In this document: positions 1 to 64,000 of the stretch, one piece after another
How the letters are laid out: each line of letters opens with the position of its first letter
How positions within the stretch are numbered: the stretch's first letter is position 1
Assembly: GCF_017254845.1 (NCBI RefSeq)
Contig: NZ_JAFKCU010000003.1
Location: 496,001 to 560,000 of the forward strand
DNA from: Algoriphagus pacificus
Lineage (GTDB): Bacteria > Bacteroidota > Bacteroidia > Cytophagales > Cyclobacteriaceae
Reading direction: 5' to 3'
DNA: 64,000 nt
Notes under the pieces: model-generated
The model's database searches: none
What the model was told of the DNA's origin: nothing
The model's input: only the letters and a program-made list of their open reading frames with translations
Made by a program: the position numbers and the translations under genes

Positions 1-2
1 AT

Positions 3-716
3 GCAGCCGTAAGAGATTTTCAACTCAAAAATAATTTAGTGGTAGATGGGGAAGTAGATGTAAAAACTTGGACAGTTCTTCTGGTTAAAACAAATCCAGG
101 GGATGCATTCGGAGATAAATTTTTGGGAGAGCAAGATTTAATAGACTTTGCTGAAACATATCAATTAGAGCTTCCTGCGGTCAAAGCTGTAAATGAGGTA
201 GAAAGCAGTGGAAAAGGTTTTTTAATTGATGGAAGGCCTAAAATTTTATTTGAAGGACATGTCTTTTGGAGAAAGCTCAAAAGTATGGGAATCAAGCCTG
301 AGGACTTGTCAACCCCAATTAATGAGAGCGTTTTATATCCCAAATGGACTAAAAAGTACTATTTATCTGGTACGAGGGAATATGAAAGATTGGAACTTGC
401 CTTATCAATTTCAGATGATCCGAGATTGAAAGAAGCTGTACTTGGATCGGCTTCTTGGGGTAGCTTTCAAATCATGGGATACCATGCCACCAATTTAGGA
501 TATAGCAGCGTTTCAACTTTTGTGGAAGAAATGAAAGTACATGAAAGAAACCATCTTCAGGCTTTCGGCAGATTTATTAAATTCTATGGTTGTCTGGCCT
601 TTTTAAAATCCCTTGAATGGGCAAAATTCGCCAAATGCTATAATGGTTCGGCTTTTGCAGAAAATAAATACGATTTAAAACTGGCGAAAGCCTATTCAAA
701 ATATTCACTCATTTAA
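3..716 (+). CDS. N-acetylmuramidase with peptidoglycan-binding domain (5' partial)
   Basis: The frame is open from the window edge, so the true start lies upstream; the GTG at 39 is internal. Residues read before it (AAVRDFQLKNNLVVDG) look like the end of a type 1 peptidoglycan-binding repeat. The rest matches the N-acetylmuramidase family (DUF3380-like): the segment AVNEVESSGKGF carries the expected catalytic Glu, followed by GRPKILFEGHVFWRKL and a C-terminal GSASWGSFQIMGYHA motif. The predicted role is hydrolysis of the glycan backbone of peptidoglycan, in wall turnover or lysis. No phage genes are visible downstream, so a housekeeping or domesticated lysin is as likely as a prophage one. 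Confidence 0.85.
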   Translation, partial: AAVRDFQLKNNLVVDGEVDVKTWTVLLVKTNPGDAFGDKFLGEQDLIDFAETYQLELPAVKAVNEVESSGKGFLIDGRPKILFEGHVFWRKLKSMGIKPEDLSTPINESVLYPKWTKKYYLSGTREYERLELALSISDDPRLKEAVLGSASWGSFQIMGYHATNLGYSSVSTFVEEMKVHERNHLQAFGRFIKFYGCLAFLKSLEWAKFAKCYNGSAFAENKYDLKLAKAYSKYSLI

Positions 717-727
717 CTTAGAAAATT

Positions 728-1174
728 ATGCTACTAAGTGAATTAATTGTTCTATTCGAACGAGACCTAGACCGACTATACAAAGAGATTGAACAATATT
801 CAAGCGAAGAAATACTTTGGAGTACCAGCCATCAAATCAGTAATCCTGCTGGTAACCTTTGTCTTCATCTTTTAGGAAATCTTCAAGCATTCGTTGGGCA
901 CGAACTTGGAGGATTTGATTATACACGAGATCGAGAGTTTGAATTTGCTGGAAAAGATGTTCCAAAAGCTCAATTGCTGGATGATATCAAAAAAGTAAAA
1001 AGAATAATGGTTAGCAGTTTAGAAGGAATGGATGAAAGTATCCTGACAAAAAATTACCCAAAAGAAGTTTTTGGTAAACCTATGAGTAACGAGTACTTCC
1101 TGATCCATTTATACGGACATTTCAATTACCATCTTGGTCAGATCAATTATCACAGAAGATTATTACATCCTTAA
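728..1174 (+). CDS. DinB-like (DUF1572-type) four-helix protein
   Basis: This 148-residue protein has the layout of DinB/YfiT-like four-helix bundles. A helix with CLHLLGNLQAFVGHEL supplies His residues, and the C-terminal segment YGHFNYHLGQINYHRRLL supplies the HxxxH-type metal-binding histidines usual in the superfamily. Members bind a divalent metal, and some act as thiol-dependent transferases, but the substrate here cannot be told. It starts 11 bases after the muramidase gene and ends at a strong bidirectional terminator, so the two may be cotranscribed. Confidence 0.8.
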   Translation: MLLSELIVLFERDLDRLYKEIEQYSSEEILWSTSHQISNPAGNLCLHLLGNLQAFVGHELGGFDYTRDREFEFAGKDVPKAQLLDDIKKVKRIMVSSLEGMDESILTKNYPKEVFGKPMSNEYFLIHLYGHFNYHLGQINYHRRLLHP

Positions 1175-1187
1175 GCTTATAAAAGAA

Positions 1188-1222
1188 AAAGGCTGTCTTG
1201 GAATGAGACAGCCTTTAATTTT
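1188..1222. terminator. Bidirectional intrinsic terminator
   Basis: An 11-bp perfect stem (AAAGGCTGTCT 1188-1198 with AGACAGCCTTT 1206-1216) has a 7-base loop, with A-rich sequence on one side and T-rich sequence on the other. It lies between convergent genes and can serve both. Confidence 0.85.
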
Positions 1223-3115
1223 TTAATATAAGGTTCTAAACCTGATCGTGCCCGGAATAGATTTCAAAGCATCTATGGCATCTGGTGAATAAGCCTTATT
1301 GATATCAGTAATTACATAGCCGATTTTCTCATTGGTCTTCAAGTATTGACCCACGATGTTTATTTCATAATTAGCCAAAACTTGGTTGATTTTTGCCAAT
1401 ACACCCGGCTCATTTAAGTGTATGTGGATCAATCTATGAGCATCATGTAAGAAAGGCAACTGAATATTCGGGAAATTCACTGAATTGTAAGTGTTTCCAG
1501 TATTGATGTATTCCATGATTTTACCCGGAACAAATCGAGCGATATTCTCCTGAGCTTCCAAAGTACTTCCACCAATATGAGGAGTCAAAATCGTATTTGG
1601 CAAGCCAATCAAATCAGAAACAAAAGGTTCAGAGTTGTTTTTAGGTTCTTCAGGGAAGACATCAACAGCACAACCTGCCAAGTGACCTGATAAAATTGCT
1701 TCTTTCAAAGCAGAAATTTCCACAACATGGCCACGGCTCAAATTGACAAGGATCGCACCTTTTTTCATTTTGGCGATCTTTTGCTTGTCGATCAGGTTTT
1801 TGTTGTCTTTTCTTCCGTCCACATGAAGCGAAATCATGTCGCAAGTACTCAATAATTCATCCAAGGAATTAAGCTTGGTTGCATTTCCTAAGGCAAGTCT
1901 CTCGATGACATCATAGTAAAAGACATTCATACCCATATTTTCAGCCAAAACTGAAAGCTGTGCACCGATATTGCCGTAGCCTACAATTCCTAGTTTCTTA
2001 CCTCTTACTTCAAAGCTACCTGTAGCAGATTTATCCCATTTTCCCTGATGCATTGCCACAGATTTATCTGCGAAATTTCTCATTAGGAAGATGATTTCGG
2101 CAATAGCCATTTCCACAACAGATCTTGTATTGCTGAAAGGAGCATTAAAAACTGCAATACCCTTTTCCTGGCAAGTTTCCAGGTCAATTTGGTTGGTTCC
2201 AATACAAAACGCACCGATTGAAATCAATCTGTTAGCATTTTCAAGGACCTTTTTAGTAACATTTGTTTTAGAGCGAATACCTAGGATAGAGACGTTTTTG
2301 ATTTTCTCGCAAAGCTCTTCTTCATTCATGGCAGAGCTAACGACTTCCACATCGTAGCCTTCTTCCTTGAGAAGTTCCACCCCGATAGGATGTACATTTT
2401 CAAGCAATAAAACCTTGATTCTGCTTTTTGGGTAAGAGAATTTTGTATTCAAGTTGTTGATGTATAAGATTTCGTCCAAACTAGGAGCGATGTGGTCGGC
2501 TTGACTGGTTACTCTTGGTCTCGATACATTTTCTGTGAAGGCATAAAATTTATTTGCAAGACCTGAGGCTTTGATTTCATAATCGGTATAGCCATCTCCA
2601 ATCACATAAATATCACCTTCCAGATTGATTCGCTTGATAGTTTCTGCTTTTCCATTGTTTGAGGAGAGTGGGTTTTCACGATTGAAGTCTACTATTTTTC
2701 CATTGGAATCATAGACAAACTCGTTTGCAAAAACATTTTCCTTTTTGATTCCATAATCTCCCACGATAGGGATAATGAAATCCTTGAAACCATTTGAAAT
2801 GATAAAAATGTCTTCGGCATTATCTTGCAAAAACTCCTTATTTCTCTCGAATGATTTAGAAACTTTTCGTTTCAAAGCGGTAATGAGGTCATCGATTTGA
2901 TTTTGAGTAGCCTGAAGGATCTCAATTCTTTTTTCAAGGCTTTCGCGGAATGTAAGCGAACCTTCCATTCCTTTGTCAGTAATGTCTTTGATAGCCTGAA
3001 GTTTACTATCTCTTTCCGGATCATTTTCCAGGCTTATTTCACCTAGAATATCCAACGCTTCCACCTGAGTGAAAGTACTGTCAAAATCAATGATAAATTT
3101 TTTGGTTTGAGGCAT
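1223..3115 (-). CDS. serA: SerB-SerA fusion: phosphoserine phosphatase-like HAD + D-3-phosphoglycerate dehydrogenase
   Basis: The 630-residue protein has two enzymes in one chain. Residues ~1-215 form a HAD-IB domain like SerB: DFDST (nucleophile D10, acid/base D12), ISNG, a conserved Lys in KAETIKRI, and the metal motif IGDGYTD. Residues ~230-545 are a 2-hydroxyacid dehydrogenase: Rossmann VGYGNIG, substrate Arg in GIRSKTNV, NLSRGHVV, PEEP and the catalytic His in TPHIGGST. Residues ~555-630 are an ACT domain (LNEPGVLAKINQVLANY), the usual serine-sensing site. It should catalyse the first and last steps of serine synthesis; serC is not in the window. All HAD motifs are intact, so bifunctionality is plausible, though the N-domain could be regulatory. 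Confidence 0.92.
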   Translation of the reverse strand: MPQTKKFIIDFDSTFTQVEALDILGEISLENDPERDSKLQAIKDITDKGMEGSLTFRESLEKRIEILQATQNQIDDLITALKRKVSKSFERNKEFLQDNAEDIFIISNGFKDFIIPIVGDYGIKKENVFANEFVYDSNGKIVDFNRENPLSSNNGKAETIKRINLEGDIYVIGDGYTDYEIKASGLANKFYAFTENVSRPRVTSQADHIAPSLDEILYINNLNTKFSYPKSRIKVLLLENVHPIGVELLKEEGYDVEVVSSAMNEEELCEKIKNVSILGIRSKTNVTKKVLENANRLISIGAFCIGTNQIDLETCQEKGIAVFNAPFSNTRSVVEMAIAEIIFLMRNFADKSVAMHQGKWDKSATGSFEVRGKKLGIVGYGNIGAQLSVLAENMGMNVFYYDVIERLALGNATKLNSLDELLSTCDMISLHVDGRKDNKNLIDKQKIAKMKKGAILVNLSRGHVVEISALKEAILSGHLAGCAVDVFPEEPKNNSEPFVSDLIGLPNTILTPHIGGSTLEAQENIARFVPGKIMEYINTGNTYNSVNFPNIQLPFLHDAHRLIHIHLNEPGVLAKINQVLANYEINIVGQYLKTNEKIGYVITDINKAYSPDAIDALKSIPGTIRFRTLY

Positions 3116-3311
3116 GAGCAGGGTCGATTTTAAGATCAGGCAGTAAAATTACAGTATTGTTAAAAAATCGGAAGCTTTATTGAAAAAATTGTTTCCTTTT
3201 GTTTTTCGAATAAATTTTATCGCAAAATTATTTCTTTTCAAAACTCTATTTGGTAAAGAAGTTTAATTTAGAAATGATCTCTAATTATTTTCACTGCAAG
3301 GCACAAAATCC

Positions 3312-3319
3312 TATTTTTG
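3312..3319 (+). promoter_or_regulatory. Bacteroidota -7 element upstream of DUF4920 gene
   Basis: TATTTTTG fits the TAnnTTTG consensus and would start transcription about 12 bases before the ATG at 3338. The -33 region is only T-rich, so this is a tentative call. Confidence 0.4.
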
Positions 3320-3337
3320 AATATAAAATTCGATGTT

Positions 3338-3844
3338 ATGAAAAGAATCATATCCTTTATAGCCGTTACTGGTACCATACTTTCAATTGCTTGTAGTTCT
3401 CCAACTCAAGTAGATGAGAATGCCTCAACAACTGCTCAAGATACTGTAGCAGGAAATTACGGCGCAGAAGTGAAAGAGCTAAATATCACACCTACAACAG
3501 AAATGGTTGCTTTTGTTCAGGAGAATGGAAGTTTTGAAGGGAAAATTGCCGGTGAAATCAAAGAAGTCTGCAGTAGTAAAGGTTGCTGGCTGACCATGGA
3601 TCTTCCAGACGGAAGCAGCATGCGTGTGACCTTTAAAGATTATGAATTCTTTGTTCCCAAAAATTCCCAAGGCTTTCCAATTATTTTGGATGGTGTGGCC
3701 ACACTTACTGAAACAGATGTAAAAACCTTGCAGCATTACGCCAAAGACGAAGGAAAATCTGATGAAGAAGTGGCAAAAATCACGGAACCAAAGAGAGAAA
3801 TCACTTTCGAAGCAGTAGGGGTAAAAATTAAAAACAAAGCCTAA
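3338..3844 (+). CDS. DUF4920 lipoprotein
   Basis: I chose the ATG at 3338 rather than a TTG at 3317, because it gives a clean lipoprotein signal (MKRIISFIAVTG, then LSIAC with the lipid-modified Cys about residue 19) and because the TTG overlaps the predicted promoter. The mature part is a small beta-rich domain with GNYGAEV, VCSSKGCWLTMDLPDG and an FFVPKN segment, typical of DUF4920 proteins of Bacteroidota. The paired cysteines in CSSKGC could bind metal or form a disulfide. Function is unknown; it is predicted to be periplasmic and lipid-anchored. It is followed after 3 bases by the next small gene. Confidence 0.85.
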   Translation: MKRIISFIAVTGTILSIACSSPTQVDENASTTAQDTVAGNYGAEVKELNITPTTEMVAFVQENGSFEGKIAGEIKEVCSSKGCWLTMDLPDGSSMRVTFKDYEFFVPKNSQGFPIILDGVATLTETDVKTLQHYAKDEGKSDEEVAKITEPKREITFEAVGVKIKNKA

Positions 3845-3847
3845 TTC

Positions 3848-4051
3848 ATGGCCATTGCACTTGACAATTTAAGGGTTGGCCGAGTTTACAGGCTCGTCAA
3901 CCAAGGGGAAGTAAGAAAGCTTCAGATTATTGATCGATTAAGTGGAGACAACTTTAAAGTGAAAGACTTGGATACGCTTGAGTTCTATACCATCTTCGAA
4001 CTTCTCCAATGGGGAAAAGGAAAAGATTACGATTTAGACGAATTAAGATAA
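3848..4051 (+). CDS. Small conserved-looking hypothetical protein (67 aa)
   Basis: A soluble, highly charged 67-residue protein with no signal or membrane segment. It begins MAIALDNLRVGRVYRL and contains VRKLQIIDRLSGDNFKVKDL, suggesting a small beta-barrel (SH3- or KOW-like) fold, but I do not recognise a named family. It lies 3 bases after the DUF4920 gene and directly before a terminator, so it is very likely the second gene of that transcript. Confidence 0.65.
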   Translation: MAIALDNLRVGRVYRLVNQGEVRKLQIIDRLSGDNFKVKDLDTLEFYTIFELLQWGKGKDYDLDELR

Positions 4052-4075
4052 AAAGGACCTAGTGTCCTTTTTTTA
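4051..4075 (+). terminator. Intrinsic terminator
   Basis: Stem AAAAGGAC (4051-4058) pairs with GTCCTTTT (4064-4071) across a 5-base loop and is followed by T residues. It overlaps the stop codon of the 67-aa gene by one base and closes the DUF4920 transcript. Confidence 0.8.
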
Positions 4076-4111
4076 TGTGACAGAAAGCACAGTTCCTTAA
4101 GCTGTGAATTC

Positions 4112-4119
4112 TAACTTTG
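4112..4119 (+). promoter_or_regulatory. Bacteroidota -7 element upstream of DUF983 gene
   Basis: TAACTTTG matches TAnnTTTG and lies 14 bases before the ATG at 4134, giving a very short leader. The -33 region (about 4092) is weak. Confidence 0.45.
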
Positions 4120-4133
4120 GATAAAAATTTGGA

Positions 4134-4508
4134 ATGAGTAAGAAAAGTGGATTTCAGGCAATGTTAGGAGCAAAATGCCCCCAATGCAGAGAGGGTAAAT
4201 TGTTTTCAGTTTCTCCGTTTAGCTTCAGAAAAATATCTGATATCAATCATTCTTGCCCTGTTTGCCAAGCGAATCTATACCCCGAACCCGATTTTTATTA
4301 TGGGGCGATGTATATCAGTTATGCTTTTTCTGTGGCATTAGTGATCACAGCTTTGACTGCAATCAACATTCTGATTCCTGAACCCAAATTATGGATGTAC
4401 CTGACTACTGTTTTTGTGGGTAATCTTTTACTCTTTCCAGCAATGCTTCGCTATTCCAAAGTTCTTTATCTCTATGGCCTAGGTAAATTAAAATACAGAG
4501 GGCATTAA
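4134..4508 (+). CDS. DUF983 membrane protein with zinc-ribbon cysteines
   Basis: The 124-residue protein starts with a cytosolic zinc-ribbon-like part (AKCPQCREGKLF and CPVCQANLYPEPDFYYG). Two hydrophobic segments follow (YISYAFSVALVITALTAI and MYLTTVFVGNLLLFPAML), ending with LRYSKVLYLYG. This is the DUF983 pattern, common in Bacteroidota and Alphaproteobacteria; the role is not established. Its last four bases overlap the end of the convergent transporter gene. Confidence 0.88.
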   Translation: MSKKSGFQAMLGAKCPQCREGKLFSVSPFSFRKISDINHSCPVCQANLYPEPDFYYGAMYISYAFSVALVITALTAINILIPEPKLWMYLTTVFVGNLLLFPAMLRYSKVLYLYGLGKLKYRGH

Positions 4509-6040
4509 GGTTTCAAGTATTTTGAAGGGGAAGCTAATACCAAAATAAGGCTCACAGATACCAGCAAAAGGAAGAAGAGGGCTGGTAAACCTCCAATTAC
4601 AGATAGCATCCGCACACCATCAATCCCTGAAAATGTGATCATGATCCAAGCTAAAAAAGCGATCAAAGTACCCCATAATATTTTCAGGTTTGTGTCGGAT
4701 TTGAAAGGATCATCATTTGCTCTTTTCATACTCAGGCTTGCCAATGCATCGGTACTTGAGTCAGCCGCCGTTACGTAGGAGATAAAAATAGCCAAAATGT
4801 AAAGTTGGGCGAAGAGCTTAAAATGGCCCATGTCTTCGAAAACCTGGTAGATAATAGATTCGGGACCAGATACCTCAAACAAGTTTTTATAAAAATCCGG
4901 CTTCAGAATAGCAAAATCCAGCGTTGTCCCTCCGAAGATTCCCATCCAGATCAGACAAAATAAAGCAGGCAACAACCAGTTGAAAAGAAGAAATTCACGC
5001 ACTGTTCTTCCTAATGCTATTTTCCCGAGAAATAAAGCTGTAACCGGGGCCCATGCCATCCACATTGCCAAATTGAATGTAGACCAATCAAAAGTCCATT
5101 GATTTCCTGCGCCATTAAGCTGTAAACTCAGATCAAAGAAATTCACGAAATAGGATTGGAAAGAGCTGGAAAGTGAATTGATGATGCTGGATTTTTCTCC
5201 TAAGACAATGAATAGAATGGCAATGAGGAAAAAGAAAAACAAGTTGATCAAGGACAGGTTTTTGATGCCTTTTTCGATGCCTGTAGTCGAGGAAATCACA
5301 AATGTCAAAAGGATAATCAGAATTATAAATCCAGAAGCCAAATCAGCATTCCAAGATGGAAAGAAATTTAAAAAACCACCTGAGAGACTTAAAACTCCAG
5401 CACCTAATGAGGCTGCCATTCCTGCAGCGAGGGCAAATAAACTCACTCCGTCGATTAATCTAATTGCAAACTGAGAAGGCTTGGATCCGAGGATCGGAAG
5501 TAAGCTTAGGCTGAGTGAAAAATTAGATTTACGCGAATAAAAGATCAATGCAAAAGTCAAGGCTGGTATGGCATAGATAGCATAGGGTGTGAATCCCCAA
5601 TGATAAAAAAGCGCACCTAAAGCAAAATTTGCTGCTCTGTCAGACTGTGGAGAAAGTTCTTTAAAAGTTGGAGGATATAAAAAATGGGAGAGGGGCTCGG
5701 CACTTCCCCAGAATAAAATGCCTGTTGCAATGGTAGTGCACAACACTATTGCAAACCAACTAAGTCTATTTAATCTTGGTTTGGCTTCTTTTCCACCTAT
5801 TTTCCAACTCCCAAGTGGGGACAGAAAAACAAAAATGGCGAGAAGAGTCATTAAAAATGAAAGCCAGCTAAAACCGATACTGAAGTTTGTAAGGATGAAA
5901 TTTTGAACTTTCTGAAAAAGCGAGATAAAAGAATCAGGGGAAGCAATACTTAAGAAGACTGCAAAAATCAAAAGTCCAAATGGAGGCCAGAAAACCCAAT
6001 TTCTGATATTGAACTGTAAGAATTCTTTTCTTAATCCCAT
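4505..6040 (-). CDS. BCCT family secondary transporter
   Basis: A 511-residue, about 12-helix inner-membrane protein of the betaine/choline/carnitine transporter family. Family marks are ILFWGSAEPLSHF near the N-terminus, FYHWGFTPYAIYAIPAL, the glycine stretch GAGVLSLSGGFLNF, the region WMAWAPVTALFLGK with IALGRTVREF, and TAADSSTDALASLSM. Family members take up compatible solutes such as glycine betaine, usually driven by Na+. The aromatic box of well-studied betaine carriers is only partly kept here, so the substrate is open. There is no long cytosolic osmosensing tail. It is monocistronic and converges on the DUF983 gene. Confidence 0.9.
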   Translation of the reverse strand: MGLRKEFLQFNIRNWVFWPPFGLLIFAVFLSIASPDSFISLFQKVQNFILTNFSIGFSWLSFLMTLLAIFVFLSPLGSWKIGGKEAKPRLNRLSWFAIVLCTTIATGILFWGSAEPLSHFLYPPTFKELSPQSDRAANFALGALFYHWGFTPYAIYAIPALTFALIFYSRKSNFSLSLSLLPILGSKPSQFAIRLIDGVSLFALAAGMAASLGAGVLSLSGGFLNFFPSWNADLASGFIILIILLTFVISSTTGIEKGIKNLSLINLFFFFLIAILFIVLGEKSSIINSLSSSFQSYFVNFFDLSLQLNGAGNQWTFDWSTFNLAMWMAWAPVTALFLGKIALGRTVREFLLFNWLLPALFCLIWMGIFGGTTLDFAILKPDFYKNLFEVSGPESIIYQVFEDMGHFKLFAQLYILAIFISYVTAADSSTDALASLSMKRANDDPFKSDTNLKILWGTLIAFLAWIMITFSGIDGVRMLSVIGGLPALFFLLLVSVSLILVLASPSKYLKP

Positions 6041-6245
6041 GTTTTTGAAGATAATCTATTCTACTTTAAAATCTCTTTTTCAAAAATATTTTGTTGAACA
6101 GCATAGAGTTATTCTACTGATAATTAATAATTTATATTCAAAGAATGGATTCCTGACAAGATAGTCAGTGAATATTACTAACAAAAGCATGGGTTATACT
6201 AAACAAACTCAATTTTATCCCGTTTAGTTGACAAGAATAATTTTT

Positions 6246-6923
6246 ATGGAAACTATATTAAGGAAATTAAAAGTAGAGGTAAATGATAAACTCTATTTAA
6301 AAGAACCTTACAGTTCTGAATTGGGTTTAGCCATTTTAAAAACTGGTTCAAAGTTATTGCTAGAACTGGGAATGGAACAATTTACTTTCAAAAAGCTGGC
6401 TCAACAAATTAATGGAACGGAACCAGCCATTTATCGGTATTTTGAGAATAAACATAAGTTTTTACTCTATTTGACAGCTTGGTATTGGACTTGGCTAGAG
6501 CATAATTTAGTTTTTGCCACAGCTAACTTAGCAGATCCCAAGGAGCGTTTGAAAGTAGCGCTGCAATTACTTGTGGAAGGTCCTATTTTGACAAAAAACG
6601 AGATTTTGGATCCTACGCATTTAAAAGAAATAGTAATCAATGAATCACTCAAAGGTTATTTGACCAAGAGTGTGGATTTGGAGCATAGGAGTGGGGTTTT
6701 CGGTCAACTTTACGCTTTTAGTGATCGGATTTCAAAAATCGTTTCTGAAATAAATCCAGAATATAAATACCCAAAAACATTGGTATCTACTGTTTTAGAA
6801 GCTAGCTTATTACAGTCATTTAATTCCAAACATCTACCTGGAATGACTGAATCATCTTTAGATCAGGAAGGTAGACTTGAATTCTTTCATCACATGGTCA
6901 TGAAAACAATTATCAATGAATAG
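6246..6923 (+). CDS. TetR/AcrR family transcriptional regulator
   Basis: I chose the ATG at 6246 over a TTG at 6228. The 225-residue protein has an N-terminal helix-turn-helix (ELGMEQFTFKKLAQQINGTEPAIYRYFENKHKF, in the standard TetR order ending in YRYF..K) and a helical ligand domain. Its last 8 bases overlap the start of the ABC gene, so it should be cotranscribed with the exporter behind it and probably autoregulates that operon in response to a transported compound. No clear operator palindrome could be picked out in the 200 bases upstream. Confidence 0.88.
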   Translation: METILRKLKVEVNDKLYLKEPYSSELGLAILKTGSKLLLELGMEQFTFKKLAQQINGTEPAIYRYFENKHKFLLYLTAWYWTWLEHNLVFATANLADPKERLKVALQLLVEGPILTKNEILDPTHLKEIVINESLKGYLTKSVDLEHRSGVFGQLYAFSDRISKIVSEINPEYKYPKTLVSTVLEASLLQSFNSKHLPGMTESSLDQEGRLEFFHHMVMKTIINE

Positions 6924-8622
6924 TATAGGATCAATGACTCCCCTCAAACGATTTTTCAACCTACTCAAAGAGGAGAAAAGTCAGGTATATGGCATTTATT
7001 TCTATGCCATCTTGAATGGAATGGTAGCACTTTCACTTCCTTTGGGAATTCAAGCCATCTTGAATTTCATCTTGGGAGGTAGAATTACCACTTCTTGGAT
7101 TTTGCTGGTTGTTGTGGTAGGTATAGGGGTTGCCTTTGGTGGATTTCTCCAGATTTCCCAATTGCAAATCACGGAAAAACTTCAGCAAAGGATTTTTTCC
7201 AAAGCGGGGTTATCCTTGGCCTATCGATTACCGCGAGTGAAAACTGAAATCCTACATGGTGAATATGGTCCAGAAATCGTTAACCGATTTTTTGATACCG
7301 TCAATCTTCAAAAAGGAATTTCAAAGCTTTTGGTTGACTTTACCACAGCTTTGTTGCAGATGATTTTTGGATTGCTTTTGCTTTCCTTTTATCATCCAAC
7401 TTTCATTTTGTTTGGTTTAGGTCTTTTCTTGATTCTATCTCTTATCTTCTATTTTACCAGTCCAAAGGGTATGGAGACGGCTTTGAAAGAGTCCACTTAC
7501 AAATATCAAACTGCTTTTTGGCTCCAAGAAATCGGAAGGACACTGAATACTTTTAAGCTAGTAGGAAACACCCGATTGCCAATTCTGAGAGCTGATAAAT
7601 TAATCCAACGCTATGTGGATTTTAGAACCAAGCATTTCGCAGTTTTGATCTTCCAATACAAAATCATGATTGGTTTCAAGGTTTTGATTGTAACCAGCTT
7701 ATTGGTCGCAGGAAGTCTTTTATTAATCAATGAGCAAATCAGTATCGGTCAATTCGTTGCGGCTGAGGTTATCATTATTTTGGTAGTAAACTCCGTAGAA
7801 AAAGTTATTCTTTCCCTCGAAACTGTTTATGACACCCTAGTTGCTGTAGAGAAATTGGGAGTAGTGATGGATCTGGAAATGGAGAGAAGTGAAGGAACTG
7901 ATAAAGTCGTGGTTTCAAAACCTGATGGATTGAAGTTTGAAATGCAGAACTTGATTTTTCAACCTCAGGATGTGGTTTCGCCGATCTTAAAAGGAATTAA
8001 CCTGACTATAGAGCCTGGGCAAAAGATCGCAGTAACAGGAAAGAGCGGAAGTGGGAAAAGCGCATTATTGGCCCTTTTCTCTGGCTTATATGAGGAATAC
8101 CAAGGTAAAGTTTTGATCAATGATTTATCCATGGAGATGATCCATTTGGAAAAATTCAGGGCTATGGTGGGAGATTGTTTAGAATTTGGGGAGATTTTCC
8201 AAGGTACAATCAGGGAAAATATCACCGTAGGACGAGATGTGAACCCTAGTCAATTAGAATATATACTGGATCTGGTAGGTTTAAAGGATTACATATTTCA
8301 ACAACCGGATGATTTGGAAACTGAACTTCAACCAGAAGGAAAAGGACTCTCCAGATCTTTGGCACAAAGTATTTTATTAGCCAGAAGTCTAGTTGGCAAC
8401 CCAAAAGCAATCGTAATGGAAAATGCTTTGAGGTACGTCCTTCCGGAAGTAAGAGATCGATTGGTGGATTACCTCATGAAAGGAAACTGGACTTTGTTGA
8501 TTATCACGGATGATCAGAAAATCCTGGAAAAAGTGGATAATATCCTTTTGCTGAACGATGGAAATATTAAACTCCAAGGTTCATACGATGAATATTTAAA
8601 AGTAACTGGAAAGAAAGATTAA
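6916..8622 (+). CDS. ABC exporter half-transporter with degenerate ATPase site
   Basis: A 568-residue protein: six-helix exporter membrane domain (~residues 20-310), then a nucleotide-binding domain resembling type I secretion/HlyB-class exporters, without the C39 peptidase. Walker A is intact (GKSGSGKS, 375-382). The other motifs are degraded: the Q-loop position reads E423, the LSGGQ signature reads LSRSL (478-482), Walker B has E502 for Asp, the catalytic Glu is N503, and the switch His is D532. A homodimer would have both sites impaired. It overlaps the TetR gene by 8 bases and lies 3 bases before hlyD, forming a tripartite envelope-spanning system with the next two genes. The frame is intact over the whole length. 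Confidence 0.88.
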   Translation: MNSIGSMTPLKRFFNLLKEEKSQVYGIYFYAILNGMVALSLPLGIQAILNFILGGRITTSWILLVVVVGIGVAFGGFLQISQLQITEKLQQRIFSKAGLSLAYRLPRVKTEILHGEYGPEIVNRFFDTVNLQKGISKLLVDFTTALLQMIFGLLLLSFYHPTFILFGLGLFLILSLIFYFTSPKGMETALKESTYKYQTAFWLQEIGRTLNTFKLVGNTRLPILRADKLIQRYVDFRTKHFAVLIFQYKIMIGFKVLIVTSLLVAGSLLLINEQISIGQFVAAEVIIILVVNSVEKVILSLETVYDTLVAVEKLGVVMDLEMERSEGTDKVVVSKPDGLKFEMQNLIFQPQDVVSPILKGINLTIEPGQKIAVTGKSGSGKSALLALFSGLYEEYQGKVLINDLSMEMIHLEKFRAMVGDCLEFGEIFQGTIRENITVGRDVNPSQLEYILDLVGLKDYIFQQPDDLETELQPEGKGLSRSLAQSILLARSLVGNPKAIVMENALRYVLPEVRDRLVDYLMKGNWTLLIITDDQKILEKVDNILLLNDGNIKLQGSYDEYLKVTGKKD

Positions 8623-8625
8623 GCC

Positions 8626-9981
8626 ATGCTCAATATTTCAGTAAATAAAATCAAAGATAAAATCCCTTTTAGCGGCGCTAAAAGTCTGATGATGACCTTG
8701 CCTGAAAAGGAAAGCCAAAAGCGAATTAGGCTTTTGTTTTGGTTGATTGGTATCGTCTTTATCTCATTGTTTCTTCCTTGGACTCAGACAATTCGGTCCA
8801 AAGGGTATGTGACGGCTTTGAGACCAGAGCAGCGGGCACAGACTATCCATTCCGTAATCGCGGGAAGGATAGAAGATTGGTATGTAGCAGAAGGTGCATT
8901 TGTGAGCAGAGGTGATACGATATTAAGGATCTCGGAAGTGAAAGATGAATATTTTGATTCGCTCTTACTTCCTAGAACACAAATGCAGGTGGATGCAAAA
9001 GCACTTTCTGCTGAAGCCTACAAAGAAAAGGTTGGTGCTCTTCAGGCTCAATTGCAAGCATTGAGAGAAAATAATGTTTTGAAAATCCAACAGGCTGAGA
9101 ATAAACTCAAAATGGCGGAATTGAAGGTTCAGTCAGACAGTATCAAATTCCAGCAAGCAAAAGTCAATTTTGATATTGGTAAACAACAGTTGGATAGAGC
9201 CGAACAATTATATGCTGAAGGCTTAAGGTCTTTGACAGATTTAGAATCCAGAAGGTTGAAGTTTCAAGATGTGCAGGCCAAATTATTATCTGTTGAAAAC
9301 GATTATCTCATCAGTCAAAATGAGATGATTACAGCCAGAATTGAGCTGAATACAATTGATAATGAGTTTAGAGATAAAATGGCCAAAACCCGTTCTGAGA
9401 TTTACACGGCCATGTCATCTCAATATGATGCAGAAGCTACCACCACAAAATTAGAGAATCAATATTCCAATTATGAGGCCAGAACAGGCTTCAGATATAT
9501 CCTAGCGCCACAAAATGGTTACATAGCCAAAACCATTCAAGTGGGTATCGGGGAGACGATCAAGGAAGGAGAGCAAATTCTTAATATCATTCCTTCTGAT
9601 GCTGATTTGGCAGTAGAGATGTACGTTCAACCGGTGGATTTGCCTTTGATTAAAATTGGAAATAGAGTTCGCTTTATTTTCGATGGCTGGCCAGCAATTG
9701 TGTTCTCGGGATGGCCTAAAATTTCCAATGGTACCTTCGGAGGAATTGTAGTGGCTATTGATCAACATGCTGGATCAAATAACCAATACCGAGTTCTGGT
9801 AAAAGAGGATCCTGAGGAAGTTCCTTGGCCTGAACTACTTAAAATCGGTTCTGGTGCCGATGGAATTGCTTTATTGAATGATGTGCCTGTTTGGTACGAA
9901 CTCTGGAGACAACTTAATGGGTTCCCAGCGGATTTCTATACCCGTGATGAAAAAGAAGCGGCAGCGGAAAAGAAGAAATAA
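8626..9981 (+). CDS. HlyD-family membrane fusion (adaptor) protein
   Basis: The 451-residue protein has one N-terminal transmembrane helix (LLFWLIGIVFISLFLPW), a biotinyl/lipoyl-like half (IHSVIAGRIEDWYVAEGAFVSRGDTILRI), a long coiled coil (~residues 115-280, rich in Q, K, E and L heptads), the second lipoyl half (YILAPQNGYIAKTIQVGIGETIKEGEQIL) and a beta-barrel. It should bridge the inner-membrane ABC protein to the outer-membrane TolC across the periplasm. Its stop overlaps the tolC-like start by one base (TAATG), indicating translational coupling. Confidence 0.92.
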   Translation: MLNISVNKIKDKIPFSGAKSLMMTLPEKESQKRIRLLFWLIGIVFISLFLPWTQTIRSKGYVTALRPEQRAQTIHSVIAGRIEDWYVAEGAFVSRGDTILRISEVKDEYFDSLLLPRTQMQVDAKALSAEAYKEKVGALQAQLQALRENNVLKIQQAENKLKMAELKVQSDSIKFQQAKVNFDIGKQQLDRAEQLYAEGLRSLTDLESRRLKFQDVQAKLLSVENDYLISQNEMITARIELNTIDNEFRDKMAKTRSEIYTAMSSQYDAEATTTKLENQYSNYEARTGFRYILAPQNGYIAKTIQVGIGETIKEGEQILNIIPSDADLAVEMYVQPVDLPLIKIGNRVRFIFDGWPAIVFSGWPKISNGTFGGIVVAIDQHAGSNNQYRVLVKEDPEEVPWPELLKIGSGADGIALLNDVPVWYELWRQLNGFPADFYTRDEKEAAAEKKK

Positions 9982-11381
9982 TGAGATCAATAATTTTCAC
10001 CATACTTCTTGGCCTTTCCTTTTTTCCTGCTTTCTCTCAAGAAGGTGACACATTGAAATACGACACCTTTATGGATTGGGTCATTAATTATCATCCTGTA
10101 GCCACTCAGGCAGATATTGTATTGACCATGGGAGAAATGGAAGTGCGAACTGCTCGAGGCGGATTTGATCCCTTGATTTATGGAAACCTCGACAAAAAAT
10201 CCTACAGTGAAACCATCTATTACGATAAAAGAGAAGCAGGAATAAGCATTCCTACCTGGGCAGGGATTGAGTTGAATGGTTCTTTTGAGCAAAATTCTGG
10301 CTACTACCTAAATCCGGAAAGTACCGTTCCTAGTGATGGTCTCTTTTCTGCAGGTGCTGCAGTTAATTTAGGGCAGGGTTTGATTTTGGACCAGCGTAGA
10401 GCAGCATTGAGACAAGCTCAATTATACCAGCAGTCTACAGCTTCTGAAAAGAGACAATTGTTGAACAGTTTATACTTGCAAGCAACGGATATGTATTGGA
10501 GATGGTCTTTGGCTTTCACCAATCAGGAAATTCTCAAAGAAGCGGTAGAGCGAGCTGAAATTAGATTTAGGGGGGTAAAGGCAAGCTTAAAATTCGGGGA
10601 TGTGGCTGCTATTGACACAGTAGAAGCTTTCTCCCAACTTTTAAATAGACAGTATAAACTACAGGCTGCACAAAACACTCTTTTCACAGTAACTCAGGAA
10701 TTGAATACTTATTTATGGGATGAAGAAGGTAAACCTATAAATATCAACGAAACCATTATGCCAGAGATGCTGACACTAGACTTTAATTCTATTGTTAATG
10801 AGGCGGAATTGAGGACCATGGTTGAATCTCATCCAGAATTGCAAATCGCAGATTTTGAGTTGGAAAGCCTGGATGTAGAAAAGCGGCTAAAAGCTCAGCA
10901 GATTATTCCAGTAGTCAAGTTGAAATATAATTTTCTGTCGGGAAGCATCAATGATTTTAATGAAGCAGGATTCTATGAAAATAATTACAAATGGGGGCTT
11001 TCAGTTTACACTCCTTTGTTTTTACGAAAATCAAGAGGATCGCTGGGAATGGCAAAAGCGAAGATAGATTTCAAGCAAAATTCAAGAGATATCAAAGAAA
11101 TTCAACTTCGAACGAAACTTGAAAGTGAATTAAATAACATAGAGAATTTAAATCAGCAGATTCGAACTTTTGAGCAAAATGTGAACAATTTGGAAATCTT
11201 ATTGAGAGGAGAAATGAGAAGGTTTGAAATAGGGGAGAGTAGCCTATTTTTGGTAAATGCCAGAGAATTATCATTATTCGATTCAAGGCTAACGCTGAAT
11301 GAATTAATTACCAAAAGGAAAGTCGCATATGCCAAGTCAAGGTATGCTGCAGGTTTGGGATTTGAACAAATTACACCTTAA
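9981..11381 (+). CDS. TolC-family outer-membrane efflux protein
   Basis: The 466-residue protein has a signal peptide (MRSIIFTILLGLSFFPAFSQ, cleavage after FSQ). Two alpha-hairpin repeats follow, with the usual beta-strand insertions (GAAVNLGQGLILDQRRAALRQA, then WGLSVYTPLFLRKSRGSLGMA). It should be the outer-membrane channel of the tripartite exporter with the ABC and HlyD genes just upstream. No lipobox is present. The gene ends 12 bases before a DUF1330 gene that may ride on the same mRNA. Confidence 0.9.
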   Translation: MRSIIFTILLGLSFFPAFSQEGDTLKYDTFMDWVINYHPVATQADIVLTMGEMEVRTARGGFDPLIYGNLDKKSYSETIYYDKREAGISIPTWAGIELNGSFEQNSGYYLNPESTVPSDGLFSAGAAVNLGQGLILDQRRAALRQAQLYQQSTASEKRQLLNSLYLQATDMYWRWSLAFTNQEILKEAVERAEIRFRGVKASLKFGDVAAIDTVEAFSQLLNRQYKLQAAQNTLFTVTQELNTYLWDEEGKPININETIMPEMLTLDFNSIVNEAELRTMVESHPELQIADFELESLDVEKRLKAQQIIPVVKLKYNFLSGSINDFNEAGFYENNYKWGLSVYTPLFLRKSRGSLGMAKAKIDFKQNSRDIKEIQLRTKLESELNNIENLNQQIRTFEQNVNNLEILLRGEMRRFEIGESSLFLVNARELSLFDSRLTLNELITKRKVAYAKSRYAAGLGFEQITP

Positions 11382-11393
11382 AATCAATAAGTT

Positions 11394-11678
11394 ATGCCTG
11401 CTTTTGTCATTGTAGAAGTAGATATCCATGATCAGGAAATGTATGATGCCTATAAAAAACTTACTCCTGAATCCATTGCTGATTTTGGAGGAAAGTTTGT
11501 AATCCGCGGCAATCCAGTTCATGTGTTGGAAGGCACATGGGATCATGATCGTTTTGTGATGCTGGAATTCAAGGATAAAGAGACTGCAGAAAAATGGTAT
11601 TATTCTGAGAAATATACAAAGGCGAGAGAAATTCGATCAAAAGCAGCCTCAGCCAAATTTTTTATTATAGAAATTTAA
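11394..11678 (+). CDS. DUF1330 protein
   Basis: A 94-residue ferredoxin-fold protein of the DUF1330 family: start PAFVIVEVDIHDQEMYDAYKK, central GGKFVIRGNPVHVLEG, and end KARKIR-like KAREIRSKAASAKFFIIEI. The family is in the dimeric alpha/beta-barrel superfamily and its biochemical role is not settled. It follows tolC by 12 bases and is probably the last gene of the exporter operon. Confidence 0.88.
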   Translation: MPAFVIVEVDIHDQEMYDAYKKLTPESIADFGGKFVIRGNPVHVLEGTWDHDRFVMLEFKDKETAEKWYYSEKYTKAREIRSKAASAKFFIIEI

Positions 11679-11812
11679 TTTTTGGCATTTTTATTGGTAT
11701 GAACTACATATTACTAGTTGTTTAGAGTCTGATTCATCTGTTTACACCCATTTCAGAATCTAAAAAACAGTAAGAAAAATATGTTTATACCCGCAACCAA
11801 TCTTAAATAAAT

Positions 11813-12463
11813 ATGAAAAAATCAATGATGTCCAAGTTGGGCTTAATGAGTCTTGCTGGATCATTCTTACTAGTTTCTTGCGTAGAATCTATCGAAGAAA
11901 CTACACTTACTCAACAGATCGAAAAAGTAGAGGCAATCCAAACACCTACAGAAAGTACTGATCTGAATGCACGAAAAACTGTTGAAAGAAATTACTTCGA
12001 AAGGTTTACAAATCAGTTAGGTCAAGTGGATGAATTAGGAAATGCAATAACGCATATTCCAGCATATTTTCCTGGAACGGGAGTTGGTACTTCTACGCAT
12101 ATGGGTAAAGCAATGACTTTTCTAAATCAATATGCTCCTCTGGAACAGGGTGGAGCAGTAACTTATGGTAGACCTGTAACACAGTTTTTTGCTAAAGAAT
12201 TAGCGGAAATTGGTTTAACCGAAATACCTGCACAGGTTAGTTCATTAACTACTGATGGGAAAGGAAATTCAGTTTGGTTTGAAAACATCAAAAATATTGT
12301 AACTCCTGCTTCGGAAACAAGATTGGACTTTGTTGCTGAAGTAAAAATTATAGGAGGAACTGGAAAGTTTGAAAATGCAAGTGGTACAGCGACAGTGACT
12401 GGATATTTCAATCCAAAAACTGGAATTGGTATGAGTACTATTTCCGGTAGAATAGAATTTTAA
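11813..12463 (+). CDS. Lipoprotein with allene-oxide-cyclase/dirigent-like barrel repeat
   Basis: The 216-residue protein has a lipoprotein signal (MKKSMMSKLGLMSLAGSFLLVSC, Cys 23). The mature protein ends in IIGGTGKFENASGTATVTGYFN and ISGRIEF. The GGTGKFxxAxGxATxTG pattern is shared by secreted eight-strand barrel proteins related to allene oxide cyclase and dirigent proteins. I infer that fold but cannot assign an activity; similar bacterial proteins are uncharacterised. It is monocistronic, with a terminator right after it. Confidence 0.7.
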   Translation: MKKSMMSKLGLMSLAGSFLLVSCVESIEETTLTQQIEKVEAIQTPTESTDLNARKTVERNYFERFTNQLGQVDELGNAITHIPAYFPGTGVGTSTHMGKAMTFLNQYAPLEQGGAVTYGRPVTQFFAKELAEIGLTEIPAQVSSLTTDGKGNSVWFENIKNIVTPASETRLDFVAEVKIIGGTGKFENASGTATVTGYFNPKTGIGMSTISGRIEF

Positions 12464-12482
12464 TCACCCTTTTTATTAAAGT

Positions 12483-12516
12483 AAAAGAGCGACCCATTTG
12501 GGCCGCTCTTTTTTTA
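12483..12516. terminator. Bidirectional intrinsic terminator
   Basis: The stem GAGCG/CGCTC is extended by AAAA/TTTT outside and by CCC/GGG inside, followed by a run of T. It sits between the convergent lipoprotein and altronate dehydratase genes. Confidence 0.82.
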
Positions 12517-12517
12517 T

Positions 12518-14152
12518 TTATAAGGAGACTCCTCTTTTCCAAGGAATAAAATCATAATTCTTTTTCTCATCAGCCTTGGTAGTTACTTTTCCTGATGCAA
12601 CTTGGATAATCAGATTTAATAGTTTGTCCCCTGAACTCTCAATTGTTTCTTCCCCTGAAATAATACCTCCAGTATTAAAATCAATGATATCCGGCATCCT
12701 GCTGGCTAGTTTATCGTTCGTTGCTACTTTGATTACTGGACAAACTGGATTTCCAGTAGGTGTCCCTAAACCAGTAGAAAACAAGATGATATTGGCACCA
12801 CTGCCCGCCAAACCGGTCGTACTTTCCACATCATTTCCCGGTGTACAAAGCAAATTAAGGCCTGGGGTTTTGATATATTCCGTGTAATCCAAAACATCAG
12901 AAACGGGAGCAGTACCACCTTTTTTCGCAGCTCCGCAAGACTTTATAGCATCAGTTAATAGACCATCTTTAATATTCCCTGGACTCGGGTTCATATCAAA
13001 GCCACTTCCCACATTTTCTGCTGCCTTAGCATATTCATCCATAAGTCTAATGAATTTCTGAGCCACCTCAGAGGTGACACATCTATCAATCAGTGGTTGC
13101 TCGGCTCCACAGAGTTCAGGGAATTCGGATAAAATAGCAGCACCTCCCAAAGCAACTACCAAGTCAGATACCTGTCCTAATGTTGGATTTGCAGAGATAC
13201 CGGAAAAACCATCTGAACCGCCACATTCTAAACCGATGACCAGTTTTGATAGGGGAGCTTCAGTTCTGCTTATTTTATTTGCCTCGACTAAGCCTGCAAA
13301 AGTTTCTCGGATTGCCTTTTGGATTAATTTATCGGTAGTGCCTTCCTGTTGCTGCTCGCAAATTACAACTGGTTTTGCCGAACCTTTTTGAATTTGATCC
13401 AAACGTGCCAGAAGGGTAGAAACCTCAGCGTTCTGGCAACCTAAACTTAAAACTGTCGCACCAGCAACATTTGGATGATTGATATATCCAGCAAGTAAAT
13501 TGCACAAGGTTTCTGAATCCCTGCGTGTACCTCCGCAACCACCACTATGGGTTAAAAATCTAATACCATCTATGTTATCAAAAACCTTGGATTCCGGCAT
13601 TGCATATTCTTCCGAAAGCGATTCCGTAAATTTTTCTTTTTGGTAGGATGCTACAAGGCTTCTAACCTGCATTTCATAAGGATTCACCACTCCAAAGCCT
13701 AAGGCTTTTTCAAAGGCATCCTGAAGTAATTTAACGTTTGTATTTTCACAAAATACCATAGGTAAAACAATCCAATAATTGGCTGTTCCTACCTGACCAT
13801 CAGCACGTTGATAACCTAAAAAAGTCTTATTTTCCCATCGGTTTACATCAGGTTTTTTCCACTCATAGGAGCTTTTTACTTCTTTAAATTCCCTGATTTT
13901 ATGTTTGATATTGGCGAGTGTAATAGGTTCCCCAAGCTTAATATTTTGAGTGGATTCCCCCACAATTGTCCCATACATCAAGATATCTTCTCCGGCAGAA
14001 AAGTCATATAAAGCAAACTTATGTTTCGCTGATACATCACTGGATATCAATCCTTTATATCCATTCAATTCAAAAGATTCTCCAGCCTTTAAATCTGTCA
14101 ATGCCACCCCAACATTATCTTGAGGATCTAAACAAAGAGCTTTGTTTATCAT
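12518..14152 (-). CDS. uxaA: Altronate dehydratase (UxaA family)
   Basis: The 544-residue protein joins an N-terminal SAF domain (~residues 1-95) to the UxaA catalytic region: GYQRADGQVGTANYWIVLP, FLTHSGGCGGTR, LSLGCQNAEVS, GLECGGSDGFSGISANP and LLCTPGNDVESTTGLAGSGANI. It dehydrates altronate to 2-keto-3-deoxygluconate. The full-length fusion of UxaA-N and UxaA-C parts is normal for the family. It is transcribed divergently from the KDG kinase and KDPG aldolase genes, which take its product onward. Galactarate dehydratase is a related alternative, but the KDG-processing neighbours favour altronate. Confidence 0.9.
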   Translation of the reverse strand: MINKALCLDPQDNVGVALTDLKAGESFELNGYKGLISSDVSAKHKFALYDFSAGEDILMYGTIVGESTQNIKLGEPITLANIKHKIREFKEVKSSYEWKKPDVNRWENKTFLGYQRADGQVGTANYWIVLPMVFCENTNVKLLQDAFEKALGFGVVNPYEMQVRSLVASYQKEKFTESLSEEYAMPESKVFDNIDGIRFLTHSGGCGGTRRDSETLCNLLAGYINHPNVAGATVLSLGCQNAEVSTLLARLDQIQKGSAKPVVICEQQQEGTTDKLIQKAIRETFAGLVEANKISRTEAPLSKLVIGLECGGSDGFSGISANPTLGQVSDLVVALGGAAILSEFPELCGAEQPLIDRCVTSEVAQKFIRLMDEYAKAAENVGSGFDMNPSPGNIKDGLLTDAIKSCGAAKKGGTAPVSDVLDYTEYIKTPGLNLLCTPGNDVESTTGLAGSGANIILFSTGLGTPTGNPVCPVIKVATNDKLASRMPDIIDFNTGGIISGEETIESSGDKLLNLIIQVASGKVTTKADEKKNYDFIPWKRGVSL

Positions 14153-14210
14153 GTCTTAATTTGCTTAACTTAGTTTTCCAGCAATGAAATTATAGAAAAT
14201 TAATTCTTCA

Positions 14211-15203
14211 ATGAAAAAAATTGTTTCTATTGGCGAAGTTATGCTTCGTCTTTCCCCTCCATCCAATGAGCGGTTTTTCCAGACCAAACAACTTGAATTG
14301 GAATTTGGAGGTTCTGAAGCAAATGTGGGTGCTGCCTTGGCATTTTGGAACAATCATGTCATCCACCTCACGGCGTTTCCAGATCATGAATTAGGTTTAG
14401 CAGCCACTGCAACACTTCGCAGAAATGGTATCGACACATCTTTTATCCAGCATTATCCCGGAAGGCTAGGTGTCTATTTTTTAGAGCAAGGTGCTATGCA
14501 TCGAAGTTCAAAAATCATTTATGACAGAGCAGGATCTGCATTTACAAAGATTGACATGAAAACCTTCGATTGGGATAAAATCCTGGACAAAGTGGATGCC
14601 TTGCATTGGTCAGGGATAACTCCAGCTTTATCTCAAGAATGTGCTGATTTTACTTTTCATGCTTTGAAAGAAGCCAATAAACGAGGGATCACCATTTTTG
14701 GGGATTTGAACTATCGGAGCAACTTGTGGAATTTTGGTAAAAAACCACATGAAATCATGCCTGAACTTTTGTCTTTTACAAATGTGATGATCGCTAGTAC
14801 CCGTGATTTCAACAATTGCTTGAATGAGCAATATCAAAATTTTGAATCTGCTAAAAGTCATGTTTTTGAGCGTTTTCCGAACCTTAAATATATCACGAAA
14901 ACCAATCGAGAATCTGTCAGTTCATCGCACAATAAGATCTCGGCAAGTTTGATTTCAAAAGAAAATGAATATTTCTCCAGAGAATATGATTTGACACATA
15001 TTGTAGATAGAGTGGGTACAGGTGATGCTTTTGCAGGAGGGCTTATTCATGGTTTACTGCATCATGATCCACAATATGCTATCGAATTTGGAATGGCTGC
15101 AGGAGCCTTGAAACACAGTGTTCCGGGCGATGTATTATTATGTTCAAAGGAAGAAATCGAAGAAATTGTCGCTGGGGAAGCGATAGGAAAAATCAAAAGA
15201 TAA
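14211..15203 (+). CDS. kdgK: 2-keto-3-deoxygluconate kinase (PfkB family)
   Basis: A 330-residue sugar kinase. The N-terminus VSIGEVMLRLSPP and the FGGSEANVGAALAFW segment are the PfkB substrate region; RVGTGDAFAGGLIHGLL holds the second PfkB signature with catalytic base D272. The alternating context (altronate dehydratase divergent, KDPG aldolase one base downstream) supports 2-keto-3-deoxygluconate as substrate, giving KDPG. Kinase specificity is from context and general resemblance rather than a unique motif. Confidence 0.9.
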   Translation: MKKIVSIGEVMLRLSPPSNERFFQTKQLELEFGGSEANVGAALAFWNNHVIHLTAFPDHELGLAATATLRRNGIDTSFIQHYPGRLGVYFLEQGAMHRSSKIIYDRAGSAFTKIDMKTFDWDKILDKVDALHWSGITPALSQECADFTFHALKEANKRGITIFGDLNYRSNLWNFGKKPHEIMPELLSFTNVMIASTRDFNNCLNEQYQNFESAKSHVFERFPNLKYITKTNRESVSSSHNKISASLISKENEYFSREYDLTHIVDRVGTGDAFAGGLIHGLLHHDPQYAIEFGMAAGALKHSVPGDVLLCSKEEIEEIVAGEAIGKIKR

Positions 15204-15204
15204 G

Positions 15205-15864
15205 ATGAGAAACCCAACACCGTTTATTAAAAGAATGTATGGGGCAGGAGTGATGCCCATATTTTTCAATCCTGACGAAAGCAAATGCTTGAAAATGCTG
15301 GAAATGGCCTATGAGGGAGGCGTAAGAGTAATTGAAATGGTGGATCGAGGTGCTGAAGCCAAGTCTATTTTCCCGGCAATTAGAAAGGCAGCTGATCAGA
15401 TGCCAGATTTATATTTAGGAGTAGGGACAATATATCATCCTGCGCAAGCTGAAGTTTTTCTGGACATGGGTGCAGAATTTATTGTAGCCCCTGTGATGAA
15501 CCCAAAGCTAGGTGAATATTGTAAAAACCTGGATATCCCTTGGATTCCTGGATGTGGAAGTGTTTCAGAAGTGTTTTTCGCACAGGAATTAGGAGCTGAA
15601 TTAGTCAAAATTTATCCTGCCAATATTCTTGGAGCTGAATTCGTCAAAGCTGTTCATGCCGTTCTTCCAAACATAGAACTAATACCTACTGGCGGAGTTG
15701 AACCGACAGCAGAGAGCTTATCTTATTGGTTTGACTCAGGAGTTTGCTGTGTAGGAATGGGATCCCAACTTTTTAGAAAAGACCTGATTCAGAAAGGTGA
15801 TTTCGAAAAGATCAAAGAGATGATTCAAACGACCATGGATCTCATTGATTCCATTAAAAAATAA
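15205..15864 (+). CDS. eda: KDPG/KHG aldolase
   Basis: A 219-residue class I aldolase of the KDPG/KHG family. The general acid/base Glu is E44 in VIEMVDRG and the Schiff-base lysine is K135 in ELVKIYPAN; PTGGVEPT binds phosphate. It splits 2-keto-3-deoxy-6-phosphogluconate to pyruvate and glyceraldehyde-3-phosphate. It starts one base after kdgK and ends at a strong terminator, so kdgK-eda is a two-gene transcript. Confidence 0.92.
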   Translation: MRNPTPFIKRMYGAGVMPIFFNPDESKCLKMLEMAYEGGVRVIEMVDRGAEAKSIFPAIRKAADQMPDLYLGVGTIYHPAQAEVFLDMGAEFIVAPVMNPKLGEYCKNLDIPWIPGCGSVSEVFFAQELGAELVKIYPANILGAEFVKAVHAVLPNIELIPTGGVEPTAESLSYWFDSGVCCVGMGSQLFRKDLIQKGDFEKIKEMIQTTMDLIDSIKK

Positions 15865-15900
15865 GAAAGGCGGGATTTTATTTTCCCGCCTTTCGCTTTT
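15865..15900. terminator. Bidirectional intrinsic terminator
   Basis: A perfect 11-bp stem (GAAAGGCGGGA 15865-15875 with TCCCGCCTTTC 15884-15894) has an 8-base loop. It overlaps the eda stop and lies next to the convergent peroxiredoxin end. Confidence 0.85.
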
Positions 15901-16534
15901 ATAAATCCGGTTGTGGAGTCGTTCGTAGATAAGGTTTAATAACCTTATGACCTTTCGGAAATTTTCCAGGAATATCCTCCGTCTTAATAGCAGGAGCAAT
16001 GACCACATCTTCTCCATGTTTCCAGTTGGCTGGTGTAGCAACTGAATAGTTTGCCGTCAATTGTAACGAATCTATTACTCGAAGCAGTTCGTCAAAATTT
16101 CTTCCTGTGCTGGCTGGATAAGTAATGATCAGCTTGATTTTCTTATCGCTACCAATTACAAAGACAGATCGAACCGTAAAATTCTCATTTGAGTTTGGAT
16201 GGATCATGTCATATAGGTTGGCAATTTTTCGATCTTCATCTGCAATAATCGGAAAATTGACTTCCGTTTGCTGAGTCTCATTTATATCTGAAATCCACCC
16301 CTTATGGCTTTCCAGGCCATCCACACTCAGTGCCATTACCTTGGTATTTCTTTTAGCAAACTCATTTTTAAGCTTAGCTACAGTACCAAGCTCTGTAGTA
16401 CAAACCGGTGTGTAATCTGCTGGGTGAGAAAACAAAATACCCCAACCGTCACCTAAGTATTCGTAAAAATCGATTTTTCCTTCAGATGTTTCGGCTGTAA
16501 AATTTGGTGCCACATCTCCTAGTCTTAAAGTCAT
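15899..16534 (-). CDS. 1-Cys peroxiredoxin (Prx6 type)
   Basis: The 211-residue protein has the peroxidatic motif PADYTPVCTTE with C45, and C45 is the only cysteine in the chain, so it is a true 1-Cys enzyme. The C-terminal extension (PANWKHGEDVVIAPAI, then FPKGHKVIKPYLRTTPQP) is the Prx6-class dimerisation arm. It reduces hydrogen peroxide and organic peroxides in the cytosol with an external thiol. It is monocistronic, with 213 bases upstream in which I found no clear promoter. Confidence 0.93.
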   Translation of the reverse strand: MTLRLGDVAPNFTAETSEGKIDFYEYLGDGWGILFSHPADYTPVCTTELGTVAKLKNEFAKRNTKVMALSVDGLESHKGWISDINETQQTEVNFPIIADEDRKIANLYDMIHPNSNENFTVRSVFVIGSDKKIKLIITYPASTGRNFDELLRVIDSLQLTANYSVATPANWKHGEDVVIAPAIKTEDIPGKFPKGHKVIKPYLRTTPQPDL

Positions 16535-16747
16535 TCTATTATTATTTAAAGTCTATTGTTTTACTAGGGAATTGAACGGTTCAAATGTCAAACAGTTTAC
16601 CTTTTGTCCATTTTTATCTGGATTTTCGGAATCATTCCTTAGAATTAATCCAAGTTACTGATTGAAACCGTAAATTACATCAGACTTAAGTTTAGGAAGA
16701 GTTTAACAATGTGTTAAATGACTTTAGAAAATTAGAAAACATTTCGA

Positions 16748-17356
16748 ATGCAAAGAGGTATTATCATTTTTCAAAAAAATGCCGAGTTAGGAAAGGTTAA
16801 AACCCGGCTTGCCGAGACAATGGGCAAGCAAGAAGCTTTGGAGATTTATCAAATCCTAGTGAACTACACACATCAAAATGTCCAACAAGTTCCCTATAAA
16901 AAGCTTTTATATTTCTCAGAATTTTTGGAAAAATCAACTGAATGGGAAAATGAATTCTATTCTCACAAACTTCAAATTGCTGGAAATTTAGGTGTGAAAA
17001 TGGCTAATGCCTTTCAAACTGAATTTGAAAACGGATTTAATCAATTAGTAATTATTGGTACTGATTGCCCTGAAATCAATCCTGAAATCATTGAAGAAGC
17101 TTTTGAGAAGTTAACAAAAGTAGATGTTGTGCTAGGTCCTGCAACAGATGGAGGATATTATCTTTTGGGCATGAATCAGTTTATTTCTGGGCTTTTTAAA
17201 GATATTCCTTGGAGTAGTGAAGTGGTATTGGCAGCAACCAAAAACTTCTTAGTTTCCAATGGTATCACTTTTGATATGCTACCTTTACTTTCTGATGTTG
17301 ACTACCAAGAAGACTGGGAAAAAGTAAAAGAAAGATTATTGAAGACTCAGGAATAA
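16748..17356 (+). CDS. TIGR04282 / DUF2064 glycosyltransferase-like protein
   Basis: A 202-residue nucleotidyl/glycosyl-transferase-A fold: GIIIFQKNAELGKVKTRLAETMG at the start, LVIIGTDCPEINPEII, LGPATDGGYYLLGM, and the metal-site-like DVDYQEDW. The family is commonly named after arsenosugar biosynthesis, because some members sit with arsM. No arsenic genes occur here, so that name should not be taken as function. It starts an operon with DUF6134, TIGR04283 and VOC genes. Confidence 0.85.
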   Translation: MQRGIIIFQKNAELGKVKTRLAETMGKQEALEIYQILVNYTHQNVQQVPYKKLLYFSEFLEKSTEWENEFYSHKLQIAGNLGVKMANAFQTEFENGFNQLVIIGTDCPEINPEIIEEAFEKLTKVDVVLGPATDGGYYLLGMNQFISGLFKDIPWSSEVVLAATKNFLVSNGITFDMLPLLSDVDYQEDWEKVKERLLKTQE

Positions 17357-17397
17357 TTCCTCACATGGAATTTTATTGTATATCCAGATTTAACTAC

Positions 17398-18024
17398 ATG
17401 ATTCTAAAGTTTTTATTTTCAATAGTTTATATTTTTTTATTTGTTTCACTATTTGCTTTGAGCAATGCTCAAACGCAGAATAATAAGACAATCCAAAAAT
17501 ATGATATAGTCGTTGCTGGCTTTAGAATTGGAGGAATGACGGCAGAAAAAACCACGACTGGTTCTGAGATAAATTATGAGATAAACAGTTTGGTTGAGTT
17601 TTGGTTTTTTGGAAAAGTGCATGTGGAATTTTTACAAAAAGCAGATTATAAAGCTGGCCAATTAGTTGAAGCTTATACCCATTCCAATTCCAACAGAGGA
17701 GATTTTGAAACCTTTGTAAAATGGGAAGGAGATCATTACGAGGTGGATGCCACAACTTATAAGTTTGAAAACAAGAAGCCTATCAATCAAAAAGTCTATT
17801 CCAGTCCAGCAAAGCTTTATTTCAATGAACCCAAAGATGGAGATATTTTAATGTCAGAGAATTTTGGGATGTTGACAAAAGTAAAAGAAGAAAAATCCGG
17901 GGTGTATGCTATTGACGTAAATGGAAACACTAATACATTTTATTATGAAAATGGAGTTTTACAGAAAGTTGTCTTGGAAAACTCCATTAAAAATTATGTA
18001 ATCCGGCTTGCTCAAGATGATTAA
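17398..18024 (+). CDS. DUF6134 secreted protein
   Basis: The ATG at 17398 is preferred to one at 17365, because it gives a standard signal peptide (MILKFLFSIVYIFLFVSLFALSNAQ). The mature ~180 residues are beta-rich: YDIVVAGFRIGGMTAEK, FWFFGKVHVEFLQKADYK and a terminal NTFYYENGVLQKVVL, as in DUF6134 proteins of Bacteroidota. It probably sits in the periplasm and may bind a lipid or polymer; no catalytic motif is visible. Its stop overlaps the start of the next glycosyltransferase. Confidence 0.8.
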   Translation: MILKFLFSIVYIFLFVSLFALSNAQTQNNKTIQKYDIVVAGFRIGGMTAEKTTTGSEINYEINSLVEFWFFGKVHVEFLQKADYKAGQLVEAYTHSNSNRGDFETFVKWEGDHYEVDATTYKFENKKPINQKVYSSPAKLYFNEPKDGDILMSENFGMLTKVKEEKSGVYAIDVNGNTNTFYYENGVLQKVVLENSIKNYVIRLAQDD

Positions 18025-18724
18025 ACAGTCTATTTCGGTTATTATTCCAACTTATAATGAGGCTTCTAATATTAAAATCCTAATCCCCTTGATTTGGGAA
18101 TTGAGTGAAGGAAAAGTAGAAGAAATTTTAGTAATCGATGGAAATAGTACTGATGAGACTGTTGAACTAGCCAAATCCTTAGGTGCAAAAGTCTTTGTAT
18201 GCCCAAAAATGAGCCGAGCAGCTCAAATGAATCTCGGAGCTATAAATTCAACCTCCTCCATTTTTTATTTTATCCATGCGGATTCCAGACCGATCAAAGG
18301 ATTTGTCCAAGATATTTTTAATAATTGCGAAAACGGGAAACTTGCTGGCTGTTACAGATATAGCTTCGATAAGGACCATTTTCTGCTAAACATCAATGCA
18401 TGGTTCACCCGCTTTAATGGAATTTTTGCTGGAGGTGGCGATCAAACCCTTTATATTACAAGAAGTCTTTTTGACGAATTAGGAGGGTTTAATGAAAATT
18501 ACACCATTATGGAGGATTTTGATCTGGTAAGAAGGATCAGGAAAATCTCAAAATTTCATGTAATTCCAAGAGAAATAAAGGTCTCTGCAAGGAAATATGA
18601 AGTAAATGGATGGCTAAGAGTGCAAGTTGCAAATTTGCTTGCTTTCACACTTTTTTTATTTAATTCTAATCCCAATTCGATCAAAAGTCTATATTGTAAT
18701 TTATTAAATCAGCAAAAGACTTAG
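18017..18724 (+). CDS. TIGR04283 family GT2 glycosyltransferase
   Basis: I chose the ATG at 18017, which overlaps the DUF6134 stop by 8 bases, over a TTG at 18008. The 235-residue GT-A protein begins ISVIIPTYNEASNIK, has the nucleotide-binding EEILVIDGNSTDETV, the DxD equivalent in YFIHADSRP, FAGGGDQTLYI, and the acceptor-side NENYTIMEDFDLVRRIRK (ED motif). A C-terminal hydrophobic stretch could bring it to the membrane. The sugar donor and acceptor are unknown. It is coupled to DUF6134 and lies before the VOC gene. Confidence 0.87.
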   Translation: MIKQSISVIIPTYNEASNIKILIPLIWELSEGKVEEILVIDGNSTDETVELAKSLGAKVFVCPKMSRAAQMNLGAINSTSSIFYFIHADSRPIKGFVQDIFNNCENGKLAGCYRYSFDKDHFLLNINAWFTRFNGIFAGGGDQTLYITRSLFDELGGFNENYTIMEDFDLVRRIRKISKFHVIPREIKVSARKYEVNGWLRVQVANLLAFTLFLFNSNPNSIKSLYCNLLNQQKT

Positions 18725-18736
18725 TAACTAGATCGA

Positions 18737-19798
18737 ATGAGCACAGCAACCATTAATGGCATCCAGCAAGTAGGAATAGGAGTTAAAGATGCCAACGAAG
18801 CATGGAAATGGTATCGTAAGGTTTTTAAAATGGATGTTCCGATTTTTCAGGATAGTGCAGAAGCAGCATTAATGACCCGTTATACTGCGGGAAAAGTAGA
18901 AAAAAGACATGCTATTCTTGCCATGAATATGCAAGGCGGGGGAGGTTTCGAAATCTGGCAGTTTACTTCCAGAACTCCTACCGGACCTACTAAAAAGATT
19001 GCTTGGGGGGATTTAGGAATATTAGCTGTAAAGATCCGTTGCAAAAAAATCCAGGACACCTATTCCTTTATGAAGTCTGAAGGAGTCAACTTATTAAGTG
19101 AACCTTGCAAAAACCCCATAGGAGTTTGGCATTTTTACCTCAAAGATCCTTATGGGAATATTTTTGAAGTAGAAGAAAATGGTTCTTGGTTTTCGAGTAA
19201 TAATGATTTAACAGGTGGGGTTTCTGGAGTTGTGATTGGTGTTACAGATACTGAAAAATCACTACCCCTATATCAAGAACATTTTCAACATACCGAGGTA
19301 TTGTTTAGTGACACACAGGTTTGGGATGATTTTTCTCCTTTAGTTGAAAATGATGAAGCATTTTCTAGAGTTATTTTGCGTAGCTCAAATCAGAGAACTG
19401 GCGCTTTTGGGAAATTACTTTGTCAAACTACAATAGAATTGATTGCTGTCAAGGATTCCAAGCGTGAGAAAATCTATGATGGAAGACTTTGGGGAGACTT
19501 GGGTTTTATCCATGTATGTTTCGATGTAGATGGGATGACAAACCTTCGAACTTGCCTACAAGAAAATGGATTTCCTTTTACTGTAGATAGTAACAATGGT
19601 TTTGACATGGGCAAAGCCGCGGGCCATTTTGCCTACATTGAAGATCCAGATGGCACTTTGGTAGAAATGGTAGAAACCCATAAAATTCCAATAATGGAGA
19701 AATGGGGTTGGTATTTGAACTTGCAGAAAAGAAAAAAGGGGAAAACACTTCCAGATTTTATAGTGAAAATGCTTTCCCTGAATAGAGTAAAATCTTAA
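18737..19798 (+). CDS. Two-domain VOC (glyoxalase/dioxygenase-like) protein
   Basis: The 353-residue protein has two vicinal-oxygen-chelate modules. The first (~10-150) has IQQVGIGVKDANEAWKWY and ends FYLKDPYGNIFEVEE; the second (~165-320) has VSGVVIGVTDTEKSLPLY and ends AYIEDPDGTLVEMVE. These end motifs usually supply a metal-binding Glu. The reaction (dioxygenase, isomerase or lyase) cannot be told. It is 12 bases after the TIGR04283 gene and its end abuts the stop of the convergent gap gene with no spacer. Confidence 0.85.
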   Translation: MSTATINGIQQVGIGVKDANEAWKWYRKVFKMDVPIFQDSAEAALMTRYTAGKVEKRHAILAMNMQGGGGFEIWQFTSRTPTGPTKKIAWGDLGILAVKIRCKKIQDTYSFMKSEGVNLLSEPCKNPIGVWHFYLKDPYGNIFEVEENGSWFSSNNDLTGGVSGVVIGVTDTEKSLPLYQEHFQHTEVLFSDTQVWDDFSPLVENDEAFSRVILRSSNQRTGAFGKLLCQTTIELIAVKDSKREKIYDGRLWGDLGFIHVCFDVDGMTNLRTCLQENGFPFTVDSNNGFDMGKAAGHFAYIEDPDGTLVEMVETHKIPIMEKWGWYLNLQKRKKGKTLPDFIVKMLSLNRVKS

Positions 19799-20809
19799 TT
19801 AAGCCTTGGTGATTTTCAAAGCCAGATTTAATAAACGATTGGCATATCCTGCCTCATTATCATACCAACCGACAACTTTGACCAAATTACCTTTAGTAGA
19901 AGTCAAAGCGGCATCTATGATGCAGGAATGAGGATTACCGATGATGTCCATTGACACGATGGGGTTTTCTTCAACTTCAAGATAGCCTTTCAAATAGCCT
20001 TTACATGCGTTTGAAAAAGCCTGATTTACTTCCTCTGCACTAACTTCTCGTTTTAATTCCACGATTAGATCTGTCAAAGATCCATCAGGAACAGGGACAC
20101 GCATCGCCGAAGCCTCAACTTTCCCTGCTAGATCTGGAAGCACGATATCCAAGGCTTTTCCAGCATTAGTTGTCGTAGGTATAATTGAATAAGCCGCGGC
20201 TCTAGCACGTCTTAAATCACGGTGTGGAGCATCGTGGAGATTCTGATCATTGGTATAGGAATGCACTGTAGATGCAAAACCCTTCACCAATCCAAATTCA
20301 TCTTCGAGTACTTTCACCATTGGAGCCAAACAGTTTGTGGTACAGGATGCATTGGAAACTATTTTTTCCTCTCCAGTCAATATATCATCATTTACCCCTA
20401 AGACTATCATCTTTATGGAAGGATCTTGAGAAGGAGCGGAGATGATTACTTTTTTTGCACCTGCTTTCAAATGCTTTTCTGCTCCGGGTCTGTCTGTAAA
20501 TCGACCAGTGCATTCGATCACTAAATCAATATCCAATTCTTTCCAAGGTAAATTTTCGGGATCAGCCTTTCCAAAAAGCTTTATTTGAGTGGAATCCACT
20601 TGTAAATGACCATTTTCCAGGGAAATTGCTGAATCTGATTTTCCATGTATGGAATCGTATTTCAGCAGATGCGCAATTGCTTCAGGCTCAGCTAAATCGT
20701 TGATTGCTATCAGGTTTAACTCTTTGTTTTCTAAGATCAATTTGGCTGTATATCTGCCGATTCTGCCAAATCCATTGATGGCTATTCTCTTTCCAGAAGG
20801 GAGATTCAT
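19799..20809 (-). CDS. gap: Glyceraldehyde-3-phosphate dehydrogenase (type I)
   Basis: A 336-residue GAPDH: nucleotide site INGFGRIGR, AINDLAEPEAIAHLLKYDS as in NAD-dependent forms (Asp after the second strand), catalytic C156 in SNASCTTNCLAPM, His in TVHSYTNDQ, and WYDNEAGYANR at the end. It serves glycolysis or gluconeogenesis and would handle the triose phosphate made by the nearby KDPG aldolase. It is monocistronic on the minus strand. Confidence 0.96.
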   Translation of the reverse strand: MNLPSGKRIAINGFGRIGRYTAKLILENKELNLIAINDLAEPEAIAHLLKYDSIHGKSDSAISLENGHLQVDSTQIKLFGKADPENLPWKELDIDLVIECTGRFTDRPGAEKHLKAGAKKVIISAPSQDPSIKMIVLGVNDDILTGEEKIVSNASCTTNCLAPMVKVLEDEFGLVKGFASTVHSYTNDQNLHDAPHRDLRRARAAAYSIIPTTTNAGKALDIVLPDLAGKVEASAMRVPVPDGSLTDLIVELKREVSAEEVNQAFSNACKGYLKGYLEVEENPIVSMDIIGNPHSCIIDAALTSTKGNLVKVVGWYDNEAGYANRLLNLALKITKA

Positions 20810-20928
20810 GGGTATTCTTTGAATTTAAATTCAAAATTAGTCAAAAGACTCAATTTGTCAGCCCAGAAAATTTTATTCCTTTTAACTCAGGTTTTTAGCA
20901 AAAAACCAAAGAAATTTTGGAGGGTGAA

Positions 20929-20959
20929 TTGGTATTATAATCTTAACCTTCTATATTTG
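20929..20959 (+). promoter_or_regulatory. Predicted promoter of the tRNA-Glu pair
   Basis: TTG (20929-20931), a 20-base spacer and TATATTTG (20952-20959) match the Bacteroidota -33/-7 consensus. Transcription would start near 20966, about 35 bases before the first tRNA. Confidence 0.55.
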
Positions 20960-21000
20960 CACAACCATTTGAAAAAGCAGGTTTTTCAGCGGTTTTTAAT

Positions 21001-21072
21001 GGTCCGTTCGTCTAGGGGTTAGGACGCATCCCTTTCACGGATGAAACACGGGTTCGATTCCCGTACGGACTA
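21001..21072 (+). tRNA. tRNA-Glu (anticodon TTC), copy 1
   Basis: A 72-base cloverleaf: acceptor GGTCCGT pairs with ACGGACT, the anticodon loop has CTTTCAC with anticodon TTC, and the T arm is ACGGG-TTCGATT-CCCGT. The discriminator is A, with no encoded CCA. Confidence 0.97.
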
Positions 21073-21126
21073 CAAACAGCTTATTATCAGTCGTTTAGCT
21101 GTTTAAATTTGAAATAAATACCCCAT

Positions 21127-21198
21127 GGTCCGTTCGTCTAGGGGTTAGGACGCATCCCTTTCACGGATGAAACACGGGTTCGATTCCCGTACGGACTA
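21127..21198 (+). tRNA. tRNA-Glu (anticodon TTC), copy 2
   Basis: Identical over all 72 bases to the copy at 21001-21072 and separated from it by 54 bases. Both share the downstream CAAA and are most likely cut from one transcript. Confidence 0.97.
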
Positions 21199-21273
21199 CA
21201 AAGACCCCAAAGCTCAATCCCCGCTTGGTCTAATTACATTTTTGTTTTATGGTTGTTAGTGGTTAAAGTGAAC

Positions 21274-21304
21274 AAAAACCCGATCCTTGATCGGGTTTTT
21301 TGTT
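21274..21304 (+). terminator. Intrinsic terminator of the tRNA-Glu transcript
   Basis: Stem AAAAACCCGAT (21274-21284) pairs with ATCGGGTTTTT (21290-21300) across the 5-base loop CCTTG, followed by more T residues. Confidence 0.85.
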
Positions 21305-21397
21305 TTTAAGGCCAACATTATTTTAATGGTCTTTATCCCTCCTTGAAAATGATTATTTTGGGAAAAATTAGAACTCTTACAAAAGCTTTTGCCCAAA

Positions 21398-24300
21398 ATG
21401 AGAAAGACCTATGCCAAATACCTATTGGCCGCATCAATTCCGATACTTTATTCTTGCTCTCAAGAGAAAGTAGACTTACGCGAGAAAACCCTGACTAAAG
21501 AAGAAATTTCAGCGATGTCTCAGGCAGCTGAAAATGAAGTGAGTCCAACCTTAGCGGATGGACTTGAATTGAGTTTATGGGCTGTGGATTCATTGATTTA
21601 TGATCCTATTTCCATCCAAGTCACAGATGATGGAAAGTTGTATTACACTAGAACAAATCGTCAGAAGAACTCCGAATTTGATATCAGAGGACATCAAGAC
21701 TGGGAAATTGAATCAATCAGTCTACAATCGATAGAAGAAAAACGATCTTTTCTTCAAAAGACACTTTCACCGGAAATGTCAGATAAAAACACTTGGTTGG
21801 CGGATGTCAATGGAGATGGATCACATGACTGGAGAGATATGACAGTAGAGCAGGAGGAAATTTACCGCATCGAAGATAAAGACGGTGACGGGATGGCTGA
21901 CTACTCACAAATGATGGTTCAGGACTTTCATGATGTGACTACCGATGTAGCCGGTGCCTTGCTGAAATTGAATGATAACCTTTTTGTAGGGGTAGGTCCT
22001 GATCTCTGGAGACTATCGGATAAAAACGACGATGGAATCATGGATGAAAAAGAGTCCATATCCCACGGATATGGAGTTCACATTGGTTTTGGAGGACATG
22101 GAATGTCTGGACTTGAAGTTGGTCCTGATGGCAGAATATATTGGGGAATCGGAGATATAGGTTTCAATGGAAAAGGTCCTGATGGAACTGAATGGAAATA
22201 CCCAAACAGAGGGGTAGTCGTAAGAGCCAATCCTGATGGAAGTGATTTCGAAGTGTTTGCCATGGGTGTGAGAAATACCCATGAGTTTACTTTTGACCAA
22301 TACAATAATTTAATTTCTGTAGATAACGACGGTGATCACGGAGGAGAAAGTGAAAGACTGGTTTATTTGGTAAATGGCTCTGATACTGGCTGGAGAACCA
22401 ATTGGCAGTTTGGTAAATACAGAGACCCTAAAAACAATACCTACAAGGTATGGATGGATGAGAAGCTTTTCTTGCCAAGACATGAAGGCCAAGCGGCTTA
22501 TATCACTCCTCCGATATTAAATTATGTCAATGGACCTACCGGTATGGTTTACAATCCGGGAACTGCCATGGGCGAAAAATGGACCAATACCTTTTTTGTA
22601 GCCTCTTTCGTTGGTAATCCAACTTCTTCCGGCATTCATGCATTTAAGTTGGAGCCTGAAGGAGCTACTTTTAAGTTGGCTCAAACTGAAAAAGTAATGG
22701 GTGGAGTATTGGCTACTGGTTTGGATTTTGGTCCAGATGGTGCGCTTTATTTTGCCGATTGGATTAACGGTTGGAATACCAAGAATTCTGGAAGAGTTTG
22801 GAAATTGGATGATACTGCCGGTAAAAACTGGGAGGCAAGAAAAATCACTGCTCAAGTGATGAAAACTGATTTTGCTACTTTGACTGATGAGGCATTAGGT
22901 GAATTCCTAGGTGATGCAGACATGAGAATCAGAAGAAAAGCACAGTTTGAACTTGCCAAAAGAGGAGAAGATGGAGCCGCTGTATTCCAAAATGCACTCA
23001 ATCAAAATTCCAATCAACTAGCTAGAATCCATGCTATCGTGGGAACAAGTCAATTGGCTAGAATGGAAGATATGGCCTATGCAGACGCTTTGATCCCATT
23101 GTTGAAGGACAATGATCCAGAAATCAGAGCGCAGGCAGCTAAATGGCTGGGAGATATTAAGTATGCAAAGTCCGGTGAGTCTTTGTTGCCTCTTTTGAAG
23201 GACTCAGCCATCCGAGTTAGATTCTTTGCTTCTGAAGCTTTGGGCAGAATAGCCTATGAACCTGCCATCAATGGGTTAATTGAAGTCTTGAGAGAAAATA
23301 ATGATGAAGATGCCTACTTGAGACATGCAGCGAGTTTGGCTTTGGCGAGGATCAATAAAAAAGAACCAATCATTGCTTTGGCAAATGATCCTTCTCCAGC
23401 AGTGAGACTAGGCGCTGTACTAGCTTTGAGAAGAATGGCTGATCCAGGAATCAAGGCGTTTTTGGCTGATTCCGATGACTATATCGTAACAGAGGCTGCT
23501 AGAGCGATCAATGATGATTTTTCAATTGAAGGGGCACTTCCTGCCTTGGGAGATTTATTGGTAACTACTTCATCCCAAAATGAGCCTTTGATCAGAAGAG
23601 CGATCAATGCCAACCTTCGAGTTGGGACACAACAAGCTTTGGATAACTTGAAAGCTTATGTTTCTAAGCCTGGAATCGATTCTGAATTGAAAGCCGAAGC
23701 AATTGCAACTATTGGTTCTTGGGCTAGTCCATCTGTGCTAGACAGGGTAGATGGTAGAAATAGAGGAGAAATAAGCCGAGAGCTTGGACCGGTTCAGCAA
23801 TCTGTTGCTGGTACTCTAGAAAGTGCTTTGAATGACCAAGATCCTGCGATCCGTGTGGCAGCTGCTAAAGCTATTGGTAATCTTAAAATCAAAGATGCCG
23901 ATGCGAAACTTTTGGCATTGCTGAAATCGGATAGAGATGATCAGGTGAGGGTAGAAGCTATCAAAGCTCTTTCTGCAACAAGTCCTGAAAACATTTCTCA
24001 ACCAATTGAAATTGCCATGAACGATCAATCCAAGGACGTTAGAGTGGTAGGATTGGATCTTTTAACCAAAACAGACGTTCCTGCTGATTTGATGGAAAAA
24101 CTATTGAAAGATGTGATCCAAAACAGATCAATTGAAGAAAGACAAGCGGCTTTATTAAGCTTGGGCAATTTGCCAAATTCAGCAAATCTTGAAATATGGA
24201 ACACTCTTTTGGAAGACCTGAAAAACAACAAACTTCCAAATGAAGTGATGATCGAATTGGAGGAAGCAGTAGCAGAAACAGAGTCTGAACAACTTCAAAC

Positions 24301-24799
24301 CAAATACGATCAGATTCAACAAGAGCGCACCAATGGAGACCTAGTGGCACTTTATAGCGGTGCACTCGAAGGCGGAAGTGTAAGAGCTGGTCGGGCTATT
24401 TTCTTCCAGAACCAGGCTGCCCAATGTATCAGATGCCATGGCTATGATGATATGGGCGGAACTGCAGGCCCTCACCTAAATGGTGTCGCAAATAGAATTT
24501 CTAAGACTCAATTGTTGGAGGCTTTGATCGAACCAAGCAAGAGATTGGCTCCAGGTTTTGGCTTTGTACAGCTTAAACTGAATGATGGAACAGCTGTAAA
24601 TGGAACTTTGATGGAAGAAAAAGCAGATGGTATTGTTGTTAAAGAAGCATCAAAACCAGAAGCTTTCATCGCCAATAGTGATATAGCAGAAAGAAAGAAT
24701 TCTCCGTCAAGTATGCCTGATATGAAGGAAATATTGACCAAAAGACAAATCCGTGATCTGGTAAGTTTCTTAGGCACTTTGAATAAAGAATGGGAATAA
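21398..24799 (+). CDS. Beta-propeller / HEAT repeat / cytochrome c lipoprotein (PVC-type heme-binding)
   Basis: I start at the ATG 21398, not the TTG at 21389; the signal MRKTYAKYLLAASIPILYSC is then a lipoprotein one (Cys 20). Domains in order: a TIGR02604-like beta-propeller with EF-hand-like loops (DVNGDGSHDW, DKDGDGMAD, DKNDDGIMD) and HEFTFDQYNNLISVDNDGD (~40-475); a long HEAT-repeat array (~490-960); and a C-terminal cytochrome c with CIRCH (heme Cys 1010 and 1013, His 1014 of 1133), GPHLNGVANRI and a distal Met region (SSMPDMKEIL). It is probably a lipid-anchored periplasmic dehydrogenase passing electrons from a sugar-like substrate through its own heme. The cofactor and substrate are unknown. 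Confidence 0.87.
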   Translation: MRKTYAKYLLAASIPILYSCSQEKVDLREKTLTKEEISAMSQAAENEVSPTLADGLELSLWAVDSLIYDPISIQVTDDGKLYYTRTNRQKNSEFDIRGHQDWEIESISLQSIEEKRSFLQKTLSPEMSDKNTWLADVNGDGSHDWRDMTVEQEEIYRIEDKDGDGMADYSQMMVQDFHDVTTDVAGALLKLNDNLFVGVGPDLWRLSDKNDDGIMDEKESISHGYGVHIGFGGHGMSGLEVGPDGRIYWGIGDIGFNGKGPDGTEWKYPNRGVVVRANPDGSDFEVFAMGVRNTHEFTFDQYNNLISVDNDGDHGGESERLVYLVNGSDTGWRTNWQFGKYRDPKNNTYKVWMDEKLFLPRHEGQAAYITPPILNYVNGPTGMVYNPGTAMGEKWTNTFFVASFVGNPTSSGIHAFKLEPEGATFKLAQTEKVMGGVLATGLDFGPDGALYFADWINGWNTKNSGRVWKLDDTAGKNWEARKITAQVMKTDFATLTDEALGEFLGDADMRIRRKAQFELAKRGEDGAAVFQNALNQNSNQLARIHAIVGTSQLARMEDMAYADALIPLLKDNDPEIRAQAAKWLGDIKYAKSGESLLPLLKDSAIRVRFFASEALGRIAYEPAINGLIEVLRENNDEDAYLRHAASLALARINKKEPIIALANDPSPAVRLGAVLALRRMADPGIKAFLADSDDYIVTEAARAINDDFSIEGALPALGDLLVTTSSQNEPLIRRAINANLRVGTQQALDNLKAYVSKPGIDSELKAEAIATIGSWASPSVLDRVDGRNRGEISRELGPVQQSVAGTLESALNDQDPAIRVAAAKAIGNLKIKDADAKLLALLKSDRDDQVRVEAIKALSATSPENISQPIEIAMNDQSKDVRVVGLDLLTKTDVPADLMEKLLKDVIQNRSIEERQAALLSLGNLPNSANLEIWNTLLEDLKNNKLPNEVMIELEEAVAETESEQLQTKYDQIQQERTNGDLVALYSGALEGGSVRAGRAIFFQNQAAQCIRCHGYDDMGGTAGPHLNGVANRISKTQLLEALIEPSKRLAPGFGFVQLKLNDGTAVNGTLMEEKADGIVVKEASKPEAFIANSDIAERKNSPSSMPDMKEILTKRQIRDLVSFLGTLNKEWE

Positions 24800-24876
24800 G
24801 AAAAGTAATTATTTCGCTATTCATCTTGGGGATCATCGTTTATACGGTGATCCCTTTGGTTTTAATATTTCTTTGA
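24790..24876 (+). CDS. Possible 28-residue single-helix membrane peptide
   Basis: An ATG inside the last codons of the upstream lipoprotein gene opens a 28-codon frame: two basic residues near the start (MGIRK) and then an almost unbroken hydrophobic stretch (VIISLFILGIIVYTVIPL). It overlaps the upstream stop, the usual arrangement of a coupled gene, and would make a single transmembrane peptide. A chance frame of this length is also possible, so confidence is low. Confidence 0.35.
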   Translation: MGIRKVIISLFILGIIVYTVIPLVLIFL

Positions 24877-25050
24877 AAGGGAAAATTACCTCACTCAGAT
24901 ATCCCGGAATTAGATTATTCAATTTTTTCATCTGAGATAAAAAAACTAGTTGAATCAATTCAAAAAAGCTAAATATAAAAGTATCGATACTTAACAGTTG
25001 AGTGAATTTATCTTTATGTAAATCCCTGATGTAAATAAAAAAAGGCGCAA

Positions 25051-25086
25051 AAAAAGGGCTTATCCAATCTGGATAAGCCCTTTTTC
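25051..25086. terminator. Strong bidirectional intrinsic terminator
   Basis: A 16-bp perfect stem (25051-25066 with 25070-25085) has a 3-base loop and A and T flanks. It separates the cytochrome lipoprotein transcript (+) from the SGNH-like lipoprotein (-). Confidence 0.88.
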
Positions 25087-25094
25087 AGTTTTAA

Positions 25095-26561
25095 TTAATT
25101 AATTGGGAGGTCATTTCCAACAACAGTATTGGGATTGATCAAAGGAATATTCGAACCCCATTTAGCATTAATTTGCTCTATAAATTCATTTGCTATGAAA
25201 GCATGAGCTCTGCCATTTGGATGAATACCATCTACAGAAATCCCACCATTTGGAGGAATAATACTTGCTGTCAGTGCCTGACCATTAAATCTAACTCCAC
25301 CCTGAAGTACTTGATTCAAAAAAGATTTAACATCTACTAAAACCAAACGTGCGTCAGAGCTTTGTACAGCCGATTGAATAATTTGATTAAAGGCATCAAT
25401 TCTAGATTGAACTTCATTTTGCTCAACTGTAGTCAATACATAAGTATCTTCAACTGGATAACTTACCCCCCGAATACTTTGAGGATTGTTATTTACAGGC
25501 TGTCCTAATACTTGAGAAAGTGTTAAGGTTGATTTGTCAGAAGAATTACTTTGGCGGATGGAAGGTAAACCAAAACCTGTTAAATCTGTCAGATTTTCAT
25601 CAGTCATTAGATATCCATTTTGACCAGCAACAAAGTTTACCGTACGTAATGCGCGTTCCTCAGCTGAAATAGCCCCCATAGTTTCTAATTGAACAAGTCC
25701 TCCATTATAGGCTGCAAAATTTTGATTTACAAAAGCTGCAGTTTGAGCATCAAGAGGAAGTGAATTCCAAGGAACCAAATTGAAATATGGTAAAACATTC
25801 AAATCTGGAATATTTCCAACAGCGCCCTTTGCTTCTGGCACAGTAGCTAAAAAAGTTCCAAGAGCCGCATTGAATCTTCCTGTAAAATCTGATACAGAAG
25901 TCAGTAAAGCGGGATTAGAGGCTCCTCCAACTGCATAACCTAATACATCGCTACTTCCTAACCAAAATGTAAAGAAAGTACCACCATTTGCTAGGGCAGA
26001 TGCAGCGTCACCAATTGGAGTGGAAACTCCAGGCTGTGTAGCAAATCTAGCGTAATATGGATTATAAGCAGGATTTTGAGGTACATTAGGCCCACCAGTC
26101 TGAGGAATCAAAGCTAAGCCCAAAGTCATGTTTGGTACTGAGAAATTATTTAAGGATGCTTTGTCCCCGCTAAATGGTCCTGGAAAATCCCCGGTTCCTA
26201 TAGGAGCAGGAGCAGTAGTTCCATTTTGTGTTCTTAATATCAATCTACCTAAGGGAACTCCTCCAGGTCCAACTGCAAAAAAACCATTCTCAGAATTAAT
26301 AGAAGGAACATTAAATCCTGATCCATTAATTGTCTCCATCTGAGCTGCCATTTGTACCGCAAAAGAATTTTGTTGGCCTCTAGTATAGAGTGCACCATCC
26401 ATAAACCCAGCTGCAATACCATCTCCAATCACAACCATTTTGCTAAAATCGGCTTCTCCTTGGCTAGGCTCTGAAGTTGGGGTTTCAGGAAAATCATAGG
26501 TACAAGAAAATGCCATTCCTATGATTGAACCAAATGCTATATTTCTAGTTATCTTTTTCAT
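25095..26561 (-). CDS. SGNH/GDSL-like lipoprotein lacking the catalytic serine
   Basis: The 488-residue protein has a lipoprotein signal ending MAFSC (Cys 20). Block I reads VVIGDGIAAGFMDGALY, so the nucleophile position of GDS is Gly48. Block III reads LGSSDVLGYA (200-210), with Ser where the Asn of GxND is expected. Block V DGIHPNGRAH keeps D444 and H447. By the known SGNH mechanism it should not hydrolyse esters by the usual route; binding or display of a lipid is an alternative. It lies 11 bases downstream of a TonB receptor and is probably its surface or periplasmic partner, like other receptor-lipoprotein pairs. Confidence 0.8.
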   Translation of the reverse strand: MKKITRNIAFGSIIGMAFSCTYDFPETPTSEPSQGEADFSKMVVIGDGIAAGFMDGALYTRGQQNSFAVQMAAQMETINGSGFNVPSINSENGFFAVGPGGVPLGRLILRTQNGTTAPAPIGTGDFPGPFSGDKASLNNFSVPNMTLGLALIPQTGGPNVPQNPAYNPYYARFATQPGVSTPIGDAASALANGGTFFTFWLGSSDVLGYAVGGASNPALLTSVSDFTGRFNAALGTFLATVPEAKGAVGNIPDLNVLPYFNLVPWNSLPLDAQTAAFVNQNFAAYNGGLVQLETMGAISAEERALRTVNFVAGQNGYLMTDENLTDLTGFGLPSIRQSNSSDKSTLTLSQVLGQPVNNNPQSIRGVSYPVEDTYVLTTVEQNEVQSRIDAFNQIIQSAVQSSDARLVLVDVKSFLNQVLQGGVRFNGQALTASIIPPNGGISVDGIHPNGRAHAFIANEFIEQINAKWGSNIPLINPNTVVGNDLPIN

Positions 26562-26572
26562 TGCAATAATTT

Positions 26573-29458
26573 TTATCTCAACAACTCATCAAAGGTGATA
26601 GATAGGTAATAGATAGCTCCGATAGTCGGACCACCAAAATTCAGGAAGTACCTATTGTTTGTAATATTAGATCCACCAAGCTTAAAGATCGATTTCATTG
26701 AGGAAACCTTAAAGCTAACCTGTGCATCAACTGTAGTTACGGCAGGAACTTCTCCTCTAGCAAATGAAGATTCCCAACGGAATGCAGATTGACTTCGCAA
26801 AGCAACATTGAAACCTAAATTCTTTGCAATTTTTCTATTTCCAAATGAGATATTCCCTTTATGCTCTGGAGTATTAAAGTCATTCAAGAAACCTTCAGCA
26901 GGTGCTGTTAACAGTTTGTTGAAATTATAATTACCTGATAGGGTAAAATTGCTTGGGAGATTAAATGTCATCCCTAACGCCATTCCATGTGCCTTCACTT
27001 CACTGCCTGTAAAATTTGTATAGGTTTGGAAAGTGTTTTCTTGTCCTGGTGTGGTTACAGGTGTCAAAAGGGATGGAGCATTTACTGCGTTTATTGCCAA
27101 TTGGTCACCATTAGCAGGAGTAGGGTAGACAGGCCCTGGAGCTTTTCTTACTGCATTTTGAGTGATAAAATCGTTGTATATATTATAATAATATGCGAAG
27201 TCTATCATGATTTTGCTGCTGTTCAACAGACTTTTATAACCTACTTCAAACGATTGAACCTGTTCAGGTCTGAGTTCAGGAAAATCTGACTCGGTTGCAG
27301 GAACCAATAATGAAGTTGCTTCAGGTGAAACAGGACTTACACCAGAACCAACTTTTTCCACATATTTTTCAACGGATGCCATTGTAAAGGCATTATTAAA
27401 TATGTCATACTTCTCTCGATAATAAGGAAGGCCACCAATCAACCTTGCCGACACTACATTTAGATCAATATGCTGACCCTGTGTGGTAGGCATTCTGAAA
27501 CCAGTCTGATAAGAAAACCTGAAATTGTGGTTTCTTTCTGTGAATACTCCAGAAACTCGTGGGCTAAACTGGCCATCAAAATTTTCATTTTTATCATATC
27601 TCAATGAGGCCATTAATTTCAATTTATCTCTAAGCACTTTCTTACCTGCTTGCGCATATGCACCAAATTCAGAGATAGTAATATCATTACCTTCGACATC
27701 AGCGAAGATTGTACCGTTGGAATTCAAATCATATACTCTATAAGAGCCCCCAACTTGTAAGTCTATAACATCAATTTCGTTACTGAAATCATATTGTCCT
27801 TCAACCATGTACATACTTGACTGATCATTGAATAAAGAACCTTGAGGAATAAAATTGGATCTTACTTCTTGAGATGCATTTTCAAATTCAGGAGTTCCAG
27901 GCATTATTCTACCAGTGTCAGCAAAGTCTCTAGCTGCTTGATGAGCAATTGCTTGTTGCTGGGTATTCCCTAGTTGACCTGGGGTAACTCCCTGTTGAGC
28001 AAGTGCACCCATGTAGGCAATTCCATAACCTCCAAACCAAGAGGAATTGTCCTTCCACATACTATTAATATTAACGCCAGTCAAATCAGCAATATAGGAC
28101 TCACCAGAGTTTTCACGCGTCGTATAAGCTCTAAGGAAAAAGTTACTTCCTCTTAGTTCTAACTTATGTTGGCTAATTTCAAAATTTCTCAATGAATACC
28201 GCTGGGCACCAGTATATACAGAAGTTCCAGCACCGTAATTCAATGAATAACTTAACTCGGCTCTATCATTTAGCCTCCAATATAATCCTGTATTTATCTT
28301 ATAATTTTTAGCTCCATAATCAACCAAAAACCTCTCATCGTAGCCAGTTCTTGATACTAACTGATCTGGTAAGCTATTTAGATAGCCACCAAGACCTAAA
28401 GCATTTGCTTGTTGTTGAATAGCTCCAACATTTTTGAGTAACCCAATATTGTTCGAAACTTCATCGCCAAAAACGTGAATTCGATTTGCTCCTGGATTGA
28501 AAGGTAAGTCTCCCTGAGTGGCTTCATTTAAATCAGTCTGATCAGTTCCATACCAATCAGTTGCTTGCATGAATGAAGCATTAACTTTAAAAGCAAATTT
28601 ATTATTAAATGCTTTCGCATAGCGAATAGAACCCTCATACATTGGTTGAGGGCTAGTAGGCTCACCTGGACGACCATTAAAATGGTTGAAACCCTGCTTG
28701 TAAAAGGCACTTAATCCCTGATATTCAAATGCATTTTTACTATTTACTAACAGTATACCATTAAAAGCATTAGGACCATATAGGGCAGAAGCAGCTCCTG
28801 GAATAAATTCTAAACTCTCCACGTCCAACTCTGAAGGTCCATTTAGATTTCCTATTGGGAAATTCAATGCTGGTGCCTGAGTATCCATTCCATCAGTAAG
28901 TTGGACAAACCTTGTATTTCCAGTTGAGTTAAACCCTCGGGCGTTTATAATTTGAAAATTAATGGAGGAACTGGTTACATCAACACCTTTTAGGTTTGCT
29001 ATGGACTTATAATAACTATCTGAAGGAGTGTCGCGAATAGCCAGAATATCCATTTTTTCGATGGAGACGGGAGATTGCAGGATATTTTCTTCAACACGAG
29101 AGGCAGATATGACTACCTCTTGCCCTAACATATACTGCTCTTCCATTTTAATATCCAGGGGCCCTGAAGGTGGATTATCAAAGTTTACTTCAATTGTCCG
29201 ATATCCAACCATGGAAAACACCAATGTAAACGGAAATGGCTGGTTGACACTTAAATTAAAATTACCATCCAAATCTGTTATTGTACCAGTTACTTTTCCT
29301 TTGACAAGAATGTTGACACCTACCAGAGTTTCATTAGTATCCGTATCTGTTACAACACCAGAAACAACTGTCTGTGCAAGTAAACTGCTCGAGCTTAAGG
29401 AAACTAGAAGGAATAGCATAAACACTACCCTGTTTTTTACTTGAGTAGAAATCCTCAT
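26573..29458 (-). CDS. TonB-dependent receptor with carboxypeptidase-like N-domain
   Basis: The 961-residue outer-membrane protein has a signal peptide (FMLFLLVSLSSSSLLAQ). Then comes a CarboxypepD_reg-like domain (VVSGVVTDTDTNETLVGVNILVKG, ~30-115), a plug (EEQYMLGQEVVISASRVEEN, then GVDVTSSSINFQIINARGFNSTGNTRF and GAASALYGPNAFNGILLV), and a 22-strand barrel ending in ITFDELLR. It imports a ligand with TonB energy. It is not preceded by a sigma or anti-sigma pair and is not a SusC/SusD pair: the next gene is an SGNH-like lipoprotein. The substrate is unknown, and a lipid or lipid-like molecule is an inference from the partner. Confidence 0.9.
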   Translation of the reverse strand: MRISTQVKNRVVFMLFLLVSLSSSSLLAQTVVSGVVTDTDTNETLVGVNILVKGKVTGTITDLDGNFNLSVNQPFPFTLVFSMVGYRTIEVNFDNPPSGPLDIKMEEQYMLGQEVVISASRVEENILQSPVSIEKMDILAIRDTPSDSYYKSIANLKGVDVTSSSINFQIINARGFNSTGNTRFVQLTDGMDTQAPALNFPIGNLNGPSELDVESLEFIPGAASALYGPNAFNGILLVNSKNAFEYQGLSAFYKQGFNHFNGRPGEPTSPQPMYEGSIRYAKAFNNKFAFKVNASFMQATDWYGTDQTDLNEATQGDLPFNPGANRIHVFGDEVSNNIGLLKNVGAIQQQANALGLGGYLNSLPDQLVSRTGYDERFLVDYGAKNYKINTGLYWRLNDRAELSYSLNYGAGTSVYTGAQRYSLRNFEISQHKLELRGSNFFLRAYTTRENSGESYIADLTGVNINSMWKDNSSWFGGYGIAYMGALAQQGVTPGQLGNTQQQAIAHQAARDFADTGRIMPGTPEFENASQEVRSNFIPQGSLFNDQSSMYMVEGQYDFSNEIDVIDLQVGGSYRVYDLNSNGTIFADVEGNDITISEFGAYAQAGKKVLRDKLKLMASLRYDKNENFDGQFSPRVSGVFTERNHNFRFSYQTGFRMPTTQGQHIDLNVVSARLIGGLPYYREKYDIFNNAFTMASVEKYVEKVGSGVSPVSPEATSLLVPATESDFPELRPEQVQSFEVGYKSLLNSSKIMIDFAYYYNIYNDFITQNAVRKAPGPVYPTPANGDQLAINAVNAPSLLTPVTTPGQENTFQTYTNFTGSEVKAHGMALGMTFNLPSNFTLSGNYNFNKLLTAPAEGFLNDFNTPEHKGNISFGNRKIAKNLGFNVALRSQSAFRWESSFARGEVPAVTTVDAQVSFKVSSMKSIFKLGGSNITNNRYFLNFGGPTIGAIYYLSITFDELLR

Positions 29459-29735
29459 AGATTATATTTTTTAGTAAAATTTTAGCGGTGTTAAAAAGGT
29501 GATTAAGCTTATTTAACAAACGAATTTCATCCTAATTAGCGAATAAATTATCGAATTAGACCAAAATTTAACATGATAGTTTTTCTGGGAAAATGTGGTC
29601 TAAATGGAAACTAGGCCTGTTTTTAAAAAAAAGTTAAATAAAAAGGCCAGTTCATTAATGATCCTATTCAAAGAATTCAAAAAACTTAAAAAAAACAAAA
29701 AATGATTTTTTTTTAATTGATCTACATCAAGCAAA
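29459..29735. other. Intergenic region upstream of the TonB receptor
   Basis: About 280 AT-rich bases that must contain the receptor promoter (minus strand). I found no exact TAnnTTTG on that strand, no tRNA, and no coding frame with a convincing start. Confidence 0.5.
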
Positions 29736-29760
29736 AAAAGCTCACCACCGGCGAGCTTTT
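29736..29760 (-). terminator. Terminator of the ftsX-to-gldC operon
   Basis: AAAAGCTC (29736-29743) pairs with GAGCTTTT (29753-29760), with an inner CC/GG. Read on the minus strand it is followed by a T run, after gldC. Confidence 0.78.
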
Positions 29761-29783
29761 TATTTATATTATTTTAAGAATAA

Positions 29784-30122
29784 TTAGATTTTGCTGTTTT
29801 CTTCGTTGACATGGCGAACTAAGCGATCACAAAGGTCTTTGATTTCCTCAGACATATATTCATCTCCAGTACTATTCAAAATCGTTTGTCCCATCCCTCC
29901 AAGAATATCAATATAGAAACGTTTCATTTCCACGACAGACATATCTTCAGTCCATAGGTCAATTCTCAAAGTACTCTGATTTAAATTATCCCAGATATTC
30001 AAACTGATACTTTTAGTAGATTCAAGCCCTTCACCTTCTTTATCTGATGCATCCCAGGTGATTGCTTTTGGAAGACTTTTCTCGTCTAATTCAATTTGAA
30101 ACTTAATGTCTGACTTTTTCAT
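29784..30122 (-). CDS. gldC: Gliding motility protein GldC
   Basis: A 112-residue soluble protein starting MKKSDIKFQIELDEKSLPKAI and containing WDASDKEGEG, LWTEDMSVVEMKRFYIDIL and GDEYMSEEIKDLCDRLV, the family pattern of GldC in Cytophagales and Flavobacteria. GldC lies in the periplasm or cytosol and is linked to gliding/type IX-secretion function, though its exact role is unsettled. It is the last gene of the long operon, 59 bases after scoB and before the terminator. Confidence 0.9.
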   Translation of the reverse strand: MKKSDIKFQIELDEKSLPKAITWDASDKEGEGLESTKSISLNIWDNLNQSTLRIDLWTEDMSVVEMKRFYIDILGGMGQTILNSTGDEYMSEEIKDLCDRLVRHVNEENSKI

Positions 30123-30181
30123 TCTTAGAAATTTTTCTGGTAAACCAACAGCTTACACAGGGAGTTCATTTGCTTGTAAAT

Positions 30182-30841
30182 TTATTCAAAAACCATTTCA
30201 GGTACTTCGCCTTCAACTGTTAATTTCCCAGCTGTTTTGGCTTTTATCTCTTCCACACTGACGCCAGGAGCACGTTCTTTCAAAACAAATCCCAATTCAG
30301 GATCTACTTCCAATACCGCCAAGTCTGTTACAATTTTTTTTACGCACTTGATTCCAGTAATAGGTAGGCTACATTCTGCCAAAAGTTTAGATTGTCCATC
30401 TCTTGAGCAATGCTGCATTGCAACAATGATATTCTCGGCAGAGGCTACCAAATCCATGGCTCCACCCATTCCTTTCACCATTTTACCAGGGATTTTCCAG
30501 TTAGCTATATCGCCTTTTTCAGAAACTTCCATAGCACCAAGGATAGTCAAATGAACATGACCACCTCTGATCATTGCGAAAGATTCCGCTGAATTGAAGA
30601 GAACAGAACCTTTCACCATGGTTATGGTTTGTTTCCCAGCATTGATTAAATCCGGGTCAATATCTTCTTCCTTCGGAAAAGGACCAATTCCCAATAAGCC
30701 ATTCTCGGATTGCAACACAACCTCTAAATGATCAGGAATATAATTGGCTACTAGGGTAGGGATTCCAATTCCCAAATTGATGTATTGCCCATTTTTCACT
30801 TCTTTAGCGATACGTTGGGCGATTTGATTTTTGGTTAACAT
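30182..30841 (-). CDS. scoB: 3-oxoacid CoA-transferase subunit B
   Basis: The 219-residue beta subunit of a class I CoA transferase: LGIGIPTLVANYI, catalytic Glu in the SENGLLGIGPFP motif, MVKGMGGAMDLV, and the end FVLKERAPGVSVEEIKAKT. With subunit A just upstream it swaps CoA between succinyl-CoA and acetoacetate (SCOT) or related acids. The exact acid pair is inferred from the family. Confidence 0.92.
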   Translation of the reverse strand: MLTKNQIAQRIAKEVKNGQYINLGIGIPTLVANYIPDHLEVVLQSENGLLGIGPFPKEEDIDPDLINAGKQTITMVKGSVLFNSAESFAMIRGGHVHLTILGAMEVSEKGDIANWKIPGKMVKGMGGAMDLVASAENIIVAMQHCSRDGQSKLLAECSLPITGIKCVKKIVTDLAVLEVDPELGFVLKERAPGVSVEEIKAKTAGKLTVEGEVPEMVFE

Positions 30842-30852
30842 GAGCTTTGGGT

Positions 30853-31548
30853 TTAATTGGAAACTGTTCTTTGTTCGATTCTTTTTTCATAATCTTTCCC
30901 TTGGAAAATACGCTGCACGTAAATTCCGGGACAATGAATCTCATTGGGATCCAATCCTCCAGCTTCAACCAATTCTTCAACCTCTGCAATACAGATTTTT
31001 CCAGCCGGAGCCATAATAGGATTGAAGTTTCTCGCTGTACCTTTAAAAATCAAATTTCCTGCAGTATCACCTTTCCAAGCTTTGATGATTGAAAAATCAG
31101 CTTTCAACCAACGCTCCATCAAGTAAACCTTTCCATCGAACTCTCTTGTTTCTTTTCCTTCCGCCACTTCAGTACCTACACCGGCAGGAGTGAAGAAAGC
31201 TGGGATTCCAGCCCCTCCAGCACGAACACGTTCAGCCAAAGTACCTTGCGGAATCAGCTCAACTTCCAGTTCTCCTTGAAGTAATTGCCTTTCAAATTCT
31301 GCATTTTCTCCAACGTAGCTGGAAATCATTTTCTTGACCATGTGCTTTTTGAGCAAGAGGCCAATGCCAAAATCATCTACTCCTGCATTATTGGATACAA
31401 TAGTCAGGTTATTGATATCACGTTTTAAAAGTGCCGAAATACAGTTTTCTGGAATACCCGACAAACCAAAACCACCCATCATCAGCATAGCTCCAGATGG
31501 AATATCAGCTACTGCTTCAGTGGCATCTTTTACAGTTTTATTGATCAT
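30853..31548 (-). CDS. scoA: 3-oxoacid CoA-transferase subunit A
   Basis: The 231-residue alpha subunit: GAMLMMGGFGLSGIPENCI, the NNAGVDDFGIGLLL segment, LVEAGGLDPNEIHCPG and the end VQRIFQGKDYEKRIE. It pairs with scoB (11 bases downstream), and both sit between ribF and gldC, apparently on the same transcript. Confidence 0.92.
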   Translation of the reverse strand: MINKTVKDATEAVADIPSGAMLMMGGFGLSGIPENCISALLKRDINNLTIVSNNAGVDDFGIGLLLKKHMVKKMISSYVGENAEFERQLLQGELEVELIPQGTLAERVRAGGAGIPAFFTPAGVGTEVAEGKETREFDGKVYLMERWLKADFSIIKAWKGDTAGNLIFKGTARNFNPIMAPAGKICIAEVEELVEAGGLDPNEIHCPGIYVQRIFQGKDYEKRIEQRTVSN

Positions 31549-31560
31549 TTTATTTTGGGT

Positions 31561-32484
31561 TTATAGTAATGATTTGGCCATTTTTTGATCGAGGGCCAAT
31601 TGATTCTTCAATGCTTCTAAGTTCTCAAATTTCTGTTCTTCCCTCAAGAAAGCTCTCAAGTAAATGGTGACTTGTTTATCATACAAATCCCCTTGGAAAT
31701 CAAAAAGGTGAGCTTCCACTGTTTTCTTTGTTCCGCCAACAGTAGGTCTATTTCCAATATTAAGCATGGCCTTGTACAAAGAACCATTTACAGAAGCTTC
31801 TACAGCATAAACTCCATCTTTAGGGATAAGTTTATAATCATTCGGGATGTGAATATTTGCTGTAGGAAAGCCAATCGATCTTCCAATTTGCTGTCCTTTG
31901 ATCACGAGTCCATTTAATTCATATGGGCGGCCGAGACAGCTTGTAGCAGTTGAAATATTTCCTGTCTCTAAGGCAGTTCTTATTTTTGTACTGGAAACTC
32001 CGATTTCATCCACATCCTGTCTGGAGATCTCCTCAAGTTCAAATCCAAACTTGCTATGATGTTGTTGAAGGTATTCAAAACTACCTTCTCTATTTTTTCC
32101 AAATCGATGATCGTAGCCAATCACCAATTTCTTGGTTTGGATCTTGTCCACCAAAACCATTTCAATAAACTCTCTTGAACTGAGCTGGGAAAATTCTTTG
32201 GTAAAAGGAATCGTGACCAAATGATCAATTCCAAATGACCTTAATAATTTGGTCTTCTCTTCGAATGTACTGAGCAAGCGAAGTTTATGCTCATCTGGAT
32301 ACAATACCAATCGAGGATGAGGCCAAAAAGTAATCAATACCGTTTCCCCTTGGATATTTCTGGCGATTTCACGGATTCTATTTAAAATCTTCTGGTGGCC
32401 CAAATGAACTCCATCAAACGTTCCACTGGTTACTACCGGATTTGGAATTTTGGGAATGTCACTTAATCCTTCATAGATTTTCAT
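31561..32484 (-). CDS. ribF: Bifunctional riboflavin kinase / FAD synthetase
   Basis: The 307-residue protein has an N-terminal adenylyltransferase domain (SGTFDGVHLGHQKIL nucleotide motif, LVIGYDHRFGKNREG, and GVSSTKIRTALETGN; ~15-180). The C-terminal flavokinase domain has GRSIGFPTANIHIPNDY, KAMLNIGNRPTVGG and YLRAFLREEQKF. It makes FMN and FAD from riboflavin. It follows truB by 17 bases. Confidence 0.96.
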   Translation of the reverse strand: MKIYEGLSDIPKIPNPVVTSGTFDGVHLGHQKILNRIREIARNIQGETVLITFWPHPRLVLYPDEHKLRLLSTFEEKTKLLRSFGIDHLVTIPFTKEFSQLSSREFIEMVLVDKIQTKKLVIGYDHRFGKNREGSFEYLQQHHSKFGFELEEISRQDVDEIGVSSTKIRTALETGNISTATSCLGRPYELNGLVIKGQQIGRSIGFPTANIHIPNDYKLIPKDGVYAVEASVNGSLYKAMLNIGNRPTVGGTKKTVEAHLFDFQGDLYDKQVTIYLRAFLREEQKFENLEALKNQLALDQKMAKSLL

Positions 32485-32501
32485 CGCACTTGCTTTAATT
32501 T

Positions 32502-33185
32502 TCAGGCTTCAGTTTTAGGTCTTGCCTTGATTTCTTCTACTAGGGAATTTAAATCTTTTGCATCAGAAAGATGAAAGTCACCGATTCTAGTCCTGCACAA
32601 AGCACTCATATAAGCCCCAACTTGCAGTTTTTCTCCTAAATCTCTGGCGAGACTTCTGATATAAGTTCCTTTTGAACAGGAAATTCTAAAATCAATTTCT
32701 GCCCCTACAAAACGGGTTATTTCAAACTCACGAACCTGTACTGGCCTAGCTTCCATTTTTACTTCAATGCCTTTTCTCGCAGATTCATAGACACGTTTAC
32801 CATCCACTTTAATGGCAGAGTGCATAGGAGGGACCTGCAAAATATCTCCTGTAAGTTCATCCACAGCTGATTTGATATCACCTAATGTTAAGTGACTGGG
32901 GTCCGAAACCGGAACAATAGGTTTTTCCAAATCAAATGATTCAGTCGTAGCACCAAGAACGAAAGTACCAGTGTACTCTTTTTCCTGGCCCATGAAAGTT
33001 TCGATTTGCTTGGTCATTTTCCCTGCACATACGATTAATAAACCTGTTGCGAGAGGATCCAAAGTGCCAGCATGACCTACTTTCTTTATTTTCAAAGCAT
33101 TTCTGACCTTCTTCACCACATCAAAGGAAGTCCATTCCTTGGGCTTATCGATTAGAAATACTTCTCCGTAAGGCTGTTCTTGCAT
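32502..33185 (-). CDS. truB: tRNA pseudouridine-55 synthase
   Basis: A 227-residue TruB: LIDKPKEWTSFDVV, catalytic D43 in GHAGTLDPLATGLL, PPMHSAIKVDGKRVYESAR, and FRISCSKGTYIRSLARDLGE. It makes the T-loop pseudouridine of tRNAs. There is no C-terminal PUA domain, as is common in Bacteroidota. It starts one base after uppP ends. Confidence 0.96.
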   Translation of the reverse strand: MQEQPYGEVFLIDKPKEWTSFDVVKKVRNALKIKKVGHAGTLDPLATGLLIVCAGKMTKQIETFMGQEKEYTGTFVLGATTESFDLEKPIVPVSDPSHLTLGDIKSAVDELTGDILQVPPMHSAIKVDGKRVYESARKGIEVKMEARPVQVREFEITRFVGAEIDFRISCSKGTYIRSLARDLGEKLQVGAYMSALCRTRIGDFHLSDAKDLNSLVEEIKARPKTEA

Positions 33186-33186
33186 T

Positions 33187-33981
33187 TTATAAATATAAGC
33201 CCCAGACGATTGCGATGATACCTACAATGAGGCAATAAACCGAAAAGTAGCTGAGTTTACTTTTTCTTACCAATTGCACCATCCAGGTACAAGCAATGAC
33301 ACCTGAAATAAATGCTGCCAAGAATCCAGCAGATAGGTAGCCGATTCCTTCTGTTTCCATTGACAAACCACCATCCAAAATATCTTTGGCGATTTTTCCT
33401 AAAATCAAAGGAACTACCATCAAGAATGAAAATCTGGCCGCTTTTGATTTATCTACTCCCAAAATAACAGAAGCTGAAATGGTTGCTCCAGATCTGGAGA
33501 TACCCGGAAGTATCGCAATAGCCTGAGCAATACCAATTAAAAACGCTTTTGTGAAGGTCACAGGCTGATCGGTATCTTTTGCCTTATCTGCCAGAAATAA
33601 CAAAATAGCTGTCAAAATCAGCATAAAACCTACAAATACAACACTTCCTCCAAAGAAGCTTTCCAGCTCCTTTTCGAAAGCTAATCCTACAATCCCTGCA
33701 GGAATCATAGAAATGAAAATCTTAACGGCAAATTTGGTTTCGTCATTCCACTTAAACTGGAAAAGACCCGAAAGTATCTCCAGGATGTCTTTGCGAAAAA
33801 CTAAAACGGTACTAAGTGCTGTGGCAAAATGAACTACCACAGTAAACATCAAACCTTCTGCAGGCATTTTGCTTTCGCCAAGAATCGCTTTTCCTAATTC
33901 AAGATGCCCACTGGAAGAAACAGGCAAAAACTCGGTCAATCCCTGAATGATTCCAAGGATGATCGCATCAATAATTTCCAT
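33187..33981 (-). CDS. uppP: Undecaprenyl-diphosphatase
   Basis: A 264-residue inner-membrane protein with about eight hydrophobic helices and the two active-site motifs GLTEFLPVSSSGHLELG and ILPGISRSGATIS. It recycles undecaprenyl pyrophosphate, the lipid carrier of wall and O-antigen synthesis. It is packed between DUF3098 (2-base gap) and truB (1-base gap). Confidence 0.96.
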   Translation of the reverse strand: MEIIDAIILGIIQGLTEFLPVSSSGHLELGKAILGESKMPAEGLMFTVVVHFATALSTVLVFRKDILEILSGLFQFKWNDETKFAVKIFISMIPAGIVGLAFEKELESFFGGSVVFVGFMLILTAILLFLADKAKDTDQPVTFTKAFLIGIAQAIAILPGISRSGATISASVILGVDKSKAARFSFLMVVPLILGKIAKDILDGGLSMETEGIGYLSAGFLAAFISGVIACTWMVQLVRKSKLSYFSVYCLIVGIIAIVWGLYL

Positions 33982-33983
33982 GC

Positions 33984-34193
33984 TTAATTTTTCTCAGTTT
34001 TGGCGAAGATGGCGTAAAACTCAAAAATAAATCCTGCCAAAGTAACAATTGGCCCTAAAGTCAAACCTAGGAAACCATTTCCATGGGGCTCTTTGTCCAA
34101 TCCAATGATAATAAACCCTACAACGATCAGCGCAAAGCCAATTGCCATGAGCTGATAATTTTTTTTGGAAAAGGGAAAATGTGATCTGCTCAT
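33984..34193 (-). CDS. DUF3098 small membrane protein
   Basis: A 69-residue protein: basic N-terminus, then two transmembrane helices (LMAIGFALIVVGFIIIGLD and FLGLTLGPIVTLAGFIFEFYAIF) and a short tail. This is the DUF3098 pattern, regularly found between ftsX and uppP in Bacteroidota. A part in envelope or division function is inferred from that place only. Confidence 0.85.
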   Translation of the reverse strand: MSRSHFPFSKKNYQLMAIGFALIVVGFIIIGLDKEPHGNGFLGLTLGPIVTLAGFIFEFYAIFAKTEKN

Positions 34194-34194
34194 G

Positions 34195-35085
34195 TTAATA
34201 TAATTCGTCCAAAGACATGTTTAAATATTTATTTACAGCTCGTAAAGTACTTAGAGCCGATAAGATTCCACCTACACCTACCAAAACGGCAAAAAGCATA
34301 AATAGCATCTCTTCATTATGTAACAATCCAAAACCTTCAATATTGGCCTGGGTATATTTCACAAGACTATAAAGAATAATGGAAGCAATTCCTCCTGCGA
34401 GCATCCCGAAAAACCATGCTCTGGTAATAAATGGCTTTCTAATAAAGCCTCTGGTCGCTCCAACCAATTGCATGGATCGAATCAAGAAACGCTGTGAAAA
34501 CAAGGCCAATCTGATTGTATTGTTGATCAACATGATTACTGTAATGATCAGGATCAAAATAAATCCACCCATAACCAAACTGACTTTGAGGAGGTTTTTG
34601 TTGATAGAATCAACCAGATCAGTCATGTAAGAAACTTCAAATACACCGTCAATAGCTTGAATTTCTTTGACGATTGCATCCAGTTGCTCAGAAGTCTGAA
34701 ATTCCTCAGCTATGGTAATGACAAAACTATCCCGGAGCGGATTGTCTTCCAGGAATTTCGTAAAGTCTTCTCCCGTACTTTCTATAAAAGTTGCAGCGGC
34801 TTCCTCATCAGAAATAAAACGTAATCCAGTGGTATCACTTTTCTGAAGGATAAAAGGCCGGTTTTCTAAGTTCTCCTGAATTGCTGAAATTTCCTCATCT
34901 TCAATATTCTTATCCAAAAACACCTGAACTTCGATGTTTTCACGGATCATACTGGTGAGGGATTTTGCCTGGATAAGGATGACACCAAACAAGCCAACGA
35001 TAAATAGAGAAAGGGTGGTACTGAATAAGACACTTCCGAATTTAAAGTGGCCTAGTATTTTTTTCTTCCTGGGTTGGTTTGCCAT
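34195..35085 (-). CDS. ftsX: Cell division permease-like protein FtsX
   Basis: The start is set at the ATG at 35085 (MANQPRKKKILGHFKFGSVL); the longer frame reads through unlikely sequence. The 296-residue protein has an N-terminal helix, a periplasmic domain (~50-160), and three further helices in the C-terminal half, with MQLVGATRGFIRKPFITRAW as the conserved FtsX segment. With FtsE, not in the window, it controls peptidoglycan hydrolases at the septum. Confidence 0.92.
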   Translation of the reverse strand: MANQPRKKKILGHFKFGSVLFSTTLSLFIVGLFGVILIQAKSLTSMIRENIEVQVFLDKNIEDEEISAIQENLENRPFILQKSDTTGLRFISDEEAAATFIESTGEDFTKFLEDNPLRDSFVITIAEEFQTSEQLDAIVKEIQAIDGVFEVSYMTDLVDSINKNLLKVSLVMGGFILILIITVIMLINNTIRLALFSQRFLIRSMQLVGATRGFIRKPFITRAWFFGMLAGGIASIILYSLVKYTQANIEGFGLLHNEEMLFMLFAVLVGVGGILSALSTLRAVNKYLNMSLDELY

Positions 35086-35140
35086 AGATTTAGTTTTCTG
35101 CTCAAAAATAATCAGCCTATCCCTTATAACCAATCTTAAA

Positions 35141-35800
35141 TCAGGAAAGGATCGGAATCACTTTTTCTTTTGTCACACCAAATATCTGATCTCCGGGTTT
35201 GGGTTTCATTAAAGCAAGGCCAGTAAAACTCCCAAAAGCAGGTAAAATCAGTTGGTTTGGTTTGTAAAAGAAACAAGATAACCGAATAGACTGTCTAGCT
35301 TTCCCTACAAGTCTTATGCCCGGATGAATATGTCCGCATAAATTTAACTTTCCTACAGGAATTTCTTCCAACGGCTCATGGGAGAGAAGCAGTTCACCTA
35401 GTTCCAAACAACCTTTATGAACTTCAAAAGCAGAATTTCTATAGGCCCTTTCATCCAAAATATCATGGTTGCCTAAAACCAGGTGAAATGTCACTTCCGT
35501 AAATTGTTTTAGAAAATCATTCAAAACCTCCCATTGGCCATTCCAATCACTGTGGAATAAATCCCCCAGAAAATAAATGGTGGATGGAGAAAAAACAGAA
35601 ATCAATGCCTGCAAGTTATATAAGTCAGCATTGTGGATGGGTTCAGGAATTGGAACTCCTGATTTTCTGAAATGAGCTGCTTTACCAAAATGTAGGTCAG
35701 CAATGAAAAGAGCTTTATGAGAGGGGCAATAAACAGCCTTTTCTTTCAATAAAATCAGCTCTGTTTGCTGGAACATTATGGTAGAAATGCTTAATTTCAT
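35141..35800 (-). CDS. pdeM: PdeM-type metallophosphoesterase
   Basis: The 219-residue protein (or 211 from the internal ATG at 35776) has the metallophosphoesterase motifs DLHFGKAAHFR, GDLFHSDWN, GNHD and GHIHP. The layout matches the small PdeM endonuclease, which usually stands beside a DNA ligase-helicase-exonuclease repair operon. No ligase or helicase is next to it here; instead it lies 55 bases upstream of ftsX. The first gene of the long operon could be this one or ftsX. Confidence 0.85.
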   Translation of the reverse strand: MKLSISTIMFQQTELILLKEKAVYCPSHKALFIADLHFGKAAHFRKSGVPIPEPIHNADLYNLQALISVFSPSTIYFLGDLFHSDWNGQWEVLNDFLKQFTEVTFHLVLGNHDILDERAYRNSAFEVHKGCLELGELLLSHEPLEEIPVGKLNLCGHIHPGIRLVGKARQSIRLSCFFYKPNQLILPAFGSFTGLALMKPKPGDQIFGVTKEKVIPILS

Positions 35801-35871
35801 GTATACTTTTTGATGATTTATTAATGAACTTTAAATCTATTAGAAAATAGATAAGTAAAAGGGATGTTTTT

Positions 35872-36309
35872 ATGAGATACTGTCAATTTGCTTCGCTAAT
35901 ATTTCTTTCACTTCTTTCCTTTAATGGAATGGCTCAAAGTAATACCCAAATTTTGGGTACTTGGTTCAACACTGAGAAAACTGCTCAGATTGAAATCATG
36001 AATTCGGGAGAGGAGTTTCTAGGGAAAATCATTTGGTTGAATCCAGCCACCAAAGATGGCCAACCGGTACTGGATAAAGCAAATGAAAATGAAAAATTAA
36101 GAAATAGGCCCATTATGGGTTTGACGATTTTGGAAGGCTTAAAATACGATGGAGGAGTCTGGAAAGGAGGGAAGATCTACGATCCTAATTCAGGCAAAAC
36201 TTATTCCTGCGAGCTGAAGCTAAAAAGTCCCGAAAAATTGGAAGTCAAAGGTTTCCTAGGCTTTTCTTGGATAGGTAAAACAGTGGAATGGACCAAAGTG
36301 ATAAAATAA
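35872..36309 (+). CDS. DUF2147 secreted protein
   Basis: The 145-residue protein has a signal peptide (LIFLSLLSFNGMAQ, cleaved after MAQ). A beta-barrel domain follows: ILGTWFNTEKTAQIEIM, GKIIWLNPATKDGQPVLD, RPIMGLTILEGLKYDGGVWKGGKIYDPNSG and GFLGFSWIGKTVEW. This is the DUF2147 family, with a lipocalin-like fold inferred and no known activity. It is monocistronic. Confidence 0.9.
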   Translation: MRYCQFASLIFLSLLSFNGMAQSNTQILGTWFNTEKTAQIEIMNSGEEFLGKIIWLNPATKDGQPVLDKANENEKLRNRPIMGLTILEGLKYDGGVWKGGKIYDPNSGKTYSCELKLKSPEKLEVKGFLGFSWIGKTVEWTKVIK

Positions 36310-36334
36310 AAGCGGGAATCCCCGCTTTATTTAT
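36308..36334. terminator. Bidirectional intrinsic terminator
   Basis: AAAGCGGG (36309-36316) pairs with CCCGCTTT (36321-36328) across the 4-base loop AATC. It lies between DUF2147 (+) and metX (-). Confidence 0.82.
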
Positions 36335-37379
36335 TTTCTAAGTAAAATGATTGTAGGAAGTAAGCCAACTGTTCAAATTCTATCAGGAAAGCATCATGAC
36401 CAGCTGTGGAGATAATTTCTTTGAAAGTTCCTTTTCTCGCATGCTGAGATATAAATCTGGATTCCTCTGATAGAAACAACAGATCAGAATTAACGCCAAT
36501 AGACAAAATTCTGGCTTTGATTTCCTGAATAGCTTTAACTACACCGCCTCTTCCACGGCCTAAGTCATGACTGTCCATCGTTTTGCTCAAAGTCCAATAA
36601 GAAAGCGCATTAAATCTTTTAGTGATTTTATGCCCTTGGTATCTCAAATAAGAAGAGGCTCTAAAACCGTCTAACTTTTCATCTGAATCCAACTGTTTCT
36701 TTTGAAAATCATCTGGATGTCTATAACTCAACATTGCGATGGCTCTTGCTGCTTCCAGTCCTTTAATTCCAGCTTCTGCTTTCTGTTCTCCCCAGCTTTG
36801 ATCTGATTCGATAGCCATTCTTTGGGCTTCATTTAATCCGATCACCCAAGGACTGCTTTTGGCTGTGGAAGCCAGAATTACGGCATTTGATAATCTTTCT
36901 CCCAACAAATAAGCCCATTCTAAACCAACTTGTCCTCCAAGCGAACCACCGATTAGCGTATGGATTTTTTCAATCCCCAAATGCTCTCGTAGAATCTCGA
37001 GACTATTAGCCAAATCCCTTGTGCTTACTTGAGGAAAATCATAGTAATAAGGTTGGCCATTGGATGGATTAATGCTGAGAGGATTGGTAGAACCATAACA
37101 AGAGCCTAGAAGGTTGGCGCAGATAATGAAATGCTGGGAAGGATCAAAAAACTTATCCTCCCCAATTAATCCATTCCACCAATCTGAGGCATTGGAATCT
37201 CCTGTCAAGGCATGAATGACCCAAATAACATTCGAACGTTCTTCATTGATTTGCCCATAAGTGGTGTAGGTTAATTCAAATTCCGGAAGAATTTCTCCTG
37301 ACTCCAATTCAAATGGTTTGTTTGAATGATACAATTCTTGGGACATTGTAATGGTTGCGAATTGACTTTTTAAATTCAT
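36327..37379 (-). CDS. metX: Homoserine O-acetyltransferase
   Basis: A 350-residue alpha/beta hydrolase-fold enzyme: HALTGDSNASDWW, catalytic nucleophile S146 in LIGGSLGGQVGLEWA, and the C-terminal catalytic His in TAGHDAFLIEF. It moves an acetyl group to homoserine, giving the substrate of MetY upstream. Specificity for acetyl- rather than succinyl-CoA is inferred from the MetX family. A second ATG (residue 12, MSQELYHS) is a possible start. It is 12 bases after metY, on the riboswitch-controlled transcript. Confidence 0.92.
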   Translation of the reverse strand: MNLKSQFATITMSQELYHSNKPFELESGEILPEFELTYTTYGQINEERSNVIWVIHALTGDSNASDWWNGLIGEDKFFDPSQHFIICANLLGSCYGSTNPLSINPSNGQPYYYDFPQVSTRDLANSLEILREHLGIEKIHTLIGGSLGGQVGLEWAYLLGERLSNAVILASTAKSSPWVIGLNEAQRMAIESDQSWGEQKAEAGIKGLEAARAIAMLSYRHPDDFQKKQLDSDEKLDGFRASSYLRYQGHKITKRFNALSYWTLSKTMDSHDLGRGRGGVVKAIQEIKARILSIGVNSDLLFLSEESRFISQHARKGTFKEIISTAGHDAFLIEFEQLAYFLQSFYLENK

Positions 37380-37391
37380 TAATTACTCTAC

Positions 37392-38892
<1,501 letters not shown>

Positions 38893-38986
38893 CAAATAAG
38901 ACCATCTCATTTGGCAGGAATTGGCACCTTGGATTTTCCAGGTTGCCAGAGGGTCTATGAGCCTGTCTCTCGCCTCTTCTTTATAA
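38893..38986 (-). promoter_or_regulatory. SAM-I (S-box) riboswitch aptamer
   Basis: On the minus strand the segment reads GAGACAGGCTCATAGACCC, then CTCTGGCAACC, GGTGCCAATTCC and TGCC, the conserved S-box core. GGCA of GGCAACC pairs with TGCC of GGTGCC (P3), with the inner TGG/CCA. A weak P1 joins AAAGA near 38980 with TCTTA near 38898. It stands upstream of metY-metX, which make methionine, the SAM precursor, so SAM binding should repress them. Confidence 0.88.
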
Positions 38987-39017
38987 ATCCTAGCACTTAA
39001 AAAGTGGAAGGATGCTG

Positions 39018-39048
39018 CAAAGTAATATTCCGAAATTGGATTTTCAAA
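39018..39048 (-). promoter_or_regulatory. Predicted promoter of the SAM-riboswitch metYX transcript
   Basis: On the minus strand TTTG (39045-39048), a 19-base spacer and TTACTTTG (39018-39025) match the Bacteroidota TTTG-N19-TAnnTTTG consensus at 7 of 8 -7 positions. Transcription would start about 24 bases before the aptamer. Confidence 0.55.
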
Positions 39049-39087
39049 ATGAAATCTCAATTTCGGAAAGGTTTTTATTAAGAAGAA

Positions 39088-39732
39088 TCAGCCCAATTGG
39101 TCTTGATCATATCTAAATATCGGATTGATATTTTCAAAATCAGGATCAATTTTTACTAATTCTGAGACTAATCCATTTTGCAATCCATAAACCCATCCAT
39201 ATACATGTGGAGCATTTCTTTGCTTCCATGATTTTTGAATAATGGAAGTTTTGATTAGGTCTTGGCATTGCTCGATCACATTGAATTCAACCAGCTTATT
39301 GACTTTTGCTGCATGTCCTTCAATGGCATCAATTTCATTTTTATACATTTTATAAACTTCTTTGATGTTTCTGAGCCATTTGTTGATCAAACCTAAATGG
39401 TCATTTCCAAGTGCGGCATCAACACCACCGCAGCCATAATGACCGCATACAATGATATGCTCAACCTTTAGAACTTCCACCGCATATTGTAATACACTCA
39501 AGAGATTCAAATCTGTATGGACCACCATGTTTGCGATGTTTCGATGGACAAATATTTCTCCGGGGTCGGTTCCTGTGATCTGATTGGCAGGGACTCGACT
39601 ATCCGAACAGCCAATCCACAGAAACTTAGGCTTTTGTTGCTTTTCTAATCGTTTAAAAAAGGATTGGTCGGATTCAATCATTTCCTCTGACCAGGCTTTG
39701 TTTTGAAGTAAAAGTTTTTCGTATGGATTCAT
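39088..39732 (-). CDS. can: Beta-class carbonic anhydrase
   Basis: A 214-residue enzyme with the zinc ligands C42 (GCSDSRVPAN, with D44), H98 and C101 (VCGHYGCGGV), plus the TGTDPGEIFVHRNIANMV segment. It interconverts carbon dioxide and bicarbonate in the cytosol. Its ATG overlaps the SulP stop by 4 bases (ATGA), so the two are translated together, suggesting that the transporter supplies bicarbonate. Confidence 0.94.
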   Translation of the reverse strand: MNPYEKLLLQNKAWSEEMIESDQSFFKRLEKQQKPKFLWIGCSDSRVPANQITGTDPGEIFVHRNIANMVVHTDLNLLSVLQYAVEVLKVEHIIVCGHYGCGGVDAALGNDHLGLINKWLRNIKEVYKMYKNEIDAIEGHAAKVNKLVEFNVIEQCQDLIKTSIIQKSWKQRNAPHVYGWVYGLQNGLVSELVKIDPDFENINPIFRYDQDQLG

Positions 39733-41270
39733 ATGGTTTTTTCTAGTTTGTAGCGAAAGCCTTCTGTGGTGACTTCTATGTTTTTGTCAAAGGAGGTTAA
39801 AATAAAATCATTCAATACCTCTTGAATATCATGATCTATAAATCTTGCTTTTTCAGCATTGATTACCACTTGACATCCTGAAGGGATTCTTGAAAGTTCT
39901 TTCATCAAAGGTGCTTTATTTAAGAAACTTACGTCTTTTTGAAGTTGGACTAAATAATTCCCGTTCAATTCCGTGATTCTGATTGACTTTTGGAAGTTAG
40001 TTTTAATGACAAAGAATAATCCAAAGGCCATTCCTATCCCAATTCCTACCAAAAGATCTGTGAATAAAATTGCAAAGACTGTGACAAGGAAAGGGATAAG
40101 TTGATCCCAACCTTTTTCATATACTGATATAAATATCGAAGGCTTGGCTAATTTATAACCTACCATAAAAAGTATCGCAGCTAAACAACTTAAAGGAATC
40201 TTATTGAGAATACCCGGAATAGACAAAATCAAAACCATCAATAAAACCCCATGGAAAATGGCTGACATTTTGGTTTTAGCCCCACTGGTAATATTAGCAG
40301 TACTTCTTACAATTACAGCTGTAACAGGAAGTCCTCCAATCAAACCTGAAAATGAATTGCCTATCCCTTGTGCCACCAATTCTCTTGAACTTGGAGTTAT
40401 TCTTTTTTGAGGATCCATTTTATCGGCTGCATCCAGGCAAAGTAAAGTCTCAATCGATCCAACTACTGCAAGGGTAAATGCGATAATCCAAAAAGGTGCA
40501 GTTGCTATTTGAGAAAAATCAGGAAATGTAATTAAGCTTCCCAATTCACTGAAATCAGATACAACTGGAATTGTGACTAAATGTTCTCCATCTAAGGTCC
40601 AAGCAGGAATCCAAAATTTATAAGAAACATTGATTAAAATCCCAGAAAGTACAGCCCATAACGCACCTGGAACTGCACCAAAAATTTTATGGTTTTTTAA
40701 AAAAGGTTGCTCAAAAGCTATTAAAATTCCTAAAGCCACCAAAACGATCAGAATAGCCCCAGGGCTATTGAATTCAAATGCATACCAAATCTCAGAAAAA
40801 GTATTATGGTCATCTGATTGAAGAAAAGTCTCATCACCCATGGTGTCTTTATCATATCCTAAAGCGTGGGGGATTTGCTTAAGGATCAAAATCAATCCAA
40901 TAGCAGTCAACATGCCTTTGATGACAGAATGTGGAAAATAATATCCCAATACACCTGCTTTTAAGAGTCCAAGCCCTAATTGAATCAAACCAGCAATTAC
41001 TAGAGTTGCGAGAAACAACTGGAAGGTACCAAGGGAGGAAATTGAATCCAAAACCACAACAGTCAATCCTGCTGCTGGTCCACTTACACTGACATGAGAT
41101 CCTGAAAAAGCTCCCACTACAATTCCTCCAATAATTCCTGCAATCAAACCAGACATAGGAGGTGCACCACTAGCGATAGCAATCCCTAGACAAAGGGGTA
41201 AAGCAACTAAAAACACTACCAAACTTGACTTAAGGTCATATTTGATATTCTTACCGAAAAGGCTTTCCAT
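39729..41270 (-). CDS. SulP family anion transporter (probable bicarbonate)
   Basis: A 513-residue membrane protein with about 12-14 helices: VALPLCLGIAIASGAPPMSGLIAGIIGG, SGPAAGLTVVVLDSI, SSRELVAQGIGNSFSGLIGGLPVTAVIVRS, and a short C-terminal STAS-like domain (~430-513, with VVINAEKARFIDHD). The SulP family moves sulfate, bicarbonate or other anions. The coupled carbonic anhydrase favours bicarbonate, known for several bacterial SulP-CA pairs. Confidence 0.9.
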   Translation of the reverse strand: MESLFGKNIKYDLKSSLVVFLVALPLCLGIAIASGAPPMSGLIAGIIGGIVVGAFSGSHVSVSGPAAGLTVVVLDSISSLGTFQLFLATLVIAGLIQLGLGLLKAGVLGYYFPHSVIKGMLTAIGLILILKQIPHALGYDKDTMGDETFLQSDDHNTFSEIWYAFEFNSPGAILIVLVALGILIAFEQPFLKNHKIFGAVPGALWAVLSGILINVSYKFWIPAWTLDGEHLVTIPVVSDFSELGSLITFPDFSQIATAPFWIIAFTLAVVGSIETLLCLDAADKMDPQKRITPSSRELVAQGIGNSFSGLIGGLPVTAVIVRSTANITSGAKTKMSAIFHGVLLMVLILSIPGILNKIPLSCLAAILFMVGYKLAKPSIFISVYEKGWDQLIPFLVTVFAILFTDLLVGIGIGMAFGLFFVIKTNFQKSIRITELNGNYLVQLQKDVSFLNKAPLMKELSRIPSGCQVVINAEKARFIDHDIQEVLNDFILTSFDKNIEVTTEGFRYKLEKTI

Positions 41271-41290
41271 GAAGGGTTATTAAAATAAAA

Positions 41291-41318
41291 GAGAAGTGTT
41301 TTTCATTAAACACTTCTC
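41291..41318 (-). terminator. Terminator of the arginine operon
   Basis: GAGAAGTGTT (41291-41300) pairs with AACACTTCTC (41309-41318) across 8 bases. Read on the minus strand it is followed by TTTTATTTT. It lies between argH and sulP. Confidence 0.78.
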
Positions 41319-41371
41319 TAAAATATCATTTTTCGCTAAGACTATCGCTACTTTTCCTGTTTCATTAGGAA

Positions 41372-42706
41372 CTAGCTCAATAAGCTTAAATAAGCCGCAT
41401 CAATTTTGTCAAAATTGAATCCTTTTACTGCGTTTTCCATTTTTTGTGAAATTTCAGCCAATCCCAAATTACCAATACTTCCTTCGTGGGTATGGGAAAT
41501 TTTGCTTTGATCGGGAGAAAAATTATCGGCTTCTATATCCATCCCAACTTGCTTGTAAGCATCCCTGAAAGGAATTCCTTTTAAAACCAAATCATTGACA
41601 ACTTCCACTGAAAATACATGTTTGAAAAAAGGATCCTGCAAAATTCCTTTTTTCACTTTAATTGATTTCAGCATAAAGGTGCACATGCTCAAGCAATCTC
41701 TCAATGTTTCAATTGCTGGAAAAATTTCCTCTTTCAGCAACTGCAAATCACGATGATATCCTGTAGTCGTATTTGTTAATAACAACGAGACAGTGGTAGG
41801 AACACCTTGGATTTGATTGGTTTTTGCACGCATCAACTCGAACACATCCGGATTCTTTTTATGAGGCATGATACTGCTTCCCGTGGTCAAATCATCAGGG
41901 AAACTGATAAAACCAAAATGCTGATTCATAAACAAGCAGACATCACTTGCCAGTTTATTCAAAGTTCCCGCCATGCCTGCTAAAGCAAAAGCCAAGGTTT
42001 TTTCGGCTTTACCACGGCTATTTTGTGCATTGATCACATTATGATGCAAATCCGCAAATCCCAGCAATTCGGTAGTGAAGGTTCTGTCCAGAGGAAAGCT
42101 TGATCCATAACCTGCAGCCGAACCTAAAGGATTTTTATTTGCCAAGTCAAAAGCAGCTTGCAACATTCCCATATCCTCGCTCAAACCTTCTGCAAAAGAA
42201 CCAAACCAAAGTCCAAAGGAAGATGGCATAGCCAATTGGGTATGGGTATAGCCAGGCATTAGATCTTCTTTATGCTGATCCGCTAGTTTGACCAGTAAAT
42301 CAAATAGGGTAGAGGCTTCTTCCACCAATTCCCTAATTGCTGATCTGTAGTATAACTTCAAATCCACTAGGACCTGATCATTTCTACTTCTGCCACTATG
42401 AAGTTTTTTTCCTACTTCTCCGTAGCGCTCAGTCAGTAAAAATTCAACCTGAGAATGCACATCTTCTACTCCAGCAGCGATCTCAAAGGTTCCCTTTTCA
42501 ATTTCATAGTAAATTTCTTTCAGGCCCTTTTGTAAAGTCGCATTGTCCTCAGCAGTCAATAAACCTACTTTAGTCAACATATGGGCATGCGCCATTGAAC
42601 CTAAGACATCAAATGGTGCCAAAATGATATCGAACTCAGGATCTCTACCGATAGTGAAATTTTCTACCTCCTTCTTATTTCCCGTTGCTTTTTGCCAAAG
42701 TTTCAT
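41372..42706 (-). CDS. argH: Argininosuccinate lyase
   Basis: A 444-residue fumarase/aspartase-superfamily lyase: VHSQVEFLLTERYGEVGKKLHSGRSRNDQV, YTHTQLAMPSSFGLW, NPLGSAAGYGSSFPLDR, and the family signature GSSIMPHKKNPDVFEL. It splits argininosuccinate to arginine and fumarate. It is last of the arginine operon, 8 bases after argE. Confidence 0.95.
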   Translation of the reverse strand: MKLWQKATGNKKEVENFTIGRDPEFDIILAPFDVLGSMAHAHMLTKVGLLTAEDNATLQKGLKEIYYEIEKGTFEIAAGVEDVHSQVEFLLTERYGEVGKKLHSGRSRNDQVLVDLKLYYRSAIRELVEEASTLFDLLVKLADQHKEDLMPGYTHTQLAMPSSFGLWFGSFAEGLSEDMGMLQAAFDLANKNPLGSAAGYGSSFPLDRTFTTELLGFADLHHNVINAQNSRGKAEKTLAFALAGMAGTLNKLASDVCLFMNQHFGFISFPDDLTTGSSIMPHKKNPDVFELMRAKTNQIQGVPTTVSLLLTNTTTGYHRDLQLLKEEIFPAIETLRDCLSMCTFMLKSIKVKKGILQDPFFKHVFSVEVVNDLVLKGIPFRDAYKQVGMDIEADNFSPDQSKISHTHEGSIGNLGLAEISQKMENAVKGFNFDKIDAAYLSLLS

Positions 42707-42714
42707 AGTATGAT

Positions 42715-43797
42715 TTACAGTGCTTGCGTCAATAATTTAGTGTAAGTCTCCAAAATGGATATATAGCCTTCGATTCCTTTTTGAATTTCATTCAAATAAA
42801 TGAACTCATCAGCTGTATGTGATCTTGCAGAATCTCCAGGACCGATTTTCACAGAAGGAAATGGGATTAAGGCTTGATCCGAAAGAGTAGGGCTTCCGTA
42901 GGTTTTTAAACCTAGCTCTTCTGCAATTTTTAATATAAAGTGAGATTCAAGAATACTGGAGGATTGCAAACGCATGGAGCGAGGATGCAACTCTGACTTC
43001 AGGTTCTCCTTCAGTTCTGCTAAAGCTTCTTCCAGGGTATATGCATCTGTCACCCGGACATCCAAAGTAAATTCACAAAGATCCGGAACAACATTGTGTT
43101 GCTTTCCCGATTGAATAACAGTTGCTGAAACTTTCGTTTTTCCTAAAAACTCTGATTCCCTTTTGAATTTAAAATCGCGGATTTTCATCAGGTCATCCAA
43201 AGCAAGATAAAGCGCATTTACACCCTCTTCTCGTGCTGCATGTCCAGCTTTTCCCCTCATTTTAGCATCAATCACCATCAAACCTTTTTCAGCAACAGCC
43301 AGGTCCATCAGTGTTGGTTCGCCTACAATGGCCAGATCACATGCTGGGATTTGTGAAACCACAGAGGCAATTCCATTCGGGCCTGAAATCTCTTCCTCAG
43401 CTGATGCAATTAAGATCAAATTGAAGGGTAATTCATTTCCGAAGAAATAACAAAAAGCAGCTATAAGACTCACCAAAGGACCACCAGCATCGTTACTTCC
43501 TAACCCAAAAAGCTTTCCTTCCTTTTCGATTGGAGAGAAAGGATCGAGTGTATAACCAGCATTAGGCTTTACAGTATCATGATGGGAATTCAACCAGATA
43601 GTTGGTTTTCCAGGGTTAAATTCACTTGCAAAAGTCCAGATATTATTTCCTGACCTTTGAAAAGGAATTGTTCTGGCTTTAAAAAAATCTTCTAGAATGG
43701 CTGCAGTTTGCTCTTCTTCCTTTGAAAAAGAAGCGCTTGAAATCAACTGTTTTAGAAGCTGAACTGCATCCTCATATAAATTTTCGATAGTCTTCAC
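42715..43797 (-). CDS. argE: M20 N-acyl-ornithine/citrulline deacylase (ArgE-like)
   Basis: A 360-residue M20 zinc peptidase-fold enzyme: NSHHDTVKPNAGYT with the first metal His and Asp, LGSNDAGGPLVS, ASAEEEISGPNG with the general-base and metal Glu residues, KAGHAAREEG, and DSARSHTADEFI at the end. In this operon it should remove the acyl group from N-acyl-citrulline, the product of the unusual carbamoyltransferase. Whether that group is acetyl or succinyl depends on the GNAT and ArgF' enzymes. Confidence 0.88.
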   Translation of the reverse strand: MKTIENLYEDAVQLLKQLISSASFSKEEEQTAAILEDFFKARTIPFQRSGNNIWTFASEFNPGKPTIWLNSHHDTVKPNAGYTLDPFSPIEKEGKLFGLGSNDAGGPLVSLIAAFCYFFGNELPFNLILIASAEEEISGPNGIASVVSQIPACDLAIVGEPTLMDLAVAEKGLMVIDAKMRGKAGHAAREEGVNALYLALDDLMKIRDFKFKRESEFLGKTKVSATVIQSGKQHNVVPDLCEFTLDVRVTDAYTLEEALAELKENLKSELHPRSMRLQSSSILESHFILKIAEELGLKTYGSPTLSDQALIPFPSVKIGPGDSARSHTADEFIYLNEIQKGIEGYISILETYTKLLTQAL

Positions 43798-43812
43798 GGC
43801 TGCTTGTCTCGA

Positions 43813-44613
43813 TCAATAAAGATCGTAGCGATGTCTTTCTATGGTAGTACCAGATAATTTTCCTTTGGCAGCAAGCAAAAGGTTTTCGGCTTTGCCAATC
43901 CAAACGTGATTTACACCTTTCATTAACGCTTCGAATGCATTATCCAGCTTTGGAATCATTCCGGAATGGATAACATTTTCCTTTTTCAGTTCCTGATAAA
44001 TATCCTCATTGATCAAAGGAATGATCGAATTTTCATTTTTTTCATCAATCAGAACCCCGCTCTTGTTAAAACAGAAATACAGATTCACCTGATGCTCTGC
44101 AGCTAAACTTGTAGCTAAGGCAGAGGCGATACTATCTGCATTGGTATTGAGCAATTGACCTTTTTGATCGTGAGTGATTGCATTGACCACAGGAAGTAAA
44201 TCTGCCTGCAACAAATGATCGATAAGTTTAATATTCACTTCTTTGATATCACCCACAAAGCCATAATCAATTCCTTTAACTGGCCTTTTGATGGATCTTA
44301 TCAAATTACCATCAGCTCCTGTCATTCCCAAAGCATTCACTTTTAATGCCTGAAGTTTAGCTACAATCTGCTTGTTGATCAGACCGGCATAAACCATCGT
44401 CACCACATCCAATGTATCTTTATCTGTAATCCTGCGTCCATCAACCATTTCAGGCATGACGCCAAGGGATTCGCCGAAGCGAGAGGCCATAATTCCACCT
44501 CCGTGAACAAGAATTTTATGTCCAGGGAATTTGGAAAAGAGGCTTAAAAACTCATCTAATTTTTCAGGAAAGTCGATGACATTGCCACCGATTTTAATAA
44601 TACTGATTTTCAT
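43813..44613 (-). CDS. argB: N-acetylglutamate kinase
   Basis: A 266-residue amino-acid kinase: IIKIGGNVID, HGGGIMASRFGES, GRRITDKDTLDVVTMVYAGLINKQIVAKL, and MIPKLDNAFEALMKGV. It phosphorylates the gamma-carboxyl of N-acyl-glutamate. It is 23 bases after argF' and 15 before argE. It has no long N-terminal arginine-sensing extension, so it is unlikely to be feedback-inhibited like the hexameric forms. Confidence 0.94.
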   Translation of the reverse strand: MKISIIKIGGNVIDFPEKLDEFLSLFSKFPGHKILVHGGGIMASRFGESLGVMPEMVDGRRITDKDTLDVVTMVYAGLINKQIVAKLQALKVNALGMTGADGNLIRSIKRPVKGIDYGFVGDIKEVNIKLIDHLLQADLLPVVNAITHDQKGQLLNTNADSIASALATSLAAEHQVNLYFCFNKSGVLIDEKNENSIIPLINEDIYQELKKENVIHSGMIPKLDNAFEALMKGVNHVWIGKAENLLLAAKGKLSGTTIERHRYDLY

Positions 44614-44636
44614 AGGTCGATAGGTTTGAGGCTTTA

Positions 44637-45599
44637 TTAAATCAAATGGCTGATCACTGATTGAGCAGCATAGATTCTATTTTCGGCTTGTTTTTGTACC
44701 AAAGATCTCGGTCCATCCAATATTTCATCAGATAGTTCCAGATTTCTTCTTACAGGCAAGCAATGCATTACTTTGGCATTTGGTGCAGCTTTTAGATGCT
44801 TTTCAGTCAGCATCCAAGAATGGTCCGTAGAAATGATTTTTCCATAATCATTAAATCCAGACCAGTTCTTAACATAAACAAAATCAGCATCTTGTAGTGC
44901 TTTACTTTGATTATATTCTATAGTTGCACCTTCGGTAAATTTCTCATCCAGCTCATATCCGGCAGGATGGGTGATTGTTAGATCATGACCCATTCCGAGT
45001 GTCCATTCTGCGAAGCTATTTGCTACAGCATGTGGAATCGCTTTGATATGAGGTCCCCACGTCAGCACTACTTTTGGTTTCTTGATATCCTTTGAATGCT
45101 CCTGAATGGTAATCTGATCAGCAAGACTTTGCAATGGATGTCGGATGGCCGATTCCAAACTGATCACCGGAATCCCTGAATACTTCACGAATTGGCTGAA
45201 AACGAAATCGCTCATATCTTCCTCTTTATTTGTCAAGGAAGGGAAAGCTCGGATCGCCAGGATATCAAAATAACTACCCAATACACCTGCAGCATCTTTT
45301 ATATGCTCCACAGTGCCTTTATTCATTATAGCTCCCTCATTCATTTCAAGAGCCCAGCCTTCCTTGTCCATATTCAGAACAATCGGCTCAACGCCTAGGT
45401 TGGATGCAGCAATCTGAGTGGATACTCTTGTTCGAAGGGAAGGGTTCAAAAAGATACAACCGATTCTTTTGCCCATACCTTTTTGGATATCAATCCTAGG
45501 ATCAGCCTTATAAAGCAAGGCTTTATCTATTAATTGCTGGCCTAAAGCTTGGGATTCGAACTGGGTGAATTTTTGAATTTTTATTGAACTTGAGTCCAT
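44637..45599 (-). CDS. argF': N-acyl-ornithine carbamoyltransferase
   Basis: A 320-residue transcarbamylase: carbamoyl-phosphate loop FLNPSLRTRVS (51-60), LEMNEGAIMNKGTVEHIKDAA, PLQSLADQITIQEH, LTWGPH and HCLPVRRN. The RTRVSTQ loop and the missing classical ornithine motifs place it with the N-acetyl/N-succinyl-ornithine enzymes of Bacteroidota and Xanthomonas, not with OTCase. The residue before EH in TVEHI (V97) lines up, from memory, with the residue setting acetyl (Glu) versus succinyl (Pro) preference. It abuts argD with no gap. Confidence 0.92.
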   Translation of the reverse strand: MDSSSIKIQKFTQFESQALGQQLIDKALLYKADPRIDIQKGMGKRIGCIFLNPSLRTRVSTQIAASNLGVEPIVLNMDKEGWALEMNEGAIMNKGTVEHIKDAAGVLGSYFDILAIRAFPSLTNKEEDMSDFVFSQFVKYSGIPVISLESAIRHPLQSLADQITIQEHSKDIKKPKVVLTWGPHIKAIPHAVANSFAEWTLGMGHDLTITHPAGYELDEKFTEGATIEYNQSKALQDADFVYVKNWSGFNDYGKIISTDHSWMLTEKHLKAAPNAKVMHCLPVRRNLELSDEILDGPRSLVQKQAENRIYAAQSVISHLI

Positions 45600-46748
45600 T
45601 TATTTAAGAATAGGGGATTGTGCTAGAATTTGAGTTAATGCTGATATGAACGAATTTAGCTGATTCCATTCGATATTTAAAGGAGGAAGCAGTCTAATGG
45701 TGTTTGAGGAGGCGGCACTACCAGTGAAAATATGGTATTTTTTGACCAATTCGGATCTAACAGGCCCTGCTTCACGATCCAGATCAATACCGATCATCAG
45801 GCCATTTCCACGGATATCAATGATTCCTGGAATGTGCTTTAGTTCTTCCATGACTTTGGCACCAAGTTCAGCTGATTTCTGGATCAGGTTTTCTGCTTCC
45901 AAAACTTCCAAAACTGCCATACCAGCTGCACATGCCAGGTGGTTTCCTCCGAAAGTGGTTCCTAACAACCCATAGCTTGATTTAAAGTCAGGTGAAATAA
46001 TGATTCCTCCAATTGGAAAACCATTTCCCATTCCTTTTGCCATGCTGATGATATCCGGCTTGATATTCTTTACCCATTGATGAGCAAAAAACTTACCTGT
46101 TCTACCAAATCCAGATTGAACTTCGTCTAAGATCAATTTCACTCCAAAATCCTTGCAGATATTGGCTAAACCAGTCAAAAACTCAGGAGATGGAACTTGA
46201 ATACCACCAACACCTTGGATTCCTTCAATGATAATCCCAGCAATATTTCCTTGTTTAACGCGGAGCTCTACTGCTTGCAAATCACCCCAATGTAGGATTT
46301 CAAAGTCCTCTCTAGCATTGCATGGAGCGACGATCTTAGGATTGTCTGTCAATGCAACTGCTCCAGAAGTTCTTCCGTGAAACGCCCCTGAAAATGAAAT
46401 AAAACCAGATTTACCAGTAGCAAAGGATGCCAGCTTTATCGCATTTTCGTTTGCTTCTGCTCCGGAATTGCATAAAAACAGTCTGTAATCAGGATATCCA
46501 GACAATTCCCCCAATTTCTCAGCGTATTGCTTTTGAATAGGAATTTGTATGGAATTGGAATAAAAAGCGATCTGATTCAGTTGATCCTGAATTCGCTTTA
46601 CATAATGCGGGTGGGTATGCCCAATGGAAATGACGGCATGTCCGCCATATAGATCCAAATATTCTTGTCCTTGATCATCCCAAAGTTTAGCGCCTTCGGC
46701 TTTAACAGGCGTCACCGGGATAAGCGGATATACATCAAATAAATTCAT
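45600..46748 (-). CDS. argD: N-acyl-ornithine aminotransferase
   Basis: A 382-residue class III PLP aminotransferase: LYGGHAVISIGHTHPHYV, NSGAEANENAIKLA, ILDEVQSGFGRTGKFFAHQ, with the PLP lysine in SMAKGMGNGFPIGG. It makes N-acyl-ornithine from the semialdehyde made by ArgC. It lies 54 bases after argC and ends where argF' starts. Confidence 0.93.
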   Translation of the reverse strand: MNLFDVYPLIPVTPVKAEGAKLWDDQGQEYLDLYGGHAVISIGHTHPHYVKRIQDQLNQIAFYSNSIQIPIQKQYAEKLGELSGYPDYRLFLCNSGAEANENAIKLASFATGKSGFISFSGAFHGRTSGAVALTDNPKIVAPCNAREDFEILHWGDLQAVELRVKQGNIAGIIIEGIQGVGGIQVPSPEFLTGLANICKDFGVKLILDEVQSGFGRTGKFFAHQWVKNIKPDIISMAKGMGNGFPIGGIIISPDFKSSYGLLGTTFGGNHLACAAGMAVLEVLEAENLIQKSAELGAKVMEELKHIPGIIDIRGNGLMIGIDLDREAGPVRSELVKKYHIFTGSAASSNTIRLLPPLNIEWNQLNSFISALTQILAQSPILK

Positions 46749-46802
46749 CTTGAATTAAAGATAAGAGTAAAGAAATAAGAAGGTTTGACCTTGGGTCAAA
46801 AT

Positions 46803-47771
46803 TTAAAAAGCGATGCTTTTCAGGTTTAATCCAGCTTTCTCATCCAGTCCAAAAGCCAAGTTGTAATTTTGAACAGCTTGACCAGAAGCTCCTTTTAACA
46901 AGTTGTCAATGGCTGAATAAATAACCAATTGACCAGCTTCTTTTTGAACATGAATTATACACTTATTGGTATTAACAGCTTGTTTCATATCTATGTCCTG
47001 ATCTGAAACATGCGTAAAAGCTGCATTCTTGTAGAATTCATGATAGGCTTTCCTTGCTTCTTCCTCAGTTCCTTCAAAAGGAAGGTAGGCTGTCACCCAA
47101 ATTCCTCTTGGGAAATTCCCTCGATAGGGTACGAAAAGCAATTCAGCGTCAAATCCTGAATTCAACTGCCTAAAAGTCTGCCTTATTTCTTTCAAATGTT
47201 GATGTGTAAACAATTTATATACAGACATATTGGATGATCTGTAGCTGAAATGAGAAGTTTCAGCAAGTTTTTTACCTGCACCTGTACTTCCTGTGATCCC
47301 TGAAATATGAATAGCTTCAGTCGCCCAACCCGCAGCAATAGCCGGAGCCAAAGCCAGCTGAATTCCAGTAGCAAAGCAACCTGGGTTTGCTATCTTTTTC
47401 GAATTAGCAATAACAGCTTTATTTACCTCAGGCAATCCATAAACGAAACCGTGAGATTGATCTCTAAAATCTGTAGACAAATCAATAATGACTGTATTTT
47501 CAGAAAATGGATGTGCATCCAAAAATGATTTTGTCTCTCCATGCGGTAAGCCTAGGAAAACTGCATCAATCCCTGAATTAGGCACTTCATCTGTGAAAAC
47601 AAGATCACAATCTCCAATTAGATCAGGATGAACTTCGGATACTTTTTTCCCTTTTTGGCTATTGCTATGAACGCAAACCAACTCACAGTGCGGGTGATGC
47701 ACCAGAATTCTCAATAATTCTCCTCCTGTATAGCCAGCTGCGCCAATAATGGCTGTTTTGATTTTAGTCAT
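46803..47771 (-). CDS. argC: N-acetyl-gamma-glutamyl-phosphate reductase
   Basis: A 322-residue reductase: GAAGYTGGELLRIL nucleotide loop, FLGLPHGETKSFLD, catalytic Cys in IANPGCFATGIQLAL, and GITGSTGAGKKLAETSHF. It reduces acyl-glutamyl phosphate to the semialdehyde. Its first bases overlap the end of argG by 8. Confidence 0.95.
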   Translation of the reverse strand: MTKIKTAIIGAAGYTGGELLRILVHHPHCELVCVHSNSQKGKKVSEVHPDLIGDCDLVFTDEVPNSGIDAVFLGLPHGETKSFLDAHPFSENTVIIDLSTDFRDQSHGFVYGLPEVNKAVIANSKKIANPGCFATGIQLALAPAIAAGWATEAIHISGITGSTGAGKKLAETSHFSYRSSNMSVYKLFTHQHLKEIRQTFRQLNSGFDAELLFVPYRGNFPRGIWVTAYLPFEGTEEEARKAYHEFYKNAAFTHVSDQDIDMKQAVNTNKCIIHVQKEAGQLVIYSAIDNLLKGASGQAVQNYNLAFGLDEKAGLNLKSIAF

Positions 47772-48957
47772 CGCTGCTGTTTACTTTATGGAATATCGCA
47801 GTTTGATTTCCTAAAATTCGCGTGAATCCTTTTACATCTTCTGCAGTGTATCCTTTATTCATCTCTCCATAGCTACCAAACTTAGCAGACATCAAATCAT
47901 GATCAGAGATGATTCCCAACAAAGTAAATCGGTAGGGCTGCAAAAGAACTCGAACTGTTCCAGTTACATATTCTTGGGTGCTTTGTAAAAATGCTTCCAA
48001 GTTTCGCATCACTGGATCCAAATAATGTCCTTCATGCAAGTGATTTCCGTAAAATTCAGCTTGCTGATTTTTCCAGAACATTTGCCATTTGGTCAAAGTA
48101 TGTTTCTCCAACAATTGATGCCCTTTGATAATCACGATAGGAGCGGCTGCTTCGAAGCCAACTCTTCCTTTGATACCAATAATTGTATCACCCACATGAA
48201 TATCTCTTCCAATGCCAAAAGGAGCGGCTAATTTTTGAACTTCTTGAATGGCATCCACAGCATGCTCATAGGAAATACCATTAACGGATTTTAATTCTCC
48301 CTTTTCGAAACCAAGGGTAATTTCCTTCGCTTCAGTTTCGGTCATTTGAGTAGGCCAAGCAGATTCTGGCAAGTAATCAGATGAAGTCAAAGTCTCTTTA
48401 CCTCCAACAGAAGTTCCCCAGATTCCTTTATTAATAGAATATGCAGCTTTCTCGAAATTCATCGAAACACCGTGCTTTTTCAAATATTCGATTTCTTCTT
48501 GTCTACTAAGCTTCAGATCACGAATAGGAGTGATGATTTCAATATCCGGTACAATGGTTTGGAAAATCATATCAAATCTTACCTGGTCATTTCCAGCACC
48601 GGTAGATCCATGAGCTACAGACTTGGCTCCAATAGATTTTGCATATTCTGCCAAAGACTTGGCTTGCAAGATTCTTTCTGCAGAAACAGAAAGGGGATAA
48701 GTTTGATTTTTTAGAACATTTCCAAAAATCAAGTATTTGATAACTTCTTGATAATAAGTCTCAACTACATCAAGAACTTTAAAAGAAGCAATACCTAAGC
48801 TTTCGGCCCTAGACTGGATTGTTTCTAATTCCTCGTTTGAAAAACCTCCTGTATTTACTAACACAGCATGAACTTCATATCCAAGTTCTTTGGAAAGGTG
48901 TAAGGCACAAAATGTGGTATCTAAACCACCGCTATAGGCTAAAACGACTTTTTTCAT
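47764..48957 (-). CDS. argG: Argininosuccinate synthase
   Basis: A 397-residue enzyme: P-loop-like AYSGGLDTTFCALHL, VAHGSTGAGNDQVRFD, and GIWGTSVGGKETLTSSD. It joins citrulline and aspartate with ATP. It is the second gene of the operon, 36 bases after the GNAT gene. Confidence 0.94.
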   Translation of the reverse strand: MKKVVLAYSGGLDTTFCALHLSKELGYEVHAVLVNTGGFSNEELETIQSRAESLGIASFKVLDVVETYYQEVIKYLIFGNVLKNQTYPLSVSAERILQAKSLAEYAKSIGAKSVAHGSTGAGNDQVRFDMIFQTIVPDIEIITPIRDLKLSRQEEIEYLKKHGVSMNFEKAAYSINKGIWGTSVGGKETLTSSDYLPESAWPTQMTETEAKEITLGFEKGELKSVNGISYEHAVDAIQEVQKLAAPFGIGRDIHVGDTIIGIKGRVGFEAAAPIVIIKGHQLLEKHTLTKWQMFWKNQQAEFYGNHLHEGHYLDPVMRNLEAFLQSTQEYVTGTVRVLLQPYRFTLLGIISDHDLMSAKFGSYGEMNKGYTAEDVKGFTRILGNQTAIFHKVNSSDD

Positions 48958-48993
48958 TTATCTATGGTTTGACTTTGACTAGGTAAATATTGA

Positions 48994-49689
48994 TTATAGG
49001 AAAAAGCTTGAAACTGAATCTTTTGACTTATTCAGTTTTAGCATGACATATTTTTTGAGTCTGACCCAACGGTCAAACAATTTGATTTCTTTTTTAAAAT
49101 CCTGTCTTAAAGCCATTTCTTCCACTTGGCTTTTTTTGGCATTTGGGTCATAAAGCATTGCGGTGCAAAGGCAATTCTGACGGTTTTTACTCATCAAAAT
49201 CTCATAATTCACACAGCTTTGACAACCTTTCCAAAACTCATTATCATCGGTCAAATCCGCATAGGAAACAGGAATGTATCCCAAGCCGGAATTGATTTTC
49301 ATCACTGCGGCTCCAGTAGTCAGACCGAATATTTTGGAATCAGGGTATTTTTTACGGCTTAGCTTGAAAATTTCTTGTTTGATTAATCGAGCCAATCCAA
49401 ACTTTCTGAATTCGGGTGAAACGATCAATCCGGAATTGGCAACATACTTACCATGTCCCCAAGCTTCAATGTAGCAGAAACCTGCCCATGTTCCATCTTG
49501 AGTCAAAGCAATGACAGCCTTTCCTTCATCCATTTTGGTTTCAATGTAAGCAGGGCTTCTTTTGGCGATACCTGTTCCGCGGGCTTTTGCAGAGTTTTCC
49601 ATCTCATCAGTGATGATGGTTGCATATTTTTTATGGGACGGATCGGCCACAATGATTTTAAATGAAATATTTTCCATGTTTGAATGCAT
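48994..49689 (-). CDS. GNAT acyltransferase, probable N-acylglutamate synthase of the arginine operon
   Basis: The 231-residue (or 227 from the inner ATG at 49677) protein has a GNAT fold: IALTQDGTWAGFCYIEAWGHGKYVANSGLIVSPEFRKFGLARLIKQEIF, with the acyl-CoA loop F.K.GLARL, then MKINSGLGYIPVSY. A Cys pair in CQSCVNYEILM and Cys in QNCLCTAML may bind metal. It is first in an operon that has every step from acyl-glutamate to arginine but no argA or argJ, so it most likely acylates glutamate. I recall genetic support for such enzymes in other Bacteroidota; the assignment here is by context. Confidence 0.8.
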   Translation of the reverse strand: MHSNMENISFKIIVADPSHKKYATIITDEMENSAKARGTGIAKRSPAYIETKMDEGKAVIALTQDGTWAGFCYIEAWGHGKYVANSGLIVSPEFRKFGLARLIKQEIFKLSRKKYPDSKIFGLTTGAAVMKINSGLGYIPVSYADLTDDNEFWKGCQSCVNYEILMSKNRQNCLCTAMLYDPNAKKSQVEEMALRQDFKKEIKLFDRWVRLKKYVMLKLNKSKDSVSSFFL

Positions 49690-49752
49690 GAATTTAATCC
49701 TGGAGTAAACCGGAATATTTTTTTAAGAACAAGAAGGGAATAAAGCGAGTGG

Positions 49753-49771
49753 GTTTTCCTCGTAGGAAAAC
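49753..49771 (-). promoter_or_regulatory. Perfect 8-bp hairpin in arginine-operon leader
   Basis: GTTTTCCT (49753-49760) pairs with AGGAAAAC (49764-49771) across a 3-base loop, 64 bases upstream of the GNAT gene. There is no clean U tract next to it, so it may be a regulatory stem rather than a terminator. Its AAACCC side can also pair with GGGTTT at the end of the leader frame (49793-49798). Confidence 0.45.
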
Positions 49772-49789
49772 AGAGTATAACAATAAGGG

Positions 49790-49909
49790 TTAAACCCTGA
49801 AAAAGAACCTATACCTCCTCAAAGGAGTGAAAAATAACATAACACGCTTCACTGCAGCTATAGGAAGTGCAAAATTAGAAGTTGGCGCTATGTAAGAAAT
49901 CGTGTTCAT
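49790..49909 (-). CDS. Possible arginine-rich leader peptide (39 aa)
   Basis: The ATG at 49909 lies about six bases after the predicted transcription start and opens a 39-codon frame. It ends LRRYRFFFRV, with four Arg codons, all AGG, among the last nine; a Lys-Arg pair comes earlier. A small hairpin (49815-49827) covers the first AGG pair and the 49753-49771 stem follows. Placement before an arginine operon fits an attenuator-type leader, but no family supports the peptide, and a chance frame is possible. Confidence 0.4.
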   Translation of the reverse strand: MNTISYIAPTSNFALPIAAVKRVMLFFTPLRRYRFFFRV

Positions 49910-49922
49910 TCGTTTCGGGTAG

Positions 49923-49953
49923 CAAAGTTGAGTTCTTTGAAAACTAATTGCAA
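49923..49953 (-). promoter_or_regulatory. Predicted promoter of the arginine operon
   Basis: On the minus strand TTG (49951-49953), a 20-base spacer and CAACTTTG (49923-49930) match the Bacteroidota consensus at 7 of 8 -7 positions. Transcription would begin near 49915. Confidence 0.5.
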
Positions 49954-50055
49954 GTAAATTCTTTAATTTTTTAAACCTTAAGACCAAAAATTTTGCCAAA
50001 AACTCAATAGCTTACTTTAATTCCCGTTACGCCTTTTTAACCAAATTTTATTCTG
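49954..50055. other. Remaining intergenic bases between the PLP enzyme and the arginine promoter
   Basis: AT-rich sequence with no hairpin, tRNA or convincing frame that I can see. The PLP enzyme gene (minus strand) ends at 50056 without an obvious terminator. Confidence 0.5.
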
Positions 50056-51309
50056 TCAAGCATTTCCTGACATTTCTTTTATTGCCTTTACAAATTTATC
50101 CATTTCATTTTCTGAGGTATAAACGTTGGGAGAGATTCTACAACCATATACTCCAGCACCATTAATACCCACTGTATAGATCTGATATTTATCCATTAAA
50201 ACCTTTGCCATCTCAATTGGAGGCACTTTTTCAATGCCAACATTTGCTATCCCGCAAGACCTTTGAGGTTCAATAGGAGTGTTCACTAGTACACCCGGTA
50301 AATCCCTCACTTGATCTGACCAATATTTTTGAATGTATCTCAATCGCTCTTCTTTTCTCTTGCTTCCCATTTTATTATGGAAGTCAACAGCATCAATTAC
50401 AGCCAGATCAGTGGAAACAGGATGTGTTCCTGTGTGATTTAAGTTCAAAATTGTCTTTTGATCCAACTCATAAGGAGCCAATAAAGGCCTGATTTTTTGA
50501 CTCTTACCATTTTTGACATAAAGCATTCCACAACCTAATGGAACACTTAGCCACTTATGTAGGCTGGAACCATAATAATCACAATCCAATTCAGAAATAT
50601 TAAAATCAAAATGTCCAACAGCATGGGCACCGTCCAGCATGATTTCGACTCCGTGACTATGAGCCATATCCGCGATTTTTCTTACAGGTAAAATATGACC
50701 GGTGATATTCACGATATGAGGAACCATCATCAATCTTGTTTTTGGCGTAATAGCTTGTTCATAAACAGCTACGATTTCCTCATCATTCTCAGGATGCATC
50801 GGGATATCTATCTTTTTCACTTTTATCCCATACCTTCTTTCTGCCAATTCAAACATATTGAGGAGACTACCATAATCCTGGTTGGAAACAATCGCTTCAT
50901 CTCCTTTTTGCCAAGGATAGCCTGAGATAATCAAGTCGATGGATTCAGTCGTGTTTCTAGTCAAAACCACTTCCTCAGGACTAGCTCCAACAAGTTCAGC
51001 TACTTTTGCAGCAGATTTGGCTTTGTTTTCCCATTGTACTGTACGCATGTAGCTGGAAGCATGGTAGTTTACATCCCGTAAGTGTTGAATATATTTTTCC
51101 AGAGTTTCTTCAGGAAGAAAGCAGTAATATCCGTTTTCCAGATTGATATAATCAGGTTTCAACTTGTAAGCAGCCCTCACTTGATCCCAAATATCAGGTG
51201 CAGAGAAATCCAAATCATTTATGCTTAGTGATTTGGCTTTTGATTCTAAAATTGATCCAGTACTGAAACCAAGAAGAGTCAATGCCTTGATAAATGAGCG
51301 CTTATTCAT
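50056..51309 (-). CDS. Secreted class V PLP-dependent enzyme (isopenicillin-N-epimerase-like)
   Basis: A 417-residue fold-type I PLP enzyme of the class V (NifS/isopenicillin N epimerase-like) group: RNTTESIDLIISGYPW, MLDGAHAVGHFDFNISELDCDYYGSSLHKWLSVPLGCG with the PLP lysine in HKW, and NHTGTHPVSTDLAV. The N-terminus NKRSFIKALTLLGFSTG resembles a twin-arginine signal in its Lys-Arg form. A PLP enzyme folded before export by Tat would make sense, but the missing first Arg leaves doubt. The substrate is unknown. Confidence 0.86.
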   Translation of the reverse strand: MNKRSFIKALTLLGFSTGSILESKAKSLSINDLDFSAPDIWDQVRAAYKLKPDYINLENGYYCFLPEETLEKYIQHLRDVNYHASSYMRTVQWENKAKSAAKVAELVGASPEEVVLTRNTTESIDLIISGYPWQKGDEAIVSNQDYGSLLNMFELAERRYGIKVKKIDIPMHPENDEEIVAVYEQAITPKTRLMMVPHIVNITGHILPVRKIADMAHSHGVEIMLDGAHAVGHFDFNISELDCDYYGSSLHKWLSVPLGCGMLYVKNGKSQKIRPLLAPYELDQKTILNLNHTGTHPVSTDLAVIDAVDFHNKMGSKRKEERLRYIQKYWSDQVRDLPGVLVNTPIEPQRSCGIANVGIEKVPPIEMAKVLMDKYQIYTVGINGAGVYGCRISPNVYTSENEMDKFVKAIKEMSGNA

Positions 51310-51329
51310 AGTTGAGGGTTTTTAATGAA

Positions 51330-51485
51330 TTACAAAATGTAAGAAATCAACCAGACAATTAATAGGAAAATAGCCATCCACATGATCCAGGGAGATCGTT
51401 TGGGAAATTCAAATTGACAAATAGGACAGATTTTTGCCTTTTCATCAACTTCCATAGCACAGGAGGGACATTCTTTTGTTTTCAA
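51330..51485 (-). CDS. 51-residue zinc-ribbon membrane protein (TTG start)
   Basis: From a TTG at 51485 the frame gives a protein starting with a rubredoxin-like zinc ribbon (KECPSCAMEVDEKAKICPIC, two CPxC pairs) and then QFEFPKRSPW and one transmembrane helix (IMWMAIFLLIVWLISYIL). There is no ATG further upstream in frame, and the cysteine pattern is too regular for chance. Small double-zinc-ribbon membrane proteins like this are known in Bacteroidota but have no function. It is 20 bases upstream of the PLP gene and may be cotranscribed. Confidence 0.75.
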   Translation of the reverse strand: MKTKECPSCAMEVDEKAKICPICQFEFPKRSPWIMWMAIFLLIVWLISYIL

Positions 51486-51545
51486 GTTTGCGGTGAACTC
51501 TTTTGTGAAAAATCTGATTTGGATGTTTAAGTAAATTAAAAACTC

Positions 51546-52253
51546 ATGAAAATAGAAATATGGTCTGATGTAGTTTGCCCTTTTTGCTACATCGGAAAGC
51601 GAAAATTGGAAAAAGCATTAAATCAATTCCCTCATAAGGATCAGATCGAGATAGAATGGAAAAGCTTTCAACTCAATCCTGATCAAAAAACTGATCCAAG
51701 TCTCAATAGCCTTGAGTATTTATCCAAATCCAAAGGCTGGTCAATGCCTCAAACCATTCAGATCACCCAACAGGTAGTTGAAATGGCGAAGCAGGAGGGA
51801 CTGGACTTTCAGATGGAAAAAACTGTTGTGGCAAATACAAGAAATGCCCATCGCTTGATCCATTTGGCAAAAGAGAGTGGAAAAGGTGGGGAAATGAAGG
51901 AACTTTTGTTGCAGGCTTACTTCACAGATGGTAAAAATGTAGATGATCCTGAAACCCTACTTGCATTAGGTCTGGAAATCGGGCTTAATGAAGCTGAAAT
52001 AACAGAGGTTTTGACTTCCGAAAAGTTTGATCAAGAAGTTGAGGAGGATATTTATGAATCGAGACAAATTGGGGTTAGGGGAGTTCCTTTCTTCGTTTTG
52101 GATAGAAAATTTGGGATTTCAGGCGCACAAGCTGATGAGGTTTTTGATCAGACGCTCCAAAAAGCCTGGGACGATTATGTAAAAGAAAACCCTGTACTTG
52201 ATATAGCACAGGGTAATTCTGATAGCACTTGCGAAATTGATGGGGACTGTTAA
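51546..52253 (+). CDS. DsbA-family (FrnE-like) oxidoreductase
   Basis: The 235-residue thioredoxin-fold protein has no signal peptide: MKIEIWSDVVCPFCYIGKRKLE, with the CPFC redox motif (C11, C14), a helical insert, and RGVPFFVLDRKFGISGAQ with the cis-Pro loop. This is the cytosolic FrnE/polyketide-associated DsbA branch, likely a disulfide isomerase or thiol oxidoreductase. The C-terminal EIDGDC holds one more Cys. It is divergent from the zinc-ribbon gene. Confidence 0.92.
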   Translation: MKIEIWSDVVCPFCYIGKRKLEKALNQFPHKDQIEIEWKSFQLNPDQKTDPSLNSLEYLSKSKGWSMPQTIQITQQVVEMAKQEGLDFQMEKTVVANTRNAHRLIHLAKESGKGGEMKELLLQAYFTDGKNVDDPETLLALGLEIGLNEAEITEVLTSEKFDQEVEEDIYESRQIGVRGVPFFVLDRKFGISGAQADEVFDQTLQKAWDDYVKENPVLDIAQGNSDSTCEIDGDC

Positions 52254-52266
52254 GTCCCTATTTTTT

Positions 52267-53181
52267 TTACCAAACCCCACGGGTTTTCATTTGCAAAGAA
52301 TAAACAGCATCCATAGCTGTAATAAAAAGCGTTTTTCTATCCAAGGCTCCGAAAACCACATTTGCAGTCCATTTAGCTGGAACAGGAATATGTGCGATTT
52401 GCTCTCCATTTCTGTTGAAAACTGTCACTCCATCACCTGTCAGATATAAGTTGCCTTTGAAATCGATGGTCATTCCATCTGAGCCTTTTTCGCAAAACAG
52501 CCTTTTGTTGGTCAGATATCCATCTTCGCGAATGTCATATTTATAGGTTTTATTGGCTCTGATATCAGCTACATATAATGTTTTTCCGTCAGGGCTGCCT
52601 ACAATTCCATTCGGTTGCACCAAATCATCTGTCACCCGAAAAAATTCTGAGCGATCCTCAGAAACATAATAAACGTGCTGCCCATCTTGTTCCATTTCAG
52701 GTTCTCTGATTCCTTCCCAATATTCTCTCGGATACAATGGATCAGTGAAATATAAGCCTCCTTGAGGTCTTACCCAGATATCATTTGGACCATTCAGTTT
52801 TTTCCCTTTGAATCCAGCCAATAATACCTTTTCATTCCCATCTTGGTCGATTTCCCAAAGCTCATTTTTTTCATCTGCTGCAGTGATTAGGGTATTATTG
52901 AGCATAAAGTACATACCATTAGAGCGACCAGCATTTTCTTTGAAGACTGTCACCGTGTTACTTCCTGCAGACCATTTATAGATTTTATTATTGGGTTGAT
53001 CCGTAAAGAAAACGTCTCCCATACGATTGACGGCAGGGCCTTCAGTAAACGTAAATCCATCCTGCACTTTTACTAATTCAGCATTTCTGGCCACAACTCC
53101 GCCTCGATCTTCGATTTGGGCAAGTAAAGAGTTTGAAACAACCAATGCGGCAACAAAAGCTGCGTATTTTAAAGGGTTCAT
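52267..53181 (-). CDS. SMP-30/gluconolactonase-like secreted beta-propeller
   Basis: The 304-residue protein has a signal peptide (FVAALVVSNSLLAQ). A six-blade propeller follows: GFTFTEGPAVNRMGDVFFTDQPNNKIYKW, LNGPNDIWVRPQGGLYFTDPLY, QPNGIVGSPDGKTLYVADIRANKTY, and GSDGMTIDFKGNLYLTGDGV. Metal-binding Glu, Asn and Asp fall where SMP-30 lactonases have them. A lactone of a sugar acid is the family-typical substrate; the actual one is not known. Confidence 0.9.
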   Translation of the reverse strand: MNPLKYAAFVAALVVSNSLLAQIEDRGGVVARNAELVKVQDGFTFTEGPAVNRMGDVFFTDQPNNKIYKWSAGSNTVTVFKENAGRSNGMYFMLNNTLITAADEKNELWEIDQDGNEKVLLAGFKGKKLNGPNDIWVRPQGGLYFTDPLYPREYWEGIREPEMEQDGQHVYYVSEDRSEFFRVTDDLVQPNGIVGSPDGKTLYVADIRANKTYKYDIREDGYLTNKRLFCEKGSDGMTIDFKGNLYLTGDGVTVFNRNGEQIAHIPVPAKWTANVVFGALDRKTLFITAMDAVYSLQMKTRGVW

Positions 53182-53198
53182 AGTATTAATTGATTTTT

Positions 53199-54092
53199 TT
53201 ATTTTCTATCCATCGCCACAACTAGGATTTCCAAATCCTCACTGTAGGCCATTCTTGTGATATTTTGATGTGTATCGGAATTAATGGTTCCAACCAATTC
53301 CCAGTTAGTTTCAGTATACTTTCTCTTGTAAATATTATTTCCACTTGCCATCAGCAAGTAGTTTTTGTCCAGCCAAATGAAATCCTGAGAACCTGGAACT
53401 CCAAAGTAATACTCTGATCTTTCAGCCGATTCGATATCAAAACTTTTCAGCATAAAAGCTTTTTGTCCACCCACATCCCTAAACTCATCTGTTGAAAGGT
53501 AAGTGATTTCACTGGTCTTTGGTCTTTTAATAATAGCTCGGGCAACTGCCGAATCTATTGTCAAAATATCGTTTCTGCCTCTTGCATAAACCAGATGATT
53601 GGGCTCACCTAAGACAAACATAGCCGCCTTATTATCATACCAATCGTAATAACCCACAGGTTCGATATCATCATAAAGCAATTCAGCCGGCTCGAAAGTA
53701 AGTGGATACAACCAAACTCTCTGTTTTTTATCCGGTTCAGAAACTACAGCTGAAATATACATGCCACAATCAGTGATCATGGGAGAATTTTCATTTCGGT
53801 CCGATGTCCGGCTCATGTTGGTAAACTTCTTAGAATTGAAGTTGTAGACAATAATATCGAAATTATCATTTTCATCAGCTGCAGAGAAAACCATTTGGTA
53901 TTCATTGATAAAGCTTGGCTGATTATCGTATTCCGGTCTATTTGTCAATGCATAAGCAGTTTCCGGAAGAATCTTGAATTTGCCGGATTTCCCAGAAGTC
54001 TCTACCACCCAAAGGTCAGTAGCTGTCTGTGCAAATGCAGGAAAAGACAGAACTGAGGCCAGAAAAAAGGAGAAGGAATAAAGAATTTTCAT
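53199..54092 (-). CDS. Secreted beta-propeller (TolB/PD40-like) protein
   Basis: The 297-residue protein has a signal peptide (LYSFSFFLASVLSFPAFAQ). Repeats of PD40 type follow, such as NQPSFINEYQMVFSAADENDNFDIIVYNFNSKKF and RNENSPMITDCGMYISAVV. It probably forms a small propeller for protein binding. It precedes the SMP-30 gene by 17 bases on the same strand and may be cotranscribed with it. No catalytic motif is seen. Confidence 0.8.
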   Translation of the reverse strand: MKILYSFSFFLASVLSFPAFAQTATDLWVVETSGKSGKFKILPETAYALTNRPEYDNQPSFINEYQMVFSAADENDNFDIIVYNFNSKKFTNMSRTSDRNENSPMITDCGMYISAVVSEPDKKQRVWLYPLTFEPAELLYDDIEPVGYYDWYDNKAAMFVLGEPNHLVYARGRNDILTIDSAVARAIIKRPKTSEITYLSTDEFRDVGGQKAFMLKSFDIESAERSEYYFGVPGSQDFIWLDKNYLLMASGNNIYKRKYTETNWELVGTINSDTHQNITRMAYSEDLEILVVAMDRK

Positions 54093-54141
54093 CTTTTGTT
54101 AAAATTGATCAACCAAAATACAAAATGCTTGTTAGAATGCT

Positions 54142-55215
54142 GTGAGTAAACTGAAATTGTACACCAATGGGAATTTGGATCAGCTCCGGGAAAGAACAGA
54201 TCCCCCTGCTGATCAGGCTGTTTTGGCACTGATAAATGATCCCAAATTAATTCGTGAAATCAACGAATGGACGGTAATTCCGGAGGTTTTTAATGAGAAT
54301 TTCTCCGATACACTCATTTCATTTTTTAGACTCTATCAAATTCCTCCAAATAAAAGTGAAATAGTTACCCTACAAAAAGGACAGGAGTTCTTCGATCGCA
54401 AAGGAGATATATACCTAGGCTTGCTGGGGTTTTACTCTCTGCCTTATTGTTACGCATTTGCCAAAGGGGCAGAAGTATTGGTGAGATCGAAGCGAATTCT
54501 CGCCGAACCCGGAAAACGTTTGGGAGAAACTGCCAAATTCCTTTTGGATGTCTTTAAACCCGGAGCTTTCATTGAATCAAAAGAAGCTTTTCTAATCTGT
54601 GCAAAAATCAGGTTGATTCATGCATTTAGCAGGTATTTCATCAAGAAGTATTCTAAGGACTGGAAAAATGAATTTGGTCAACCTGTCAACCAAGAGGATC
54701 TGATTGGGACAAATCTAGCGTTCAGTCTTTTGGTTTTGAGGGGAATGAGAAAAATCGGTAAGAATCCAAGTACTGAGGAAAGCAATACAGTTCTTGCTTA
54801 TTGGAGTTATTTGGGCAAGTTAATGGGAATTGAAACCCATTATTGGCCGGAAACAGCCAAAGAAGCTTTTGAATTAGAAAAGCTGATCAGAAAAAGACAT
54901 TTACAATCCTCCGAAGCTGGAAAACGATTAATAGATTCTCTGTTGAATTATTATGAAGCGAACCAAACTGAAAGTTTTTTGAAAGGAAAGTCAGCTTCTC
55001 TTGTAGCATTTCTCATTGGCAAAGAAGCTTCAGATGCATTGAGGATACATCAAGAAATACCCATGTCAAGTGAGTTAATGGGAGGGATATTTAGCTTTTT
55101 GGGTTGGAAAAATTATTCTGGTAAGAAATCCCATGCTAGATTCAATGCAAACTTTGAGCAAAGCTATTTCCAGACTTTTGAATCCAAGCCAGAAATCCTT
55201 TTACCTGAACGGTAA
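54142..55215 (+). CDS. MpaB-like oxygenase (DUF2236)
   Basis: The 357-residue protein starts with GTG (no in-frame ATG is close) and matches the MpaB/latex-clearing-protein superfamily: RTDPPADQAVLAL, LGLLGFYSLPYCYAFAKGAEVLVRSKRIL, RLIHAFSRYFIKK (candidate heme His), and NQEDLIGTNLAFSLLVLRGMRKIG. Relatives use a heme b to oxidise apolar substrates such as polyisoprene; activity here is unproven. It is mainly helical, with no signal peptide. Confidence 0.8.
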   Translation: MSKLKLYTNGNLDQLRERTDPPADQAVLALINDPKLIREINEWTVIPEVFNENFSDTLISFFRLYQIPPNKSEIVTLQKGQEFFDRKGDIYLGLLGFYSLPYCYAFAKGAEVLVRSKRILAEPGKRLGETAKFLLDVFKPGAFIESKEAFLICAKIRLIHAFSRYFIKKYSKDWKNEFGQPVNQEDLIGTNLAFSLLVLRGMRKIGKNPSTEESNTVLAYWSYLGKLMGIETHYWPETAKEAFELEKLIRKRHLQSSEAGKRLIDSLLNYYEANQTESFLKGKSASLVAFLIGKEASDALRIHQEIPMSSELMGGIFSFLGWKNYSGKKSHARFNANFEQSYFQTFESKPEILLPER

Positions 55216-55332
55216 TGTTCATAACCGTACACTTTTTTGTACGATTATTCTACTCCAGCAAAGAGTCAACCTTGAATCTGAGCTCTTGAGGGCATTTTTA
55301 GTGAATGGCATCTTTTTCGTATTTATACTGGC

Positions 55333-55638
55333 ATGAAGGAAATAAGTAGACAACTTCAGCGATTCCCTTTGGAACTGGCATTCTGGGTAGGAAGTTTGGT
55401 AGCAATTTTACTACTAGAGCCACACGCAGCGACTCACTTTAGTCTATGTCCTCTGGATCAACTGGGATTTACCTGGTGTCCGGGATGTGGATTAGGAAGA
55501 TCCATGAACCTCCTGGCTAGAGGAGATTTTCAGGCATCTTGGTCCATGCATCCTTTGGCAATGCTGGCTTATGTCGTGATTTTCACTAGAATTTGGCAAC
55601 TAATTAAAAACCTTAAAACAACACACAACTATGGCTAA
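55333..55638 (+). CDS. DUF2752 small membrane protein
   Basis: The 101-residue protein has the DUF2752 core CPLDQLGFTWCPGCGLGRSMNLLARGDF, with three conserved Cys, between hydrophobic helices (LAFWVGSLVAILLLEP and HPLAMLAYVVIFTRIW). Its end overlaps the TM2 gene by 8 bases. DUF2752 and TM2 proteins are often neighbours in this phylum; their role is unknown. Confidence 0.88.
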   Translation: MKEISRQLQRFPLELAFWVGSLVAILLLEPHAATHFSLCPLDQLGFTWCPGCGLGRSMNLLARGDFQASWSMHPLAMLAYVVIFTRIWQLIKNLKTTHNYG

Positions 55639-56008
55639 TGTATTAAGACATCTTCCTGAATTGGAAGGAATGGAACTGGGATATATCCAGGGATTAATGA
55701 AAAGTATGGATGAAGATCAAGCTTCACTTTTTGCTCAAGTATACCGTGCAAGAAGAAAAGACGCTCAAATGATCCTAATCTTGACATTGCTAGGCTTCTT
55801 TGGTTTCGCGGGTCTACATCGATTTATCCTTGGTCAAATCGGATTGGGTATACTCTACATTTTGACATTTGGTCTATGTTTTATAGGTACAATTGTCGAT
55901 TTGGTAAACTATAAAAGTTTGGCTTATGAGTTCAACATCAAAGTTGCTCATGAAACCATCAATATGCTTTCTACCTCTTTTGATATGGGGCAGTCAGACA
56001 AAGCTTGA
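55631..56008 (+). CDS. TM2 domain-containing protein
   Basis: The 125-residue protein has a soluble helical N-terminus (~1-50) and then a TM2 domain: ILTLLGFFGFAGLHRFILGQIGLGILYILTFGLCFIGTIVDLVNY, two helices joined by the RFILGQ loop with the DRF-like HRF. It is coupled to the DUF2752 gene by overlap and ends at a terminator. Function is unknown. Confidence 0.9.
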   Translation: MANVLRHLPELEGMELGYIQGLMKSMDEDQASLFAQVYRARRKDAQMILILTLLGFFGFAGLHRFILGQIGLGILYILTFGLCFIGTIVDLVNYKSLAYEFNIKVAHETINMLSTSFDMGQSDKA

Positions 56009-56029
56009 TTTAAACCTTAACCGCTAACC

Positions 56030-56063
56030 AAAAGGCCTGAAGAAATTCAGGCCTTTATTTTTT
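56030..56063. terminator. Bidirectional intrinsic terminator
   Basis: AAAGGCCTGA (56031-56040) pairs with TCAGGCCTTT (56047-56056) across a 6-base loop, followed by T residues. It lies between TM2 (+) and the VLRF1 gene (-). Confidence 0.85.
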
Positions 56064-56772
56064 ACCAGTCTTCAGATTCTTCTTCAGGGGAAGAATTTCC
56101 TATTTCTGATTCGCTAAAATGCTTTTCACCTTCCTCAGAGAATAAAATGTGGAAAGCATTCAGTTTTTTATGTATCAATTGAAGCGTTTCAAAATCCGGA
56201 TGCTGCACATGAAAAGGGATCCCCAACAAATTATCCTGTTTCTTGTCAAATGGAGGAGGAGTAGCAGCTCCAAAAAAATAAGGCCACAAAGTCTTGCTAC
56301 ATGAAATACCCCAATGATCTATAGGGTAATTGGAGGCATACTGATTTAATCGTTCATTGATTTCTTCAAAAAACAACTCAGATTCACCCAGGCGAATCCT
56401 GGATCCTGCACGAGATTTTCCTTTAGTTTTCAGGTATTTAATCTGACTTTTTCCTTGTTTCTGACGGACCATATAGGCTCTAAAAACCTTATGATCAATC
56501 AAGGCTCCATCATGGAAATAGCCCGTAGTAGCGATTCCAGCTCTAATCATGACCAAAGCCATGTGATAATCATCTCTTTTTTGGATGGAATTATCATCAA
56601 GCACTTTCATATTCCAAGGAATGGAAACTTTAGCCATCCATTTATTATCCAGAGAAAATTCCATTTGATGGCTTTCTGGTAAATAGCTTTGAATCAATCC
56701 CTTTTGATTTGCTTTTTCTTGAAAAGAATAAAAATCTACAGTACTTATTTCTTTGGATTGGCCAGATGACAT
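56062..56772 (-). CDS. Bacterial VLRF1 (Vms1/ANKZF1-like) release-factor domain protein
   Basis: In this 236-residue protein, residues ~65-145 read YHMALVMIRAGIATTGYFHDGALIDHKVF, then VRQKQGKSQIKY, RAGSRIRLGESELFFEEINERL. These match the VLRF1 domain of Vms1 and ANKZF1 (VRAKQGGSQ, SAGxxLRRY): Q110 of QGKSQ takes the place of the Gln needed to cut peptidyl-tRNA. The C-terminal half (SNYPIDHWGISCSKTLWPYFFG, then HPDFETLQLIHKKL) continues the domain. It has no ankyrin or zinc-finger part. A ribosome-rescue peptidyl-tRNA hydrolase is the likely role, but bacterial members are little tested. Confidence 0.75.
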   Translation of the reverse strand: MSSGQSKEISTVDFYSFQEKANQKGLIQSYLPESHQMEFSLDNKWMAKVSIPWNMKVLDDNSIQKRDDYHMALVMIRAGIATTGYFHDGALIDHKVFRAYMVRQKQGKSQIKYLKTKGKSRAGSRIRLGESELFFEEINERLNQYASNYPIDHWGISCSKTLWPYFFGAATPPPFDKKQDNLLGIPFHVQHPDFETLQLIHKKLNAFHILFSEEGEKHFSESEIGNSSPEEESEDW

Positions 56773-56792
56773 GATGGAGATAGCAATTCAAT

Positions 56793-56800
56793 TATCTTTG
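56793..56800 (+). promoter_or_regulatory. Bacteroidota -7 element upstream of the HEAT gene
   Basis: TATCTTTG matches TAnnTTTG and lies 20 bases before the ATG at 56821. The -33 region is weak. Confidence 0.45.
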
Positions 56801-56820
56801 TACAAATAAACTGAAATTTT

Positions 56821-57348
56821 ATGCAGGAGGAAACCCAAAAACTTTTTGACAAAATCTGTGATCCCAACGAAAAGGAAGCTTTCTACTTTGCAGAAAAGCT
56901 TGGCAAAATCAATACGGAAGAAGTTAAAGACAAATTGATCGAGCTGGTCAAAGGAGATAATTGGGAAATTGCTTATTTGGCCTGCAGGGCATTATCCAAG
57001 ACAAGCTTTAATGAAGAATCTTTGGATGCGATTTTTGAGGCTATCCGGGACAAAAAGAATCAAAAACACCAAGGAGCTTTTGTACAGATCCTAGAAGAAT
57101 TTGATCTAAGTGACAGTTTTGTGGATATTTTCAGAGTTTATCTTTTTGGCAATTTCAAAGCCGAAACTCTGGCAAAAGAATATCTAGACAGTGTAGAGTT
57201 TGAAATTACTCCCAGAACTATTCGCAAAGCAGAAAAACATTGGAACCATTACCTTCACAATCCTGAAGACGAGGGAAGCATGGCAATAAAAAAAGCTGAA
57301 ATCGAACCTATGTTGCAGGAAATGAGGGAATTATTTTCTGAAGAATAA
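56821..57348 (+). CDS. HEAT-repeat protein
   Basis: A 175-residue, all-helical cytosolic protein with HEAT-type pairs: EAFYFAEKLGKINTEEVKDKLIEL, VKGDNWEIAYLACRALSKTSF, and LDAIFEAIRDKKNQKHQGAFVQIL. It should be a protein-binding scaffold; the partner is unknown. It is followed by the next gene with a 34-base gap and is divergent from the VLRF1 gene. Confidence 0.82.
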   Translation: MQEETQKLFDKICDPNEKEAFYFAEKLGKINTEEVKDKLIELVKGDNWEIAYLACRALSKTSFNEESLDAIFEAIRDKKNQKHQGAFVQILEEFDLSDSFVDIFRVYLFGNFKAETLAKEYLDSVEFEITPRTIRKAEKHWNHYLHNPEDEGSMAIKKAEIEPMLQEMRELFSEE

Positions 57349-57382
57349 ACAACATTTTTTGATTTCTCTGGTTATTACTAAC

Positions 57383-58003
57383 ATGAGAAATCAAGACATC
57401 ATCGGCTTACATACCCAGTTTTTTAGAGACCTGGGTTTCGAGTTGGATAATGAATTGATGATGTTTCAAAAGCCTTTTCCTTTAGGCTTTCAAATGATTT
57501 TTGTTCAGTTTACAGAACATGAAAATCACGCAACTTTAGAGTATAATCTTGGAATCCGGATTCATGAGGTAGAAGAATTGATCCATCAATTTTTACCCAC
57601 ATTGAGTGGTTTTTCGGAAAGATCAATCACTTTGGTGCAAACGCTGGATAAGATTGGCAAAATCCTACCAAAGCAATTTATAATCAACAATGATTACGAA
57701 TTGGCCAAAGCCATAGAAACAGCTGAAAAGTTTCTGATCACTGACGGATTGAATTGGCTAGATAAAATGGAAGATCCATTGAATCTGGAGATCGCCTTTT
57801 ACGAAAGAAAAGCCAAGACTTTTAAGACTTCCAACTTCGTTTATAATGCTTTCCGAGCAACAGCTTTGAGCAAGCTTTACAACCCAACAGATTATCCTTA
57901 CCTAAGACAAATATTTTTAGAAGCGATTGAGGAAAAAGAACTAACACCTTTCACAATTGCCTCTTATTTGAAATTCCTGAATTACCTCGATAACCTCGAT
58001 TAA
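57383..58003 (+). CDS. Hypothetical protein (about 206 aa)
   Basis: I start at the ATG 57383; a TTG at 57359 would add eight residues. The soluble protein begins RNQDIIGLHTQFFRDLGFEL, has an alpha/beta half (PLGFQMIFVQFTEHENHATLEYNLGI), and ends with helices (YNAFRATALSKLYNPTDYPYLRQIFL). It has no motif I recognise. It follows the HEAT gene and is probably cotranscribed. Its last four bases overlap the convergent hrpB gene. Confidence 0.7.
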   Translation: MRNQDIIGLHTQFFRDLGFELDNELMMFQKPFPLGFQMIFVQFTEHENHATLEYNLGIRIHEVEELIHQFLPTLSGFSERSITLVQTLDKIGKILPKQFIINNDYELAKAIETAEKFLITDGLNWLDKMEDPLNLEIAFYERKAKTFKTSNFVYNAFRATALSKLYNPTDYPYLRQIFLEAIEEKELTPFTIASYLKFLNYLDNLD

Positions 58004-60498
58004 GTTCGCCTTTTTACTCCTCGGACTGCCTCCGCCGAGATCGGATCTTCAGGCCATTCATGCTTTGGATACCTTCTCTTCAACTCTTTTTTTACTTCAA
58101 AGTAACCATTTGACCAAAAGCTTTTAAGGTCTTGGGTAAGTTGGACAGGTTTAAAACCTGGAGAAAGCATTTCTATTAACAAGGGTACTTTTCCTTGGTT
58201 GACTCTGGGAGTTTCCAGCAATCCGAATAATTCTTGCAGCCTGACAGATAGGAGTGGAGTTTCACCTTCCGATTGGTATTCAATTTTGATTTTGCTTCCA
58301 GATGGCACTGTCAAGGATTCGGGAGCCAGTTTTTCCAAATCTTGCTGCAATTGGAAATCAAGGCTGGAGATTAAAATCCTATGTAAATCCAGCTTTTTAA
58401 AATCCTCATTGTGCTTGATTTGAGTCACATAAGGTTCCAACCATTCATCTGCGCTTTCACAAAGAGATGCCACAGACCAGTTTGGCCAAGCTTGTTCTGG
58501 ATTCCAACTGGCTAGAGATGAAACCCGATGAATCAATTGAATCACTTCCTCATTCCAATCCAAAAGCAATTCACCTTCTTCCTTAATAGCATTTAGAATG
58601 GCAGTTTTTGCTTGCGAAGGATCGAATTTTCCTAAAGGTCTTTTACCTAAAATAATGGCACCGATTCGAACTTCCGTATGTGCCACTAAGCCTCCTTTTT
58701 TTCTATCCCATTCTAAAACTTCTTTAGTCTTGAGCATAGGAGCAAGGTCTTTAGGGTTTAAAGTAGCTGCAAGCCAAATTTTTCCCATTCCTTCCCGAGC
58801 GTCCACGTGAGCAACTGCCAACCAAGATTCATGGGCTAAATCATCCCGATGGCCAATTTGAGCGATTTTACCATTTGCCAACTGGAATTGAGCATTATTT
58901 CCCGGTCTGGCCGCAGCTATCCTTTCAGGATAAGCATAGGCTAACAAGAGTCCTGTCAACCAAGGATCTACAGGTTTATTTTCAGGAGCTATCTTAAACA
59001 TGGACCGATAGGAGGCAGCTAATTTTTCGATTTTCTTGATTCTGGGAATAGTCACTCCTCGATCTCTAAACCTCCTCAAAGCCTCAATTCTTAAATTCAA
59101 ATCCACACCAGCATCAGCATTCAATGGGTCTCTTTCATCTAAAATTGCCGCAATGTCTGTCCCAAGACCCAAAGCATTCTGCTTTTCTGCATAAAGCAAC
59201 ATATGCGCAATCCTAGGATGAGTCGGTACTTTATGAATCTCTTTTCCATGGGATGTCAATGCACCCTCTTCCAATGCATCAATTGCCTCCAGTGTCTTTT
59301 CAGCGAGATGGAGTGTCCCAGCAGGAGGGGGAGTTAGCCAAGTCATTTCCCGGATATCTTCCTGACCCCAGGCTTTCATATCCAACACCATTGGTGTCAA
59401 ATCTGCCTCCAAGAGCTCAGGAGTCCTAAATTCTGCCAATTGATTTTCAATGGCTTTAGTCCATAAGCGATAGGAATGACCGGCAGTCAATCTTCCAGCA
59501 CGTCCTGATCTTTGATCCGCAGAATCCTTACTGATTCGATGCAGCACCAATCGTGACAAACCTGTTCTAGGATCAAATTTGGATGATTTGGCAAAGCCTG
59601 AATCAACCACAACTTTTACTCCCTCAATAGTTAGAGAAGTTTCTGCAATATCTGTTGAGAGAACAATCTTCCTCTTGCCATTCTGATCAGGCATAATAGC
59701 CTTTTGTTGGGCAGCGGGTGAAAGCTGTCCAAATAGTGGCAAAATAAGATCATCAGGCAAAGCTCTTCTTAAGATGGCTTCTGCTTTTTTGATATCCCCT
59801 TGACCAGGTAAAAAAACCAAAAAATCACCCTCATGCTTTTTGGTTAAAGGAATGATTTGTCGGGCTGTATCTTCTCCAATGGCATATTCATCAACCTCAC
59901 TTAAGTGTTTGACTTCAACTGGATATTGCCTACCGCTACTTTTCACCACTTTAGCTTGAATCAAATCGGAAAGCATCGCTGCATCGATTGTTGCTGACAT
60001 CAGCAAGATTCTTAAATCAGGACGCAAGACCTCTTGAACCTCTCGGCAAAGTGCCAAAGCAACTTCTGAATGAAGATTTCGCTCGTGGAACTCATCAAAA
60101 ATAACCAAGCCAACATCCTCCAGAGAATTGTCTGAATGAAGCATTCTGGTCAAAATCCCTTCGGTGATGACTTCCAGTTTTGTGTTTTTTGAAACCACTG
60201 ACTCAAAGCGGATTCTATAGCCAATTTCCTCGCCTAATTGGGTTTTAGACATTTGTGCCATTCGCTGGGCTATGGATTTTGTGGCCAACCTTCTTGGTTC
60301 TAGCATCAAAATCTTTTTTCCTTTGAGCCAGTCTTCCTCCAATAAAGCCAAAGGTAAAAGCGTACTTTTTCCTGCACCTGGAGGTGCTTGGATTATTAAT
60401 GAGTTGTCAGTTGTGAGTATTTTTTTGACTTGTGGGATAATCTCCGCAACGGGTAAGTCAAATGAATTAGGATCAAAATTATCAAGCATGCGATGCAA
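58000..60498 (-). CDS. hrpB: ATP-dependent helicase HrpB
   Basis: An 832-residue DEAH-box protein: Walker A APPGAGKSTLLPLALL (~39-54), ITEGILTRML, IFDEFHERNLHSE (DEFH form of DEAH), LMSATID, then the helicase C part with STDIAETSLTIEGVKVVVDSGFAK and DQRSGRAGRLTAG, and the HrpB-specific C-terminal region ending near RRYPKHEWPEDP. The start may be the ATG at 60498 or the one at 60489 (MLDNFDPN). The role in bacteria is unclear (RNA helicase). It overlaps the hypothetical gene at 58003. Confidence 0.95.
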   Translation of the reverse strand: MHRMLDNFDPNSFDLPVAEIIPQVKKILTTDNSLIIQAPPGAGKSTLLPLALLEEDWLKGKKILMLEPRRLATKSIAQRMAQMSKTQLGEEIGYRIRFESVVSKNTKLEVITEGILTRMLHSDNSLEDVGLVIFDEFHERNLHSEVALALCREVQEVLRPDLRILLMSATIDAAMLSDLIQAKVVKSSGRQYPVEVKHLSEVDEYAIGEDTARQIIPLTKKHEGDFLVFLPGQGDIKKAEAILRRALPDDLILPLFGQLSPAAQQKAIMPDQNGKRKIVLSTDIAETSLTIEGVKVVVDSGFAKSSKFDPRTGLSRLVLHRISKDSADQRSGRAGRLTAGHSYRLWTKAIENQLAEFRTPELLEADLTPMVLDMKAWGQEDIREMTWLTPPPAGTLHLAEKTLEAIDALEEGALTSHGKEIHKVPTHPRIAHMLLYAEKQNALGLGTDIAAILDERDPLNADAGVDLNLRIEALRRFRDRGVTIPRIKKIEKLAASYRSMFKIAPENKPVDPWLTGLLLAYAYPERIAAARPGNNAQFQLANGKIAQIGHRDDLAHESWLAVAHVDAREGMGKIWLAATLNPKDLAPMLKTKEVLEWDRKKGGLVAHTEVRIGAIILGKRPLGKFDPSQAKTAILNAIKEEGELLLDWNEEVIQLIHRVSSLASWNPEQAWPNWSVASLCESADEWLEPYVTQIKHNEDFKKLDLHRILISSLDFQLQQDLEKLAPESLTVPSGSKIKIEYQSEGETPLLSVRLQELFGLLETPRVNQGKVPLLIEMLSPGFKPVQLTQDLKSFWSNGYFEVKKELKRRYPKHEWPEDPISAEAVRGVKRRT

Positions 60499-60818
60499 AA
60501 ATAGCGGATTCTCCAGAAGGCAAGGGAATTTAAACTTTAATTCTAAATAGAAATCAAGTCTTTAAACTTGTTTTGAACTCAAAAAAATGGCCTAAAATGG
60601 AAAGTTCATTTCGCTGTAAATCCTCAAAAAATAATAACTAGGTTAAAAAATTACCTTAAAATAAAAATCTGTGGATTGTTCACCGAATTTTCCCATTCTA
60701 ACCAAATTTGGTTGTAAGCTCAATTTCCATTAAATAACTTAGATGAGATTGATTCCCTGCAATCCAAGAAAAGGCAAATGACTCCAAAAATTGAAACCTT
60801 ATTTAGTAACCAATTTAC
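60499..60818. other. Divergent intergenic region, hrpB and the TonB-receptor locus
   Basis: About 320 AT-rich bases between divergent genes. Apart from the palindrome at 60700-60713, I see no TAnnTTTG promoter on either strand, no RNA gene and no convincing frame. Confidence 0.5.
60700..60713. promoter_or_regulatory. 14-bp perfect palindrome, possible operator
   Basis: AACCAAATTTGGTT is self-complementary over all 14 bases and lies 106 bases before the first gene of the TonB-receptor locus. It could bind a dimeric regulator; none is identified, and no second copy is seen in the window. Confidence 0.35.
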
Positions 60819-61358
60819 ATGATAAAAAGTCTACTGTCTTTCTTCTTAATTCTAACTCTCTTTTCAAACTTCACAGGGGCTTATATTGTACTTAAAGTTC
60901 AGCAAAACCAGATTAGAAGATCAATCAAAAGACAGATCAAATCCGGCATTCCAACCGGTGAATTACATTTTTTTGAATTAAGCCAAGAGGAATACGATCA
61001 ACTAGATTGGGAGAGACCTGATATTGAATTCCATATGAATTCTGAGATGTTTGATATTGTGAGAAAAGAAAAAGTTGGAGATTCCATTCAATTATATTGT
61101 GTGAATGACACAGAAGAAGCCATCCTTTTTTCACAAATGGATAAATTGGTTCAATTGGAAATAGAACATGAATCGAGACAAGCAAATAACCCGATAACTA
61201 AGGTGGCGAAGGCTCTGAAACTGCTCTATGTTTCGGAGAATTTCACCTTTAAAATCAATCCAAATACACTGAAAACAATAAAGTCAAATTTTAACACCAA
61301 TTCGAAATTGACATTTGTTTTCTTGGAAGTATCAACTCCTCCTCCCAACTTTTTGTAA
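60819..61358 (+). CDS. Hypothetical exported protein upstream of TonB receptor
   Basis: The 179-residue protein has an N-terminal hydrophobic segment (LLSFFLILTLFSNFTGAYIVLKV) that may be a signal or anchor. It is followed by a charged part (QNQIRRSIKRQIKSG, LHFFELSQEEYDQLDW) and ends STPPPNFL, a Pro-rich tail seen in other small proteins next to TonB receptors. I know no function for it. It is 85 bases before the receptor gene and is likely cotranscribed. Confidence 0.65.
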   Translation: MIKSLLSFFLILTLFSNFTGAYIVLKVQQNQIRRSIKRQIKSGIPTGELHFFELSQEEYDQLDWERPDIEFHMNSEMFDIVRKEKVGDSIQLYCVNDTEEAILFSQMDKLVQLEIEHESRQANNPITKVAKALKLLYVSENFTFKINPNTLKTIKSNFNTNSKLTFVFLEVSTPPPNFL

Positions 61359-61443
61359 TCCAAATTTCTTCAATACTTCAAAATTCACCTTTATAAAGGC
61401 TGGAAGAGGTATGTCTTTTTAAAAATCAACTAACAAAGAATTT

Positions 61444-63840
61444 ATGAGAAAATTAATCTTGCTCGTACTGGGCATGGTTTGCTCAATGCTGTCCTTTGCT
61501 CAAAGCAATCAAATCAAAGGAAAAGTCATTGACGAAATAGATAAAACTCCTGTGGTAGGAGCAAATATTATAATCGATGGAACAAGAGGAGTGATCACAG
61601 ACAACAATGGTGAGTTCACATTTCCCTGCTCAGGTTCATCTCGGCTAAAAGTCACTTTTGTAGGCTATAAGTCAGTAAATCAAACAGTTTCCTGCGGAAG
61701 TTCTGAAATGTTGGTAATTGCTTTGGTTCCAAATGAGCAAGAACTTGAAAGGGTTGAGGTTCTCGCCAATTCAAACAAAACACAACTGGAACAACCGATT
61801 TCTTATGTTGAAATGGATGAAACCGATCTGAAAAGAGGAACAGGCCTATTTTTGGATGATGCGATTAACACCAATGTACCAGGAGTTTTTATGCAGCGAA
61901 GAACTCAATCCGGAGGTCAACAGATCAACATTAGAGGATATGGAAGCGGAATGGGTTTCAGAGGAGTTAGTAACAACTTTGATAGCCAAGGTGTGAAAAT
62001 GTATCTGAATGGCATCCCGGTAACAGATGGAGAAGGAATCACAGTTATGGATGATATCGATTACGGTTCAGTAACCAATACATCCATTTTAAAAGGTCCA
62101 TCTGGAACATTATATGGTTTGGCTATCGCTGGTGTCATCAACATGCAAACAGAAAAAGCTCCCAGAAACAAGACCTCAATCGGGCAAGATATGACAGTTG
62201 GAAGTTATGGTTTATTGCGTACGACAACCAGATTGAGTGTTGGTACTGAGAACAGTTCCATTTTACTGAATTATGGACATCAGAAGTTTGACGGCTTTAT
62301 GGATCATACAAAATCCAGTAAGGACTTCGCGAACATGATGGGTGATTTTCGCCTGAATGACAAACATACAATCACTACATATCTGGGATATGCTGATAGT
62401 TATGATGAGCGAAATGGTGAATTGACAAGAGAGCAATACGAGTCTTTCGATTACTCCGGAAATCCTAGATATATCAAAAACAACGCGCATTCAGCTGTAG
62501 AAACTTTCAGAGCTGGAGTGGGAAGCACGTATCGTTTTAATCAAACGATTTCCAATACAACTTCTCTTTTTGGTTCATCCCAGAGATTGGATAATAGCTC
62601 TGCGGGAGGATGGAATGATAAGTCTCCATTGAATTATGGATTTAGATCTGTTTCTGATCTGAATTTCAACCTAGGTGAAAATGTGGAATTAGCAGGTCAA
62701 GCAGGAGCGGAAGCCCAACGCATGAATGCCCAAACGGTAGGCTACGGAATGGGGGCCGACAGCACTAATCTAGCTGGTTATAATATCATTACGAGTTTGA
62801 GAAGTAATCAGGTAACCACTAGTTCTACCATTTCCTATTTTACTCAGTGGACTTTGAAATTACCTTCACAATTGAGTCTGACAGCAGGTTTGGGAATTAG
62901 TAATATGAACCTGAGTTTGGATGACAGGCTTTGGGCTTTTTCCAACAATCATCCTGGCAATGATAAATTGAAAGTCTATTCCAATAGCTACAAGGGTTTG
63001 GTTTCACCCACTTTGGCAATAAACAAAGAAATCAATTCTCAGGCTTCTGTTTACGCTTCTTATTCCACTGGTTACAAAGCTCCTGTGGCGAGCAATATCT
63101 TAATTTCCACCACAGGAGAGCTAAATACTGGCTTAAAACCTGAAAAAGGGACTCAATTTGAGTTGGGAACAAAAGGTAGTTTTGCAGACAACCGCTTATT
63201 CTATACGCTTTCTGTTTTCCAAGCCAATTTCCAGGATAAGTTTACCACAGTTACCGTCCAAAATCCTGATAATACTGCAACTCTTTATTCCTACTTAGTG
63301 AATGGAGGAAAATTGGATAACAAAGGGGTAGAAGCTTATGTCAAATATACAGCGTGGGAATCACAATCGGGCTTTCTGAAGCTCATTCAGCCTTTTGCCA
63401 ATTTTACTTTTTCTGATTTTACTTATGAAGATTACCAATTCGAAAGAGTGGGTAAAAATGATCAGGGAAAAGATGTGGCGATTGTAGAGGATTATTCTGG
63501 ATTGGCAGTAGCTGGGGTAGCTCCATTTGTCTTCAATACTGGTATTGATGTGGACACACATGTTGGTTTTTATGGTAACCTCTACTTCAATTATAGAAGT
63601 AGCATGCCATACACCTCAGATGGACTGAATGAAACAGATCCTTACAATTTATTGAATTCAAAAATCGGATTCCGTAAGAGCTTGTCACAATTTGATCTGG
63701 ATCTGTATGTAGCAGCCAATAACATCACTGGCTCTCAGTACTATAATATGGTATTTGTAAATCAACTTCCAGATGCTTACATCCCTGGTCCAAACGAAAT
63801 CAACTTCTTTGGAGGAATCAATCTAAAGTACAGTTTCTAA
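61444..63840 (+). CDS. TonB-dependent siderophore-type receptor
   Basis: The 798-residue protein has a signal peptide (LILLVLGMVCSMLSFAQ), a CarboxypepD_reg-like domain (IKGKVIDEIDKTPVVGANIIIDG, ~22-105), a plug with INIRGYGSGMGFRGV, GVKMYLNGIPVTDGEG and ILKGPSGTLYGLAIAGVINMQT, and a beta-barrel ending NFFGGINLKYSF. The IRGYG...LNGIPVTDG plug resembles siderophore (FecA-like) receptors, but the ligand is not known. A probable ligand-binding lipoprotein follows, as in metal-uptake loci. Confidence 0.9.
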   Translation: MRKLILLVLGMVCSMLSFAQSNQIKGKVIDEIDKTPVVGANIIIDGTRGVITDNNGEFTFPCSGSSRLKVTFVGYKSVNQTVSCGSSEMLVIALVPNEQELERVEVLANSNKTQLEQPISYVEMDETDLKRGTGLFLDDAINTNVPGVFMQRRTQSGGQQINIRGYGSGMGFRGVSNNFDSQGVKMYLNGIPVTDGEGITVMDDIDYGSVTNTSILKGPSGTLYGLAIAGVINMQTEKAPRNKTSIGQDMTVGSYGLLRTTTRLSVGTENSSILLNYGHQKFDGFMDHTKSSKDFANMMGDFRLNDKHTITTYLGYADSYDERNGELTREQYESFDYSGNPRYIKNNAHSAVETFRAGVGSTYRFNQTISNTTSLFGSSQRLDNSSAGGWNDKSPLNYGFRSVSDLNFNLGENVELAGQAGAEAQRMNAQTVGYGMGADSTNLAGYNIITSLRSNQVTTSSTISYFTQWTLKLPSQLSLTAGLGISNMNLSLDDRLWAFSNNHPGNDKLKVYSNSYKGLVSPTLAINKEINSQASVYASYSTGYKAPVASNILISTTGELNTGLKPEKGTQFELGTKGSFADNRLFYTLSVFQANFQDKFTTVTVQNPDNTATLYSYLVNGGKLDNKGVEAYVKYTAWESQSGFLKLIQPFANFTFSDFTYEDYQFERVGKNDQGKDVAIVEDYSGLAVAGVAPFVFNTGIDVDTHVGFYGNLYFNYRSSMPYTSDGLNETDPYNLLNSKIGFRKSLSQFDLDLYVAANNITGSQYYNMVFVNQLPDAYIPGPNEINFFGGINLKYSF

Positions 63841-63854
63841 AATTTTACAATCCA

Positions 63855-63890
63855 AAACCTGCTTCCCACCTCTAGGGAAGCAGGTTTCTT
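63855..63890 (+). terminator. Hairpin between receptor and lipoprotein genes
   Basis: A 13-bp stem (AAACCTGCTTCCC 63855-63867 with GGGAAGCAGGTTT 63875-63887) has a 7-base loop but only a weak T run after it. It may be a leaky terminator or an mRNA-stability stem within the operon. Confidence 0.6.
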
Positions 63891-63903
63891 ACTGATAGAA
63901 AAA

Positions 63904-64000
63904 ATGAAAAAATACCTAGTGAGTTTCCTTCTTTTGACGGTGTTGGTTAGCTGCGGAAGGTTTAGCAATAAAGATGAAAAGCAGGAGAATGAAGAAAGAA
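63904..64000 (+). CDS. Lipoprotein, start only (3' end outside window)
   Basis: The ATG at 63904 opens a frame that runs off the window: a lipoprotein signal (MKKYLVSFLLLTVLVSC, Cys 17) and then a Lys/Glu-rich linker (NKDEKQENEER). A substrate-binding protein of an ABC transporter is a reasonable guess after a siderophore-type receptor, but too little is seen to name it. Confidence 0.75.
   Translation, partial: MKKYLVSFLLLTVLVSCGRFSNKDEKQENEER

Follow-up and report, generated by a model that had tools for sequence, protein, structure and literature searches.

The question raised by this locus is whether a short gene in a member of the Bacteroidota encodes a counterpart of the eukaryotic factor Vms1/ANKZF1, and what such a protein would do in a cell that has other means of rescuing ribosomes. 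The window (the whole stretch of 64,000 nucleotides that was analysed) comes from the genus Algoriphagus, of the family Cyclobacteriaceae and the order Cytophagales. The open reading frame of interest, at 56062–56772 on the minus strand, is intact, begins with ATG and encodes a protein of 236 residues.

Family membership and predicted fold

To establish the identity of the product, we compared it with family profiles. The Pfam search returned PF18826 (bVLRF1, Bacteroidetes VLRF1 release factor), whose curated cut-off is 27 bits, with a score of 102.1 bits (E = 3.5e-29). The match runs from position 2 to 142 of the 145 positions in the profile and covers residues 72–209 (56146–56559, minus strand), the VLRF1 core domain, which has an RNase H-like fold and belongs to the eRF1 superfamily; residues 1–71 lie outside the match and are predicted to be structured. 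Since PF18826 is the only Pfam family in the protein at E ≤ 0.1, the architecture is stand-alone, with neither zinc-finger nor ankyrin families at that threshold. No codon-reading domain and no domain sensing an empty mRNA channel was recognised in the protein, and its C-terminal end is acidic. In an NCBIfam search no family rose above its cut-off; the sole match listed, acVLRF1 (NF041024), scored 11.9 bits where its cut-off demands 125, and membership of that family was rejected. According to PMC6514570, acVLRF1 falls within the same VLRF-1 clade as bVLRF1.

Relationship to the eukaryotic protein was more apparent from a profile than from the single sequence. When the bVLRF1 sequence was searched against the sequences of the PDB, yeast Vms1 was weakly matched (E = 0.11). 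A profile built from alignment A1, which comprises 33 members, matched nothing there but Vms1, represented by three distinct sequences at E about 7e-11; locus L005, whose start call gives a protein of 344 residues, was excluded from A1, and the sequence from L010 included in it starts at a contig edge. Together with the PF18826 score, this result rules out chance or composition as the source of the match. On this evidence we take the protein to be a small bacterial relative of the factor that frees unfinished chains from stalled ribosomes in eukaryotes.

The AlphaFold2 model computed on A1 had a mean pLDDT of 86.8 and a pTM of 0.79, with low pLDDT in the loop around residues 101–130 (block means of 53 and 51 for residues 101–120) and at the C-terminal end. 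In a Foldseek search of the PDB, the first four of 1264 matches (E ≤ 10) were Vms1 structures (6r84, 5whg, 6r87 and 6r86), with E-values of 4.9e-6 to 3.4e-5, TM-scores of 0.42–0.49 by query length and rmsd values of 5.1–12.5 Å. They were followed, from 1e-4 on, by chains of eRF1 and by Balon, a hibernation factor. The model is therefore closest to Vms1 with moderate overlap, and a release-factor core of the RNase H-like type appears to be present. Two of the checks proposed with the original prediction, an HMM search and a structural comparison, thus favour the VLRF1 identity that it had assigned, and its description of a short, stand-alone protein lacking ankyrin and zinc-finger parts is accurate.

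The family itself is not new. Burroughs and Aravind (2019; PMC6514570) defined bVLRF-1 from sequence, described it as stand-alone and most closely related to eukaryotic Vms1/ANKZF1, and suggested single-component release. The gene is hence a rediscovered member of a family described in 2019 and not a novel kind; what it has in common with that family is the profile match, the stand-alone architecture, a G-x-tiny-Q loop and a host among the Bacteroidota. The product is an ordinary bVLRF1 protein, and we found nothing that sets it apart. A Pfam model of the family exists, but NCBIfam gives the protein no name above a cut-off. In the literature searched, which covered few subscription journals, we found no experiment on bVLRF1.

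The loop residues and their conservation

We then considered the residues on which release would depend. The predicted catalytic loop region spans residues 99–121 (56410–56478, minus strand) and includes R103, G107, S109 and Q110. In the A1 profile alignment Q110, the last residue of the QGKSQ motif (codon at 56443–56445, minus strand), falls on the glutamine of the Vms1 GGSQ motif, Q295. Counting along the same alignment, R103 corresponds to R288, G107 to G292, K108 to G293, S109 to S294, H94 to H279 and Y100 to Y285. The loop is followed by GKSRAGSRIRL (residues 118–128; 56389–56421, minus strand), a basic, conserved stretch at the start of a long post-loop helix that contains RAGSRIR (residues 121–127). 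It shares a GK...AGS..R segment with the eukaryotic protein.

Conservation was read by tblastn at 113 loci (L002–L034 and L041–L120, with the window itself, L001, left aside), drawn from two collections in which the same organism may occur twice. R103, G107 and Q110 were unchanged at every locus. Position 108 was lysine in 103 of the 113; position 109 was serine in 103, alanine in eight and phenylalanine in two, and hence the G-x-tiny-Q motif (here G107-K108-S109-Q110) carries its tiny residue, S or A, in 111/113. Beyond the loop, G118, K119, S120, S124, R127 and L128 were found at all 113 loci, and G123 and R125 at 112. A stop inside the aligned stretch occurred at one locus only. Within A1, 16 columns were invariant, among them H94, Y100, R103, G107, Q110, G118–S120, G123–R125 and R127.

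Mutant data reported for yeast Vms1 (PMC5989216) give these positions meaning. The Q295L and G292A changes and deletion of S294 strongly impaired release, and release was abolished by R288A and by the double mutant G292A/G293A; H279A, H283A, R284A and T286A behaved like the wild type, whereas Y285A had a partial effect. Since the counterparts R103, G107 and Q110 are invariant, residues that are essential in yeast have been kept in bVLRF1. Invariance alone is no proof of function, however, because H94 is also invariant and yet its yeast counterpart tolerates the H279A change. Overall, bVLRF1 and Vms1/ANKZF1 (eVLRF1) have in common the VLRF1 fold, the glutamine loop, the counterparts of R288, G292, S294 and Q295, and the post-loop segment, whereas bVLRF1 differs in its shortness, its want of any zinc-finger or ankyrin family, a lysine where the yeast motif has its second glycine, and its bacterial host.

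Distribution and genomic setting

The original prediction held that the protein, if active, would give Bacteroidota a further peptide-release step. This proved too broad, and the release role itself had been proposed in 2019. A draw across the phylum yielded bVLRF1 in 5/296 genomes, the window's genome included, all five in the window's family; by the listing of that draw, which is ordered by kinship, 12 genomes belong to the window's order and none of the 284 others matched. A draw within the order found it in 61/241 genomes and 26/103 genera. The distribution is thus patchy, and its patchiness across order and phylum is what the present analysis adds. Within the window's family (f1) the gene was present in 18 of 25 drawn genomes and was not found in seven from the genera g2, g3 and g144, a pattern that suggests loss or transfer.

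The window's genome carries a single copy. A scan of named genomes gave 278 relatives, of which 80 were retained for locus analysis. These came mostly from records labelled Algoriphagus, then Cyclobacterium, Belliella, Echinicola, Indibacter, Litoribacter and Pararhodonellum, together with two metagenome-assembled genomes labelled Spirosoma fluviale and others classified only to family or above; the best match among named genomes was that of Algoriphagus iocasae (69%). One scan of viral contigs, for which this protein alone served as query and which could therefore reach only close relatives, found no match.

As originally noted, a HEAT-repeat gene stands opposite bVLRF1, at 56821–57348 on the plus strand (HEAT_2, 30.9 bits against a cut-off of 27.7). 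In 74 of the 80 named loci a match to it adjoins bVLRF1 and lies on the other strand, and the six without a HEAT match are all from records labelled Cyclobacterium. In the 33 short loci of the order draw (L002–L034, with flanks of at most about 1.5 kb) it was seen in six, that is, in 6/11 from the window's family and 0/22 from other families; the miss at L005 may be an artefact, an overlong start having hidden the region. Because it was seen only within the window's family in that draw, we rejected the HEAT gene as a functional partner and read the arrangement as inherited local gene order. Outside the family no neighbour cluster occurred in more than four of the 22 loci. Of ten neighbours scanned at those loci, three encode carbohydrate esterases, two each short-chain dehydrogenases and PDDEXK_2 transposases, and one each a formate–THF ligase, a DUF2339 protein and a HisKA protein. 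In two genomes of another family, f51, PDDEXK_2 transposase genes are the immediate neighbours of bVLRF1 (L012:2185–3087 and L011:368–1249). In the window, the HEAT gene is followed at 57359–58003 (plus strand) by a gene for an uncharacterised protein of 214 residues with no Pfam family above cut-off and a weak match to XamI endonuclease (E = 0.006; 16.5 bits against a cut-off of 25); 55 of the 80 named bVLRF1 loci contain a match to this protein. Elsewhere in the window, at 21001–21199 (plus strand), there is a tandem pair of tRNA-Glu(ttc) genes 53 bases apart.

The host genome also encodes SmpB, tmRNA and ArfB (with its GGQ motif visible), a MutS2-like protein (L132; MutS_V, MutS2/Smr-associated SH3 and Smr on the 569-residue part read), a second Smr protein and an NFACT protein of 527 residues (L121:750–2333, minus strand; PF05833 and PF05670 above cut-off), so that bVLRF1 is one among several rescue genes. 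The best PDB match of the NFACT protein was B. subtilis RqcH (E = 6e-23, residues 235–519 only); we call it only RqcH-like, because the NCBIfam RqcH model, an archaeal one, gave 52.6 bits against a cut-off of 400. Its residues E93 and R94, invariant in the five NFACT proteins aligned of 184 found, lie near the position of D97/R98, reported as functional in B. subtilis RqcH (PMC8373112), and fall outside the span of the PDB match.

In the order draw, NFACT_N (E ≤ 0.001) was found in 56/61 genomes with bVLRF1 and 128/180 without (p = 0.0008, genomes treated as independent), and ArfB above cut-off in 35/61 and 80/180, respectively (p = 0.10, 241 genomes). After the first NFACT_N result we chose to exclude 38 genomes: 36 from families f57 and f68, most of which are small, and a further two that measure 1.6 and 1.9 Mb. 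For the remaining 203 genomes the figures were 56/61 against 126/142 for NFACT_N (p = 0.62) and 35/61 against 80/142 for ArfB (p = 1.0); kinship was not corrected for in these tests, and the draw includes incomplete genomes. The apparent association with RqcH-like genes had thus gone once the chiefly reduced genomes were removed, and both this link and one with ArfB were rejected. Nothing in these counts points to bVLRF1 depending on either gene or taking its place.

Proposed role and alternatives

The ribosome binding, substrate, reaction and physiological role of bVLRF1 we infer as follows. The protein is probably an accessory, stop-codon-independent release factor that acts on split 50S subunits carrying peptidyl-tRNA. 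When a stalled ribosome is split, the large subunit would keep the peptidyl-tRNA and present an empty A site, which bVLRF1 most likely enters. The GKSQ loop would be pushed into the peptidyl-transferase centre, where Q110 and R103 might free the nascent chain, either by hydrolysis of the ester or by cutting the tRNA near its CCA end. A 50S substrate would be fitting, since no codon-reading domain was recognised, and the MutS2-like protein is a candidate splitter that could produce it. The claim that the glutamine releases stalled chains agrees with one chemistry in print for Vms1, described in 2018 as a peptidyl-tRNA hydrolase (PMC5989216); the other, given in later papers, is that of an endonuclease cutting the CCA end (PMC11317155, PMC12868832).

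Consistent with a release role are the poor order of the loop in the model and the basic character of the segment that follows. Against it, most loci carry lysine at the counterpart of G293, the second glycine in the GGSQ motif of yeast, and the G292A/G293A protein of yeast is inactive; the moderate overlap with Vms1, the patchy distribution and the lack of a wide neighbour cluster outside the window's family count in the same direction.

A bolder proposal is that bVLRF1, and not Pth, is the dedicated terminator of bacterial ribosome-associated quality control (RQC) in those Cytophagales that have it. The MutS2-like protein would split the ribosome, the RqcH-like protein would work on the 50S subunit and bVLRF1 would then free the chain. 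Bacterial RQC reportedly ends with Pth, and no dedicated factor is identified in the account of PMC11317155. The gene pattern is neutral on this proposal, because NFACT_N is about as frequent with bVLRF1 as without it after exclusion, and we regard it as tentative and rather doubtful. If it were true, bacterial RQC would end as eukaryotic RQC does with Vms1.

It is unlikely that bVLRF1 instead rescues intact stalled 70S ribosomes alone, as ArfB does. Single-component action in specialised contexts was suggested by Burroughs and Aravind (PMC6514570), and the gene occurs both with ArfB (35/61 genomes) and without it (26/61), and so could provide an independent route. ArfB (NF006718) is likewise a stop-codon-independent release factor with a catalytic glutamine, but its release-factor domain is of the other kind, which is unrelated in structure (PMC6514570), and it is separately encoded in the same genome. 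Against such rescue, bVLRF1 has no recognised domain that would sense an empty mRNA channel, and its C terminus is acidic, although residues 1–71 lie outside any family match. Moreover, ArfB, tmRNA and SmpB are already available in this genome, and mutual exclusion of ArfB and bVLRF1 was not seen (p = 1.0 on 203 genomes, kinship ignored).

We consider it very improbable that the protein is a non-catalytic ribosome binder acting in hibernation or in blocking the A site, since the unchanged Q110, R103 and G107 and the sequence-profile match to Vms1 alone in the PDB argue against this, even though the fold search also matched Balon (8rd8_B, E = 4.7e-4) and such roles have been proposed for the baeRF-1 families lacking the glutamine (PMC6514570). 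Least probable of all is an RNase acting on tRNA or other RNA outside ribosome rescue: the RNase H-like fold, the weaker Foldseek matches to PilM, the UvrC C-terminal domain and RNase H3 (RNase H-type or actin-like folds, E = 3e-3 to 1e-2) and the CCA-end cutting ascribed to Vms1/ANKZF1 would allow it, but the release-factor loop is the focus of conservation.

Release from split 50S subunits thus remains our preferred reading. Testing bVLRF1 would bear on how bacterial RQC ends and, since the family has been placed closest to Vms1/ANKZF1 (PMC6514570), on the origin of the eukaryotic factor.
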